A stretch of 64,000 nt of DNA from Isoetes taiwanensis (Eukaryota; Streptophyta; Lycopodiopsida; Isoetales; Isoetaceae), in the NCBI GenBank assembly GCA_021234155.1, contig JAJEKV010000011.1:20538677-20602676 (forward strand), written 5' to 3'. Below, in pieces: positions 1-64,000 of this stretch (its first letter is position 1; each line of letters opens with the position of its first letter). The position numbers were made by a program, and so were the translations under genes. The notes beneath the pieces are model-generated. The model had not been told where the DNA came from and searched no databases. It worked only from the letters and a program-made list of their open reading frames with translations.

Positions 1-535
1 TATGGGGAATTAAGTCCAACACCATCAAGTCACACAAATCTCAAGGAATAACTTGCAGACAAATTGTGATGCTTAAAAGCTAGTGTTTATACAAATCAGG
101 ATGAATACTAGATTCTTAGTCGCAAGAAGTTATAGAATTGGGGGCGAATGCGCTCCTGTCCTAGGTTCGAATACATGGCGAATGTCTTCATGAAAGGACG
201 ACTTTGTATCAACTCAGAGCGAATATTCTAATAAAAAATGTGATACATAACCTACTAAACATTCGTCGGTGTTTAAAAATCCCTAAAAATTCGTCTTTTG
301 CGAATATTCGCCACTAAAAACATCATTGCATAGCATATAGTGCAAAAATTTACCATGGATGTATCGTGGTTATAACATGTTATATTGTTTGGAACTTATG
401 GTGAAATACCAAAAAACCTTAATACATTAAAACCATTGGAAATGACCATTGACACATAGACTACATTATATTACCAACAAATACATTACTACAAAAAAAA
501 ACCTTAATGCATAATATCATTGAATTGAATGTTTT
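1..535. other. AT-rich spacer with GCGAAT/ATTCGC words
   Basis: No coding signal was found. Between about 140 and 315 the words GCGAAT, CGAAT and ATTCGC recur (near 145, 165, 180, 220, 260, 290), ending in the perfect 12-bp palindrome GCGAATATTCGC near 299-310. A tRNA B-box-like GGTTCGAATAC near 164 is not enough to call a SINE. The spacing resembles the other short-palindrome arrays in this window. Confidence 0.45.
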
Positions 536-600
536 TTATCGTCCAAGGAGACCAATCGGCCTATGGGACCCAGTACAGGAGCACAACAGGCATATTACTT

Positions 601-650
601 CCTGAATTAAAAAAACCTCGTCCCGAAGGGTTTTCGAGGGAAAAGCGATG
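601..650. repeat. Short hairpin-like repeat, copy 1 (second copy near 56,930)
   Basis: A run of A followed by CC-CG..CCC, then GGGTTTTCGAGGGAAAA. A closely similar block with the same order occurs near 56,925-56,970, so this looks like a dispersed repeat. CC..GG and AAAA..TTTT can pair in a small hairpin. No coding role is seen. Confidence 0.4.
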
Positions 651-799
651 GCAGTAATAAGACTGCTGACAAGCTGTACAAATATACATATGTACATGAT
701 CAAGTGTTTTCTGCTCATCAAGTGGTTGTCTGGGGACATACCTGAGCCTCTAGATCCGTTCTCTCCTAAATGTATGCTCCTAATGATCGCATCGAAGCT

Positions 800-1045
800 G
801 TGATCAGTATCGTGTGTAACGGCTCTTCGGGCCTGACCAAGTGAGCGTAGCGTGCCCGGATCTGATCACATGCCGGGCAGCTCTGGAAAGTGTGATGTTC
901 ATTCTCAATGGCTCCCATATGGCAGCACTAACAAAGCCTATCCTGGCATGGCTCCCCAATCCACCTGCCTGTCTCAATGCAGAGATGATGGGCACCTGTG
1001 CAAATGGAGGCAATGAGCCTGCACTTTTTCATGGGCAAATGTGAA
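800..1045 (-). pseudogene. LINE reverse-transcriptase C-terminal fragment
   Basis: On the minus strand, switching frame once, the sequence reads IETGRW, then a C-x2-C knuckle followed by GAIENEHH, SCPAC and IRARYAHL. This C-x2-C...E-x-H...CP pattern is typical of the zinc-knuckle tail at the C terminus of many LINE polyproteins. A second copy of the same tail (GAIEDECH, CPAF, IRARY) sits near 28,170-28,330 on the same strand. Only the last ~80 codons remain and they are frameshifted, so it is a dead fragment. The family assignment is inference from the motif order. Confidence 0.5.
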
Positions 1046-3850
1046 CCCAAGTACACAAGGCCTCCAAAATTGAATTAGTATGATTTTTTTCTAATGATTT
1101 CATAATGAAAACCAATTCTTAAAATCAATATTGATTTGTGGGCCAAAAAGTTTACAAACCATGTATAGTTATACAATATAGTTCATCAATGCAATTTTAT
1201 AATCTGACAAACAAATACTGTTTCGAAACATACTTAATTTATCAAGTTTTTCGGAAGGGTATTTGATCACATCTATTATCTTTGGTTTATTGACATTGTA
1301 ATTTTGCACAATTAGTATGATATTTTATAGTGATTAATCATCTTTGTAATTTTAAGTGTGTAGTTATTATGATATTTTATAGTGATTAGTCATCAATAAA
1401 ACTATGCCTGATTTAGAAACTAGTATGTCTTTTTTTCTATGATAAATATATCCAATTTTGAATGTGAAAAACTAGTGTTGCCTTTTAGTTATATTGGAGT
1501 GGTTAATATTTCTGGTTAATATTTCTAGTATATTACCTGGTTACTGTAAATGCATTATTAGCATGATGTATAGCGATCAATCATGCTGCAACATGTTAAT
1601 CTACTTGGTTTGAACATCATAACATGTTTTTTTTTCCATGATATCAGTTTATGCCTACTTTGGCACCATGGTTTTTCATGTCTACCATATTAATTGGTTC
1701 ATTCATGGTTTTTCTATTTGATTTATCTCTATCATTATTGATATTGTGATCGTCTTAATAATGGTTCAATGTTGCAGTAGTCTTACACTATTAACCTAAA
1801 TGTCATTGTATGTGGCACATACTACATCCACAAAAACAATGGGGTCCAAGGATTTGAATCTTGGAAAACCATACACTAGCTGTCTATGTTAGAAAATAAG
1901 AAAACATGAGTGCCCAAGAATTGGAAACGCTTCTGAAAATTTCTTCAGCTTTGGATTAATAATGAACATCTGGTTGGTGGATGAGACATCTGCGGCAAAG
2001 CATATGCAACTGACATCATTTAGGCATTACATCACAAAGCTAGGCCAAGTACACGCACAAAAAGCCAAAACATACAAAAATAATATAAAAAAAAAGACGG
2101 AGAGCACTAGCCTTGACAACAGCCCTACTAGCACAATCATCTACCTTGGTCAATCCCTTGGTAGTATTATCCATCCATACATGGACTAGGCTAATCCAAG
2201 ATGGTACTCCACATCCACGGTCCATGATACTTATCAAGGCATACAAAACCAGCCTGGTCTTATAGGCCTTGAACAGTAGACATTAGATACGGCTCAAAGA
2301 TCAATACAAATACTGTAACAAATTCGATAAGACATTTTAACATGTCTTTATAGAACTGTGCATATTCATAGATGTCAATATCTGTTCTTAAACTATTTGT
2401 TCTCAAGTACACCCTTAGCCCACAAAATATGGAGGTTTATCATTCAAACGTATGTCCAAAATTTATTTCGACTGAATGCTTTGTATATCTGGACAATCCA
2501 AAAGAAAAGGATCTCACCAATACTTAAATCTTGTATGAATGATTGTCTATCATCATATCTTCAAGTCATCAAATTTGAGATAATACTTCTAAGAGATGAA
2601 GTCTTGGTTACCTGTTTTAGACGCACTCCTCTAATGTATGAAGCTCCATTTGGGTGTTAAGTACATTCACTTGTGCACAGCCAAGATATGGTCAAGAGGA
2701 ATCTGTGGCCATCATCAGCAACCAGTTTTCTGTGTGAAGCAAAGGTCCTGTAAGTGGTCGAAATCCGCTGCCTTGTTGTAGCATGCCAATACAATGGCAA
2801 ATACCAACAGCAGATTATGATTTGTTGTTTGGAAAACTATTGCCACAATCTGAAAAGCCAGAAAGGGCCTGCAAATCCAACGTATACTGCATATGTGCCA
2901 TCTCCATCTCATCTCCATTAACTAGTTGCACATGACAGAGTCATTATCTGCCAAATGCTAAGGAACGAAATCCAGCATCTAACATTCCTATCCAGGACAA
3001 AGCTGATTTGAACAATTCGACATCTCTATTTTGGAAAGCAATTTGCTCAAAAGCAGCAAAACTATTTTTGTTCTTAGGGCATTAGCCGCTCTGTTCTTGG
3101 CCGACAAATAAGGTCTGCAAATCCTGTGTATGCATATCTATCTTGCATATTTTTCGGCTGCTACAGACAAAGTTGGCTCTAAAACAAGTAAGAAGCATCG
3201 ATTTTTCTTGATGCTTTACCATTGCTATCAAACCGCAAACCGATCTGCTCCATAACGTAAGCCTTGAAGCAAGATCATATCTTTAGAGGCCATGGCTTAG
3301 ACTGCAATATATCACCATCTCTCCTAACATCGGTCTCAAGGATCAATCGGTCTCAATCTGGCAGTTTGAATGCTTAGGCGAAACAGGTCAAAAAACTCTG
3401 TTGTTGAATGCTTAATTCCCGCTTGTGCTTGAATCCTTACTTGCCCATAAAACCATCATCCAATTAAATTGGGATTATGTCAACTCCAAAATCACGCCAA
3501 CCTGCTATTGTCTTCTAGGGGGTTTTTGTTTTTTTTAATCTTTTTTTTTTTTACTTCAAAAATAACATAAGGTTGCGATTCACGTGTGACGTTTCATATG
3601 CGAATTGAAATATGCAAAAATGAAGAGCAAGTTGCTAACATAGATGAGACCAAAATTGCTTGCTCGATAGATGATAATATTAGGTTTGATAATAACAGAT
3701 TGCATTATTTGCGAGGCAATTCCAGACTCGAAATTATCGATACATGGCACAAATATCATACAAAAATATCATATATTCCAATAAAACATTAAGGGATCAA
3801 TCCATGTTTTTCCACGTATTTAACAAGGTGTGGTTCCATGTCGGCCCGTT
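1046..3850. other. AT-rich spacer, no gene seen
   Basis: This stretch is rich in A/T runs. The open frames are short (75-100 codons), lack recognisable motifs and have no neighbours suggesting exons. A local duplication GATATTTTATAGTGATTA occurs near 1320 and 1371. Confidence 0.6.
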
Positions 3851-3879
3851 CTATCCAGTTAAGGTATGAATCTAACACT

Positions 3880-4425
3880 TCACCCACCGTCCCCCATAGC
3901 CAAATTATGCATAATAGACACAAATTTCACCAAAAAATCATTCATAAAGTTTTTGGATCGTAAGATGGTGGATTCAGGGGCCTGCGTTTGATTGTAGAAG
4001 CATTTAAGAGCATCATCATCCACTATGATTATATCATCCTTATTCTCGATACCAAGTTCGTCCATCATGTTACTCAAGTGTTTGATGAAGATAGGCTTTG
4101 CTGTTGGATCCTTGGGATTAGTGAACTTCACACATTTGTTCGATCCCAAAAGGTCAACCAATGTCTCGCATTTCCCCATTGCCTCCAAAGTATCCTTGAT
4201 GTTCCTTAGTTCCATGGATGACCAAATACCAACTTCGAAATAACACGAATGCCTCATCTAGCATCTCCTTCAAGTGCGGCCGCGGATAGATCCACTTGGT
4301 GTTTGATTCTCTACGGTGTCGATGAAACTGATCTCTAGCCACTTTATTTTTCGGAAAAAGTCTTGCAAAGGACTCCGTTTAGGTCGAACACCACAACCTT
4401 CTTAGAAACGCAATGGAAGCTGAAA
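3880..4425 (-). other. FCP1/NIF-like HAD domain exon (3' end of the gene above)
   Basis: The reading frame starts after a TTTCAG acceptor near 4430. Motif I (FDLNGVL, about 4390-4370) is in one frame, YPRPHLKEML (about 4290-4260) in a second, and FEVGIWSSM through VDDDALKCF (4257-3950) in a third. The last part is open to a stop at 3880. Known HAD order: nucleophile Asp in motif I, a motif-II region around GIWSS, a Lys in KPIF, and a Asp pair in IVDDDALK; all are visible except the second Asp of motif I. Confidence 0.65.
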
Positions 4426-4469
4426 CATCAAACATGTATCCGGTCGACAAGATCACGATAACACAAACA

Positions 4470-4625
4470 ATACAAACGCGCCAAAGCGTGATTTGAAATA
4501 GTCATAACCAAATCGGCTTCGGCATGATTTAGTTTGACAACGAAAATAATCAAAACGCGCTGGCGCGATTTAATTCAAAGGTAATACAAATTAAATCACG
4601 CGTGGCGCAATTTAAATCGGGCAAG
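4470..4625. repeat. Intronic CACGC/GCGTG palindrome array, cluster 1
   Basis: Inside the intron before the HAD exon, variants of a short palindrome recur about every 40-50 bp: GCGCCAAAGCGTGATTTG, CGCGCTGGCGCGATTTAA, CACGCGTGGCGCAATTTA. Each is a self-complementary CACGC..GCGTG core followed by ATTTRAA. Exons on either side lack it. Confidence 0.65.
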
Positions 4626-6659
4626 GCCATACCTATCATCTTCGGTTTATTTGCCGTTGTCGGACGTCATTCTCCCCTTCGCCACCCTTAATCTTCGTCT
4701 TCTTCCATTTGTTAGAATTGTTATTTTCTATTAGTTCATTGCGTCCTTCACAAATCCGACATTATTTTACTATTGATTTGGCAAACACATGAATCACTAG
4801 AGCCGCCTTAGTTGCCTTGGTTTGGTTTCCACATCAATTATTTCATTGTTAACACGTGAATCTACTCTATTGTTGCTTGCATCACCCGCAATGTGGGCAA
4901 GGATATTCCCTAAGTTCGCCGCCATCCACGGTACTTTGAGCAGCCGGTTTAGCGACTATTTGTTCATTATTGCTTTCCTTATCGGTCAGATTACTAATTA
5001 CCTCACGGAAGCAACGTCCACTTTGAATTGGACAAGTCTCACGAGACTTTTGATTGCTGATGATTTCAGGTTGCCATAAGGGCCTTTAGGAGATTTGGCA
5101 AGCACATGCATGAGGAATGGTTCAAGAAAGTCTTTGGCCCGCTCATCACTCACAAAGCGGTGACATCTTCTTGCACCCATAAGAGCCTCTCGGGCAATAT
5201 ACCTCCAACATGAAGCTCCAAGCAGGTTGTATCAATTGGAGCAAATGCCTCGGCGAATGTAGCGACCATAGGCGGGGAAATCCATTTTTATTTAAGGGGC
5301 CCTTCTCCTTAGTTTGTAGCTTCGTGCCAGATTTCCCCACTTAGGAGGGGGTCCCGATCCTCATCCTCTTCGACTCATCCCTGTTACGACTGATCCCGAT
5401 CCGTATGAAAGAATATAGTTCTTAAGTCCGGATCATCTAGAAGAAAAACATTCCCATGCACCTTTGCTATTGTCACCCTTGGCCTTAGCAATATCATATT
5501 CCTCGTCGGCGGCATGGATATCATAATAAAGATAACATGTACCATCTTCCGTTACATTCAGCTCATTATCCTTAACATCATATATTAGGCATCCCTCCCT
5601 AATAACTTTGAGGCACTCGGATCATGAGCGGCCGGATAGTGCATGCAGATGTGACTCACGAAGGACAAACAATGACAATAGTGAAGGACCTCTCGGTTGT
5701 CAATCCTATCACGGTGGTAAAGAAGGCATTTGTAGTCCTTCCGGTTCATGCCCATATCTCCCTCCCCCCCTACCATCCAACACAAAGAGTGATATATTTT
5801 TAAGGCCGTAAGTTGATTAGACAAGAGACCTTTGTACCCAATGGAGACTGAATATTGGATGGTGTCTTCTTCTCCATAATCTTCTTCACAAAAGCCACTT
5901 TTCTTCTCAACTTCGGCCCGGTACCTTAGGGGTAGAGTCTCCTTATGTTTTGTATTTTTAGCCTTCCAATTCTTTAGGAAGTCCTTTGACCAAAATACAA
6001 ACTTCTTGATGTCATCATTCTTGACCTTGTATTTGTCCAAAGAATCCAATTTCGAATAATGCCACATCCCCGATAGCCTTTGTAACTTCGGCTCCCTACA
6101 AATGACTTCATTGTAACGTACATCCTTCACATGGTCAGCAGACACTCAACGAAGGACATCCTATCCTTAGTGAAAGCACTCTTAGGTGTATAAGACTTCC
6201 TTATTTAAGCACCGGTCTAAAACCCAAATGGTCTCATTAAGCTAGCCCTCGAGTCTTTCTCATCTCGGTCACATTCAAGTCAAAGATGCTTACATCAGCG
6301 GGAGGCACCCTACCCATAGTATCTGGCGGCTTCCCTTGTGCATAAGCATCCCGTATTCATTCCACTTGAGCCATACTGCCTCCTTACAAAACACAATCTT
6401 ATCTGAGTGCTCATGGTCCGACACGCTAGATGAGCTTTTGAGAAAGGATGCAATGTCATCACCACCTTTTTTCTTTGATTTTCTTGCGGTCTTCTTCTTC
6501 TCCGTATAATTATGCAGCGGCAGTCCGCCTCCAGCAGCTTGAATGCCTCGGGCTTTGACCATGCAATGCGGTGGGCAATGGGCAACCATATTCCACCCAT
6601 TGTTGGCCCGGGGCGTGGCGCGGTTGTTCCACGTATGGACTGCAATAGTACAGACATTG

Positions 6660-6985
6660 AATCAGTATCATAGAATAGAAACACGCCGGGCGCGATTTGA
6701 ATAGAAAAGATCAACCTCAAAGCACGCGGCATGAAATGAATTAAATACCAATGCAATTCACGCCCGGTGCTTCCGAATCGGTTGAATTCCGCCCGGTGAT
6801 TTTTCAAATGGTTGAAATCACGCCCGGCGTGCTTTCAAATCAAATCAATTCCGCCCGCGTGCTTTAACAATTCACGCGGCCGAATTGGTTTGATTTGAAA
6901 GCACGCTGGCGTGATTTGGTTTCATTCTGAAATCCGCTGGCGTGAATTGGTTACATTTGAATGAGCGCTGGCGTGAATATGAAAG
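6660..6985. repeat. Intronic CACGC/GCGTG palindrome array, cluster 2
   Basis: Within the intron between the donor near 7010 and an acceptor near 6640 (minus strand) there are about eight copies of the same word family, for example CACGCCCGGCGTGCTTTC, GCACGCTGGCGTGATTTGG and GCGCTGGCGTGAAT. AT-rich spacers of about 15-35 bp separate them, often reading TTTGAAT or GAATTGG. Confidence 0.7.
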
Positions 6986-8204
6986 TGCTAACATCCTAAT
7001 GAGCTTAGTTACCTTTTGTATAGAAATGTCTTCCCCATTTCATTCAAAGTTGCACTAATCTCGATAAAATCTGCAGTGAAGTATTGGCATCCAAGATCGA
7101 CACCTCCTATAATGCATAGTGATTGTAGAACGCGTTTTGGCCTGTTTGTTACTGCCGCCTGGCGATGAGGGCCTTACGTGCCTCAACGAAATCTTTGCCG
7201 TCGATGACGGCCAATTTAATGTTATCCTTTAACATTACGTCCTCGAGTTCGATCCACTCGGCCCGGGCTTGTTCGAGATCATATCCCAAGGTAACACATC
7301 CGTGGCATAGGCATTTGACACGGATTACTAATCATGCTCGAACAATCTCCATGGCATGTCTTTGGATCATATCTTACGCTAACATAAATGGAGCTTGGTG
7401 AGCGGATCGAGGACTTCACATGGATCTGAAAAGTTTCACGAAGACCCAATGGATAATGATCGGAGTATTTATTCACTTGTTCATGGCCTCTAGGCTGCGC
7501 CACCACATCTGTTCATTCTCAAAAGCGAAGCCTCCATGCCTTCCGACAACTGCCCAGTTGAACATCCCTCCCTAGATCTAGGACCCTCCTAGAAGCTTTC
7601 AAGTCGGCTAATTCCTAACTTGCGCACATAGTGACTTGCTATCGGTTTAGTGAACATGCCTCTACGCATACCGTAACCCCTTGGCATATAGATATTGGCG
7701 TAATCTGCTACATTGGTTGGCCAACCATATTTAAAACATGTCTCACTTTGTTCACATCTGTCTTCATGAGCGTATCCTTGTATCACGATTAGCTCTCTGA
7801 TGAGTTAGTCCGGCGCAGATCTTTCTTTTGCTTATGTGTAATCTCCAAGAGCAATTTGCGGTTGGTGTCGTCCTCTTCCTCACATGAGATTAGGATCCCT
7901 TGTTTGGCCATCTTATGCGCTTCCTTTTTTCCTCGAGAAGAGAGTTAAGTCGAGCTTGCCATTTGTCTTGGCAAGGTCAGCGTACCACTCGGCACCCTCG
8001 TCCATTTCCTCTTCGAGGCGGCGGGGTCGATTGGTTGCTATAAGAATCGGCCCTTCATCATCTAAGGTGAGATCATATGGTGCGCATCTGGGTAAATCGC
8101 CCTTGCTTTCTTGGCGGGATTAGAACCCTAATTATTAGGGGTTTTCTTCCTCTTGGGCACTTACAAAAAGAAGATGAGCACTTTTTAGAGTACTTTTGAG
8201 AACA

Positions 8205-8300
8205 AGAGATCACGCTTGGCGTGCATTTAAACCTAAATTAGTACAAATCACGCTTGGCGTGTTGGTAGCTCTATTATTGACCATGCTATCGTGAATTTGA
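8205..8300. repeat. CACGC/GCGTG palindrome array, cluster 3
   Basis: Two clear copies of CACGCTTGGCGTG, near 8211-8223 and 8249-8261, plus a degenerate copy near 8280, upstream (minus-strand sense) of the first recognisable exon of the HAD-like gene. Same word as clusters 1 and 2. Confidence 0.65.
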
Positions 8301-9500
8301 AACTAAATTAGTTTGCATCCACATTTTTAAGCTACATACCCTTTATGAATCCATATTTCACACTATTTAACCTCATTGAACATTGCTATCTCCAATTGTC
8401 TAACACTTGCTACATTCTATAAAATAGAGGAAAATTATGTTCTACAAAGCGGACAATCGAGCATTAACCGATGGTAATACTTAAAATTCATGCAAAGCAT
8501 AATAACTCAAACTCATGCAAAGCATATTAACTAAAGGCAAGGAAATATCTCAAATTCATGCAAGCATAATACTCTCCACCAAGGTGTATTCTACGTGGCA
8601 AATTAAATACCTTGAATAGGGTTACGTGTGTATTACGTGTATTACGATCAACGTCCTCGAAACTTGAGAAGAGCGGGTTTAGAGATTCCTCTTCCACCGC
8701 TTCCTCTGCCCGTCCGCCTCGACCTCGATTAAACTTTAGAAGACATCTCCCGAGTCGCCTAGTAACAGAGTCGGAAGGTCGCTTCGGATCTGGCCTTTCG
8801 AGCTGCTTTCGAAGAAATAGCGTTTTCTACGCATACGAGAAATTTGAATTTCAAGAAAACACAAAATCTTGGTTTGAAATATTCTTGACACATCCATGCC
8901 AAATTTATCCCCCTAAACGTAGTTAACCTAATCTTTCTTCTAATTTGAATTTTTCCGGCCGCAGTGATTTGAGGCTGTGATTTCATAGCGCTGTGAATTC
9001 TAATTCCATAGCACTTTGTGATTTCGAGAACTCAAATCAGCTTCTCAAGAATGGCTCTGAGTGCGGTACTCATCTCATTCCTATAGCTTGAACATTAATT
9101 TCCAATAGTAGGTGTCTCGAATAGCAATTTTCTGCGATTAAAGGTCGAAGATGAATGTTTCATGTTAACTACAAATCGAAAAAGAAAAGTAGGATTATAC
9201 AAGATCGACTCTATCGATCCGATTTTACCAAAGCTGTCATGGAATTCCTTCGGGGGATAAGTATGTCCAGGAGTCACGATGATTAATTCTTTGCTATGGA
9301 TGAAGCTTTACCTTGCGGACACCCGTTGGGGATCTTGTTGGAGAAAGTGTTGGAACATTTGTTGCATGGCCAAGAAACCGCTTAAAAAGGTATGTAACAT
9401 GTATTACATTGTAGAAATATAGAAGTAGACAAAATTTGTTGTATTCATTGGAAAAAGTTTACAATTGTATATAATGGATATAAACCGGATAAACCGGACA
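8301..9500. other. Spacer, no recognisable gene
   Basis: A plus-strand frame at 8612-8926 and minus-strand frames opposite it are short, with no known motif. Near 8460-8580 a phrase like CTCATGCAAAGCATAATA recurs three times. Some of this may be decayed intron or upstream exon of the HAD-like gene. Confidence 0.4.
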
Positions 9501-9519
9501 AAATTCCGGACTTCTTGTT

Positions 9520-10155
9520 TCAAGCCCAATCTCTTGAGTAGGCTGGGCTATCGATACTCCCATTTCCATAGGCGGGCATAGTGAAGCGGTCGGGTAAAAC
9601 CCGGCAAAACCCCGGCTCTAGCTCCACCTCCCCCGCTTTGCTCCACCTCCACCTCCTGCTCCTCCTCTGCTCCATTGGTTGAACCTCCAATGCATCATTA
9701 TCTGCTTCTTGGTAGTGGTTCCATTGGTTGAGCCATCTCCATTGCATCATTATACGCTTTGTGGTAGTGGTTCGTGTTGGGGCATCCGGGCATAGAGGCT
9801 AACCACTAAGAAACGCGGCTCCTCATTTTGAATCTCGAGTTGGCGGATCACGAGATTCACTCTCGATCAATGCATGTGCGCATTCTCGAAGTGATTAGAT
9901 AAGAGGCCGACCTCGATGCGATTGCAAGGGCCCCGAGCCCGGATCTATCATTGCCACGCCCTTTGCTTTGCCATCATCATTACTTGATCCAAGTACTCCG
10001 GGGTTGCAAGGCGGTGCTCCAAACCGGACCGGTGCTCGGCTAGGTTTCAACCGGACCGAGATTCGAGCAAACCGAGCTGGGGCGTGTGATTGCTGGCCCA
10101 AATGTAATTCCAATGCATCTTCGTCACCAACCGGGTGATTAATGTAACTTGGCAT
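9520..10155 (-). pseudogene. Unrecognised coding-like fragments, Arg/Gly-rich
   Basis: Two minus-strand open stretches (10155-9895 and 9750-9520) of higher GC than their surroundings. The first contains DPGSGPLQSHRGRP; the second is low-complexity (RRSRRWRWSKAGEVE, from CCACCTCC repeats). I do not recognise a family. They lie between the palindrome clusters and the TATA segments upstream of the HAD-like gene, so they could be decayed 5' exons of it, but no splice chain could be followed. Confidence 0.25.
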
Positions 10156-10184
10156 CTATCAATAGGAAGTGGCGAAGTATCGCT

Positions 10185-10260
10185 CGGTATTCACGCTGGC
10201 GTGTTATATTTATTTATTTATATAAACTTAGAAACTAAGAACACGCCCGGCGTGTTTAAG
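10185..10260. repeat. CACGC/GCGTG palindrome array, cluster 4
   Basis: CACGCTGGCGTGTTATATTT near 10192 and CACGCCCGGCGTGTTTA near 10242. Related half-sites (ACACGCTTTTAGCGTGTTTC, near 10599, and GCGTGTTTCAAATATT, near 10635) follow downstream. Same word family as clusters 1-3. Confidence 0.6.
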
Positions 10261-10395
10261 CGTAAAAGTTGAAACTAGGGATAAAATTGTTTGCCTTTCG
10301 GTATGTAAAACCGCTATTAGAAAAAACTATACCGCATTTCGGCGTGCATTCATGAGAGGAGAAAAAAAAAAAACATGCGGATAGATAAGTAAATA

Positions 10396-10454
10396 GATAA
10401 AGGCCGGGCAATTATTTACACTGCAGGTGTAAATAATTGCACAGCCTTTATATC
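10396..10454. repeat. Long hairpin 1 (GGGCAATTATTTACAC arms)
   Basis: The left arm GATAAAGGCCGGGCAATTA.. and right arm ..TAATTGCACAGCCTTTATATC pair over about 26 bp with a few mismatches, around a 5-bp loop (TGCAG). A second hairpin with nearly the same arms follows 15 bp later. Confidence 0.8.
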
Positions 10455-10469
10455 TAAATAAAGTAAATA

Positions 10470-10524
10470 GATAAAAGGCGGGCAATTATTTACACCGTGT
10501 AAATAATTGCCCAGCCTTTATCTA
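10470..10524. repeat. Long hairpin 2, tandem copy of hairpin 1
   Basis: Left arm GATAAAAGGCGGGCAATTA.. and right arm ..TAATTGCCCAGCCTTTATC meet at a centre CACCGTG with almost no loop. Only a couple of mismatches are seen over ~26-bp arms. Short tetranucleotide TATC repeats follow directly. Confidence 0.8.
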
Positions 10525-11195
10525 TCTATCTATCACGGGTTTTTTTCCCTCTCGCTGAATGCACACGCATTCATGTTGAAGGCTAAGGTTAGCATGAAAC
10601 ACGCTTTTAGCGTGTTTCAAATATTACTTTTCGCGTGTTTCAAATATTATCTTTCAGATTTTTCTAATGCTTTCTACTACACTTATTCATAATAGAAACT
10701 TGCATGCAATAGCATGATTAATTCAGGAAGAAAACTCAAGAATTTACTGAAACAAAGAAGCGGATGAAGTTTATAAAAACTATTCGGTTTTCATAAACAT
10801 CATCTGCTTCCTTTGCCTCGAGCAAATGCAAAAGCTTGTCTTCTTGGATTAAACCCCGCCATTGAGATGCAACTTAAAACTAAATGAAAACTAACCTTGA
10901 GTTACGAGGTCTGGAAGGATTCAAGAATGGAGGACTATGCTTGTGGTTTTAATTAGGGGCTTTTCGATTCGAGACCTTAGTCCTCGGCTTTTGGTTTTAA
11001 TTACGAGCCTCCGATGTCCTCTCTTTCTCTGCTTCTGAGAACAAAAGGCGTCTTTTTTAGTAAGTTAGGAATTGCCGAAACCAAACATCTAACATTCTTG
11101 AATATAAATCTGCTCACTAAGATTTCGGGAGGGCGGATCCAAACACAATGAAGCAAACCCAACCGTCATTATGAAGGAAAAGAAGAAAATATAGG
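10525..11195. other. Spacer, no gene seen
   Basis: AT-rich sequence with a short inverted phrase (TTCGGTTTTCATAAAC against GTTTATAAAAACTATTCGG) near 10765-10800. No motif-bearing reading frame was found. Confidence 0.5.
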
Positions 11196-11203
11196 AACTT
11201 TGA

Positions 11204-11290
11204 GGCGTGAAATGGATTTATATAGGCATAATTAGAAATAAGTTAGCGTGAATAATTGATTGCTTGAATTAACTGCGCTGGCGTCACGGT
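11204..11290 (-). promoter_or_regulatory. TATA segment, copy B
   Basis: Read on the minus strand this block has CCTATATAAATCC (11214-11226). It is preceded upstream by a phrase matching copy A at 12,367-12,440: TAATTAGAAATA, GTGAATAATT and a CGCTGGCG palindrome. The copies sit about 1.16 kb apart in the same orientation, so the 5' end of a minus-strand gene appears to have been duplicated. Promoter activity is inference from the TATA motif. Confidence 0.45.
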
Positions 11291-11299
11291 CTTCACTTG

Positions 11300-11730
11300 G
11301 ACATGACATGTATATGGTATATATGGAGAATATTGCATTTCATGCAATAAATTCTCCATGACATTTTATTCCATTTATTGCATTCGAAAAAAATAGAATT
11401 TAGAAATTTTATATAGCTAAATTAAAAATGATTTTTAAAGGCAAAATTATCAAGGCTAAAAATGACTTGTAAGGTTGGGGAATTGTTTTAGGTCGTATAG
11501 GAAAATTTCCTATAGTTCTTGTGATGAATCGAGAGATTTCTCATGTGGTTGATTTATAGTGTTCGAGACTTTGTTGAGACAAAATTTGCTGAGATACAAA
11601 ATTTTAGAGATAACAGCTTGGAGACAAAATAATTGGAGAAAAAAAGCAGTTGGATTTAATTCAAATAATTTTATGTACTGAAAAAAGCTGTTCAAGAACA
11701 CTTGTTTGAAGAAAATTTTATGACGAAAAT
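11300..11730. other. AT-rich spacer, no gene seen
   Basis: Contains an imperfect inverted phrase around ATGGAGAATATTGCATTTCATGCAATAAATTCTCCATG (11323-11360), listed here only by its ends GGAGAATATTGCAT and ATGCAATAAATTCTCC. No coding signal. Confidence 0.5.
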
Positions 11731-12009
11731 TGTTTGATTTCATTCATAAGAGGAGAATGTACAGATGCCCAAGGCTTATGCTTGCTGCCCGAAGGCTTTT
11801 CACAAAATTACAGGGAAAAAATTGCGGGGCGTGTCCAAAGCTTCTATAAGCAACCAAAAAAGGGGGCAGCCGGGATGCGCATCATTGATCTTCCACGCAA
11901 CAAAAAGAAGAAATAAAGGTGTTAGAAAAGAAAGAAAGGTGCTGAAAAAAAAAAAATCGAACATGCAAACTGGTTCATCTCTCAACCATTCTAAGAATTG
12001 GTGGTTGTC

Positions 12010-12324
12010 GACCTTCTTCCGAATCTTCTCACGTCCGCCTCCTCCTCCTCCTCCTCCTCCTCTTCCGAGATTTCATTCTACGTTTTGAGGGGTCAAGCCA
12101 ACCACAGAGCCCGGCGCATCATGTGCTCTTGAGAGCTCAATTCCTCCCTCTTCCTCCAACTCCTCCTCTTCCTCCTCTTCATCGGAGGAGGAATCGAGGA
12201 AGAATTGGGCAAAAAATCTATGGGGAGGGGGAGGGAATAGAAGGGTTCTTCAACCCGGCGTCTCTTTGAGGGAGACCTCGGGTTCTTCATGAAAGTTCGA
12301 AAGCCGAGGTTTGAACAGCTTCAT
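12010..12324 (-). pseudogene. Putative 5' exon: basic then acidic segment
   Basis: The minus strand, 45-60 bp downstream of a TATA motif, has ATG codons at 12324 and 12290. The frame from 12290 has a basic patch (SPSKRRRVEEPF), which could be a nuclear localisation signal. A frame change near 12190 leads into a run of Glu (SSSDEEEEEE, about 12190-12150), then SRAHDAPGSVVGL. A (GGA)n microsatellite at about 12033-12062 encodes Gly in the same frame after a stop. Basic-then-acidic N termini are common in nuclear plant proteins. It could be the first exon of the HAD-like gene 4 kb away, but this link is not shown. Confidence 0.4.
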
Positions 12325-12366
12325 GGCGAGCAGAAAAAAAATTTAGACAGAATGGAGGTCTTGAGA

Positions 12367-12440
12367 GCGTGAACCGGATTTATATAGGGTTAATTAGAAA
12401 TTAGCATGAATAATTTATTGCCTCAAATAACACGCCAGGC
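12367..12440 (-). promoter_or_regulatory. TATA segment, copy A
   Basis: The minus strand carries CCTATATAAATCC (about 12376-12388), about 50 bp before the first ATG (12324) with a CT-rich leader between. Upstream lies TTAATTAGAAATTAGC and a CACGCCAGGCG palindrome. This is a good plant TATA spacing and the same block recurs as copy B near 11,214. Confidence 0.5.
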
Positions 12441-12799
12441 GTACGAAATTCCCGCCAGCTATATCATCTAGGGTATATTATTATGGATAATAAATTCTCA
12501 CGTCTATCAGCTATATGTCTTTTCGTAATCATATATCCAAATTTTCGATAATTAAAATTAGGATATATTTATATAAATGTCATTTCCTTGTTGTTGCCAC
12601 GAAAATTCTGTTTTAAATGATTTCGTTTACGCCCATTGTTATTATTATATTAAACCTATTTCCAAGGAATTTCTTGCTTTTAAAAAAATTTGATTTACCT
12701 CTACATATTCCATAAATGTACGTACTTTTTTTTATCTTATGGTGTAATAATTTTTTCCTACTCATTGACTAAAAAGGGTGCAATTTGCCTAGGTCAATG

Positions 12800-15580
12800 G
12801 TGCCTCTCCAAATCAAAATGGTGTGCAACATATTGAAAAGAGCAATATCAATGAAAAACCAACTCCTAGCAAGAATGTTGAAGAAAAACAATTAGTCCTC
12901 TATAGTAGGGTGCAATGGAGGAACAAGAAGGTGAGAATCATGCACAAGTGCAACAAGGAAATAGTAGGCCAAGGAGTCATTGTGCTGTTAATGATGAAAG
13001 GCTAGGGGAAGACAATATTGGTATTGCAATTTCGATGTTGGAAGACAACTGGAAAGGTAAAGGTTTGGGTGACAAGGAATGTTTTGGTTGTGCCAAGCAA
13101 TTGGAGGAGCCTGAGGTTGTTGGGGACAATGATTGTCTTGATATTGATCCATTGGCAGTTGGAACTCTAAACCTAGGCAAAAGGGGAGAAGTATCAGTTG
13201 CCAGACATTATCCTAGCAAAAGAGCCAAGTTGAATAGTGACACCAAACGTGAGACAATGGTGAAGGTTAGGGGCTCAGATTGTTGTTGGAGTGCTTGTAT
13301 GCAATTCTTTACAATAGAACAATTGGTGGAAGCAAGAGCCACTTTTCAAGAGTACACTGTTGATGAGAGGAGGACCTACATGTACACAATCTTCGAGCAT
13401 GCACTTCAAGATGAAAGAAACCCAAACAGAAAAAGATACCCTTTGCTAGGCAAATGGATATGTGCAAAAGCATGGCGAGTATCCATGCAATTCCAACTTC
13501 TTCATGGCATAATTGGCAAAAAAAAGCAGTGAGGGGAACATGATTGCTTTACATGGAAATAATGGTTTGTTGAGACCAACGGCTAGGACCTTGGCTGCCG
13601 GGGAGATATTTGAAAAATATTTTGATTTCAATCACGAGTCTATGCCACACAAAAAGTAGAAGGGATGAAAAGGGAAGAAGCGGTTTGTTGAGAAAAGGTT
13701 GCCATCACATTGTACTCAAAAGAGTATTTTGGAAGAAGTGAATTCCCTACTTTGAGAATTGGGAATTCTTCCAATATCCCAACCTAGCTTTAGTAGGTTA
13801 TGGAAGAAGCATTTCAATCATGTCACCATAGCAACTTCAAACAACTTTGCAAAGTGCAATTTATGTGCTAAGTTGAAGGAGACTCTTGATAAGGCGTGCA
13901 ACCTAGTCAAAGGGCTAGGATAAGGGAGCATATGAAGGACCATATGACTCAACCAACTATCATGTAGATCATGTTATTGGATGTGGAGGACTTTATCTGC
14001 ATTGGAACCCAATAACTATTTATGTATTATACATGACAAGATGGACCAAAGAAAAGACTTGTCTTCCACAATTCAAGTACATACCAAAGTCATGTGGAAG
14101 ATCATACCCTTCTGAGATCTCAATGGTAGGGGCAATCTTGCATGGGGCGGAATCAAACCTACTATGGCCATTTTAGTTTGGAGTTGTGGAGTGATGGTCC
14201 GTTTTTTCATATTGGGAGTATCATGAGGTGTTTGAGAAACTATGAAAATGGATACAATGGTCACCTCCAGGACCTTCTGACTAGCGGGCACTACATAGAG
14301 CATTGTTAGATGGAAACCTAACAATATTGAAAAGTTCAGCAAGGCAAGGTTTAGGAAGCATGGGTCTAATGAACATGTTGGAGCTTCAACTTCACGTGCT
14401 AAACCTCAAGATCTACCCAAAAGGTTTCTCTTGCAAGCCAAAATAAGAACAGGTGGATGTTTTCTTTCCTATCCTACTTAACAGCTGTGGGGAGTTAATT
14501 TAGGGTTTCTTATGCCCGGGCATACCCATGAGGATGTGGATGCATTATTTGGCAAATATAGTTGTATCTTGAAGCAGACAAGCAAAGACCAACTTTCCTA
14601 GGCTAATGGAAATCTTGCATGAATGCTCTACTCCAAACCCTATAGCTTCTCTCATAGAAGAAGTGCCCGATTGGAAGAGCTTTGTGGATGGTTATACATT
14701 GGATCTTGAAGGTCATTCCAGGCCTCTGCAGTTCACTTTTTGGGTGAGAGATGGGATTCCAATCTTCCAATGGAAGATGAGACCTTCATAGGATGAGTGG
14801 AGAGGAGGGGAGGAAATATGGCGTAGAGATGAGAATGGCAAGCCTATGATACCTCCAGGTCAACCAAAAGCTTTAAAACCCTCTTGAAGAAGTGAAGCAA
14901 TTGGGATTGACTAAGGAAGGAATCCAAGACTATATATAAAGCATTGGCAAACCAATCCGGATGATACCAACCGTGCCTTGGTGGCTTCTTTGGAAGAAGG
15001 TGATAACTTTGTTGGGGGAGATAGACACATCCTCGGATGAATTGAAAGAAAACTAGGTGGAAGACCTTAGCAGTCTTTGAGGATTTTGATGACAACTTGT
15101 AAGTAGCATTCATAAACAATATGCTCCTCCACCTTCGACAAACACTATGTTGGTCCTAAGAACAATAGGCCAAAGTTTCTAGGCATGGATGCTTATGAAC
15201 CTTCCAGCGACTTGGAATGCCACCAATTTGTGGTAGTAAAGCCCGGCAGATTTAGATACATATCGGTGTGGTTGGGGTTCACTATCTCGATATTTGCAAA
15301 GAAGAAGGTAATATTAACTTCAACCATGTGCGGGTGGAATGGTGGTGTCCGGTGCATCGATTGACCAGCGTATCGGATAAAGAAAGGTACTTTCGATTGT
15401 TGGACAAAGAAATGGAGGAGAAATCCGAGTGATCACGATCTTTGGCTAGACTAAGAAAGTGTTTTGTACTCATGGACTCCAAACACTATTCCAGCTAGAA
15501 ATCACGAAATTACAATACCTCGGGATGTCGGGAAGAAGGCTATGATATCATTGGGGGTGCTTGAAGAAAGTTGAATAACT
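12800..15580 (+). pseudogene. Decayed DUF7869-type mobile-element gene
   Basis: The plus strand reads a long protein with many stops and frame changes. An open stretch (12915-13532, 205 codons) includes SDCCWSACMQFF, LVEARATFQEY and YPLLGKWICAKAW, an N-terminal cysteine-containing region. Further on come LPSHCTQKSILEEVN and SQPSFSRLWKKHFNHV (about 13690-13830), CAKLKETLDK, then WSDGPFF, and GFLMPGHTHEDVDALFGKY (14506-14560). The last is the hallmark phrase of the DUF7869 family (usually GHTHEDID..F). Near 15,320-15,420 RVEWWCPVHRLTSVSDKERY matches the usual tail. DUF7869 proteins are multicopy and found next to transposons, so I infer a DDE-like element; the chemistry is not established. A shorter minus-strand relative lies at 47.5-48.3 kb. 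Confidence 0.7.
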
Positions 15581-18500
15581 ATGTAAATTTTTGTTATCAC
15601 ATTTTTATGATATGGTGCTATATTGTGAAATATTGACTATTTTATAAATAACATGATAATACGTTTTCATAATTTTGAGGTGAAATGTGTGAATTTGAAT
15701 ATGCTACTAAAAACATGCAATATGAAATTTGTCCCAAAATTAAGACATAAACCCAATTTAATTGAATGATGGTTATAATACTCGACACCAAATACTCCAT
15801 TTAAGCCCAAAATACTTCGATTATTCTATCGTGTTTTTATATGCCTTTTTTGTCCTTTGTTTTGGGTCCGAATGCTAGCTAAGTAGGCCATCCATGAAAT
15901 TATCTACCTTGAAGAATATGGTCGATTTTGGATAGCTTGTGCCGGGATAGACTAAATATGTCATGCAAATATCTTCTTTGCAATGACATTTTTAGCATGA
16001 TTTTGCAAAAGTCGGTGAGTTTCATTACAAAATCTGTTGGTTCTATGCTTAGGCTCTGTAGCACGATCTGTGTGGAGTTGTAAAGAATGCTTTCCATTAT
16101 CTGACCTAAAACCCGTTACTATAAACCCACAAGACAGAGATCAAAGCCCTGTCATTGACATATTCGCTATCAGTTCCCACAACAGATGTTTTGCAAATAT
16201 CCCCTTCAAAGACAATCTGAGATGCCTTAGATCCAACTCTGCGATTCGGTTCATCTCTGAAGCTTGAGCATGGTGAATCCCACGAGCGAAAAACACAGAA
16301 AAAAAAGGCTTCCCAATTTCTATATTGTTGGAATGTGACAACTGGTCCGACTTTCTAGTGGGCTAGTGAACCGCTCCCGGCTAACGCCGGTCGCGGGACC
16401 CCACAGTCCACACTCCCCATTACATAATGGTTTATATAGTAAACTAGACAAATTTAGTCATGCCTCACAAACCAAACGAAAGATAACAAGGTGCTGCGCA
16501 CGGAGGGTTGCCCTGTGGTGACCCAAGAGTGCATTTTCGGTTTGATTGTTTCGCGTTAGATCTTCTTTGTTTAAACCAAGAGTGCATTTTCGGTTTGATT
16601 GTTTCGTGTTGGATCTTCTTTGTTTAATATCGAGCCATGTGAATGTATAATTATAGGGATTTGTTTTCCTAGCCTAAAAGTGTTCGCGTTTTAAAGCTAA
16701 AATACCACTAGCAAGGAATAGAATTTCACTACATGCAAAATTGGACTTGCATATGGATGACACTTCATGCAATTGTTGCCTTTTGAAGTTTTCAGTATCT
16801 TATTCATGAGTCTTTGTCGGCATTTTAAGTATCCATGATGCTTCTTACGTACATATCCGGATGTTGGTATGGTGATGGTTGCCCCACAATTTGATGCACG
16901 ATAAATAACCAACCAACTTGATGTGCGATGGCTTTAGTGATGTCTGGACTGTAGTCCCACTTAGTAGAAAAGAAAGGTTGCGCAAGACATAAGAGCCATA
17001 CCTATTGCATATTATGTCCAACATTATCCCCAACATCCTGCAGAGTCACGAACAAAGGGTGACCTAACTGGGCATCAATGCTAAGATAAATCGTGGAGCA
17101 ATTGACACTATGCAATCCATCAAATTATCTGACTATATATCCCATGAGCGATCATGTCTCCAAAATTGTTACCTTGCACATCCGAATAAGAGCACCTTCT
17201 ATCATGTTTTGCCCACAAGTGATTCAAATAGCGCCCTATCAAGGGACCTGATCCGCGACTTTTGGAACATGTGATCCTGATGGGCGCACAAATTTCTTGT
17301 TAGAATGTATTCAAAAGGATGATACTTGAATGGTTGCATAACCCAAGAGATTGTCAAAAGGCGGATTGCATGAACAACATCAAGCAAGATAAAAATGCCT
17401 TTTTTGAATTACATCGAGAGCATTTCCAATCAAAATTTTTCTTTCTTTGTGATTCTTGTGACGGACCGTTCAATTTAGGTAGCCCCAAGAGACTCTTTAC
17501 AAACCATGGCGAACCTGAACCAACTTCAGAACAAATAGACACAAGGATTTGAACACGAGAAAAAACATGTTAACCTCCCCTCGAAAGGAGCTAGAATGCG
17601 AATATAAGATCACGAGAATATAAGCTAGACTTTGCCAGAAAATCATGCTGATTTACAACCTCAAAAATATCGATTTAATGTTGTTGCTTCAAACATCCCT
17701 ATTCATTAGGTAACCACTTCACTCCTATGCTCTATGTCCCGAAGTTGAAGATGACATGTTGCACCTAAATAGAAGAAAAAGATGGCAACAATAATAGACA
17801 TGCAAGAATGATTTATTCGCGGCACAAAGATCTATACATCAAATTCATCCATCAGCATTGCGTTGCCTATGCAAGCAATCAATATAGCACATCTATATCA
17901 GTACGAGCTTTAATAAAAACATAATTTTCAGTAAGCAAGACACAGTAGTATGAAAGCTTGTCTTAGATATGAGGTCACTCTCGTCATGTAGAACTATGAA
18001 ATTGGATAACCTTTATGTTGGAGCCCACTGCAATCAATCATTATCCAAAAGAAAGGTTTTTAAGGCTCAAATCTGGCAGGTAAAGGTTTGCCATAGTTAG
18101 ACTTGCAGGTGAATCAAGCTTTGTGAGAGAGGATTAAGGCGGGGAAAATATATAGAAGCGGCATAAGAGCTATGGGCTATAATTTTAGCCCAAAAACACA
18201 GTAATCATGGCCTGGCATGTATTACGCTACCAGGAAGCGACAATTGAAAGAGGTATGTTTTAAGAATATCCGTACATTTGTAGTGTTTTGAACCCATATA
18301 TAATGTAGATTTCTAAAAGGATGTGTCTTGTCAATTGAATAGCAAACTTGGAGTCACTACTAGTGCTATTCTGTGGGCATTGCGTAGATTTAGCATTGAA
18401 TATTTTGGCAAATGTAAGAATATTAAAAGGTGGTTGTGTGTAACCGAAATGGCACATGTCATCTCCATTTATGAGTCGGATAGATGTTATATTGATGGAA

Positions 18501-19155
18501 TTTGTTTGTTTGTTGTTGTCTAGAATAATATAGACAATGTTTTATTTTCGTAATGTGTAGCAATATAAGTGATTATTAGACCTATCTTGCTCTTGAGAAG
18601 ATACGAATGATCAATATTTTTGAAATTTTTGTTGTTCATGCAGTAGCCATAGAAGTGTTAAGTTTTCTCAATATGTGTTTTTCCTCGATTGGCAGCAATG
18701 ACATTGCATAGGAAAGTTGTTGCCATGAGAATGATAGAAACATTTGTCTGATGGCATTTGCATTTTGTATAGCAAATAATGGCTAGCATAGAAAAACCAA
18801 CATCTCTATATTAAAATCATGAAACAAGGAAATCATAATGCCAATGTTTTGGCATTAATGCATGGTATGAAGGAATCTAGTGTCAAGGCCTATGTTTGTT
18901 TTTTCTTGCTTTGGAGATCAAAGAGCCTCTCCACAATGTTTGCTATTCATATACGCACGCTAACAGTCATATATATGGCACTGAATTAAATCGGTGTTTC
19001 ATTCTTTTATGATACTCATAAATGCCACGGAAAATTATCGTTATGGCATTGCAGAATTAACCACACATTTTTCCTTTGAGGGTTTTTAATTGGGATTTGA
19101 TATTCTTCTTCTTTTTCCTTCCCTCGGTCGAACTATGCTTATTGGATTCCTATTC
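15581..19155. other. Spacer without recognisable genes
   Basis: Mostly AT-rich with short frames only. A GC-richer block near 16,340-16,410 contains GCTCCCGGCTAACGCCGGTCGCGGGA, a small CCGGC..GCCGG stem, possibly the edge of a repeat. Nothing else could be supported apart from the 53-bp duplication listed separately. Confidence 0.55.
16523..16628. repeat. 53-bp tandem duplication
   Basis: Two head-to-tail copies beginning CCAAGAGTGCATTTTCGG and ending TCTTCTTTGTTTA(A), starting at 16523 and 16576. They differ at only two or three positions (GCGTTAGATC against GTGTTGGATC). Confidence 0.9.
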
Positions 19156-19170
19156 CAATGCATTTCCTTT

Positions 19171-19270
19171 TGGATTAGATTCCTTTAATTCCAATTCTAT
19201 GCAATTCCCTTTGGATTAGATTCCTTTGATTCCAATTCTATGCAATTCCTTCGACTCCAACTCTAATGCA
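19171..19270. repeat. 41-bp tandem repeat, about 2.4 copies
   Basis: The unit TGGATTAGATTCCTTT..AATTCCAATTCTATGCAATTCC starts at 19171 and 19212 and fades out by about 19270. A related partial unit (CCAATGCATTTCC) precedes it. Confidence 0.8.
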
Positions 19271-21733
<2,463 letters not shown>

Positions 21734-22115
21734 TCGTCAAATGAGAAGGCATGAGCAGCTTCGAAATTTACCTGCAGTTGCATGCCAGTTATCCGGTTGA
21801 AACACCAGCGATCGAGAATGCAGATGACTGCGAATTTACAGGGAGCAGTAGGTTTGGAGCAATCACAAGCATATCCTAAGCATATTCCAGCATATACCTA
21901 GGATATGCCACAAACCCATATAAACAAGGGTTTGCCCCCCTAGGGGCAACCCAAAAATGCAGTAAAAATGTACGTAGACAAGTAATTGTCTTTATCAAGT
22001 AATTGTTGCTGCAACTGAGTAAAAAGATATCTTAATCTTAAAGGCACCTTATGATGCTACTATTGAATCATATTTCCTTGCCGCGCCCTTTTTTAGACCC
22101 CAAAGGCCTATTTTT

Positions 22116-22487
22116 GTGCAACCAGATGCACCGCCAGCTTCAGATATGGTTCTAGATACGGCTTTGGTTAAGGTAGATGCTCAGATTCAATGCCTGCCGC
22201 CAGCAGTCCTTGCTAGGATTCAAACAATCCGGTCCAACACCTCTGCCACAGGGACATCCATTCAATTGCCTTTGGAAAGCTGGGTACAACTCTTAGAGCT
22301 AGTGGTAGACTTAGCAGGTAACATTAGTGTGCCACCACTAGTGCATGTCACAGTACCTACGCATGTGGATAGGGTAGACATGTCCACACAGACTTCTACT
22401 GAGGAATTGTTGCGCGGTGGACAGACAGATATTCCCACTTTTGAAACATTTAGGTCACTAGAGATGATCAGCACACACCGGCCCTGA
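22116..22487 (+). CDS. Unrecognised 123-codon open frame
   Basis: The frame starts with ATG at 22116 and ends TGA at 22485-22487. It includes LPPAVLARIQTIR and LPLESWVQLLELVVDLAG, suggesting short helices, and a Thr/Val-rich middle. No family recognised. It ends 45 bp before the first copy of the 675-bp tandem repeat. It could be a small hypothetical gene, part of a gag-like frame, or chance; the run without stops is only modest support. Confidence 0.25.
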   Translation: MQPDAPPASDMVLDTALVKVDAQIQCLPPAVLARIQTIRSNTSATGTSIQLPLESWVQLLELVVDLAGNISVPPLVHVTVPTHVDRVDMSTQTSTEELLRGGQTDIPTFETFRSLEMISTHRP

Positions 22488-22530
22488 ACCTGCGTATCGT
22501 CGGTATTGAGGAAACAAGTACCCCAAGTAC

Positions 22531-25095
22531 GATATAAGCGCACTAGGCTGGGAGTGGGTTCATGAGCAGAAGGTCCACTAGTTGTCCGTGTCGAGTCGAG
22601 TTTAGCTCTGTTAGACATGATAGTTAGTCTCTGGAGCAAATTGGTTGCTTTGAATTCAAACACAAAGTCAAAACCCCATTTCAAGCTCGCTGGAGCTGCC
22701 GAACTGGAGGAACACTTCATTTCCGCCGATGCGCCCTCGTCGAAAAAGGGGGAATTTGGGGTTTGGCACATCCGTATGGTGGATGGCCATTTTTTCATTT
22801 CCAATATGTTTCTTGGGACATGAGCTACCATTTGAACGGTGGGATTAGCAGGTGGAGCAGTTTTGGTACCCCGATACTTAAACTCTATGAAATCTGTAGG
22901 GTTTATGTTTTGGCAGCCCTCCCTGCCTTTGAATTGGTTGAGAGCTTGCGTGCAGGGTTTCCTCGAGGGTTTGAAGAGGAGGATAATAAAAAAAACACTT
23001 TCCAGACACCGATTCCAAACTTGCCCCATCGCGATGTCTCATTCCAAGCTAGACGTCGTGACCTCAGAGCATGCTACAAGACACCTGATGCGACAGTACT
23101 AGCGTGCGGTTGCATCCAGAGTGGCAGAGTTACCCTAGAACACAATTTTGAGGAGTATAGGATCGACCAAAGGTCCGAATTGCTGAGTACATGCTACGTC
23201 TAGACGATATAAGCGCACTAGGCTGGGAGTGGGTTCATGAGCAGAAGGTCCACTAGTTGCCCGTGTCGAGTCGAGTTTGGCTCGGTTAGACATGATAGTT
23301 AGTCTCTGGAGCAAATTGGTTGCTTTGAATTCAAACACAAAGTCAAAACCCCATTTCAAGCTCGCTGGAGCTGCCGAACTGGAGGAACACTTCATTTCCC
23401 GTCGTGCGCCTACGTCAGAAAGGGGGAAATTTGGGGTTTAGCACATCCGTATGGTGGATGGCCATTTTTTCTTTGCCAAGATGTTTCTTGGGACATGAGC
23501 TACCATTTGAACGGTGGGATTAGCAGATGGAGCAGTTTTGGTACCCCGATACTTAAACCCTATGAAATCTGTAGGGTTTATGTTTTGGCAGCCCTCCCTG
23601 CCTTTGAATTGGTTGAGAACTTGCGTGCAGGGTTTCCTCGAGGGTTCGAAGAGAAGGATAACAAAAAAAACCCTTTCCAGGCATCGATTCCAAACTTGCC
23701 CCATCGCGATGTCTCATTCCAAGCTAGACGTCGTGACCTCAGAGCATGCCAGAAGGCACGATCGCGACAAAGACTAGCGTCTTGGTTGCATCCAGAGTGG
23801 CAGAGTTACCCTGGAACACAATTTTAAGGAGTATAAGATCGACCAAAAGTCTGAATTGCTGAGTACATGCTACGTCTAGACGATATAAGCGCACTAGGCT
23901 GGGAGTGGGTTCATGAGTGTCGAGTCGCGTTTGGCTCTGATGATAGTTAGTCTCTGGAGCAAATTGGTTGCTTCGAATTCAAACACAAAGTCAAAACCTC
24001 ATTTCAAGCTCGCTGGAGCTGCCGAACTGGAGGAACACTTCATTTCCCGTCGTGCGCCTACGTCAGAAAGGGAGAAATTTGGGGTTTGGCACATCCGTAT
24101 GGTGGATGGCCATTTTTTCTTTTCCAAGATGTTTCTTGGGGCATGAGCTACCATTTGAACGGTGGGATTAGCAGATGGAGCAGTTTTAGTACCCCGATAC
24201 TTAAACCCTACGAAATCTGTAGGGTTTATGTATTGGCAGCCCTCCCTGCCTTTGAATTGGTTGAGAGCTTGCGTGCAGGGTTTCCTCGAGGGTTCGAAGA
24301 AAAAGATAACAAAAAAACCCTTTCCAGGCACCGATTCCAAACTTACCCCATCGCGATGTCTCATTCCAAGCTAGATGTCGTGACCTCAGAGCATGTCAGA
24401 AGGCACCTGATGCGACAGTACTAGCGTGCGGTTGCATCCAGAGTGGCAGAGTTACCCTGGAACACAATTTTGAGGAGTATAAGAGCGACCACAAGTTCGA
24501 ATTGCTGAGTACATGCTACGTCTAGACGATATAAGCGCACTAGGCTGGGAGTGGGTTCATGAGCAGAAGGTCCACTAGTTGCCCGTGTCGAGTCGAGTTT
24601 GGCTCTGTTAGACATGATAGTTAGTCTCTGGAGCAAATTGGTTGCTTTGAATTCAAACACAAAGTCAAAACCCCATTTCAAGCTCGCTGGGGCTGCCGAA
24701 CTGGAGGAACACTTCATTTCTCGTCGTGCGCCTATGTCAGAAAGGGGGAAATTTGGGATTTGGCACATCCGTATGGTGGATGGTTCTTTTCCAAGATGTT
24801 TCTTGGGACATGAGCTACCATTTGAACGGTGGGATTAGCAGATGGAGCAATTTTGGTACCCTGATACTTAAACCCTACGAAATCTGTAGGGTTTGTATTT
24901 TGGCAGCCCTCCCTGCTTTTGAATTGGTTGAGAGCTTGCGTGCAGGGTTTCCTCGAGGGTTCTAAGAGGAGGATAACAAAAAAAACCCTTTCCAGGCACC
25001 GATTCCAAACTTGCCCCATCACGATGTCTCATTCCAAGCTAGACGTCGTGACCTCAGAGCATGCCAGAAGGCACCTGATGCGACAGTACTAGCCT
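22531..25095. repeat. Tandem array, about 3.8 copies of a ~675-bp unit
   Basis: Units begin GATATAAGCGCACTAGGCTG at 22531, 23206, 23882 and 24528, giving lengths 675, 676 and 646. The last copy is cut at about 25,095 after CGACAGTACTAGC, where the full units continue with GTGCGGTTGCATCC. Copies are about 95% alike by eye. Copy 3 lacks about 30 bp after GGGTTCATGAG (CAGAAGGTCCACTAGTTG missing). Copy 1 differs most around CCGCCGATGCGCCCTCG. Each unit has overlapping open frames on both strands (up to 255 codons on the minus strand of copy 1). They are broken differently in each copy, so coding is doubtful. Confidence 0.9.
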
Positions 25096-26280
25096 AGCGT
25101 TGAACATAATAATATTCTTTAATGTCGATTATGTCGCCAGTATATTAAATGGCTCATATTTCTAATGGTTTAAAAAAAAAAACTTGTGAGTTGTCGCCAC
25201 TATATTGAATGGCTTGTTTTTCTATTGGTTTGAAAAAATAACAGAGGTAATATATTCGTGATGCGATTCTAGACTTGAAGAGCAATGATCGCGTCGTCAT
25301 GAATCTTTGATCTAGTGTATTTCTTGATGAATGAATGCTCATGCATATTTGACCTAGCATTTTCGTGAAAAAATTATTGAAGGTCATATGACCATTGATG
25401 CTTGTGTTGGCTACATATAGGTCCTTATCAATTGGTCGAACGAAATGGTGCCAAGAAAAATTGTTATCCATAGAGCTTATATGATTTCTTGATGATCCGA
25501 CCGGATTTGAGAGGATAAATAAGAACTGCTAACTAGGCATCTACATTCAGCCAAAGACAAGTCGGCTCCATTCCCATGGTTGTTAATATAATGTGAATAG
25601 ATGCAATTAGATCATGCTTTGAATTCAAGCTTGTTTTTGCATTTCTCGTAACTCTATTTTATTGCATGAAAGTGAAGCATGTTTTGTTCTAAGTTGCTGC
25701 TCAAGTGAAGTTAATTATCTGAACATCTATTGCCTTGTTGCTAATGGTACAATGGATATGAATATTGTTTGAGTTTAAAAAGAATCATACTCTAAAAGTA
25801 GTGCAAAAATAGATATAATAGTTGGAATTACAAGTTAATGTAAGAAATTATGCTCAAAGTCTATAATGACTTTAAGGATTGAAACAAATATATCAAAAAG
25901 ACAACAATGTAAAACAATATAATAGACTACTAACATGCATAGTAAATAAGCATGTGCCAAAAACATATAACACACTTCCAAAATCAAATGTGGGTTTTGA
26001 ACTAATAAGAAAAACTTGAGAGGATTGAAACCAAGTTAAAACCATGTATCTGATCATGCTAACTAGTATGTAAAATCATCTTAGATTATAATATTGACAA
26101 TGTAGGCTCAAAAATCACCTCCTAAACTAGCAATAATTTTAAGAAACTAGTGTAAGACATATAATTAGTATAAGAACTATGATCAAACTAGTAGTAATAT
26201 TACAAAACCATGAAAGTCAGCTAGTTTTCATTGACATTACGAGTTTCATTGACATTACCATCATTATACTAGTTTCCATA
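25096..26280. other. AT-rich spacer, no gene seen
   Basis: A 44-bp phrase on CCA(C/G)TATATT(A/G)AATGGCT is repeated near 25,135 and 25,197. Nothing coding was recognised, although a minus-strand frame at 25,471-25,154 is open for 105 codons. Confidence 0.5.
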
Positions 26281-26289
26281 ATGATTATG

Positions 26290-26560
26290 AATGCGAGTTA
26301 ATTTTTGGGGGCCTTGTGGTAGCGTTGTGGCCGCGGTCTAGCATGGTGCTTATATGTTGCTTGTAATGTGTCGTTTTGACCTGCTCAAGGGCCATGGGGT
26401 CCCAAAGCTTGCCGAGGAAACAATTGTCAAGGTAATGCCTGAAGTTGTTGCGATTGGCCTATGTGTCCACCTATATGCACCTGTGCTCTTGTACATTCCA
26501 TCTGGCTAGCCATTGAGCTCTCTTGTCCTTCCAACAGGCCTTGAGTTATGAGCTAACAGT
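26290..26560 (-). pseudogene. Unrecognised coding relic (WKDKRAQWLARW)
   Basis: The minus strand reads WKDKRAQWLARWNVQEH, then NNFRHYLDNCFLGKLWDP and HISTMLDRGHNATTRPP, with two stops. The length without frameshift and the amino-acid mix look protein-like and unlike the AT-rich flanks. I cannot name the family; it may be part of a multicopy or transposon-derived protein. Confidence 0.3.
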
Positions 26561-26994
26561 TATCAGTTAAGAAGATTCCTGAGATATCAGCAGAAATCTT
26601 CGGAGTAGATAGCCGCTATCCCCAAATGACAGTTTGGCCATTATAGGCCTAAGACGATTGTCTATATATATTAGAAGCTTAGACTTAAAATGTTAGACAA
26701 GATTAACTTTCTTCTTGTTTTCGTCTCTGCATTCCAGGAGAGACACTGTGTATGTCATCATCATCATGCTATTGATGTTTCTTTTGTTTTCCTTCCTCAT
26801 TTAGTTCTTTTGCTCTTACTTATTTGCAAAATTCCCTATTTGCTCTTACTTATTTGCAGCTTCATCTTCAAAGCATAATAGTCTTAATGTGAGATCCATG
26901 CATAGTTTATTTTTCCACAATTTCGGCAACAGATATTGCATCTACATCTGCTCAGAGGCATAGAGAATACATTGATAGGCACAGTTTATCATAA

Positions 26995-27196
26995 ACCTAC
27001 TCGTAAATAAGGAAAATACGTCGAGAATATGCGATATGTACGCAAGAAATATGCCGAGATTTGCAAGGAATCTGATACATGATGAAGAAACAAAGGATAC
27101 AATATCATGAAGGCAAGCAGGAACATAAGAGACATGCCTAGAAGTCTCAAGACTCAAGGTGCATGACTTGATACAAATACTCGTATGGTCATCACA
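26995..27196 (-). repeat. 3' LTR of the Ty3/gypsy element
   Basis: It starts TGTGATGACCATACG at 27196 (minus strand) and aligns to the 5' LTR through CTTCTAGRCATGTCTCTT, TTTGTTTCTTCAT and TTTACGAGTAG. It lacks about 100 bp that in the 5' LTR hold the TATA box. Similarity ends near 26,995. Confidence 0.85.
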
Positions 27197-27210
27197 TCAT
27201 CCCCCTCCTA
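27197..27210 (-). other. Polypurine tract
   Basis: The minus strand reads TAGGAGGGGGATGA immediately before the 3' LTR TGTGATGACC. This is the standard site for plus-strand priming in LTR elements. Confidence 0.8.
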
Positions 27211-27975
27211 CAACGGCGATGAGTCCATGGAGCTAACACTGGAGTACTCGAACCTGGCTTATCCGGATAGTCGGTGAAACTCCACAATTTTATCAGGAGC
27301 ATAAGTCAGATTCTCAGCAGGCTCCCAGGTTCGGTCATCTGAAGAATATCCTTCCCAATTGAATATAAATGGCACTGTAGAAACTTAGAGTCCAATATTT
27401 CTCGAACTTCTTCGTGATCATCCATCTTGACTAGTGGTGGCGGAAATGGATCTGCAACATAGGGTTCCAACAAAGACACATGGAACATTGGGTGAAGTCA
27501 AACTGATGTTGGAAGCTCCAGATGGAAGGCAACGTCACCAATTCAGTCAATACAAGGACTCAAGCGATGGTAATCGAGCTTGTTACAAGGATGAGCTGTC
27601 GATAAATCCCGATGTAAGAGCCAAACAAGGTCATCAATTGCAAAAGGAGGAGCATCAATGATAATGTGCTTGGGCCCGGAGAAGATGGTGTTGAAGATCA
27701 TCTTGGAGCGTTCATAGCTTCTCGACCCTGGTCTCAGCACTAAGATTGACTGAGTCATATCCAGGAGCAATGAAAGACTACCGGGGATGCATGACAAAAT
27801 AAACAAAGAATGGCGTCTGGCTCGTGGAAGCATGGACAAAATTATTGTAAGTAAATACTGCCAGGGGTAGCCAATCAACCCAGTCATCCTGTTGATAATT
27901 GATGAAGCATCGCATTTGACTAGTGCCCTCCACTTGCCCATTGGTCTCTAGGTAATGTCCGAAAGAATAGAACAG

Positions 27976-28056
27976 AATAAGTATGCTGGTACACTGTACA
28001 ATTGTCGGGGGAAAAACCTTGGCAGTAATAAGTATGCTGGTACACTGTACAATTGT
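27976..28056. repeat. Local direct repeat of 30 bp
   Basis: AATAAGTATGCTGGTACACT..AATTGT occurs at 27976-28005 and again at 28027-28056, separated by 21 bp. ATAGAACAG lies just before the first copy and just after the second. It sits at the lower edge of the LINE fragment within the integrase. Confidence 0.85.
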
Positions 28057-28099
28057 ATAGAACAGTTCAATACTGTCCTAGAGGATACAACTGAGTCCA

Positions 28100-28335
28100 T
28101 GCATCCATAACCTCCTGGAGGTATGACCCCAACAAGCCCACTGACGTCGTATTTAATAACTCATGCAATGGCTGGCCAGGCACTTTTAATCGAACATACC
28201 GAGCTCGGATATGGGCAAATGCTGGACAGATTTGGAGGGCATGACATTCATCTTCAATGGCGCCCTAGTGGCAACACTGGCAAAGCCTGTCCTCCCGTGC
28301 TTCCTTCCACATGCATAAGTTGCAGAAGACGTTTC
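28100..28335 (-). mobile_element. LINE C-terminal fragment inserted in the gypsy integrase
   Basis: The minus strand reads EAREDRLCQCCH, GAIEDECHALQICPAF, IRARYVRL, PLHELLNTTSVGLLGSYL. The same motif order occurs at 800-1045. It lies between WKRLLQL and the downstream DWVDWLPLAVF of the integrase, so it is an insertion or recombination scar, not part of the gypsy frame. Confidence 0.55.
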
Positions 28336-29599
28336 CAAAAACCGACAACAAACTGGGGACCATGATCACTGACAATGGTATCTGGTAAGCCATGAAGCCG
28401 AACTACCTCTCGAAGTAAGAGAACAGTTGTGGCTTCACTGGAGATAGAAGTGCTGCAAGGAATAAAATGCGCCATCTTGGAGAAATGGTAAACGATAACC
28501 AGGATGGCATCAAGGCCCTGGGAGGATGGAAGCTCGACAATGAAATCCACTGAAGTGCTCTCCCAAGGACCGGTTGGAACTTTAAAGACTGAAGCAAGCT
28601 ATGTGGAGATGCTTGGGAGCTTTTGCACGACAACAAGTGTCACATGAGCGTACAAAAGTCTCAACAATGTGGCGAAGACCCGGCCCCTAATAATCTCGAA
28701 CAATGAGTTCCAAAGTCTTGGCGATCCCAAAATAGCCGGCATGGGGAGAATCATGTCAAGACTACAGAACTTGAAGTCAAAGGACACTATCAGGAATATA
28801 CAGAAGTCCATCACGAAATAGTCCATCTCGACCTCAAAATGATCATAGTCCAGCCGCATTTGCCGAGAAGATGATGCTAAGCCAAGATGTGAAAATATAT
28901 CTTGAGCCAAAGGATTAGAAGGAAGAGATGCCCGAACAGACTCAACAAGGATGTATCGTGAGGCCTTTCGAACAACGTGCTGGCCATAAGCTGGAAGCGA
29001 TCAGGTTCTAGATAACTTGTGATTGTTGATCAAATGCTGGCTCTCCCGTCGTAGGTTCAAAATAGGATTTACGAGAAAGAGCATCTGGTTTTCTTTGAAG
29101 TGTGCCAAGCCGAAATTTGATGACGAAATCGAAGCGGGATAGCACCTATGTATGCCATCAAGCCTAACGACGATTAAGGACTCAAGCAGACTGAGAATAC
29201 TCGAGATTTCGATGATCCATATATACCGTCACCTTACGAGGAGAACCTTTAAGAAATCGTTACCCCTTTTGAAAAGAGTCAACAATCGTTACATTGAACC
29301 AAAGCTAGTTGATGGATGAACTTGAATTGCAAATGTTGAACCATGGTTGCACCGAAACATGTTGCTATACCTCTGCAATGAAATGGAACAAACAATGAAA
29401 TGGAACATGTATAGAAACACTTCTGAAACAAAAATAGACTGCTAACAACATAGGGATCCTATAGAGGTTAGTTAGAGGATCAAATAGGAGCTGATCTTGC
29501 TCATATACATAAGAAGGCAAAACTGTTTATAGCATTCATTTCATAGTTTATGGTAGTAGACGTATTTATAGATTAAAGATACAAAAGTTCATCTCTAGA

Positions 29600-31665
29600 T
29601 GGACTAGATCACTCTTATCCATCTAAGATTCTTCGTCATCATCATCTTCATCAGACATCCATACATCTTCCACTTCACTTTCATAGTCTTCAGCTTCTTG
29701 TAGCTCAAAAGCTCATCAATATTATCTTCTAGGTCTTCCTCTTCTGTGTCATCTGGATCTGCATAAAGTGTAGTAATAGAAGAAGAAGCCATCTCAGAAA
29801 TACATGCCCGTGACCGCGATCAAGTTCGGGGCAGGTCAAGCTCTACCATTTCATTATGCAAGGGAGCATAAATATCTCTTTCTGTTGGTCTGATTACAGG
29901 AACTTATCAGTAGGAGTTTTAGTGATATCAACATGATCAACATTGACTTGATTTACACATGACAGTTCCTTGAACTTATCTAGCAACCTTAGATTTTCTC
30001 TACAGTATATAAGTCGCTCAAGTTGATTCAGAGCTAACCTATTCCGCTACTTGGTTTGTATTAGTGAATATGCACTCCAGTTTCGTTCGCATGGGCCTGT
30101 AGCACAATCCTAAGACAAAATACGCAATGCTAACTTCTGCAATTCAGGAGTGGATGAGCCATAAGACTCCCACCATACAATGGACTTCAAAATATTGTCT
30201 CTTACTTGTGCAGAAGCAATAGAGAATAGGTCTAATTTATTGCGGAATGTGTATAACTGTTCATTAAGCACTTGCTGCTGCATCTCATCTCCTTTAAACA
30301 CATTTCCTATGTATTGATGCCAACCCGTGTTGAGTTCAACATCCTTAAATTGTGTATCTGATTGCCATAGAGGATGTAGAATGTGAGCAGCAACATGTAC
30401 TGGTTTATGAAACCAATTCCATCTATATGTTATCTTCTCTTTGAGAGTTTCAATGCGGATAGACCCAAGACCAGGATGAGCATTCTTAAAGGTATCTAAT
30501 ACCCCAGTAATTCTGTCCATATACTCATAGACCAGTCCACGCATGTTGCCCTCCATGTCAGTAATGCGTAAAACTGTGTATATTGGACTTAATCCTTTTA
30601 CATTAGCTTCTAAATCGTCCCATAAACTTGAATCATAACACATTTTTTGTACTCATAATGCATCTGGCTCTTTATTTCCGTCCCATTGTTTCCATAAATA
30701 TGAAATAACAGTTCTTATGAGGTGGTCTCGAACACGTAACAACCTTTCTAGCATGATAAACTGATAAGCAAATCTTGTATTTGATAGTTGCTTAAAACAG
30801 ATGGTTTTGCATGGAAGATAGTCAGTAAATGTTCAGATTTCTCAATGCCATTACTTACTTATGGGATCTTTGCAATGTCTTCGAGTAGCAGATCCAATGA
30901 ATGACTTGCACAAGGCATCCAACAAATGCTTGAGTACTCTTTTCCAAGATACCTAAGACCCATGCTTTTATAATTAGGCCCATTGTCAGTGATAACCTGC
31001 ACTATATTTTTTGGTCCAATTTCCTCTATTGTTCGTTTGATTTCTTTGAAAATGAAACTGTCAGTAATTTTCTGACCAGCCTTAGAGCAGTCAATTGCGA
31101 GATGAAAAACAGTGCCCATGCAACTAGAGATCACAATATTCATAATATGTCTCTGCCTTCTATCTACACATCCATCTGTAATAACTGAGCACCCATACTT
31201 AGCCCACTTTTCTTTAATTGATTTTAGATCGTCACTAACTGTCTCTATCTCCTGATCCAATTCACCTTGCTTCATTTTATTATACCCCACTCCCTTCCAT
31301 GATGTACCAATTTGAGCTACAACATTTATCATTTTCTTCCACTGCTTGGTACGTAAAACATTGAATGACAAATTGCACATGATAATACATCTGCGCATCT
31401 CTATTCTAGCTTGCTTCTTTTGTGCACTAACCCAACTTTTTTTGCCTAATCTGCCTTGCTTTAGCTTCTTACATAAAGATCATTTGGTTTCCATCTCTAA
31501 ATTAACACAATAACTTGATTCTTGGTGTGTAACTTGCACATTTGCAATAATATGTGCATCTGCAATATTTTCAACTAAAGGCAATCTTAGCTTTTCACGT
31601 ATCTGTCTTACCTTATCTTGAGGAATTTGTTGACAACATCCCTTAATGTTATTTTATGCATGCGA
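29600..31665 (-). pseudogene. hAT-family transposase (DUF659 / hAT dimerisation type)
   Basis: hAT elements cut and paste DNA with an RNase-H-like DDE transposase. The minus strand starts with the end of a BED-like zinc finger (GCCQQIPQDKVRQIREKL, about 31,650). Next comes the DUF659 region, open from 31398 to 30859, with ITDGCVDRRQRHIMNI, GTVFHLAIDCS and VQVITDNGPNYKSMG (catalytic-domain aspartates), then WMPCASHSLDLLLEDI. A second open exon-like stretch (30643-30110) leads into WWESYGSSTPELQKLA, CERNWSAYSLIQTK and RNRLALNQLERLIY, the hAT C-terminal dimerisation motif, interrupted by one stop. An acidic tail (DPDDTEEEDLEDN) ends near 29,605. The N-terminal half of the BED finger is missing and abuts the gypsy gag. 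No terminal inverted repeats were found. Confidence 0.9.
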
Positions 31666-31669
31666 CTAG

Positions 31670-32420
31670 CCGTCCAGAGACTCCTACTACTCGGACTGGA
31701 CTATGAAGATTTGATCATTTAATAGGACATCCACAGGCGATATGACCAACCCCTCCACAATAGAGGCAGATATTAGCCTCTCTTCAGCGTTGCTTCTCCA
31801 CTGCAGACAAGCGTCCTCAGATTATATAATCAATTTGCATAGTTATCGGGCCTTCTGATTCAGGAGATGTGGGTGGTGAAGAAGCTCTTGTGAACACTAG
31901 AGCTTACAGAAATAGAGGAACATGCTGATTCCATCTTTCTTGCCTATGCTCAAGAAGACGATTTATCACAACGAACTGCAAACTTTATAGCTTCATCTAA
32001 GGTTCTGGAATCCTCCATAGTCAGCAACACATCCTTCACATTCTCGTGGCAACCTTCCCAGGCAGTGTCTATGGCAATCTGCAGAAACTCAGAAGCATAT
32101 ACTGAAGCCGGATGAATACCTTGCATGAGGTTGACAAACTTTATCACTGTCATGTGCTTCCGATCGGTGTCTCTAAAACAAGCCTCAAGTTCAGTAGTAT
32201 ACGCAGCAAAATGATGCAAGTCAGGAGCCCCTTTCTCCAATATGGGAGGAACCAATTGAAAGTTGACCCGGAAAGGAGAGAGCCAATCAATTTGACCTAT
32301 TCCCGATCAGTGGAATACCTATGAGGATGGCAAGCCGAATTTGATTCAAAAAACCCGGAGCCTGGATCTAGTGCCATCAAAATTCTCTGGCAAACTAATC
32401 TTAGGCTCTGGTAACCTTCT
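31670..32420 (-). pseudogene. gypsy gag remnant with CCHC zinc knuckle
   Basis: Open from 32255 to 31950: DLHHFAAYTTELEACFRD, FVNLMQGIHPASVYASEF and MEDSRTLDEAIKFAVRC, typical of the plant Ty3/gypsy gag core. Downstream, ICLYCGGVGHIACGCPIK (about 31,790-31,725) is a C-x2-C-x4-H-x4-C knuckle that binds element RNA. The frame stops right after the knuckle and the hAT sequence follows within about 60 bp. Inactive. Confidence 0.85.
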
Positions 32421-32631
32421 CCCGCAGTTTGAGGCTGGCTCATGAGAAGCTACTCGTTCACAGAGCTCCTTATTATCCAACTGCAACTGCTGATACACTT
32501 GTACACGTTGCTAGACCTGTCAAGGATGAAATCTCTTCCATGGGGACAAAAACTCCAAATATGGATAAGGAAATACTAAGGCTTAGAGCAAAACAAGAAT
32601 CGATAAGAGATTCTAGTTCTAACTCTCGTTA

Positions 32632-32911
32632 ATCTACTCGTAAACGAGAAAAGTACGTGGAGAATACGCGAGATATACACAAGAGATATGCCGAGATCGG
32701 CAAGGAATTTGATATACAATGAAGAAACAAAAGATACAATGGCCTGAAGGCAAGCAGAAACACAAGAGAGATGTCTAGAAGGCTCAAGACTGGTGTTCAA
32801 CCAGAACGTCCATGCTAGTGCCAAAGCCCCTTTATATACTGAAAAAGGGTCCTCTTTTTTTGTACATATGTATAATGCACAGATGATGCGAATAATCGTA
32901 TGGTCATCACA
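32632..32911 (-). repeat. 5' LTR of the Ty3/gypsy element
   Basis: It begins TGTGATGACCATACG at 32911 (minus strand) and includes a TATA box, AGTATATAAAGG, near 32,835, absent from the 3' copy. It shares about 190 bp with the 3' LTR. The divergence by eye (roughly 15-20%, plus a 100-bp indel) indicates an old insertion. The base run after the LTR on the plus strand is CAACT. Confidence 0.8.
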
Positions 32912-33000
32912 CAACTGTCACGTAGTTTGGTGATTCGTGGCATGCTAGAAGAAGCGATAGAAGACTAGCAACAGAAGGCATAGACTTCGATGTTGGCTAA

Positions 33001-33379
33001 ATTGGACCTCACAAAGGCAACCACTTTGTCAAATCAGTATATCGCCTTCTCTTAGCACCATAGCCCCTCCCGTTGCCAGATGGGTGGCACATACAGGTTC
33101 CACGGCCCACTTTGCGTCGTACATGGCGATGGCTTTGGGGTAAGTTGCTCCACCCTAGAGTCTCTGTACTATGGTGGCAGGTTATTCCCTAGTGTCTTGA
33201 AATTGACTCTTATCGTTAGTCTCCTACTCTGGATAAGTATATTGTGCTCCAGGCTCGTGCTCCTGTGGCATCTTTTTGTGCTCACATAGTTAGATGAGAC
33301 GTGTGAATCTTGTACTTTTTATATTTGATTAATAAACTTTTTGGCTTTCGTCCTTCAAAAAAAAAATTGGACCTCACAA
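33001..33379 (+). mobile_element. 5'-truncated LINE with poly-A and target-site duplication
   Basis: The inserted piece is 33015-33365. It is flanked by a 14-bp direct repeat, ATTGGACCTCACAA, at 33001-33014 and 33366-33379, and ends in AATAAAC..TTCGTCCTTC plus a run of A. The body reads, with frame changes, WRWLWGKLLHPRVSVLWWQ and APVASFCAHIV, as in the zf-RVT tail of plant L1-type LINEs. The perfect duplication and surviving poly-A mean it is one of the younger insertions here. Confidence 0.85.
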
Positions 33380-33720
33380 CACTAGTTGTTGTTATTGCTA
33401 TATACAGAGTAGGAGCATTTTATCCCCACAGCCCGCGGATTGAAATTTACAGTGCCAAATTTGAGTACTAAAATAGATATCCTAACGCAGGCCAAGCAAT
33501 TGAAAGGGACATCTTTGTATTTGGATTTTAAGTTTATTAAGTCACCACGATAGCAAGACACGAAGATTTACAAAAGGTTCAGACATTCAAAAGAATGGTG
33601 GTAAGATTGCATTGATCCCTGGAAAGCTATACATCTTGATGAGGACAATAGGAGAAAGAGTAGAAGACTTTGAGCAAGCTGCCTAAACAAGTCGCGAAGC
33701 TTCCTATTCCATGATTAACT
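33380..33720. other. Sequence before the second gypsy element, unassigned
   Basis: No LTR copy matching the one at 37,560 and no clear gag was found here, so the 5' part of the second element appears to be lost. Confidence 0.4.
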
Positions 33721-33724
33721 TCTA

Positions 33725-36345
33725 GACAAGATCAAGAAACTTCCTATTTACAGGGGATTGAAGTGTAAAATAGCACTTGAACCAGGCACCAAATGCACCA
33801 GTAAGGAGCCATACAGGATGACGACCCATGAACAAGCAGAGTTGAAGAAGCAGTTGCAAGAACTCTTAGATCTAGGTTTCATACAACCTAGCATCTATCC
33901 GTTTGATGCACCTATCTTACTTGTCAAGAATAAGAATGGAAGTATGAGGATGTGCATTGACTAATAGCAGCTAAACAAGCACATTATTAGAAACAAGTTT
34001 TCCTTACTGAGATCAAATGACCACATGGATCACCTGTAAGGGACAAAAGTATATAGCCACTATGAGTTCACGTTCATGCCATTTGGATTGTCCAATTCCC
34101 CTGCAACCTTCATAAGACTCATGAATGACATCTTTGATGAGTTCCTTGATGATTTTGTCATGTATTTTTCGATGACATTATGGTCTACGGTAGAACCTTG
34201 GAGGACCAAGTCAAACATTTAAGAAAGGTTCCCGAGAAGCTAAGGAGATCAACTGAACGCAAAGTTATCCAAATGTCATTTTGCCACGACAAAGGTAGAG
34301 TACTTGGAGCATATCATATCAATAGATGACATCTCCATAGATCCCGCAAAGATTCAAGTAGTAATTGAGTGGTGCGCACCAAAGAATATACAAGAAATTT
34401 GTGAAGAACTTCACCAAGATAGTAGCACTATGAACCTTGCCAAAGTAGAGACGATAAAGAACGGGGTGGACCATTGGCCAAAAAAGGCCCAATAAGCATA
34501 TGGGAAGTTAAAAGAAGCTCTGACAATTGCCCCAGTCTTGACATTGCAAGATCCAGAGAAGGATAAGTTGGTGACAACTGAAGTTAGCAAGATTGCAACT
34601 AGAGCAGTGTTAATGCAGGAGGAAAGAGTTGTGTTGGTATGTGACTCTCAGAAAATGAATGATGATGAGACTTGCTATCCAACCCATGACTAAGAGCTGC
34701 TAGTAGTAGTAAGAGCACTTACAATTTGGAGATACTATTTCTTGGAAAGGAAGCTCCAGTTGGACATCGATCACTAAAGTCTTCAATATGTCTTCACCCA
34801 ATCACATCTTAATCTAAGACAGAGAAGATAGTTGTAATTCCTCGAGGAGTATTACTTTGAGATAGTATACAAACCAGGTAATAAACCAAATGTGGTTGGG
34901 AATGCACTCTCATGGCATCCTTTAACAACAAGAGTACATTGCAATGCCATATCAATACTCATCAGTGAGTTTGGCAAGAGAATGAAGAAATGTTGCCAAT
35001 AGATAGGGATTTTCAAAAAGTATAGTAGAGCCTTTCCAGAGAGGCAAGAACAGACAAAGAAAGAGAAACTTCATGCATGCCTGAATCATCGGAAGTGAGA
35101 AAGCTAATTCTCCACGACATGCACAATAGCCAAATAGCTGGCCATGCGGATTTCATAAAAACCTACTTCAAGATAAGAAGTAGCTATTATTAGCCAGATA
35201 TGAAGAAGCAAATAACGAGACACACTCGGGAGTGACATCTATCTCAGCAAATAACAATAGAACAACTCCGAATGCCATGAGCACTAGAACCTTTGGCTGT
35301 CCCAAATGAAAATGGGAGGTAATAAACATGGACTTCATAATAGGCCTCTACGAACCACAAAAGGCAAGGATGCCTTAATGGTCGTGGTCAAAAAATTGTC
35401 GAAGATGCCATATTCCGTGCCTTATCAAACCACAGATACGGCCCTAGACACCGCCGTGCTCTTCACAAAAGAGATCTTCAGACTCCATAAAATGCCAATG
35501 GAGATAATCTCGAATAGGGATCCAAGTTCATGAGTGCATTCTGGAAGGATCTCTTTAGCACAATCCAGACGAAGTTGTTCATGAGTACAACCTATAACCC
35601 ACAAACAAATAGATAGGCAGAGTGCACTAATCGGATATTACAAGATATGATCAAAAATTATATCTGGAACAAGCAGTCAAAATGAAAAGACTACATCCAC
35701 TTGGTAGAATTTGCTTATAACAACACCAAGTAAGAGTTATCCCAAATGTCACCATTCATGATAAACTATGGCTATCAATGCTTAACTCCAGATACTTGGT
35801 ACAATCCAATGTCCAAAGTAGAGATTTCTCAATAGATGTTGGTAGATATGCAACAGCTAGTCAAAGAATTTCAGGGATATCTACTAGCAGTGAGAAGCCA
35901 TCAGAAGAGCTTAGCAGATAGACACAGGATCTTAAGGGAGTTGCAAGTAGGGGACAATGTTTGGCTTAAAATAAAAGTTAAACAAGTGAAACTCCGCATT
36001 GGCAACTGCAAGAAACTTGCTCCAAGGTGGACTAGACCATTTAAAATAGTCCAAAGAGCAGGTAACCAATTCTACAAATTGAATCTACTAGGCCACTTGA
36101 ATATCCATAGAGTTTTTCATGTAAGTCTTTTAAAGAAGCACCATCAGTGCTGGAGATAACCGACAGACAACTTGAGATTGTTTTGGAAGTTCTTCTTGAT
36201 AGATCATTAAAGAGAACAAGAAGATCACAATTTCTCCAATACCTTGTCAAATGGACGCACTTACCTGTGGAAGACACTACATGGGTACTAAAATTAGATC
36301 TTGAGGAGAAATACCCACAATCCATGGAGCAATGCAAGGGTTGAC
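33725..36345 (+). pseudogene. Second Ty3/gypsy pol remnant with chromodomain
   Basis: Plus strand: RGLKCKIALEPG, YRMTTHEQAELKKQLQELLD and FDAPILLVKNKNGSMRMCID (RT palm entry, 33,745-33,964). Then [15 protein letters not shown] (34,070) and DDFVMYF, where the RT catalytic YxDD region is out of frame; YLEHIIS; LTIAPVLTLQDP (RNase H start); RYYFLERKLQLDIDH and GNALSWHP. The integrase follows: AGHADFIKTYF, NMDFIIGLYEP and EIFRLHKMPMEIISNRDP. QVGDNVWLKI, LNLLGHLNIHRVFHVSLLKKH (36,085-36,140, given in part) and then VLLDRSLKRTRRSQF, YLVKWTHLPVEDTTWV (36,240-36,290) form a chromodomain, marking a chromovirus. More than a dozen stops make it inactive. It is a different family from the element at 27-33 kb. 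Confidence 0.85.
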
Positions 36346-36654
36346 CCGTCATTGAGGTAGTTGACACCGACTCAATAGATGAGCGGAAGGTAGATTAAAG
36401 CTACTTCTAATGAGATGAAAGTAGACACGTTTGAGAGATAAGAGGTAGGATCATGCATGATAGGAAAGCACCTCTAGTCTATGGCCATTATGAGGAAGAA
36501 GCCATCCTCTACATCAAGGGTGACAGAAGGTGTAGGTATTAGTAATCATCCTAGACATGATAGGATGCTTGTTCCCACGGCCACAATGGAAGAAGCATCC
36601 TCTTCCTACGCCGGGAGGTAATGCTTGCATCCATTTTTTAGATTAGCATAATTG

Positions 36655-37320
36655 TAATTAAAAAGGGTGGTTCCCTTAAAACCATTAAATGCCCCTACAA
36701 TTTAGCTTTTTTCCAAAATGCCCCTAATGTTTTTAAAATTATCCAAATAATCAAACTAAATACAATCTATTAATACACTACACACCATCAATTTCTTGTA
36801 TTTATCAAAATACTCGGTTTGAGCATTTTAAAAGCCCAGCTTCCTGCAGGCCAGATATTTTGTGCCAAGAAATGATGGTGGAGGGAGAGAAGTTCGATCA
36901 AATAGTAGCTGCAACAACGTTCTCTCCTTGGGATGTTCCCCCTCTCTGTCAGACTAATTCTTGGCATGCTACTCCTCTAGCTCCACCTCCAGCTATTTTT
37001 CAAGAACTCATGAATTGTGATTTTTCAAGCATTTCTCCATTGCAATTTCTTGATTGCTATGCTATTTCCTTAAAGATAAGGTAAGCTATTGCCATGCTAT
37101 CTATAAGAGTATTCTGGTAAACACAAAAAGTATAGGGGCATTTTAAATATGCTGGGGGCATTGCAGTATATAAAAATAAATTATAAGGGCATTTTGGACA
37201 TTAATTTTGTAGTTGAATCGTATCATAATTGACTCAAGGGCATTTTGGTAATTCTAGAAACATTAGGTGCATTTTGGAAAAAAGCCATTGTAGGGTTGGT
37301 GATTTTCCCTTAATTCTATC
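36655..37320. mobile_element. MITE-like insertion with terminal inverted repeats
   Basis: The left end (about 36,690-36,735) CCCCTACAATTTAGCTTTTTT..CCAAAATGCCCCTAATG is matched in inverse by the right end (about 37,258-37,300) CATTAGGTGCATTTTGG..CATTGTAGGG over roughly 40 bp. CCCTTAAAA/TTTTCCCTTAA lies outside each. Five subterminal copies of RGGGCATTTTGG/AAA lie inside the right half. No transposase frame is present. It sits in the non-coding 3' part of the second gypsy element, so it came later. No unambiguous target duplication was identified. Confidence 0.65.
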
Positions 37321-37545
37321 ATACATGCTAATGTGGTGTTGACCCTGCAGGCCAATAGAATGTATAAACAATAGGAGAGCCGCACCACGAGTACTTGTGG
37401 CACATACGCTCACATTTTGTGCTATAAGAGGAAAAAAATAATAGGAACTTTTACAACTATGATATCATTTCAATTTTATTTCATACTAAACTTAAAGCAT
37501 AAAAATTGCCTTAATTTATTGTTAAAGTTTTCTTCATCATCAATT

Positions 37546-38780
37546 CAAGGTGGGGAGAATGTGACGTTCCAGGATAATATACGATATAAATATATATACT
37601 ATCCCACCAGATCACTAGTACATATTATTGTAACCGATATGTACACTGTATCATAAAGGGTTGTACTATGGGATACAACTATCTGCGACCTATGTGAATA
37701 TACCCTAGTGAGGCCCAAAACCCATTAATCCCAAGCCTAAAAAGCTGCTATAAAGCATGGCCTTAAAAAGACAGGAACCCTATAAGTTTTCCTTTTTAGA
37801 TTCCAGCCTTGAAGCATGCATTTAGATCAATGCCTATCAGATTCCAGCTTATTGGAAGCAGTCAAGCTCGAATCTCAAGGCGCCTTCTCAAGATTCGACT
37901 GTGACGGCATCATGGACGTCTTTTAGGGTGTAGGATATAGCCAATGCATGCTTCCCAATAGATAGTAGGCCAGATGTGTATTTATTCTTGGCCCTAGACG
38001 ACCTCTAGAGACCAAGAACCTTAACTGGTATCCACACTGACTAAAGAACCCTAATCATGTCGGATAGAGTAAGATAGGTTAGGTCTACATATGGTATTTA
38101 GATTCATTGTGTTGATAATCTTGTGTATTGGGAAGGGGAGTAGAGACCCAGAACCTTCTTAGTTGATGATCCTAGATTAACCTCATTAATTCCCAATTAA
38201 TGTGGCCTGTGCATAAAAGCCCGCCTTGTTGTGGGTGGCAGTGCTAGACCGGTTGACAAGGAAGGCTTATCCGGCTATAGTTAATCCCTTGGCATGTAGC
38301 CTCTACTGGATGAACGTTGTGAGATAGGCCTAATAGCTTGCGACTTCGTGTGGATAAGGTATGGGCTCGAAATTTCCTAGGTGACGCGTCGCCTCAGTGG
38401 AGTTCAAGTCGTGCACGGGCATGGGAAACCATGGCTCTCTAGCTCGCCTGTAGTTGGCATGAACCTTCTGGAGGTGAGCGATCCCTTCTACCCTATGAGT
38501 AGCCCCTTCGGTTATGCCCTCGGCCGGCTATAGTAAAGTCTTAAGGCTTATCAACCTATCTGCAAAGTAGGCACAGGAGGGGCGGATGGAGTGGACTACC
38601 CAAAGTCCCGAGGGACAGGGATAAATGACACATCTATTCTTCCCACAGCAAACTCTTGCTCACCATCAAGGGCTTGACGTCAGATAGACGGCCTCATGTT
38701 GGTGAACTGTGCTGACATAAGGAAATCTTACATTAATATCGATTACGGGCATCATATATATGGCGGGGGGGCATCATAGT
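37546..38780 (+). repeat. PPT and 3' LTR of the second gypsy element (end uncertain)
   Basis: AAGGTGGGGAGAA (37,547-37,559) is a typical polypurine tract, directly followed by TGTGACGTTCC at 37560, an LTR start. A TATA-like GCTATAAAGC follows near 37,750. The GC-richer sequence to about 38,750 is probably LTR and its neighbour. Without a 5' copy in the window the right border cannot be fixed. Confidence 0.6.
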
Positions 38781-39750
38781 TGTTAGGTCGGTTTGAATTT
38801 CTGATTATGAAGATTCCATTTTCAAAAGAAAATCATGAAAGACAGAATCAAATAGAAAGAAAGAGAGCATGAACAGCAAGCATGGACATCTTCAACCTGA
38901 TTTGATATCCCCAATGGGCGCATTATTTGCCACATAGGTATGTTATTTGTGGGCTACTTTGAATTTGTAAATGAAAATTGATCGCTATGGAAATGGTATC
39001 TTGTGAAGCTAAGGTACTCTTCAGGTACTATGGACATGGTGTGATTGCATGTAGCTTAAAATAGGTCATTTGAGAATGGACGCATTGGAACATTTCAACA
39101 GCCATTTGAGCACACTAAAGCAGGTGACATCCATAATTAATGAAATGGTTGTGTTGAAAGCACACAAGATCTATAACATGCATTTCAAGTTGATCAAGAC
39201 TATCATCATAATCTGCTGTATTCTAGACTCTATGGTAGAGCGTTGGGCATAGTGAAGCAGGTGATGATTGTAGGATCTATTGCAAGTAAAATGCACCTTA
39301 ATGGAATAGGCTTAACGGATTTTAATTGTGAGTATAGGTGGCGTAGCATAGACGATGTTGTGCATTAGGTGCATGCTAGTGAGCCTCACTTATGGAGCTG
39401 AGAGAAGCACCAAATGCTTTAGTGCTCTCAAGTGCGAAAAGTTAGTGTTTATGAAAGCACCTACTACAATGCATGAGTTAAAGTGGGTCTCAAATTTAGG
39501 ACATGGTAATGTTTAAACCACAGGCATATCCTTGGTATATCTGGTCGTTGACATGCAAAAAAATTTCATGGCATTTTTCTGGACTGAAATGCAATTTTAG
39601 AGATTTAAGGTTGGGTTTTAGACATGAACATGCCCGATATTCACCGCGATGGGGAAATGTATGACATTCATGGTGCACTAAGGGCTGTGGCATATTCCAT
39701 TCTACCTTGTTTAAATTTCACAGCCAGGGGATTGTTCTTGATAATATATT
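38781..39750. other. Spacer, no gene seen
   Basis: A plus-strand frame near 39,070-39,252 (HFNSHLSTLKQVTSIINEM..IIIICCILDSMVE) has a vague hint of an element-derived protein, but this is too weak to name. Confidence 0.4.
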
Positions 39751-39753
39751 TTT

Positions 39754-39926
39754 GTGTCTCATCATATATATTGATGCCATTTGCGTGGATGATATTAGCA
39801 TACTACGGTTGCCCTTGGAATGGAATCACTTTTAATATTTCTATGTGTCTCATCATATATGGTGATGCTATTTGGGTGGATGAAATTAGCATACTACGAT
39901 TGCCCTTGGAATGGAATCACTTCTAG
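39754..39926. repeat. 91-bp tandem duplication
   Basis: Copies start GTGTCTCATCATATAT at 39754 and 39845 and share ATTAGCATACTACG and TTGCCCTTGGAATGGAATCA. Identity is about 90% by eye; the second copy ends near 39,926. Confidence 0.85.
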
Positions 39927-40209
39927 AAACTATTCCCCAGACATTTATTTCGTACATGGAGTATGATGTGTGTCTTTCATGATATGTTAGAGGCCCAACA
40001 TACACATTTTTCAAGAAAATGTGTAGTAAAAAATAAAAAACTAGTGAAAATAAAACATATTATACAATCTATGAAATAGATGAGACACAACACACGGTTG
40101 AGTTTCTTTATTTTGGTTTGTTAGTTTTCTATAACTATTGTGATATGTTTCTTGGCAAAAAATATCATAAACATATTTTTTTGATAGGTTTATGGTATTG
40201 GATTTCTAT

Positions 40210-40315
40210 ATCGCTTGGGCCTTTGGTCTAGTGATAACACACTAGCCTAGAACAATTACGCCTTCAGTTCGAGACACCTAGAGTCGCATTATATAATTTT
40301 GTTCCCAAGGCATTT
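40210..40315 (+). mobile_element. Possible tRNA-derived SINE head
   Basis: TGGTCTAGTGATAAC (near 40,222) matches the pol III A box, and CAGTTCGAGACACC (near 40,267) the B box, about 45 bp apart as in tRNA genes. The rest does not fold as a cloverleaf, so a functional tRNA is unlikely. No poly-A and no target duplication were found. Confidence 0.5.
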
Positions 40316-40359
40316 GTATGTCTACGTATCTCTTAAAATTGATTTATATGTCAAGGGCC

Positions 40360-40705
40360 ACAAATCCATTATCCAACGGCCATAGAACCAACGATCAAAG
40401 ATCCAATATGCTATTAACCAACGACCACGGATGCGACAATATACCAATGGCTACAGATCCATTAACCAACGACCATAGATCCCATATGTCGTTATCATGG
40501 CTACAAATCCATTAACCAACGATCACAGATCCAATATTTAGCCAACGACCACATATCTATTAACCAATCAACACATATCCAACAGTATACCAACGACTAT
40601 AGATCCATTAACCAATGACCATAGATTCAATATGTCATTACCAACGGCCCTTGTATTAGCCCTTGTATTAACCCTTGTATTAACCAACGATCACAGATCC
40701 AATAG
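40360..40705. repeat. Degenerate minisatellite (ATCCATTAACCAACGACCACAG)
   Basis: A unit of about 22-28 bp built from CCATTAACCAACGA, CCACAGATCCA and ATATGTCATT recurs 10 or more times with substitutions. The phrase TAACCCTTGTAT is duplicated near 40,660-40,685. Confidence 0.75.
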
Positions 40706-41575
40706 CCCTTGAAACAATACATGAGAATAATACTCATGATAAGAGGGATATCAATACATTTGAAGAATACTTGTTAAGCTCAGATGATTGACATAAGTAT
40801 TGGAAATGGTGGAAGCAGAATATATTGGTTCAATTTCAAATTATATAAACCAAAGGATTCAAAGTTCTGAATTCTAGTATTTCAGTAGGGAAGATATTGT
40901 TGTTAGGTATAGCGGGTGGAAACCTTTAAACATTACTTTTGGTTGTGAAAAAAAAACGTGAGATGGCACCTATAAAATCATAAGCTTGTAAATGATATGA
41001 TGTGTGGAGAAGAAGTTGAATGATTTGATGCAATATGATCATGGTTAGGTATAGTTAGATGGAAGACATAACTTTAGGTTGCCATGAACATATGGCACAT
41101 ATGAGTAAATGCTTTGAAATTTATGGTGCTGAAGTCCAAGTCCATTGATGAGTACTCATTTGAAATAAGATGAAATTGAATTGAATTTTATTGTGCAAGA
41201 GAAGCTACGGCTTAATATAATGTCAAAGTACCTTACAATACTAATAGGGTACGTGTCAAGTTCTAAATGGTTTACAGGAGGAAATGTGTCAAGATCTAAA
41301 TGGTTTACACAATGATTTTCTTGTTAGAAGGCAAATAAAGGCAGATAAAGGTCAGATAAAGGTAACGCAATTCTAAGAAGGAAACCTAGCCATTAGTTTA
41401 AAAAGGCCACATGGCTAGAAAGCGATAACCACGTGTGGGACAACAAGCCATTTAAGCAACGGACACGATGCAGGTTTTCTAACATTGGACGGCTCTGAGC
41501 AGCAGAATACACGCGCCTCTCTGGCCTGAGAGTCGGAGAAGAGCGCCTGAGCAAGGTCAAGCATGGCGGAAGGTT
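40706..41575. other. Region upstream of the RUS-family gene
   Basis: AT-rich. A phrase on GTGTCAAG.TCTAAATGGTTTACA is duplicated near 41,250 and 41,285. The last ~200 bp are GC-richer and would hold the promoter and leader of the gene that follows. No convincing TATA motif was located. Confidence 0.4.
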
Positions 41576-41579
41576 GGCG

Positions 41580-44500
41580 ATGGCGATCATTGGTCCTATG
41601 ATCCCAAAGGTCACACTTTCCTCTCCCCATTATGCTCAACCTATTTTTGTTTCCAAAAATCGGTCATCAATTGCTTCCTAAATCATGGTCGGAATTCGTG
41701 GTGCCAAATTGGGAGCTAGAGTTGGACCGACTGAACCTTCAGTAGCTCGGATTGTTGTTAAAACAGCTAAATCAGTCGAGATCTGCAATGTAGTTTCAGG
41801 AGTATCTCCATCAGTTTTTCGGGATAATCTGGCCCAATATTTGGTGTCGAGTGCACATTTGGAAGCCAAAAAAATCCCCTCGACTAATCTGGCCCAAGAA
41901 AGAGAGAAGATAGATTATGAGATCCCTATGGAAGGGAAGATGCTATGTATGGAGGTTTGGGGTGGCGGAAGTGAGAGAAAGTATTTGTGGAATCATGGGC
42001 AAGATGGGAAGGGTAGATTCGAGATTGTCAATTCCAAAGCCAATCCTAACCATTTTTCTGTAAGAACCCTATTCTGAGATTGTTGTTGACATGTTTTTTG
42101 GCTTTAACATGCAACAATATCTCTATCCATTGAATTCTGTTAGTTATGCCACTGTCCTAAATGGTTTTTAGTTCACCATTGTTAGGCTCCTCTCTTTGAT
42201 TTGTTGTTTTGAGCATTTTTGTTCCTGCTGGTATAATGTCTGCTGACTGAGTGTTAGCAAATTTTTAGTTCTAATTTAATATTTGACGTCATTTGTTTCA
42301 GAATGTCTTATCATTTATTCATGCACATGTAGTGCCAGAACGGTATCCCAATAGCATTGCACAATCATACACACCATACATGCAATGGAGGTCACTTCAG
42401 GTCAGATATCTGTTTGCAATGTTAGTTTGTTGTATTGTTATTGATGTTTTAGATTTACAAATGTCTCAATCTTAAATCTGTATTTCTATGGCAAAGTGCA
42501 GCATTTTTTTGGAGGTGCTATGGGGGTTTTCACCACTCTTTTGCGCTAGGTGTCAGAGGTGGTGCTACTTCATCTGCAGTAGCTGTTAATTGGGTTATCA
42601 AGGTAAGAGTTTGCAGACTTAATGTCTCGTTAAGTCCTTGTAGCAGAGAGGGCTAAAATAGAACATTTTAGGATGGTGCTGGTCGAATTGGAAAGATGCT
42701 ATTTGCTCGGCATGGAAAAAATTTGACTGCGACCTCAAACAGGTATGGAGTGTCTCAAGTAAATTTAGGGAAATCAGAAAATACATAGTCATTGCTGTCT
42801 GTAATGATGCATATCTTCCACGAGCTAATTTTATCCAATGACATCAGCTTAGGTTTGCAGGAGATATTTTGATGCAACTAGCTGCTGCAGTTGAGCTGGC
42901 AACCATAGCAGCACCACAATTTTTTCTACCTCTGGCTTGCACAGCTAATGTGGCAAAGGTATATTATGGTCTTTGGTTTTGAGAATAAGTTCAACATATG
43001 ATACGGGTGAGATGTCTAATAAGTGATCGCATGCTGGGGCAGAATGTTGCTGTTGTGACATCGACTTCAACACGTGCACCAATATACAAAGCATTCGCCC
43101 GGCAGGAAAACATTGGTGATGTAACAGCAAAAGGAGAATGCGTTAGCAACATTGCTGATTTGGTATTATTTCCAAAAGAAATTACTGTGTGCATTTAACT
43201 TTGTTTTTGCTTCCGCGTAAATGAGTCCTTTGCCTTATCTTGTGATGCATGTATATTTAACGTTTCTTTGTATGAAGATTCAGTTGCTCTTACACTCTTT
43301 GTGCATTGGTACATTTGACAGCTTGGGACTGCACTAGGAATTTGGCTGTCAAGAAGAAATCTCTCTTTATTAGGAGCATTTATTGCTCTCTCATGTGGTT
43401 ATGTTTTCAGCTCTTATAAAGAGGTAAGGTTCACATATTAAAATTGTTGCAATCTAGTCTTAAGCCGTAGATAGACTTTTCATCTATCTAGTTTTAATTG
43501 ATTGGTGACCTTTCAGTTAAGCTAGAGCAATCTATACGAAGTCGATAGTTCTACTAGAGCACACATACTGTAACATGCTATGACTGCTAAGTACCTTAGA
43601 AACAGGAGTCTTCTTCCATGACATGCTAGCGACTATAGGATTTCTTTCTTGGGATATACATGTGACTACACCTACACCCCACCCCACCCCACCCCACCAG
43701 GGCCCCAAAAAAAAGTAAAAATAAAAAATAAAAAGCTGTTGCTGCGTGTGCATTTCAATTTAAAGGTCTTTGTGAACTTAAAAGTACTTGAAACCTGGAC
43801 AGGTTAAAGCTGTTCAGTTGCCTACATTGAATCGGGCAAGGTTCGGGCGTGCTGTCGAATGCTTTCTCAATACAGGTATTAATATGCTTATAAAAGTGAA
43901 GTGTTTCTGTTTACATGGTAGTGGCCTATGGTTGCTGCAGGGAAAGTTCCATCACTAGTGGATGCAAACAGAAGAGAGAGAATAATTCTTCCTCCATGGA
44001 AGCAGGAATATCCGCTGGAAGTTGGTAATTTCTATCATATGATACCTTTTATCCCCTGTTGGTACCATTTGTTCTCAGCATAACAAGCTTGTGTATGTCA
44101 TGACAGGTGCCCATGTACATGATGCATTTTCAAGTCAGAGGAACTACTGTCAATCAGGCCATTATTTGAGGTATCCTAATATTCTATATTCTTGATTAAC
44201 TTGAGTCAAAATAGTGTCTGTTGGGATAACTTCTTTGGGTGAACTATTTACCGGGTCATATTTATTTCTCCTTATATGAAATGAGCTGTTTATAATTAGA
44301 TGGCATCCCCTTTGTACAGAAAGAGAGGTATATCATTGGCTATCAACCAAAGCATAAGCGTGGATATATTGTATTGAGAGAAACAGCAAAACCTGAGGAT
44401 GTTATACGGGCAACCTTTCATGTACTTCCCCTTCCTCATCTAGTTGTATGCTGACTCTCATCTGGATTTAACTTGCTGGTGATCTGGTTGTAGGCCCATG

Positions 44501-44754
44501 TACTACTATATATGATTGGTAAGTCGAATTCGAAGAAGGAAGCATATGTAAAAAGTTGTCAGATCGCTTCAACACTCTATGAGAGTTTCAAGCATGAGGC
44601 ATTAACTCAGGTCTCTTACAGTTCCATTCATTTTTCTTGAATTCATAGTTTCAATACGTGCATTTCCTCTTAAAGTTTTTTTTCCAATGTTTGTTAGGGC
44701 TGGGTTATGTCCGAGTCACTGCTCAATCCTGGGGATGCTCGCATTAGGATGTGA
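41580..44754 (+). pseudogene. ROOT UVB SENSITIVE (RUS/DUF647) family gene, RUS6-like, 13 exons, three lesions
   Basis: RUS proteins (DUF647) are plant proteins tied to UV-B/vitamin B6 and auxin responses; most are thought to be plastid-directed. Exons: 41580-42059, 42302-42400, 42502-42602, 42672-42742, 42853-42958, 43043-43162, 43322-43423, 43803-43875, 43941-44024, 44107-44170, 44320-44421, 44494-44610, 44698-44754, all GT-AG. Family phrases: HFFGGAMGVFTT, DGAGRIGKMLFARHGKN, VAAVTSTSTRAPIYKAF, NIGDVTAKGECVSNIADL, LNRARFGRAVECFL and ESLLNPGDARIRM at the stop. The ATG at 41580 gives 33 Ser/Pro-rich residues (a possible transit peptide), then TAA at 41679-41681. Initiating at the in-frame ATG at 41685 would drop it. 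A frameshift near 42,540 (exon 3) and a 1-base loss near 44,322 (exon 11) break the frame. The splice sites are otherwise perfect, so it is either a recent pseudogene or an intact gene with assembly indels. Confidence 0.9.
43671..43700. repeat. (CCCCA)n microsatellite in a RUS intron
   Basis: About five CCCCA units within the intron between exons 43322-43423 and 43803-43875. Confidence 0.85.
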
Positions 44755-45655
44755 AATCACAACCTGCCAATTTCGTTGGTCTAGCCATTCAATGGGTTTG
44801 CCACCTTCAATTACAATGCAGGTATGTCAGAGCATAACATAGCTTGACAGCTTGTAAGCTCCTTATTTACTTAGACCCAAAGAGGATTTTGGCATAAATC
44901 CACTTATTTACCTACAACCAAAATCTTTCTATAATATTCTGCTGGGACAAATCTTTTGGGTCTACCGAGGTTCCTCTTCTGCTGGAGCTGGGGGCAATTA
45001 AAACACGGACAGAAGGTGTGTCCGGTGTGTCCAGCATCAGCAAGCCCATTTTAATGGGCCATGTATAAAAGATTAGTGGAGCATCATGTATTAGCATAGT
45101 TGGGTTGGAGTATTCTTTGTGTTCATTATTGTGGACATAAATTTTGGTTTTTGGAATACAACCCACCCACCCATCCACCTTGAAATGTTCAGAGTTACGA
45201 CAATATTTGTTCATGCAATCAAGCTTTTCTATAATTTTTTTTCCCTATTGTGTTCAATAAAAAGCCTGAATTTATTTAGGGGGTAATCTTTTGTAGAATA
45301 TTATAGAATATTTTGGAGGAGTGGCTGTGATTGCTTGGGCCAGATAAAGATAGATGGATGTAATTCAATTTTGATCCTCAATTTTTTTTAACATGCAAGT
45401 GAAGGGGCAAAGGCATTATCACCGTTAACAGCCCTGCTTTGTTGAAGGCAACGATGGCGAATGTTTGCTTTGATCTGCTTCAATTTGCAGTAGGGTATTT
45501 AGCAAAAAAATGGCCGATTAATCACAAATAATCATCGTTTTATTTGTTGTAGCATTGGTTCCGGCTTTTACAGAGAGCATAATGCTTTGTTGAATGAGCG
45601 GGAAGCAAGCAAAGGGAAAGCAGTAGGGATTTGACAAAAGCCTTGCGTTGCCACT
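44755..45655. other. Downstream of the RUS gene, no gene seen
   Basis: Holds the presumed 3' UTR (AATAAAAAGCC near 45,257 is a candidate poly-A signal but lies 500 bp downstream). A minus-strand 100-codon frame (45,214-44,912) has no known motif. Confidence 0.45.
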
Positions 45656-45660
45656 CGAAC

Positions 45661-45812
45661 GTTGCATGCAGTTGGAACAGAGCCAATTGTTGCTCGCAAG
45701 TTTATGTAAAGAAAACTTCTAAGCTCCATCTGCATGCATGCATGCAGTTGGAGCAAAGCCAATGGTTGCTTGCAAGTTTATGAAGACAAGTCCTTTTAGC
45801 TTCGAGATCTTT
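45661..45812. repeat. ~76-bp tandem duplication
   Basis: GCATGCAGTTGGAAC/GAGCC and GCATGCAGTTGGAGC/AAGCC begin two copies. Both continue CCAATKGTTGCTYGCAAG, then TTTATG. Diverged by about 15%. Confidence 0.75.
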
Positions 45813-45999
45813 TTTGAAAGCAGGGTACGTAGGAGAAGACCAATGTTTTAACTGTTGGTTTGCATATGGAAACCAAACAATGGGACAAGGTTTGCATCTA
45901 AAAGCCAAATCAGTGGGAATGGTTTTCAAGAATATTCCTTGAATATTCCATTTCCATAGAAGAGCTTCGAAGATACCCAAATTTTAGCGCATGCTCATC

Positions 46000-46640
46000 A
46001 CTAGTGCCCAGTATCAATTAGAAGCAAATACGTTTATTACTGCATCACATGTTCGGTGGCGACCTAGAAGATTGAGCGACAAATTTGAATAGCAAAATGG
46101 ATTATACGAAGATAATTGATTTTGGTCTTGGTCCTGATTCTTCCGGCATGACCCGTTCTTCGGACTGATGAAGTTATGGCATCATGCTTACACGAGTTAG
46201 TAGTGCTGCATGTGGAAGGGGATTTTCCAAGCAAAATATACAAAGGATACCTTTGAGAAACCAAATGTGCTTGAATACTTTGTGTGATGGGCCTGCGGGG
46301 TTAGCCTTCCAGGTAACCCGAGATCCCATCAAGACGGGCATGAACACTAATGAGTAGAATAATACAATGCAAAAGGATTCTTAAGCTAGAACTCAAGGTA
46401 TTGAATTTTTAATCCCAACCATATCCAATACAATGTATGAGCTCAACTCTCCAAGATATCATATCACGCTATATACAATGGCAACGCTTTATGCTCTAAG
46501 AATCCACAGGTTAAGTTTATAAAACATTAACAAGGCCTTGCTAAAGGCTCACAAAGATCTCCCAGGCTTCTAACTCTGTTGAGACTCTGAACTACATGAC
46601 GATCCTTCAAGCCTCATGTCTATCTACTTACAGCATGTCT
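46000..46640. other. Spacer, no gene seen
   Basis: Short frames only; no motif recognised. Confidence 0.5.
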
Positions 46641-46649
46641 TTAGACTTT

Positions 46650-47015
46650 ATTATAGTCCTCTACATTCTCAAAGATTTTATGAAAATTCTCTTTGATTTC
46701 ATGAGTCTCTCTTAGATTCCCTTAGATTCTCTTAGATTGTCAGATTCTGCCAGATTCTATGAAGATTTTCTTGGGTTCCCTTAGATTCTATGAAGATTCA
46801 CCTAGATTCTCCAAGATTACCTTAAATTCCCTTAGATTTTGTGAGTTTCCCTAAAATTTCCGTTATGTGGTTCCCTCGAGTTCTATGAAGATTCTGCTAG
46901 CTAGATTCTCCAAGATTACCTTAGATTTTAAGAGAATTCCTAAGATTCCCCTATATTTTATGTCGTTCCTCGAGTTCCATGAAGATTCCTCTAGATTTTT
47001 AAAGATTTTATAAGG
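46650..47015. repeat. Degenerate AGATTC-rich repeat
   Basis: Units of 11-24 bp based on CTTAGATTCYMTGAAGATTC recur about 15 times with drift. The following 150 bp are rich in TTCTAGAA-like words. Confidence 0.8.
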
Positions 47016-47466
47016 ATTTTTTTTTTTCACTCTAGCAAAAAGTCACTATTAACTTTTTAAAATTTACTATTCTTAGCAACTTCTATTTTAGGTTGACATG
47101 CTTATATATTTTAGTTCATTCTTGAACTTTCTAGAATATTAATATTTTAGAACTATCCAGAAGTTTCTAGAATATTTGAGAACTCTCTAAAATAGTCTAA
47201 AACACTCTAGAACATTAATTTTTGAGTTCTTGCAAAGTTTAAAGAAAGTTTCTAGTTTTAGATTGAGATAATTACCACTACATCTAGAAAAAATGTTCTC
47301 CACTACCAATACATTTGTCTACATGATATTTGGTTCGATTGGTGATCTGCAAATTGCTCCCTGATTGCCATCCTTTCTTTTTTTATTGCAGTTGATGCAA
47401 GTGTATCCTTCAGTTGAATGTAGGTGTTGCACTTTGAGAATGGCATTTGTTGCAAGACACACACAC

Positions 47467-48260
47467 CTAAAAACTGAGTTTCCATAACCTGCTGAAAGAT
47501 GACTGAGAAAGAGGCGGACCTCCAGTAGCTTCTAGAATTGCATTGACCTCTTTAAGGCACTCTTTCTGGATGTAATATTGTAGCAACACTCTTTGCACCA
47601 CTCGTACATCATGTTCATTCACCTTGGACTTATGGGACATAGATTGAGACATGTATCTGACAAAGCTTTTGAAGACTGCAATGGCTTCTAAAGAGTTGGC
47701 TCTAGGTTTTAAAGTCGGTGCAGTGCCATGCTGGAATAGTCTATGCCCTCTTCTGACATGTTCCCAGTATCTGTAAAATGATGTCTTTCTCAAGCCAAGA
47801 ATGCATCGCAATGCTCTCATACATACCCTTAGACCCTTCAATTAATAAAGTAATATTCATGTGACATCATCATAGCAAGAATTTCTACACAAGGAGTAGA
47901 TGAAATTAATCCTATCAATCTGAAGCTGTCCGATGTATTGAGACCTTATTTCAACAAGGTCATCCACACTCTACTAAACCATGCAATCAAGATTACAACA
48001 CTCTTGTTCTCCACTGAGCTTGAGACTCGAGCAAACCAGATCACACAATGCAGTCACTGGAGATTCCTTGGGACATGATGGTATCAACTTTGATGAGCAG
48101 CTTTCCAGTGCCAACAACTAGATGGTCATCTCCAAGCTTTTCATCATTTACACTATCAGACGGATCTACTGCGGTTATGATACCCTCAACAAAGGCTGTC
48201 CCAGTGCATGGGTGCACCAAAAAGCAGCCCATCTTCCTCCATTAGAGCCTAGGGCACTGC
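47467..48260 (-). pseudogene. Second DUF7869-type element remnant
   Basis: Minus strand. The upstream piece (48,232-48,041) reads FLVHPCTGTAFVEGII and DHLVVGTGKLLIKVD; the middle has ECCNLDCMV and DDLVEIRSQY. An open frame (47,841-47,467) reads VCMRALRCILGLRKTSFYRY, AIAVFKSFVRYMSQSM and then CLKEVNAILEATGG and LSQSSFSRLWKLSF. The last phrase matches ILEEVN..SQPSFSRLWKKHF of the plus-strand copy at 12.8-15.6 kb, and the Cys/LVE.R pattern matches its N-terminal half. The part with GHTHEDVD is absent, so the element is truncated just after SRLWK. Confidence 0.65.
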
Positions 48261-48399
48261 TTCACGATTGCCTTGCTTGTCTCGATTTCAATAGCAGCTC
48301 CCTATATAAAAGAAGATTCCAAAGATATATTACAAATGCAACATTGGATTGAAAAACCATGCACTAACATGAAACATTGAACGTAAAACCATTTAACAT

Positions 48400-48545
48400 T
48401 TGACATGTACAAAGAAATAAAATCATAGCATTAGCATTTTAAATTTTACATAAAAACCATTAAGCCATTAAACAACTAGCCATTAACCATTAAACCATTA
48501 AACATTAAACAATTAACCAGTAAACCATTAAAATATTAAGCCAGC
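48400..48545. repeat. CCATTAAAC-type short tandem repeat
   Basis: ACCATTAA / ACATTAAAC words recur about 12 times with drift. Confidence 0.8.
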
Positions 48546-48564
48546 CATGTGTCAGCTTCTCCTC

Positions 48565-48960
48565 GTTTTTGCCGACGTGGCGTACGGTCAAACTGTATGC
48601 CACCTGCATTAATTACATTACTTTATTTCTTGGTTTGAGGGGGAGCCACAAATTCCGCAACTTTAATCCATTTTCGATCCCAGTTTCTCTTATCTGTTAC
48701 TCTTCTCCTCAGTCCATCTTCCTCCGTGCCAAATCAGACCGACCAATACTGGAAATGCAGGAATCAATCTCTTCTTATGACGGTCGCCTGGTCCACGGAT
48801 CGTGACGCATCCAATGGCCAGGTCCTTGCCCAAATCATCTCTTCCAAAGGCTGTTACAACCTCAGAAGAAAGTGACGGTTTAGTAGTAAGTTGATTTTGC
48901 TATAAAATGCCGTTTCTCTTCCTTCCTTCCTTCTTTCTGTATTCTTATTCCCTTGTTTTT
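48565..48960 (+). promoter_or_regulatory. Promoter-like segment
   Basis: A G-box-like GACGTGGCG near 48,575, a TATA-like GCTATAAAATGCC near 48,898, then a CT-rich leader (TTCCTTCCTTCCTTCTTTC) form a plausible plant promoter reading right. A donor-like AAG|GTACATTC lies near 49,077. No coding exon could be linked, so this is inference only. Confidence 0.3.
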
Positions 48961-49439
48961 TTCTAATATTTAAAGGATCTTACTATCCTCTTCAGCCCGA
49001 TAAACCCCTATTCGCGATTTCCAAGTTCCTATTTAAAGAATAAAGCAGCCTTGGAACCAACTTCTTTTTCGAGCAAGGTACATTCTTAAAGAGTCGGGCT
49101 CGATTTTTTTTATGTTTATATTTACTATTTTTAGGCAACCCAAGTTCAGGAACTATGTTTAAATGGGCCATGATTATTGCTTTTATTTACCCAGATCCTT
49201 GAATAAGCAAGAGGAACTAAAAGTGTCAACTAAAAGAAGGAACTGAAAAAGACGAAAGAAGGAAAAGATTGCAGAACAAGCACTTTCACTAAAGAACCCA
49301 TAAACGGGTTTATTGGATTGATCTGTAAACCTATCAGGGAAATTATAAAATTGCACTATCAGATCTAGCTAACCCAGAATACGTTATCCCTTGCAAGATT
49401 AGCATCATGGCTGCATTTCTTGAGGTAGGTGAGAGGCGG

Positions 49440-50345
49440 CCTATGCTCGACTCGCGAGTCGAGAAAGCCTTAGCCTGGGTGAAGTCATTCCCAACTGGCG
49501 AGTCGAGAATGCCCCACTGAAGCCAACACCCGCACCTCTCCCACTGAAGCCAATCACCCCACACTAGACTCCTCTCCCTCAATATCCCTTATTTGGACTT
49601 GTCCAGTCGCCAATGCATTCGAAAAGCAAATAGAGAGGACAAGGGGGCTTTCTTGACTCCTTGGTCGAAAGCCCTCAAAAGACAAATCTGAAGAATCAAC
49701 ATTTCATCCAACACCCGCCCTTTAATATACCAAAATGCCCTCTCTTTACCACATTTGCCCATGCTCAAGAGTGCATTCTCGACTACCGAGTCGTGGGTGC
49801 CTCTACCCAGTCTGAGCCACTCTCCTTCGAGCCATCTCCTTGAAATTTTGCGAAGGGGAGGGGTCTAGACTGGGTGGAGGCCTTAGTGAATAGGGACTCG
49901 AGAATGCATTGAAAAAAAAATATAGAGGACAAGGGGGCTTTCTCGACTCCTCGACTTCGAGAGAGAAAGCATCGAAAAAAACAAATCTGAGGAGGAATCC
50001 AGCGTGTTCATTAATACCCTCCCTTTACTATACCAAAACATTAGTGCGGATGGAGGCCTCTGGTAGCGGCGAAAATGCATTCAAAAGGCAAACCACAGGA
50101 GGACAAGAGGGCCTTCTCGAAGTCGAGAAAGTCTATTCTCGCGAGTGGAGAATAGCCCCCGAAAGGCAAATACAGAGGAAACACTCTCCTTTTACTATAC
50201 CAAAACACCCTCTCTTTATCATGCCCATGCTCAAGAAGGCACTCTACTTCGAACTATCCCCTTCGAAACTTGCGAGGCGGAGGGGGAGGACCTAGCTTGG
50301 GTAGAGGCCCTCTATATAAGAAGCCCACTTTGTCTTACCTATGCC
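49440..50345. repeat. Degenerate tandem repeat with CTCGACT/AGTCGAG palindromes
   Basis: About four diverged copies of a unit starting GCAAATAGAGAGGACAAGGG (near 49,627, 49,915, 50,089, 50,166). They share CTTTACTATACCAAAACA and GCCCATGCTCAAGA. Between them are repeated self-complementary words, including the perfect 18-bp palindrome CTCGACTCGCGAGTCGAG at 49446-49463, and CGAGTCGAGAATGC. It lies just downstream (minus-strand sense) of a DUF8039-like exon and may be its intron. Confidence 0.7.
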
Positions 50346-50555
50346 AATCTACCAAATAAGTAATCAAATCGGCCCTGCCTAACTTTGAGTACGTGCATCT
50401 TTTTGCAAGTCTCTCCGATTGCTTGTTCCCTTGCTCAACACCTCCCAAACCAGAAAGTTCATCGACGCTGAAATATGCTCAATAAGGAAACAAGCAATTG
50501 AGCGAGCTTTCCAGCAGTTCCACATTCTCGACTTTTTGAGCAGGTCTAACAGGAT

Positions 50556-50834
50556 CTAGAACACAAGCATCCAAATAAAACAGTGGAAAGCACTTACTTC
50601 TTCTCGCAAATATTCCCTGGGCCATTGTATCACAGACCCCGCCACCTCTCCGAGGGTCTTTGCTTCTTCAGTCCGCCGCATCAATGGGACATCTCCATTA
50701 ATAACTTGTACTAAAGTGATTCTTATGTATCCCTTCTCCATGGCATTGTAATGAAGAATGGTGGTGTCCTCGAGCTCATCTCCCACTGCTACTTTGGGTC
50801 CACAGACATCGATCAAATCAACTAGTCTTACCAA
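50556..50834 (-). pseudogene. Plant-transposon protein fragment, DUF8039-like
   Basis: The minus strand reads LVDLIDVCGPKVAVGDELE, then YIRITLVQVINGDVPLMRR, TLGEVAGSVIQWPREYL. The pattern VA.G.., ..V..V..GD.PL, TLG.A.G..I.WP is that of the domain found C-terminal in CACTA/En-Spm-associated plant transposon proteins (known to me as DUF8039). No transposase core was recognised upstream (toward 52 kb). The call is from motif memory only. Confidence 0.5.
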
Positions 50835-50879
50835 AAGCCTCAGTTAGTTGGAGAAATAGATTCATGCAAAGTTAGAAGC

Positions 50880-51370
50880 TTACAACATTGTGGCGCCATC
50901 ACAAGCGGTCGAGAGAATTCTGTCTGCAGCTCCAGCTGCTAGCGTTCGATAAGCTCCTCTATGCCCGTCGGACTGAGTTCCACAAAAAGAAGACGATATT
51001 CAAATTTGTGTTTAGGCGGGCTAAGGATGGCCGTGCTGTACTCTCACCCTGCTATTTTGCCCTCAATGAGTGTATATCCTCAATTTCAACTTCAAGAACA
51101 CGCCGGAACCTGTTTTTACATGCATTTCCAAAATCATAAAATCCCGGAAGACGCGCAGTTCAGAAGGTCATTCGAGCAACACAGTGCCGCTTGCAAGACA
51201 TGGCGACTCCATCCAAGAAGTGGGTGTGAGATCGGATCTAGCGTCGAGCAACCCGAAGAAGCGGAAGCCAACACCTGTTCTAACGATGTTTTGTCTTATA
51301 GCATTTATGCTCGTTATCACTGGCAGAACCTCTTTTTTCGTCCTTGAAGAATTGGAGACATAGCTTCGAG
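50880..51370 (-). pseudogene. Unrecognised coding-like stretch
   Basis: Both strands are unusually open here. The minus strand reads RQNIVRTGVGFRFFGLLDARS, MESPCLASGTVLLE and LRVFRDFMILEMHVKTGSG in nearly one frame, upstream of the DUF8039-like exon on the same strand, so it may be more of the same transposon gene. The plus-strand frames are probably shadows. No family named. Confidence 0.3.
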
Positions 51371-52900
51371 AAACCCCTGCGGATTGCTAGTGGTATATGG
51401 AAGTAACGATTATGGCTGGAAAAGAAAAAGATCTGTTCTTCTGACACAAAGACTAAATATGTTCCGGCGACAAGTATAAGAAGGCCGATGCCCGGGGATG
51501 TCACATAGTTTAAGGCATATATACCATGTGAGTGAAAGGGGTGGGTTTTTTTTTACCCTAAACCGTATGTATAAATACGGATAGGGGCTTGGCTAGGGGG
51601 TTTTCTGGGGGGAATCCAGTATAATATGTATACGGGAAGGGGCGTTTAGAAGGTTGGACAAGGCGTATACGGAGGGTTTTTTGCTGACCCCATTAACGCA
51701 CGTGGCGTATCACCTTTATAGTAGGTGAAGCCCCCGGGGGCCGATGTAATTCTTTCTGTTGCTGCTCTGGACCAGCAGTAGTTTTTTGAAAATACTGTAA
51801 ATTTTGCATGTGAATACGAAGATTTTATCTTCAATTTTTAGAAATCCTACAATTTCAGTTACTACACTTCTATTTTTGGTTACTAGTTATGTTCTTTCAA
51901 AACAGGAATTCTCTCTAAAAATATACTTTAGGAAAATTCTAATTGTTTGAAAAATTGTCATTTTGACAAAGTCAATTTTCTCTTTGCAAAAAAAATAGCT
52001 ATTTTGGAGGGAGGACACTTTTTTGTCTTCTTTTTTCCCCCTCCATTTAGCCATTTTTAATGAATCTTAGAGGAATATTTTTTTGCTCTGGTTTAGATTA
52101 TTTGTTCCCGTTTAATACGCAATAGTGTTTGTGATCATCTTTTCGCAAAGATGGGCGTAGCTTGGGCGCCATCTTCAAACCTCGAGCGCGGGAGAAAATT
52201 GAAGTGCAAAGAAATTAAAATGAAGGGTAAAAGATTCTATAAAACTTCTTAAAAAAAAAATTCATGTTGCTATACTGATGGGGTGCTTGGAGCGCACGAA
52301 AATACCCTCCAGCTACGTGCGTGTACCTATGCATAGTAATTATGCAATTCAATCCTTTAGTAACATGATAAAATAAAATGCCGCCAATAGACTATATATT
52401 TTTCTTTGGTTTATTCATAGCATTCAAACATTGCGCAATCCTATTATACGAAATGAAGATATACCAAAATCACCAAGGACAAAGAAAAAAAGGCCACCCA
52501 AGCTAAGTACAAATGCTCTACGATTATAGATCTATAGCATTAGCTAATTAGATTTAGTTAAAATAGTTTCGTAGATTCATTTCTTAGCAAAATGGTATTT
52601 ACGTCTATCCTCTTCGTATGCATAGCGTTTAGTATGCCTATTCAATTTTGATCTTGAAAACCTACTATCATCATCAAGGCAAACCATACGTGCAATTCAT
52701 ATGTAGTAAAGATTACTACATTTGATTGACACCTTTATAATCTTACCTTTAATAGGCTATCTGCAGCTACTTTAGAAGGGCTTCTCGACAATGAAATGAA
52801 CAAGATTCTTGGTCGTTGAAAATATTATCAGGAATAAAGGGCCAAAAAGAAATGAAGGAATTTACTGCCTCTAAATTGTGAAGTACACGAAGATAAAGAA
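51371..52900. other. Spacer, no gene seen
   Basis: Contains a GC-rich T/G-run block (51,540-51,740) with ACCGTATGTATAAATACGG, an inverted pair CCGTAT..ATACGG near 51,566-51,583. Otherwise AT-rich. Short inverted phrase: GGCCTCCATGGAACA against TGTTCCATGGAGGCC (52,904-52,944), see findings. Confidence 0.5.
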
Positions 52901-52902
52901 TT

Positions 52903-53472
52903 GTGTTCCATGGAGGCCATACCAAATCGGCCTCCATGGAACAAAACGACCGAAGTACGATAACCGTTGATCTCAATACATCAATTTGTAATACTGTAAG
53001 TCGGCATTGGCAAAAGCAAATTGGCATGATGCAACAAGTTAATAAACCTGTTGGTCATCAACCATTAGGGTGGATGAAAAAATGTTGTGTATGTCACAAT
53101 GACTTACTTGACTCCAAGAGTATGTCATTTTGTTGTAATAATGGTCGTCATTTACTCCCATCCCTTGAGCCTCTACCTCAAACCCTAGAGGAGTTGTACT
53201 CTATAAATAAATTTTCTGACACCTCACGCATTATAAACAACCTATTATGCTTCGCTGCCCTTGGCGTGAACGGCAATTTCATGGATCTAAAAATGCCATC
53301 ATCTATTGCAAGCATGGGTTGGATGTACCATCGGCTCCTATCTACAGGCACACCCACAAGCACGATTCATTGGTATATATACGATAGCTCAATGAGATAT
53401 ACCATTGCTGCCAACATGCAAGTGCTGCCACTACTTGGCAGCATAGAAGAGCAATTCACACATCTCGTTTGA
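52903..53472 (+). pseudogene. Helitron helicase-like domain fragment
   Basis: Helitrons are rolling-circle transposons encoding a Rep-helicase. An open frame of 189 codons has, from about residue 60, KCCVCHNDLL, MSFCCNNGRHLLPSLEPLP, INNLLCFAALGVNG, SSIASMGWMYHRLLSTG and IHWYIYDS. This CC.NG...LP...P, .INN.L.F..LG, G..YH..G, .YIYD series is the conserved N-terminal 'helitron helicase-like' region. The Rep catalytic motifs and the helicase are not present, and the frame stops at 53,472. The first ~55 codons may not belong to the family. Confidence 0.8.
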
Positions 53473-55680
53473 TAAGCTAACACTTTGCTAAAAATGTGTG
53501 CATTGACCAAATTCACATCTTTGAAGATAAAGTTTGTAAGACCTCTAGAAGAAGACCCAAGCAAGGACTCTCATTTGAGCACCATGAAAAGGACAAAGGA
53601 TCAAGTTGCACATGTGGAAGCTCAAAGTCAACATGAGAAGACCTTGACAAGACCAAGTTTAGAAGCCCCTCTAAAGTAAGATTTTAGCTCAATACAAGTT
53701 CTTGGCATAATTCATGTTTGGCTACATCCCTTGGCTCCACCCATCCCATTTGTTTTGCCCCATAGACCCTCACCATCTCCCTAATCCAAGTTGGCCAAGA
53801 TCTCCCCCCTAGTCATGAACAACTCACACACTCCATTACACCCCAACCACTTTTGAAAAAATGCTAAAATTCCCATTGAAAATGACCTCTCAATGCTCAT
53901 GGCACCACAAAGAAACAAAGTAGAGAGAAAAGGTGCATCCTCAACACAAAGTTTGCAAGGCCAAAAGTTGGCCTAAGCACTACCAATATTCTAAGTTTGA
54001 AGTGCTCTTACCATTATGAGATTTGCAAAACATGCCACATCACCACATATCATCCACCTCATCAAGAAAAATGCCACATCATCATCACAAATCATCCACA
54101 TCATTTTCTCATCTCACAAAAGTTTTTGACTAGGAGGAAAATTCTTTGCCACATCATCATGCCATGTCATCATGAGACTACGCACTCACATCCCAAACTT
54201 GCCATATCATCATTTCCTAGCCATTTTGTTCAAAAAAATAAAAATTCTTTTTTCAAAAAACGATTCTCCCATTAAGAAGGGTATCAAAAAAGATGCCATA
54301 TGGTGCAAAAATGTTCCAAAAAGGACCTTCTTTGACCTTTAAATTTGAATTCTTGGGATTTGTGCCTTAGTTCATGAAATAAAAAAAATGTTTCCTATCT
54401 ACCCCCCTCCAAGCCTAGACCTTATTTCATCCAACCCCCCGCCACCACGTGGTACCCTCGGGCGTGTGGGGTGGCAACAGGCTGAATCTCACATGAAGGC
54501 AGCACGTGAATTTAAAAGGCTGCTTGCTTTATGCCTTATATACCCGAGACTTTTTTTTTCCTCAACGCTATGGGATATGAGTGCGAATTTTTGGAGGGTT
54601 TTTCTGGGAAGGGTTTAGAGGGTTTATTAGATTGTGTCTTCTTTTTTTTAATTTTGTCAATGGTTCTGAGGTATAAAAGATGCACTTCTAGACATAATTA
54701 TGATAAGGCATATAATAAGGCAACCATAATACAGACATGGCACTAGGCTTTATTTGCCTTATTATGATTGCTTCTTTTATCTAGATATAATACTTGGATT
54801 TAGCTTCTTAGAAGCGACACGTTTTTGTTGAAATCTATGGTAATTCAACGCATGAAATCACTGAATTGACACGTTTTTGTTGAAATGCAGGTGAAGGCGA
54901 CACTGCTCTTGTAAAATCACATAACCTCAGCCCATCTCTGTGCTGGAGAAATGGCAAATGGTTTCCCTGGAGCACGATAAAGTATGCCTTTCAGTAGGTA
55001 TATTTATGTTCCTTCTCTATCTAAACAGCATGATCTTTGGCAGGACAATAATACTAGTATTCAAGTCTTACTAGTAACCAGTGGCTTTTAAAACCCGGCA
55101 ATTGGTAAACGTTTGGTAAGGGAAGGGAAAAAATTTGGAATCCCAAAGTCCACAAAGAGAAGATCACGTAGACATCAAAATGTGAAAAAACATGGAATAC
55201 TATGAACTGGGTCTGGGTTGGGTCAGATAAATTAACATCTGAGCTCTTATAATCTGAGCTCTTATAATCTGATGCATATGTCCAATGTTTTATGCCCCAA
55301 CTCTTATTTCAGGATAAGAGATAGCCCAAGAAAATGAAATAGGGTAATTACCTTGTTTAAAGTGCAAAATAAAATGAAACAGACTTAAACATTTTCAGAA
55401 ATGCTGCAAATGTCTGCAGTGCGCAAGCTACTTGTGTTGCTTTGTAACTTTTGCCTCCAAATCATCCAAAAACTCAAAGAGATTGGGGAAGTCAGACCGG
55501 TTACCTGTAACCAAACAGACCCATATTAGCAATAATCTCGGTAATAGGGAGAGGGTTAACAGGTAAGCAATAGTCTGGCTTGGCTCTTTGCCCATCACCA
55601 ATCATAAATTTATAAACCATGTAAACATACAAAATCACATTTGCCTCTTAGTTTAAATGCCATAAAGCGATAATTATAGA
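53473..55680. other. Spacer, no gene seen
   Basis: Includes a CACATCATC-rich stretch (54,020-54,210) and a short tandem ATCTGAGCTCTTATA (55,238-55,270). A plus-strand frame at 53,485-53,679 is Lys/Glu-rich and unrecognised; it may be Helitron-related flank. Confidence 0.5.
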
Positions 55681-55685
55681 TATGG

Positions 55686-56024
55686 CCAGCAACCTGTTAT
55701 AGCCAACAGGATCTGCTCAAGTTATTTCCTGCATTACCAGCTTCCTAAATTTTAACTCTACCAATAGTTGAGTACTATAATTATGCTTCCATTCAGTAGA
55801 AAAAGACTAGAGCAGTTTTGCATTTGCTACCCTTGTAGCAATTCAAAGTAAATCCATTATTACACTTAAAAAAAACCAAAAGACGTCTTGCATTACCAGC
55901 AACCTGTTATAGCCAATAGGATCCGCTCAAGTTATTTCCTCCATTACCAGCTTCCTAAATCTTACCTCTACCAATAGTTGAGTACTATAATTATGCTACA
56001 ATTCAGTAGAAAAAGACTAGAGCA
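55686..56024. repeat. 129-bp direct repeat, two copies 81 bp apart
   Basis: Copies at 55686-55814 and 55896-56024 begin CCAGCAACCTGTTATAGCC and end AAAAGACTAGAGCA. They are equal in length and about 94% identical by eye. The first copy is preceded by ATATGG, the second by GCATTA; GCATTACCAGC also occurs inside each copy, so unit phase is uncertain. Confidence 0.9.
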
Positions 56025-56730
56025 CTTTCCTGAGAACTTTACTTGAGAACTTTCGAACCCTAAAAGGGCCAGACCAAGATCTGGCCTTTTTGTCAGATCT
56101 AGCTAAGCAATCATGAGTCTGAGGTCCCGAATTGGACTTTTTGCATCAAGAAACCTTATACCCGCCCAAAGACAAACAAAAAAACTCAGATGCCAAGAAC
56201 AGGCCGGAATGAAAAAATTTAAAAAGGGAAAATAAAGTCGGGGTCAGCTTCTGAACGAGTTTATTGACCTTTGCAACTGTTGCTTGATTAGTTTGATGAG
56301 CTTCGAGTGTGAATGACCTACCTTGCTTCAGAGTTTCTGCAGACCTGATCCAAAGTTGATGAATTGATTATATTCTGTTACTTTGATCCTGTGCCCAAGA
56401 ATAAGAGCTTGGGATTTGATGTGTACCTTTTTCATGATGTGCAATTGAGGGAAAACCCGAGTTTGGTAAGAAAAAGTTGCTTTAAGCTTTGATTTCGCTT
56501 TAAGATAGACTTTAGAGATGAAAGATATTCTAAATAATGCATTCTAAGTGTCACATCACAAATGGTCTTGTTGCATACGTTATAAATCACATAAAAAGAA
56601 AGGCAGAAAGAAGATAAAGTTGCTTAGGATAGACTCAACCTTTTGGAAAGAAAAAAGGAAAAACCTTACAGCTAATCTAAATGTAGTTTCTAGATTGTAG
56701 CAGGCTTAATATTCATGCCATACAACATTG
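56025..56730. other. Spacer, no gene seen
   Basis: AT-rich with a small GGCCAGA..TCTGGCC stem near 56,068-56,085. No coding motif. Confidence 0.5.
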
Positions 56731-56732
56731 CA

Positions 56733-57693
56733 TTCTGGTAAGGGACTCGCAAAGAACACAAAAACCTAGATAGATAGGCTTGTCATTCATCACAGCAGCA
56801 GTATACACTGTGTGGGAAAATCTGAATGGGGAGTTGACCATAAGAACAATGTCTAGCTACCCCATAAAGGAAATAAGAAAATATGCAAAGGCAAGAGAGA
56901 GGACAATGGCGACAACTTCTCATCGGGATAAAAAAAACCCCGCCCTTTCGGGTTTTCGAGGAAAACCCTAATGAGAAATGGTCGCCAATGGCCTCGAGGA
57001 TGCCTTGAAGAGCAAGGTAGGAAATTGATGAAGCCAGCCAAAATGCGCATCAACGCCATGGAATGTGTGAAACCTGGAAAAAAGAAGAAATGCCTAGAAA
57101 GTACCCGTTAAACGTTAATAAAATAGGTACACCCATGGCAGGCGAGCATCTTCTAAGAAAATAGTCCCCAGAAAGCAAAAACACCCATTAGACATTAGGA
57201 ACCATAGACAAACATATATAGAAATAGAAAACATCACCGAGAGGTGAAAAAAGAAAAATAGCATCACCAACAGGTGGAAATCATCTAGCACCACCCCAGG
57301 TGGAAAAATATAGATAGCATCACCCAGTGGGTGGAAATAATTTGCATCAGCCATTGGATGGAAAAAAGCATCACCCAACGGGTGGTTAGTACTGAACAGA
57401 AACGTATAAAAAATAGACGACAATAATCACCATAGCAATACCCAATGAGTGGATGATAATGGAGGTATCGAAAAGGAAATAAACATGAACATGAAACAAA
57501 CTCAAACTATATAAAAAGGGCGGGTAGGGAGGGAAGCAATGGGCAAGGAAGAGATGCTGCTATGAGGAGACGCCGATAACCAACCACAAGAATGAATAGT
57601 GCATATATAGCTGCTCATTCCTTTCCAGAATGCCGATCCGTTGGCTCGGATCGATGCCTATTCTGGTAAGGGACTTGCAAAGAACACAAAAAC
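56733..57693. repeat. 33-bp direct repeats bracketing a 930-bp segment
   Basis: TTCTGGTAAGGGACTCGCAA.. at 56733-56765 recurs with one mismatch at 57661-57693 (both continue AGAACACAAAAAC). Between them lie an imperfect hairpin (CAATGGCGACAACTTCTCAT 56,904-56,923 against its inverse at 56,969-56,990) and the CACC..GGTGG array. Confidence 0.8.
57231..57460. repeat. CACC/GGTGG palindrome array
   Basis: About six units of roughly 33 bp: ATCACCGAGAGGTGAAAA, CATCACCAACAGGTGGAAA, CACCACCCCAGGTGGAAA, CATCACCCAGTGGGTGGAA, CATCAGCCATTGGATGG, CATCACCCAACGGGTGG. Each core is self-complementary (CACCC..GGGTG) with a 1-5 base centre and an A-rich tail. Confidence 0.8.
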
Positions 57694-57699
57694 TGGCCG

Positions 57700-60085
57700 A
57701 TAACCAGAGAAACATCAAGACATTGAGTTAGAGCCCAAATGACATAGCAAGAGTGAGAAGACGACGACTGCCATCCGTCTAAAGCATGAGCACCAGCATG
57801 CGAAACTCCTTGGGCCGCTCCTACCGAGGCACTGTTGCGACGAGCAGACTGCGTACCGTGTGGGTGTAAAGCGAAGATAAGATAATAGGGTTGGAATCAG
57901 GGCTGAAGGAGGATACAAAAAGGAACTTTTCTAGGCATAAATGTTACAGAATGAATGACAAACACCAATATAATGACAGATTGTAGAGCAATTTCTCGGA
58001 AAAAAGGGCAACAACGTAACCTGATTTAAGCTTAGGCAAAATATGAGAAAGGATGAATGCTGGGCCTGGGAACAAATGCAACAATAAATAACCATAGGGT
58101 GCAAGGTGAAGGTAAGGTTATGGTTTATGATATAGGGCAGATGAAGGGCGAGAGTGCCAAGGTTAGAGCGGAATTCTTGAGGTTGACGATATGACAAAGT
58201 GTGGCTAGCGAGAATAAAGGATCCAAAAAATGAAAAATCTGGACAAGGTTGCAATAAGAATGTAAAAAACATCAACGACAAGGATGGTGTCCATAGATCA
58301 TGTCTGTAGTAAAAAATGCCATGGAGTGTCAAACACAAATACATCATAACCAGACAAATGAGAACCAAAGAGGATGTATCCAATATAAAACTCATGCCAC
58401 AAAAATGCAATGAAGTGCCAAATGCAAATAAGTTGTATGTACGTAAAGCAAGTATAAAAGATGTGAAATGATATATGATAATGGGGTAAGGCTACAGCCT
58501 AAAAACTGTAGAAAACAACAACAAGACATACAATGTAAACTTGAAATTGGCCAAATAAAATGTACTCATAACAAAAATGTGTAAGCATTTGGAAAGCAAT
58601 ATGAAAATGTTAACTAAAAGAGAAAAGGTAGCTGTGAATGAGATGTCAGAAGGAAATTTGATAGCATGCCTAAACCTATGAATAGATGCCCCAATATAAA
58701 TAACACTTACCAGAACGGGAACGAGGTTGAGGTAAAGGTGGAGCCATGGGAGCACAAAGTCAAAAGGAATGTCAAGAAGAAAAGTGAGATTGAAGGCAAA
58801 TTAGATTCCCTAACGAGGAGGTTCACAAAGTGCGAGGAATGTGCGAGAACAAGAATAGGAGAGCGAAGATGGAGATTAAGAGTAGGCAAGGTGGGATCAA
58901 GCTAGCAGAATAGAAGCGGGCAGTAATGCAACTAATTAACGACTAAATTTGGCCAAATAAAACATATTTGTAACAATAAAAAATAAGTAAATGGCCTATA
59001 TACAATTAACAAGTTGCAACAACATCATGCAATATCCAAGGAGACCCATCATTGAATGCCAAATGCATACCTGACCATGATGTGGATCTTGAAAACGGCA
59101 ACCAACCTTGAATAAAAATGAGATCTAACAAAAACAACGAATCACACGAAGTGTAAAATTCAAGACAACAATGATAGGTTCAAAGTTCCCAATCAAAGAA
59201 AAACTCAAAGGTCTTAGGATCCATAGGATAACAAACTCGATGGGCAAAAAGGGACTTGCCAAATGAAGGAGAATCTCGTTAAGTGTATTGTGCCAAAACA
59301 AGACTTGAACAAGCATCTAAAAAGAAGAGCTAAGAGGAGGATGGTAAAAGGGAAGAAAGTGTGAAGGCACCAAGATGAGGACCCCCATCAACCATGGGAC
59401 ACGAGCGACATCATGCAGGATCCCGTGTGCTGCTACTAGCCGAAAGACATCGCGGATATAGTTAAAAGAGACCCAAGTCGAGAGAATGGTAAGAATGGCG
59501 ATGCTTGAAGGGAGGAGGTCAAAATGTGAAATCCAAGTCAAAGGTAAAAGTTACGGCCAAAGGTATCGAGGAGATGGAGGTCGAGAGTGCCAAGGTTCGG
59601 ATAGGAGTAATGAGGTGAGTCCAATAACCAAATGATGAAATGGGTAATGGAAATACAACAACTACATATTGTTATGTGGAAAATTATATCATGCCAAATC
59701 TAGATACAAAATAAGGCAACTCGTGATAAACATGTAAAGAACTTGCTCTTGACAAATAAATGTAACACATATCTAGAGATGACAAATCCATAACGTAACA
59801 TATCAAGAGAGCTCAGGAGTACCAGGACAACAAAGGAAATGTTTTAAGACTCAAGTATGAAGAAAAATGTTAAACAGAAGGTTAGCAAAATAGAACAAGA
59901 ATTCGCACCAAAATGTAAACCGATAATAGACAAATCCACTTGCAAATCTAGATGCAAAAATTGACAATCTAATACATGTATATATGGAAAATTGGTGTAG
60001 AAACAAACTTGAGATAGAGCCAATGACCGTAAACCTATAGCAAATATATAAAAGAAGCATGCAATGCAACAAACACGATTGCAAA
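57700..60085. other. Spacer with low-level internal repetition, no gene seen
   Basis: Similar phrases recur at distance: CGAGAGTGCCAAGGTT near 58,149 and 59,582; GGCCAAATAAAA..AACAA near 58,550 and 58,950. Minus-strand frames (for example 58,410-57,931, 159 codons) are Phe/Leu-rich because the plus strand is A-rich, with no family motif. Confidence 0.5.
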
Positions 60086-60088
60086 TTA

Positions 60089-60116
60089 AACGGGAGTGTT
60101 GCAGCACTCCCGTTTC
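60089..60116. repeat. Perfect hairpin with 11-bp arms
   Basis: AAACGGGAGTG and CACTCCCGTTT flank a 6-base loop (TTGCAG). GC-rich in AT-rich surroundings. It lies about 310 bp beyond the 3' end of the ParB-methyltransferase gene and could be a structural 3' signal or a transposon end. Confidence 0.85.
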
Positions 60117-60424
60117 AAAGATTCCCTTGAAAAAAACAGCCTGATCTAGAAAATGACACTTTTTTCCTTCTAATTGGGAATTCCAATAGGCTTAATTTTT
60201 TTTTACCTCTTTTTTGGCCCCCTAGTGTAAAATAACTTGGAATTTGCCAAAACCAACACTTGAAAAGGGAAGAATTTAGACATGCTTTTGTATTCTCAAA
60301 AAGTACTATCTTGAAAACACCAGAATGTAGTGAATAAAATAATTATTATATAATGAAGAGTGTTTCAATGATACAATTTGTAACATCACAATGTGGTCAG
60401 TATTAATGTTTTTTGGAAAAGACA

Positions 60425-63400
60425 CTAAAGGTCCAAATCAAAGTCTTCATCATGCTTTTTGCTTGATTCTGCTGTGCCAGATTCTACAGTCTGATCCTTT
60501 TCTTGTGCCTTACCCTTGTCTACTTTTGCAGTGTCTTCAGGAATGGTAGCTAGTGCCACTTCTTTCAGCTCTGCAAAAGTAGCTTCATCCTCTAAAGAGC
60601 TAGTGAATGGAGGTCATCTCGAGGAAGAGGTCACTTTGGCAAAATCGGATGAGGATTTGGCCCCTAACTCTTGGTGCTCATCGGTAGGGTAGGCAAAGCT
60701 TGCAGTCTCATCTTGATGAATTGCACGACTTCTTTATCAATGTCCACTTTGCTACACAATTCGGCCCTTCCTAAGTGCACAAGCTATTGTTGTACCGAGC
60801 CGAGAAGGCATCAAGCACCCAATCTCACGGGCGTGAAAACATGTCTAGGAGATGGTTGATTAGCTTTTGAGGCTTCTGGTAGTGATTAACAATTCTACCT
60901 TGTGCACTAGGGTCCTGTAGCTTTTGAAGCACAGCTGGAAATTCCAACACATTAGAAAAATTCGGCATGCTTCTGTGTTAAAATGCTCCATGGTGCGTTT
61001 TCCATCGAAACTCCAGTAAGCAACATGGAGGTATTCAACCTTACTCAGCAATCTCGCCCCGCCCGCCATGGTAGTTTATATTTGTTTTGTACACAGAGAA
61101 ATTAGAGTGGTGTCACTAACGAAAAAAACAGAACAAGAAACAAACAAAGAGAACAAGTCAAAGGCAATTATATTCTGGAATAGAAAACTAAAACAAAAAG
61201 AAGAAACAAGCCCAACGTATTCCGCATCATAAAGTACTCACCAAACCAAATTCTCATAACCAGCTTGCCTTTGGGGATCCGAAGTGAGTTTTAAGCGTGG
61301 ACTCCACAAGGCCGATTGCATGCTCGAGTGAAACCGACAAGGCGCCCGGTGCTTGGCCGTTGTGACTTGTTTGATCTCCGTCGGCGGCGTTAAACTCGAA
61401 AATTTAAAAAGGTCGGTCGTCAGAAACTACTTGGCCTCCTTTAGTTTAAAGCCATAAGGAAGGTCCGCAATCACCAGTGTGAAATCTTGTGGCTTTACTG
61501 TCCCAACCAAATTAGTGCAGTCCCCGTGAATGATGGAAAATAAATTATTTTGGTCAAATAAATTAAACTTTTCATAATCAGAAGGCTCCACATCTAGAGT
61601 TCTCCTCTCTGCCAGTGTTCTTTCTTCTCGTGCCAGTCTGACGAGGTGCATAAAACCTTCTGGCAGGTCCTTATTTTTCTTCTTGTTCTGCAAACAAAGG
61701 GGAGATTGAGACAGAGACAAGTAAAGTATGACGTGTTTAGTCAGCGTACCCATCCTTCAAAATTTGGTGCGTACTGAAGCATACGCTCGTCGGATGTAGC
61801 TATGGGATAAAGCTCCTTGCACCTCTCCCACGTCTCCACGTTGAGTTGCTCCATCAGACATGTCTGGCAGGTGATAACATTTTTTTGGCTAGAAAGAAAA
61901 ACACAACCTTTTTAGCAGTTGAAAAGAGAAAACGCGAAGTAAACTATCTTCCTGCCACCTAAAGTTATTCTAGAATACAAGCGCTGCAATCAATATTTTT
62001 CTTGTTGCGTAAGTATTCCAGAATACACTTTAATTGCAAAGAAGAAGCGAAAGTGTATTCTGGAATACACTTCTACAAACAACAAGTTAGAGTGTGTATT
62101 CGAATCACGTTTTTATTTGACTCAAAGGAGTAAAAGTGTATTCGGAATACACTTTTACACTACAAGAAGAGAGAACGTGTGATTCGGAATACACTTTTCG
62201 TTCCATCGAGGGTGCGAAAGCATTTCGTGAGCACTAAATTGTCATTATCCGACAGAATTCTACAAGTGAAAAGGTAGCAATGATTGTATGCTTACTTGTG
62301 CAACTCCTTCGACATTTCTTCGAGTGTGAACTCCTTGTCCACCACCTTTTGCAGAAGCTGTTCTACTAATTCTGTGTCAGTGAACCCCTGCATCTCCCTC
62401 CAGACAGTGATGGTCATTTCTTTCTTTGGGACGTCGCTGCCTTTCTTCTTCTCCGACACCTTTCCCTTACTTTTTAGCTCACCGCGCTCAAACATATTAA
62501 ATATTTCGTTCTGAAGCTCCCAGATCTGCAAACAAATTAAAAAACTTAGAAGCTAGTTGCACACTAAATCTTATTCTGGAATACGCTTGTAACCTTACCC
62601 GGCCATCCCTGAACGCTAGCTGAAACCAATTGTCATGACCAATGAGTGATGCCCGTTTGTTCGCCTCGTCGTATTTTAGGCAACACTCAATGGCACAAGC
62701 TTCTTTAAGTTCAAGGGAGTACTGTGGCTTTTTGAGATCCTCTCCATATTTTTCCTTGAAGATAACATATTCTCTGTGCATGAATCTGATTTTGTCGACA
62801 AAGCTCATTTTTAACTTGTACTCGTTGTCAGCGTTGTGAGTGTTGGCAACGATTTTGGCTTCCTCGTCGGTCAAAACCACATGAGAGACACGGGAGAAAC
62901 GGACAAATACCTAGGATTCTTTTTTTTCCTTGTATAATTGCCTCCTTGCCTTAAAGCTGTGGTTCCCACCCAAAACATAATGCGTATATGTGTCCGCATT
63001 TTCTCTATCGTACTCTGCAGGAGTTGTGCACTGCTCTCTATCAACAAGAACAACAATTGGAGCTACATGTGCATTGGGATTGCTCCGGATTCTGTCCTTG
63101 AGGTTCCTTAGGTGGTCTGCATATATCTTTCGAACCTGCAGTGGTCGTTCTCCAGCTTCATTTTTTGGAGGAAGCTTCATAGCTGTGACCGGCAAATAAA
63201 TGACACCTTGCACAAATTTGTGCAGGTTTATCTCTTCCATTTTCTCTGCTGTTTTATCAACTTTTTTTTCTTTGATGGCAACGCCAGGTGCTTTGCCTTT
63301 CCCCTTCTTCTTCTTGTGTGCATCCTCGGGGGAGCATCTTACGTTTCAATGATAGCCGTTTTCTTTTCTTAGGCTCTTTAGCAGCTCTGGTTTGCCTCTG

Positions 63401-63547
63401 CTTCTTCTTTGCTGGTGGTGGAGGTGGCTGCTCTTCCCGAACTGATGAACTCACGGATGGGCTCGCGAGACCGTGATGGACTTCCCGATAAATTCCCTTG
63501 ATCTTCCTCTTCCCCTTGTTCGACTTCGTTGTAGGGAAGTCCTGCAT
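60425..63547 (-). pseudogene. ParB-like domain fused to a beta-class DNA amino-methyltransferase
   Basis: Minus strand. Exons 63547-62599, 62525-62296, 61888-61750 and 61687-61427 join at GT-AG borders with consistent phases. Exon 1 has a Lys/Arg-rich N terminus (likely nuclear signal), then a ParB/sulfiredoxin-like domain: GVIYLPVTAMKLPP, RPLQVRKIYADHL, APIVVLVDRE, YVLGGNHSFKARRQL. A helical linker and a CxxC exon (VITCQTCLMEQ) follow. Exon 4 has IIHGDCTNL and motif IV, VIADLPYGF. Beyond a stop at 61427: YKTNINYHGG, RLLSKVEYLHVAYWSFDGKR, IVNHYQKPQKLI, DWVLDAFS (motif I, with the GTT part shifted), VDIDKEVVQFIKMRL and an acidic end (DEDFDLDL, stop at 60425-60427). Motif IV before motif I defines the beta class of N4/N6 methyltransferases. 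Lesions: frameshift in a C run near 63,330, TAG at 62908-62910, stop 61427, frameshifts near 61,050 and 60,965, TGA near 60,825, frameshift in motif I. Known family use: methylating cytosine N4 or adenine N6; which one is unknown. Confidence 0.85.
61968..62205. repeat. Intronic TATTC/GAATA palindrome array in the methyltransferase gene
   Basis: Within the 62295-61889 intron six self-complementary words occur at ~40-bp spacing: TATTCTAGAATACAAGC, AGTATTCCAGAATACACTTT, GTGTATTCTGGAATACACTT, GTGTATTCGAATCAC, GTGTATTCGGAATACACTTT, GTGATTCGGAATACACTTTT. The same core is in the 62598-62526 intron (TATTCTGGAATACGC, near 62,572) and in the region between exons near 61,170 (TATTCTGGAATA). None was seen in the exons. 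Confidence 0.8.
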
Positions 63548-64000
63548 CGTTATTAGCTTGAGCGTAATTAATGATGGCGAGGCGACCTCTTGTTCACGTG
63601 GTGAGAAACATACTTATAAAGAGGATGTGGATTTACCTTCCTGAAGTCTAAGGTAGGATTCATCAACATGAATAAAGCCTTGAGATGTCGAAAAAGACAA
63701 TCTCCCTCCCTTACCGGTCTGCCTTGACTACCTCACTCCGCGGACGAGGATGGTGCCCATGCGGACAAATTCCTGTCATCGTACCTTTTGGTTCCAGGGC
63801 TCCAAACGGACATGTAGAAAAGTCGAGTCTTTGTACTTTCCGGAAGTACCCTTGTAAAAAACCATTGAGTTTGGAAGTTTTTAGTAAATAGAAGGCGATC
63901 CGACTCCTCAACCCTTCTCTGTGGGTCTGCGGTTTTCACGATTTTAATAGGCTTCTTCCATTGTTTCTTCTTTGCCGTCGTATGCAGGCAAATTGTGTGT
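63548..64000 (-). other. Upstream of the ParB-methyltransferase gene; possible further 5' exon
   Basis: The minus strand has an open, protein-like stretch (63,720-63,635) reading GDCLFRHLKALFMLMNPTL in one frame or GRLSFSTSQGFIHVDESYLR in another, ending at a donor-like AAG|GTAAATCC near 63,637. A further piece (63,939-63,733) is open. Neither has a motif I know. They may be 5' exons of the gene or the edge of another element cut by the window. Confidence 0.3.

Follow-up and report, generated by a model that had tools for sequence, protein, structure and literature searches.

The DNA analysed here (the window) is a stretch of 64,000 nucleotides from the quillwort Isoetes taiwanensis, C919:20538677-20602676, in a searched assembly of 1,658,258,908 bases and 1110 contigs. 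On the minus strand, the last part of the window is the right part of one copy of an 8305-bp transposon, C919:20598748-20607052. The element is made of two divergent genes: a leftward gene with a DUF7869 domain (PF25273; E 8e-43 in copy L009 and 1.7e-52 in copy L025), and a rightward gene that encodes a ParB-like part joined to a methyltransferase. From its place and from patterns usual in such elements, the DUF7869 gene is taken to be a putative transposase gene. The methyltransferase gene, with at least five coding exons, reaches the window edge, and the second gene lies beyond it. The element also has two arrays of a palindrome, GTGTATTCYRGAATACAC, with a step of 41-43 bp: one stands between the two genes, the other in intron 2 of the methyltransferase gene. 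Positions are collected in Table 1.

Table 1. Features of the transposon copy, in positions of the window
Feature	Position	Strand	Remarks
Transposon copy, window part	60072..64000	-	extends beyond the window as far as C919:20607052 (visible in L029); from alignment to other copies, ends and TGTT/TGTT duplication
Exon 1, N-terminal region and ParB-like core	62599..63980	-	broken: stop at 62911, frameshifts; 5' border (about 63980) approximate; borders by comparison with L023
Frame with ParB-like core LPVTAMKLPP...VLGGNHSFKARRQL	62911..63345	-	genome matches; TIGR03764 in 12 of 15 aligned relatives
Exon 2	62296..62525	-	GT..AG borders as in L023
Intron-2 array palindrome site, decayed	62177..62194	.	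3 mismatches
Intron-2 array palindrome site	62053..62070	.	exact core, 42 bp from site 62011..62028
Intron-2 array palindrome site	62011..62028	.	2 mismatches to GTGTATTCNNGAATACAC
Exon 3	61750..61888	-	borders as in L023
Exon 4, methyltransferase (first half) with motif IV, ADLPYGF, at 61448-61468	61242..61687	-	stop at 61427 in this copy; PF01555 in L023 product
Exon 5, second half of methyltransferase, HYQKP at 60870-60884, VLDAFS at 60801-60818, acidic tail	60425..61092	-	frameshifted, no AG acceptor in this copy; PF01555 in L023 product
Right terminal repeat, end ...CTCCCGTTTAATTTGCAATCGTGTT, hairpin CGGGAGTG/CACTCCCG	60072..60112	-	32-base core counted genome-wide
Target site duplication of 4 bp flanking the element, TGTT on minus strand	60068..60071	.	

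The exon structure is clearest in copy L023, where five coding exons are joined over four GT..AG introns into an open product of 897 aa (the first exon being begun at an arbitrary in-frame codon); the acidic tail beyond this product sits in another frame. In the window copy, GT..AG borders flank the intron behind each of exons 1, 2 and 3, and at the last intron the GT is present and the AG missing where L023 has one. This copy is broken: stop codons interrupt it at 62911 and 61427, and the N-terminal part of exon 1 and the last exon are frameshifted. The same exon order, whole or partial, recurs in all 20 other copies (L017, L024 and L027 are without some exons), so it is not a product of chance. 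The original prediction, made from peptides named on one strand, had described a broken, spliced plant gene of four exons in consistent phase, with an intact version expected elsewhere. All these peptides are present on the minus strand, splicing and exon order stand, the damage is real, and L023 does keep the methyltransferase exons open; it is the extent that had been underestimated, the gene being larger, with at least five coding exons, and accompanied by a second gene.

Twenty further copies were studied together with that of the window (21 in all), with the neighbouring stretches for five of them, the window's included. Alignment shows a unit common to the copies, with the ends AACAAGATTGCGTATTAAACGGGAG and CTCCCGTTTAATTTGCAATCGTGTT, which are imperfect inverted repeats; the termini read AACA..TGTT and are accompanied by 4-bp target duplications. 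The left-end region was checked in 18 of the 21 copies (all but L012, L013 and L018). Both ends were found in 13, among which 12 have identical 4-bp flanks, the exception being L021, and a recognisable end was not found in five of the 18 checked (L010, L015, L017, L024 and L026). Genome-wide, the 32-base core of the right end has 477 exact matches (243 + 234), and its reversed control none. Searches with the ParB-like exon and with the PF01555 profile gave 2823 and 1442 genome places, which are first-look counts and not copy numbers of the element; 150 places were scored in each case, all with E < 1e-70 and 80-100% identity for the exon (a stop codon was seen by eye in 20 of these rows) and all above the family cut-off for the profile. 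This is a jumping gene present in hundreds of copies in the quillwort genome, and the feature first noticed in the window is almost certainly a transposon gene.

Inverted ends together with a target duplication of fixed length identify the element as a TIR (cut-and-paste type) DNA transposon, and the 4-bp length would also fit Sola. Other classes were considered and rejected. A LINE had been suggested by copies that share their right end and are truncated on the left, and is ruled out by the inverted ends and target duplications; the hairpin at the right end had suggested a Helitron, ruled out by the 4-bp duplications. IS3EU, defined by TA..TA termini and 6-bp duplications (PMC10045372), is ruled out by the AACA..TGTT termini and by duplication length. 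Among the sequences met in the course of these searches, L064 resembles a derivative that has lost internal sequence, with the intron-2 array, an exon C and, about 0.24 kb on, sequence matching the right end. Window positions 56000-60000, adjoining the element, are strongly skewed towards purines on the plus strand, with an AT skew of 0.25-0.35. Farther away, a frame with DUF659 (30859-31479, minus strand; E 2.8e-40), a domain also present in hAT-type transposases, belongs to a second, unrelated transposon remnant.

The methyltransferase is recognised by PF01555 (N6_N4_Mtase) with E 3.3e-17 and 63.6 bits in the 897-aa product of L023, and with 70.2 bits in its last two exons, against a cut-off of 26.7 bits. 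Among solved relatives CcrM is the best match (E 6.6e-10), and MboIIA and RsrI are also found. The peptides of L023 follow one another in the order ADLPYGF, HYQKP, VLDAFSGSGTT, the first corresponding to motif IV of these enzymes and the last to motif I; to judge by these motifs, an order with motif IV ahead of motif I is the permuted one of the beta class. The profile match and the motif order place the C-terminal part in the bacterial-type beta class, as had been predicted. Its motif IV is the variant DLPY, the usual form being DPPY. The predicted activity is very probably that of an amino-methyltransferase, or else the enzyme descends from one. Four other PF01555 matches in the assembly, all on the minus strand and with stops, each take in most of the profile within a single stretch, unlike the two-exon methyltransferase: C976:451678-452409, C1039:76120-76806, C1038:779296-779934 and C1034:14627601-14628164. 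They are possibly intronless relatives or another family.

The label 'ParB-like', which we use for the N-terminal part, is also the one given to the Ectocarpus protein by its authors (PMC12477816). The ParB motif order was recognised by eye, and TIGR03764 matches 12 of 15 aligned relatives, with a best E of 1.1e-4 that is far under the curated cut-off. The L023 product has no match to Pfam ParB and a sub-threshold one to DUF6551; the ParB-like part found no match in the PDB (nothing better than 0.37), nor did the ParB region in a phage search. An hhalign comparison with eight plasmid or phage proteins and with the N-terminal part of the viral protein P0006 gave a probability of 0.17% from a thin query profile, and the structure model reached a pLDDT of 41 with no confident fold. 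From its sequence, ParB homology of this part is weakly supported: the TIGR03764 match speaks for the domain named in the original prediction, and Pfam, profile comparison and structure model do not.

A protein search scored the 7992 candidates that shared most words, and among these gave five matches: three Ginkgo proteins, one starfish protein and one weak methyltransferase. The starfish protein (P0004, Acanthaster planci LOC110984678) aligns across 89% of the query region at 22% identity, with an E of 6.8e-17. Its layout is similar but its methyltransferase motifs are decayed, DLPKSW standing at the position of motif IV; a search started from it recovered P0004 itself and nothing else among the candidates scored. 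Related genes exist elsewhere, as the original prediction required, and the idea that one lineage alone had gained the writer gives way to relatives in Ginkgo and starfish and to published algal counterparts.

By its substitution pattern, coding constraint on the methyltransferase gene is strong. The selection test used the 15 copies with an open, gapless stretch of 214 codons (6 of the 21 were dropped), and the mean dN/dS was 0.045 in 15 pairs with a measurable dS above 0.3, a ratio biased downward by the choice of copies for being open. For exon 1, taking one pair in seven from the 105 gave 15 rows, of which 8 show silent-site saturation and a dN of 0.03-0.08. In exon 5, four pairs with L023 give a dN/dS of 0.02-0.03, with one stop each in two of the five copies used. 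Ratios are higher in low-divergence pairs (exon 4, 0.19-0.81; exon 5, 0.27-0.33); such values in close pairs fit decaying copies, as expected.

The palindrome sites follow a regular plan. With at most two mismatches, GTGTATTCNNGAATACAC has 194 sites in the 10-kb stretches of the 21 copies. Intron 2 holds 115 of them and the space between the genes 63; another 4 fall in other introns, and the remaining 12 are 6 sites that by position belong to intron 2 of L024 and 6 outside the L019 element. Spacings are 41-43 bp in 119 of 147 cases. The centre reads CG 98 times, CA 52 times and TG 39 times, which looks like the decay of methylated CpG. Between elements (10 copies) the cores are 96% identical, a value inflated because the sites were selected by their core, and the spacers 42%. 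All 43 sites with at most three mismatches in the five 20-kb stretches lie within the element; the whole window holds one further site outside it, with three mismatches, at 37107.

Genome-wide, a 22-bp form, AAGTGTATTCCGGAATACACTT, occurs at 1810 places, and its control at none. Among the 50 palindromes listed, 22 stand to the element side of an exact right end that is itself listed; their distance from it is 1.8-2.1 or 4.1-4.8 kb, bar one at 3.3 kb. No listed right end is near 28 of the 50, and 2 of the 50 are on the wrong side of a right end, within 8.5 kb. Conversely, those contigs have 16 right ends, and 9 of these have a listed palindrome. Of the 28 unlinked palindromes, five were sampled: four are in or beside element-related sequence, and the fifth (L068) is 0.35 kb away from it. 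In the stretches examined, the phased palindrome arrays belong to the elements. A further array lies downstream of the L019 element, at 9016-9480 of that stretch; L066 matches the neighbouring sequence at 90%, so this array may be a separate non-autonomous relative.

The location of the arrays, in the promoter region shared by the two genes and within the methyltransferase gene, together with the apparent fusion of a DNA-binding part to a methyltransferase, suggests that the element may mark itself. The ParB-like part would bind the palindrome arrays of its own element, the fused methyltransferase would thereby be placed on the transposon's own promoter and intron, and 4mC or 6mA deposited there would keep the transposon expressed or mobile despite host silencing. 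Self-binding has already been proposed for the Sola1 protein of Ectocarpus (PMC12477816). We give a probability of about 0.6 to the explanation as a whole, that of a decayed transposon copy with a DUF7869 gene and a ParB-like/methyltransferase gene whose arrays would be bound and marked. Self-marking through the arrays, a step argued from sequence, is a tentative part of it, with rather less than an even chance. More doubtful is a self-contained epigenetic system of prokaryotic type, with a ParB-like reader sitting on a parS-like palindrome in promoter and intron and a 4mC/6mA writer. The 41-43-bp repeat would then represent a helical phase of about four turns, and Isoetes would carry transposon-written amino-methylation.

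Self-marking has to be weighed against other uses of both the arrays and the enzyme. It could instead be the transposase or a host factor that binds the arrays, and motif IV reads DLPY rather than DPPY, the starfish relative having DLPKSW. Were the palindromes transposase or host-regulator sites, the methyltransferase would mark host or element DNA without them, and such marking could, for example, set the timing of transposition relative to replication, the part that Dam plays for IS elements in bacteria. One array indeed lies in the promoter region common to both genes, and the palindrome centre TTCNNGAA resembles a heat-shock element, so a host factor is possible; the larger array, however, lies some 2 kb away from the right end and inside a methyltransferase intron, which would be unusual for a transposase site, and we consider this account less likely than not. 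The methyltransferase gene might also be a passenger, acquired in a single event and since then transported without serving the element. Broken copies are many among those examined, that of the window included, and dN/dS rises to 0.81 in close pairs, as such a gene would have it, but ratios of 0.02-0.05 in distant measurable pairs, silent saturation in 8 of the 15 exon 1 rows and the same two-part protein reported in algal transposons (PMC12477816) make a passenger quite improbable.

The original prediction had offered two origins for the writer, domestication by the host or carriage by a mobile element. Host genes of bacterial origin do encode 4mC writers in rotifers and Marchantia (PMC8885841), and a domesticated gene could have been repeated by chance. 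As the gene shares one transposon unit with terminal repeats, 4-bp target duplications and a DUF7869 gene, and as there are 477 exact right-end cores in the genome, carriage by a mobile element is supported and the gene is that of a high-copy transposon; we regard a host gene as very improbable. The methyltransferase matches phage methyltransferase families, which might point to an endogenous virus, but spliceosomal introns, a spread across many large scaffolds, transposon ends and target duplications make a virus or a contaminant scarcely credible. A scan of IMG/VR, which reaches close relatives only, found no viral relative, and no viral structural genes were noticed in the element among those of its frames that were scanned against Pfam.

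The preferred reading, a transposon that may mark itself, joins a series of published systems. Algal cases were reportedly treated by Iyer and colleagues in 2011, which we take to be reference 50 of the Ectocarpus paper. Sola1-1_Ec32 of Ectocarpus is likewise a DNA transposon, with a protein combining ParB-like and N4/N6 methyltransferase parts on the strand opposite the transposase, but it measures 21.5 kb, has a 1104-aa product and lives in a brown alga, whereas the element described here measures 8.3 kb and lives in a vascular plant; the phased palindrome arrays have no mention for Sola1-1_Ec32 in the part of the paper available (PMC12477816). Green and red algal cases are cited there (PMC12477816), reference 51 among the sources being Petroll et al. 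2025. Since the same architecture is published for algal transposons, the Isoetes element is a vascular-plant member of an already known kind. To that kind it adds a host among the vascular plants, a compact size of 8.3 kb between defined ends, a measure of coding constraint and the palindrome arrays, and we make no claim that land-plant members are unpublished.

Other systems share single traits with this element. VANDAL and VANC in Arabidopsis show that the anti-silencing protein of a plant transposon can act on tandem motifs in its own element (PMC5735166); a transposon protein and tandem motifs of its own element are common to both cases, but VANC leads to loss of DNA methylation, whereas the effector here would add an amino-methyl mark. 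TET/JBP genes of fungal DNA transposons, IS3EU among them, also provide a DNA-modifying enzyme as an accessory gene; this enzyme is a 5mC oxidase and not a methyltransferase, and those IS3EU elements have 6-bp duplications and other termini (PMC12730594). The bdelloid N4CMT and the Marchantia sperm 4mC enzyme are again writers of bacterial origin in eukaryotes, N4CMT being of PF01555 type with introns, but both are described as host genes, in a text where the word ParB is absent (PMC8885841). Finally, gp52 of Methanoculleus virus L4768 (P0006) is a 405-aa protein with PF01555 behind an N-terminal part resembling ParB-annotated proteins; it comes from an archaeal virus and has no introns, and no similarity was detected between its ParB part and the plant protein. 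A search for relatives of P0006 in IMG/VR led nowhere.

Plants silence transposons with 5-methylcytosine. The algal cases already in print make the Isoetes element less of a surprise, and because nanopore reads were used for the Isoetes taiwanensis assembly (PMC8566536), the question of self-marking is directly testable. A transposon with its own amino-methyltransferase would amount to a counter-mark outside the plant's own chemistry, and the palindrome arrays show where to look for the mark.
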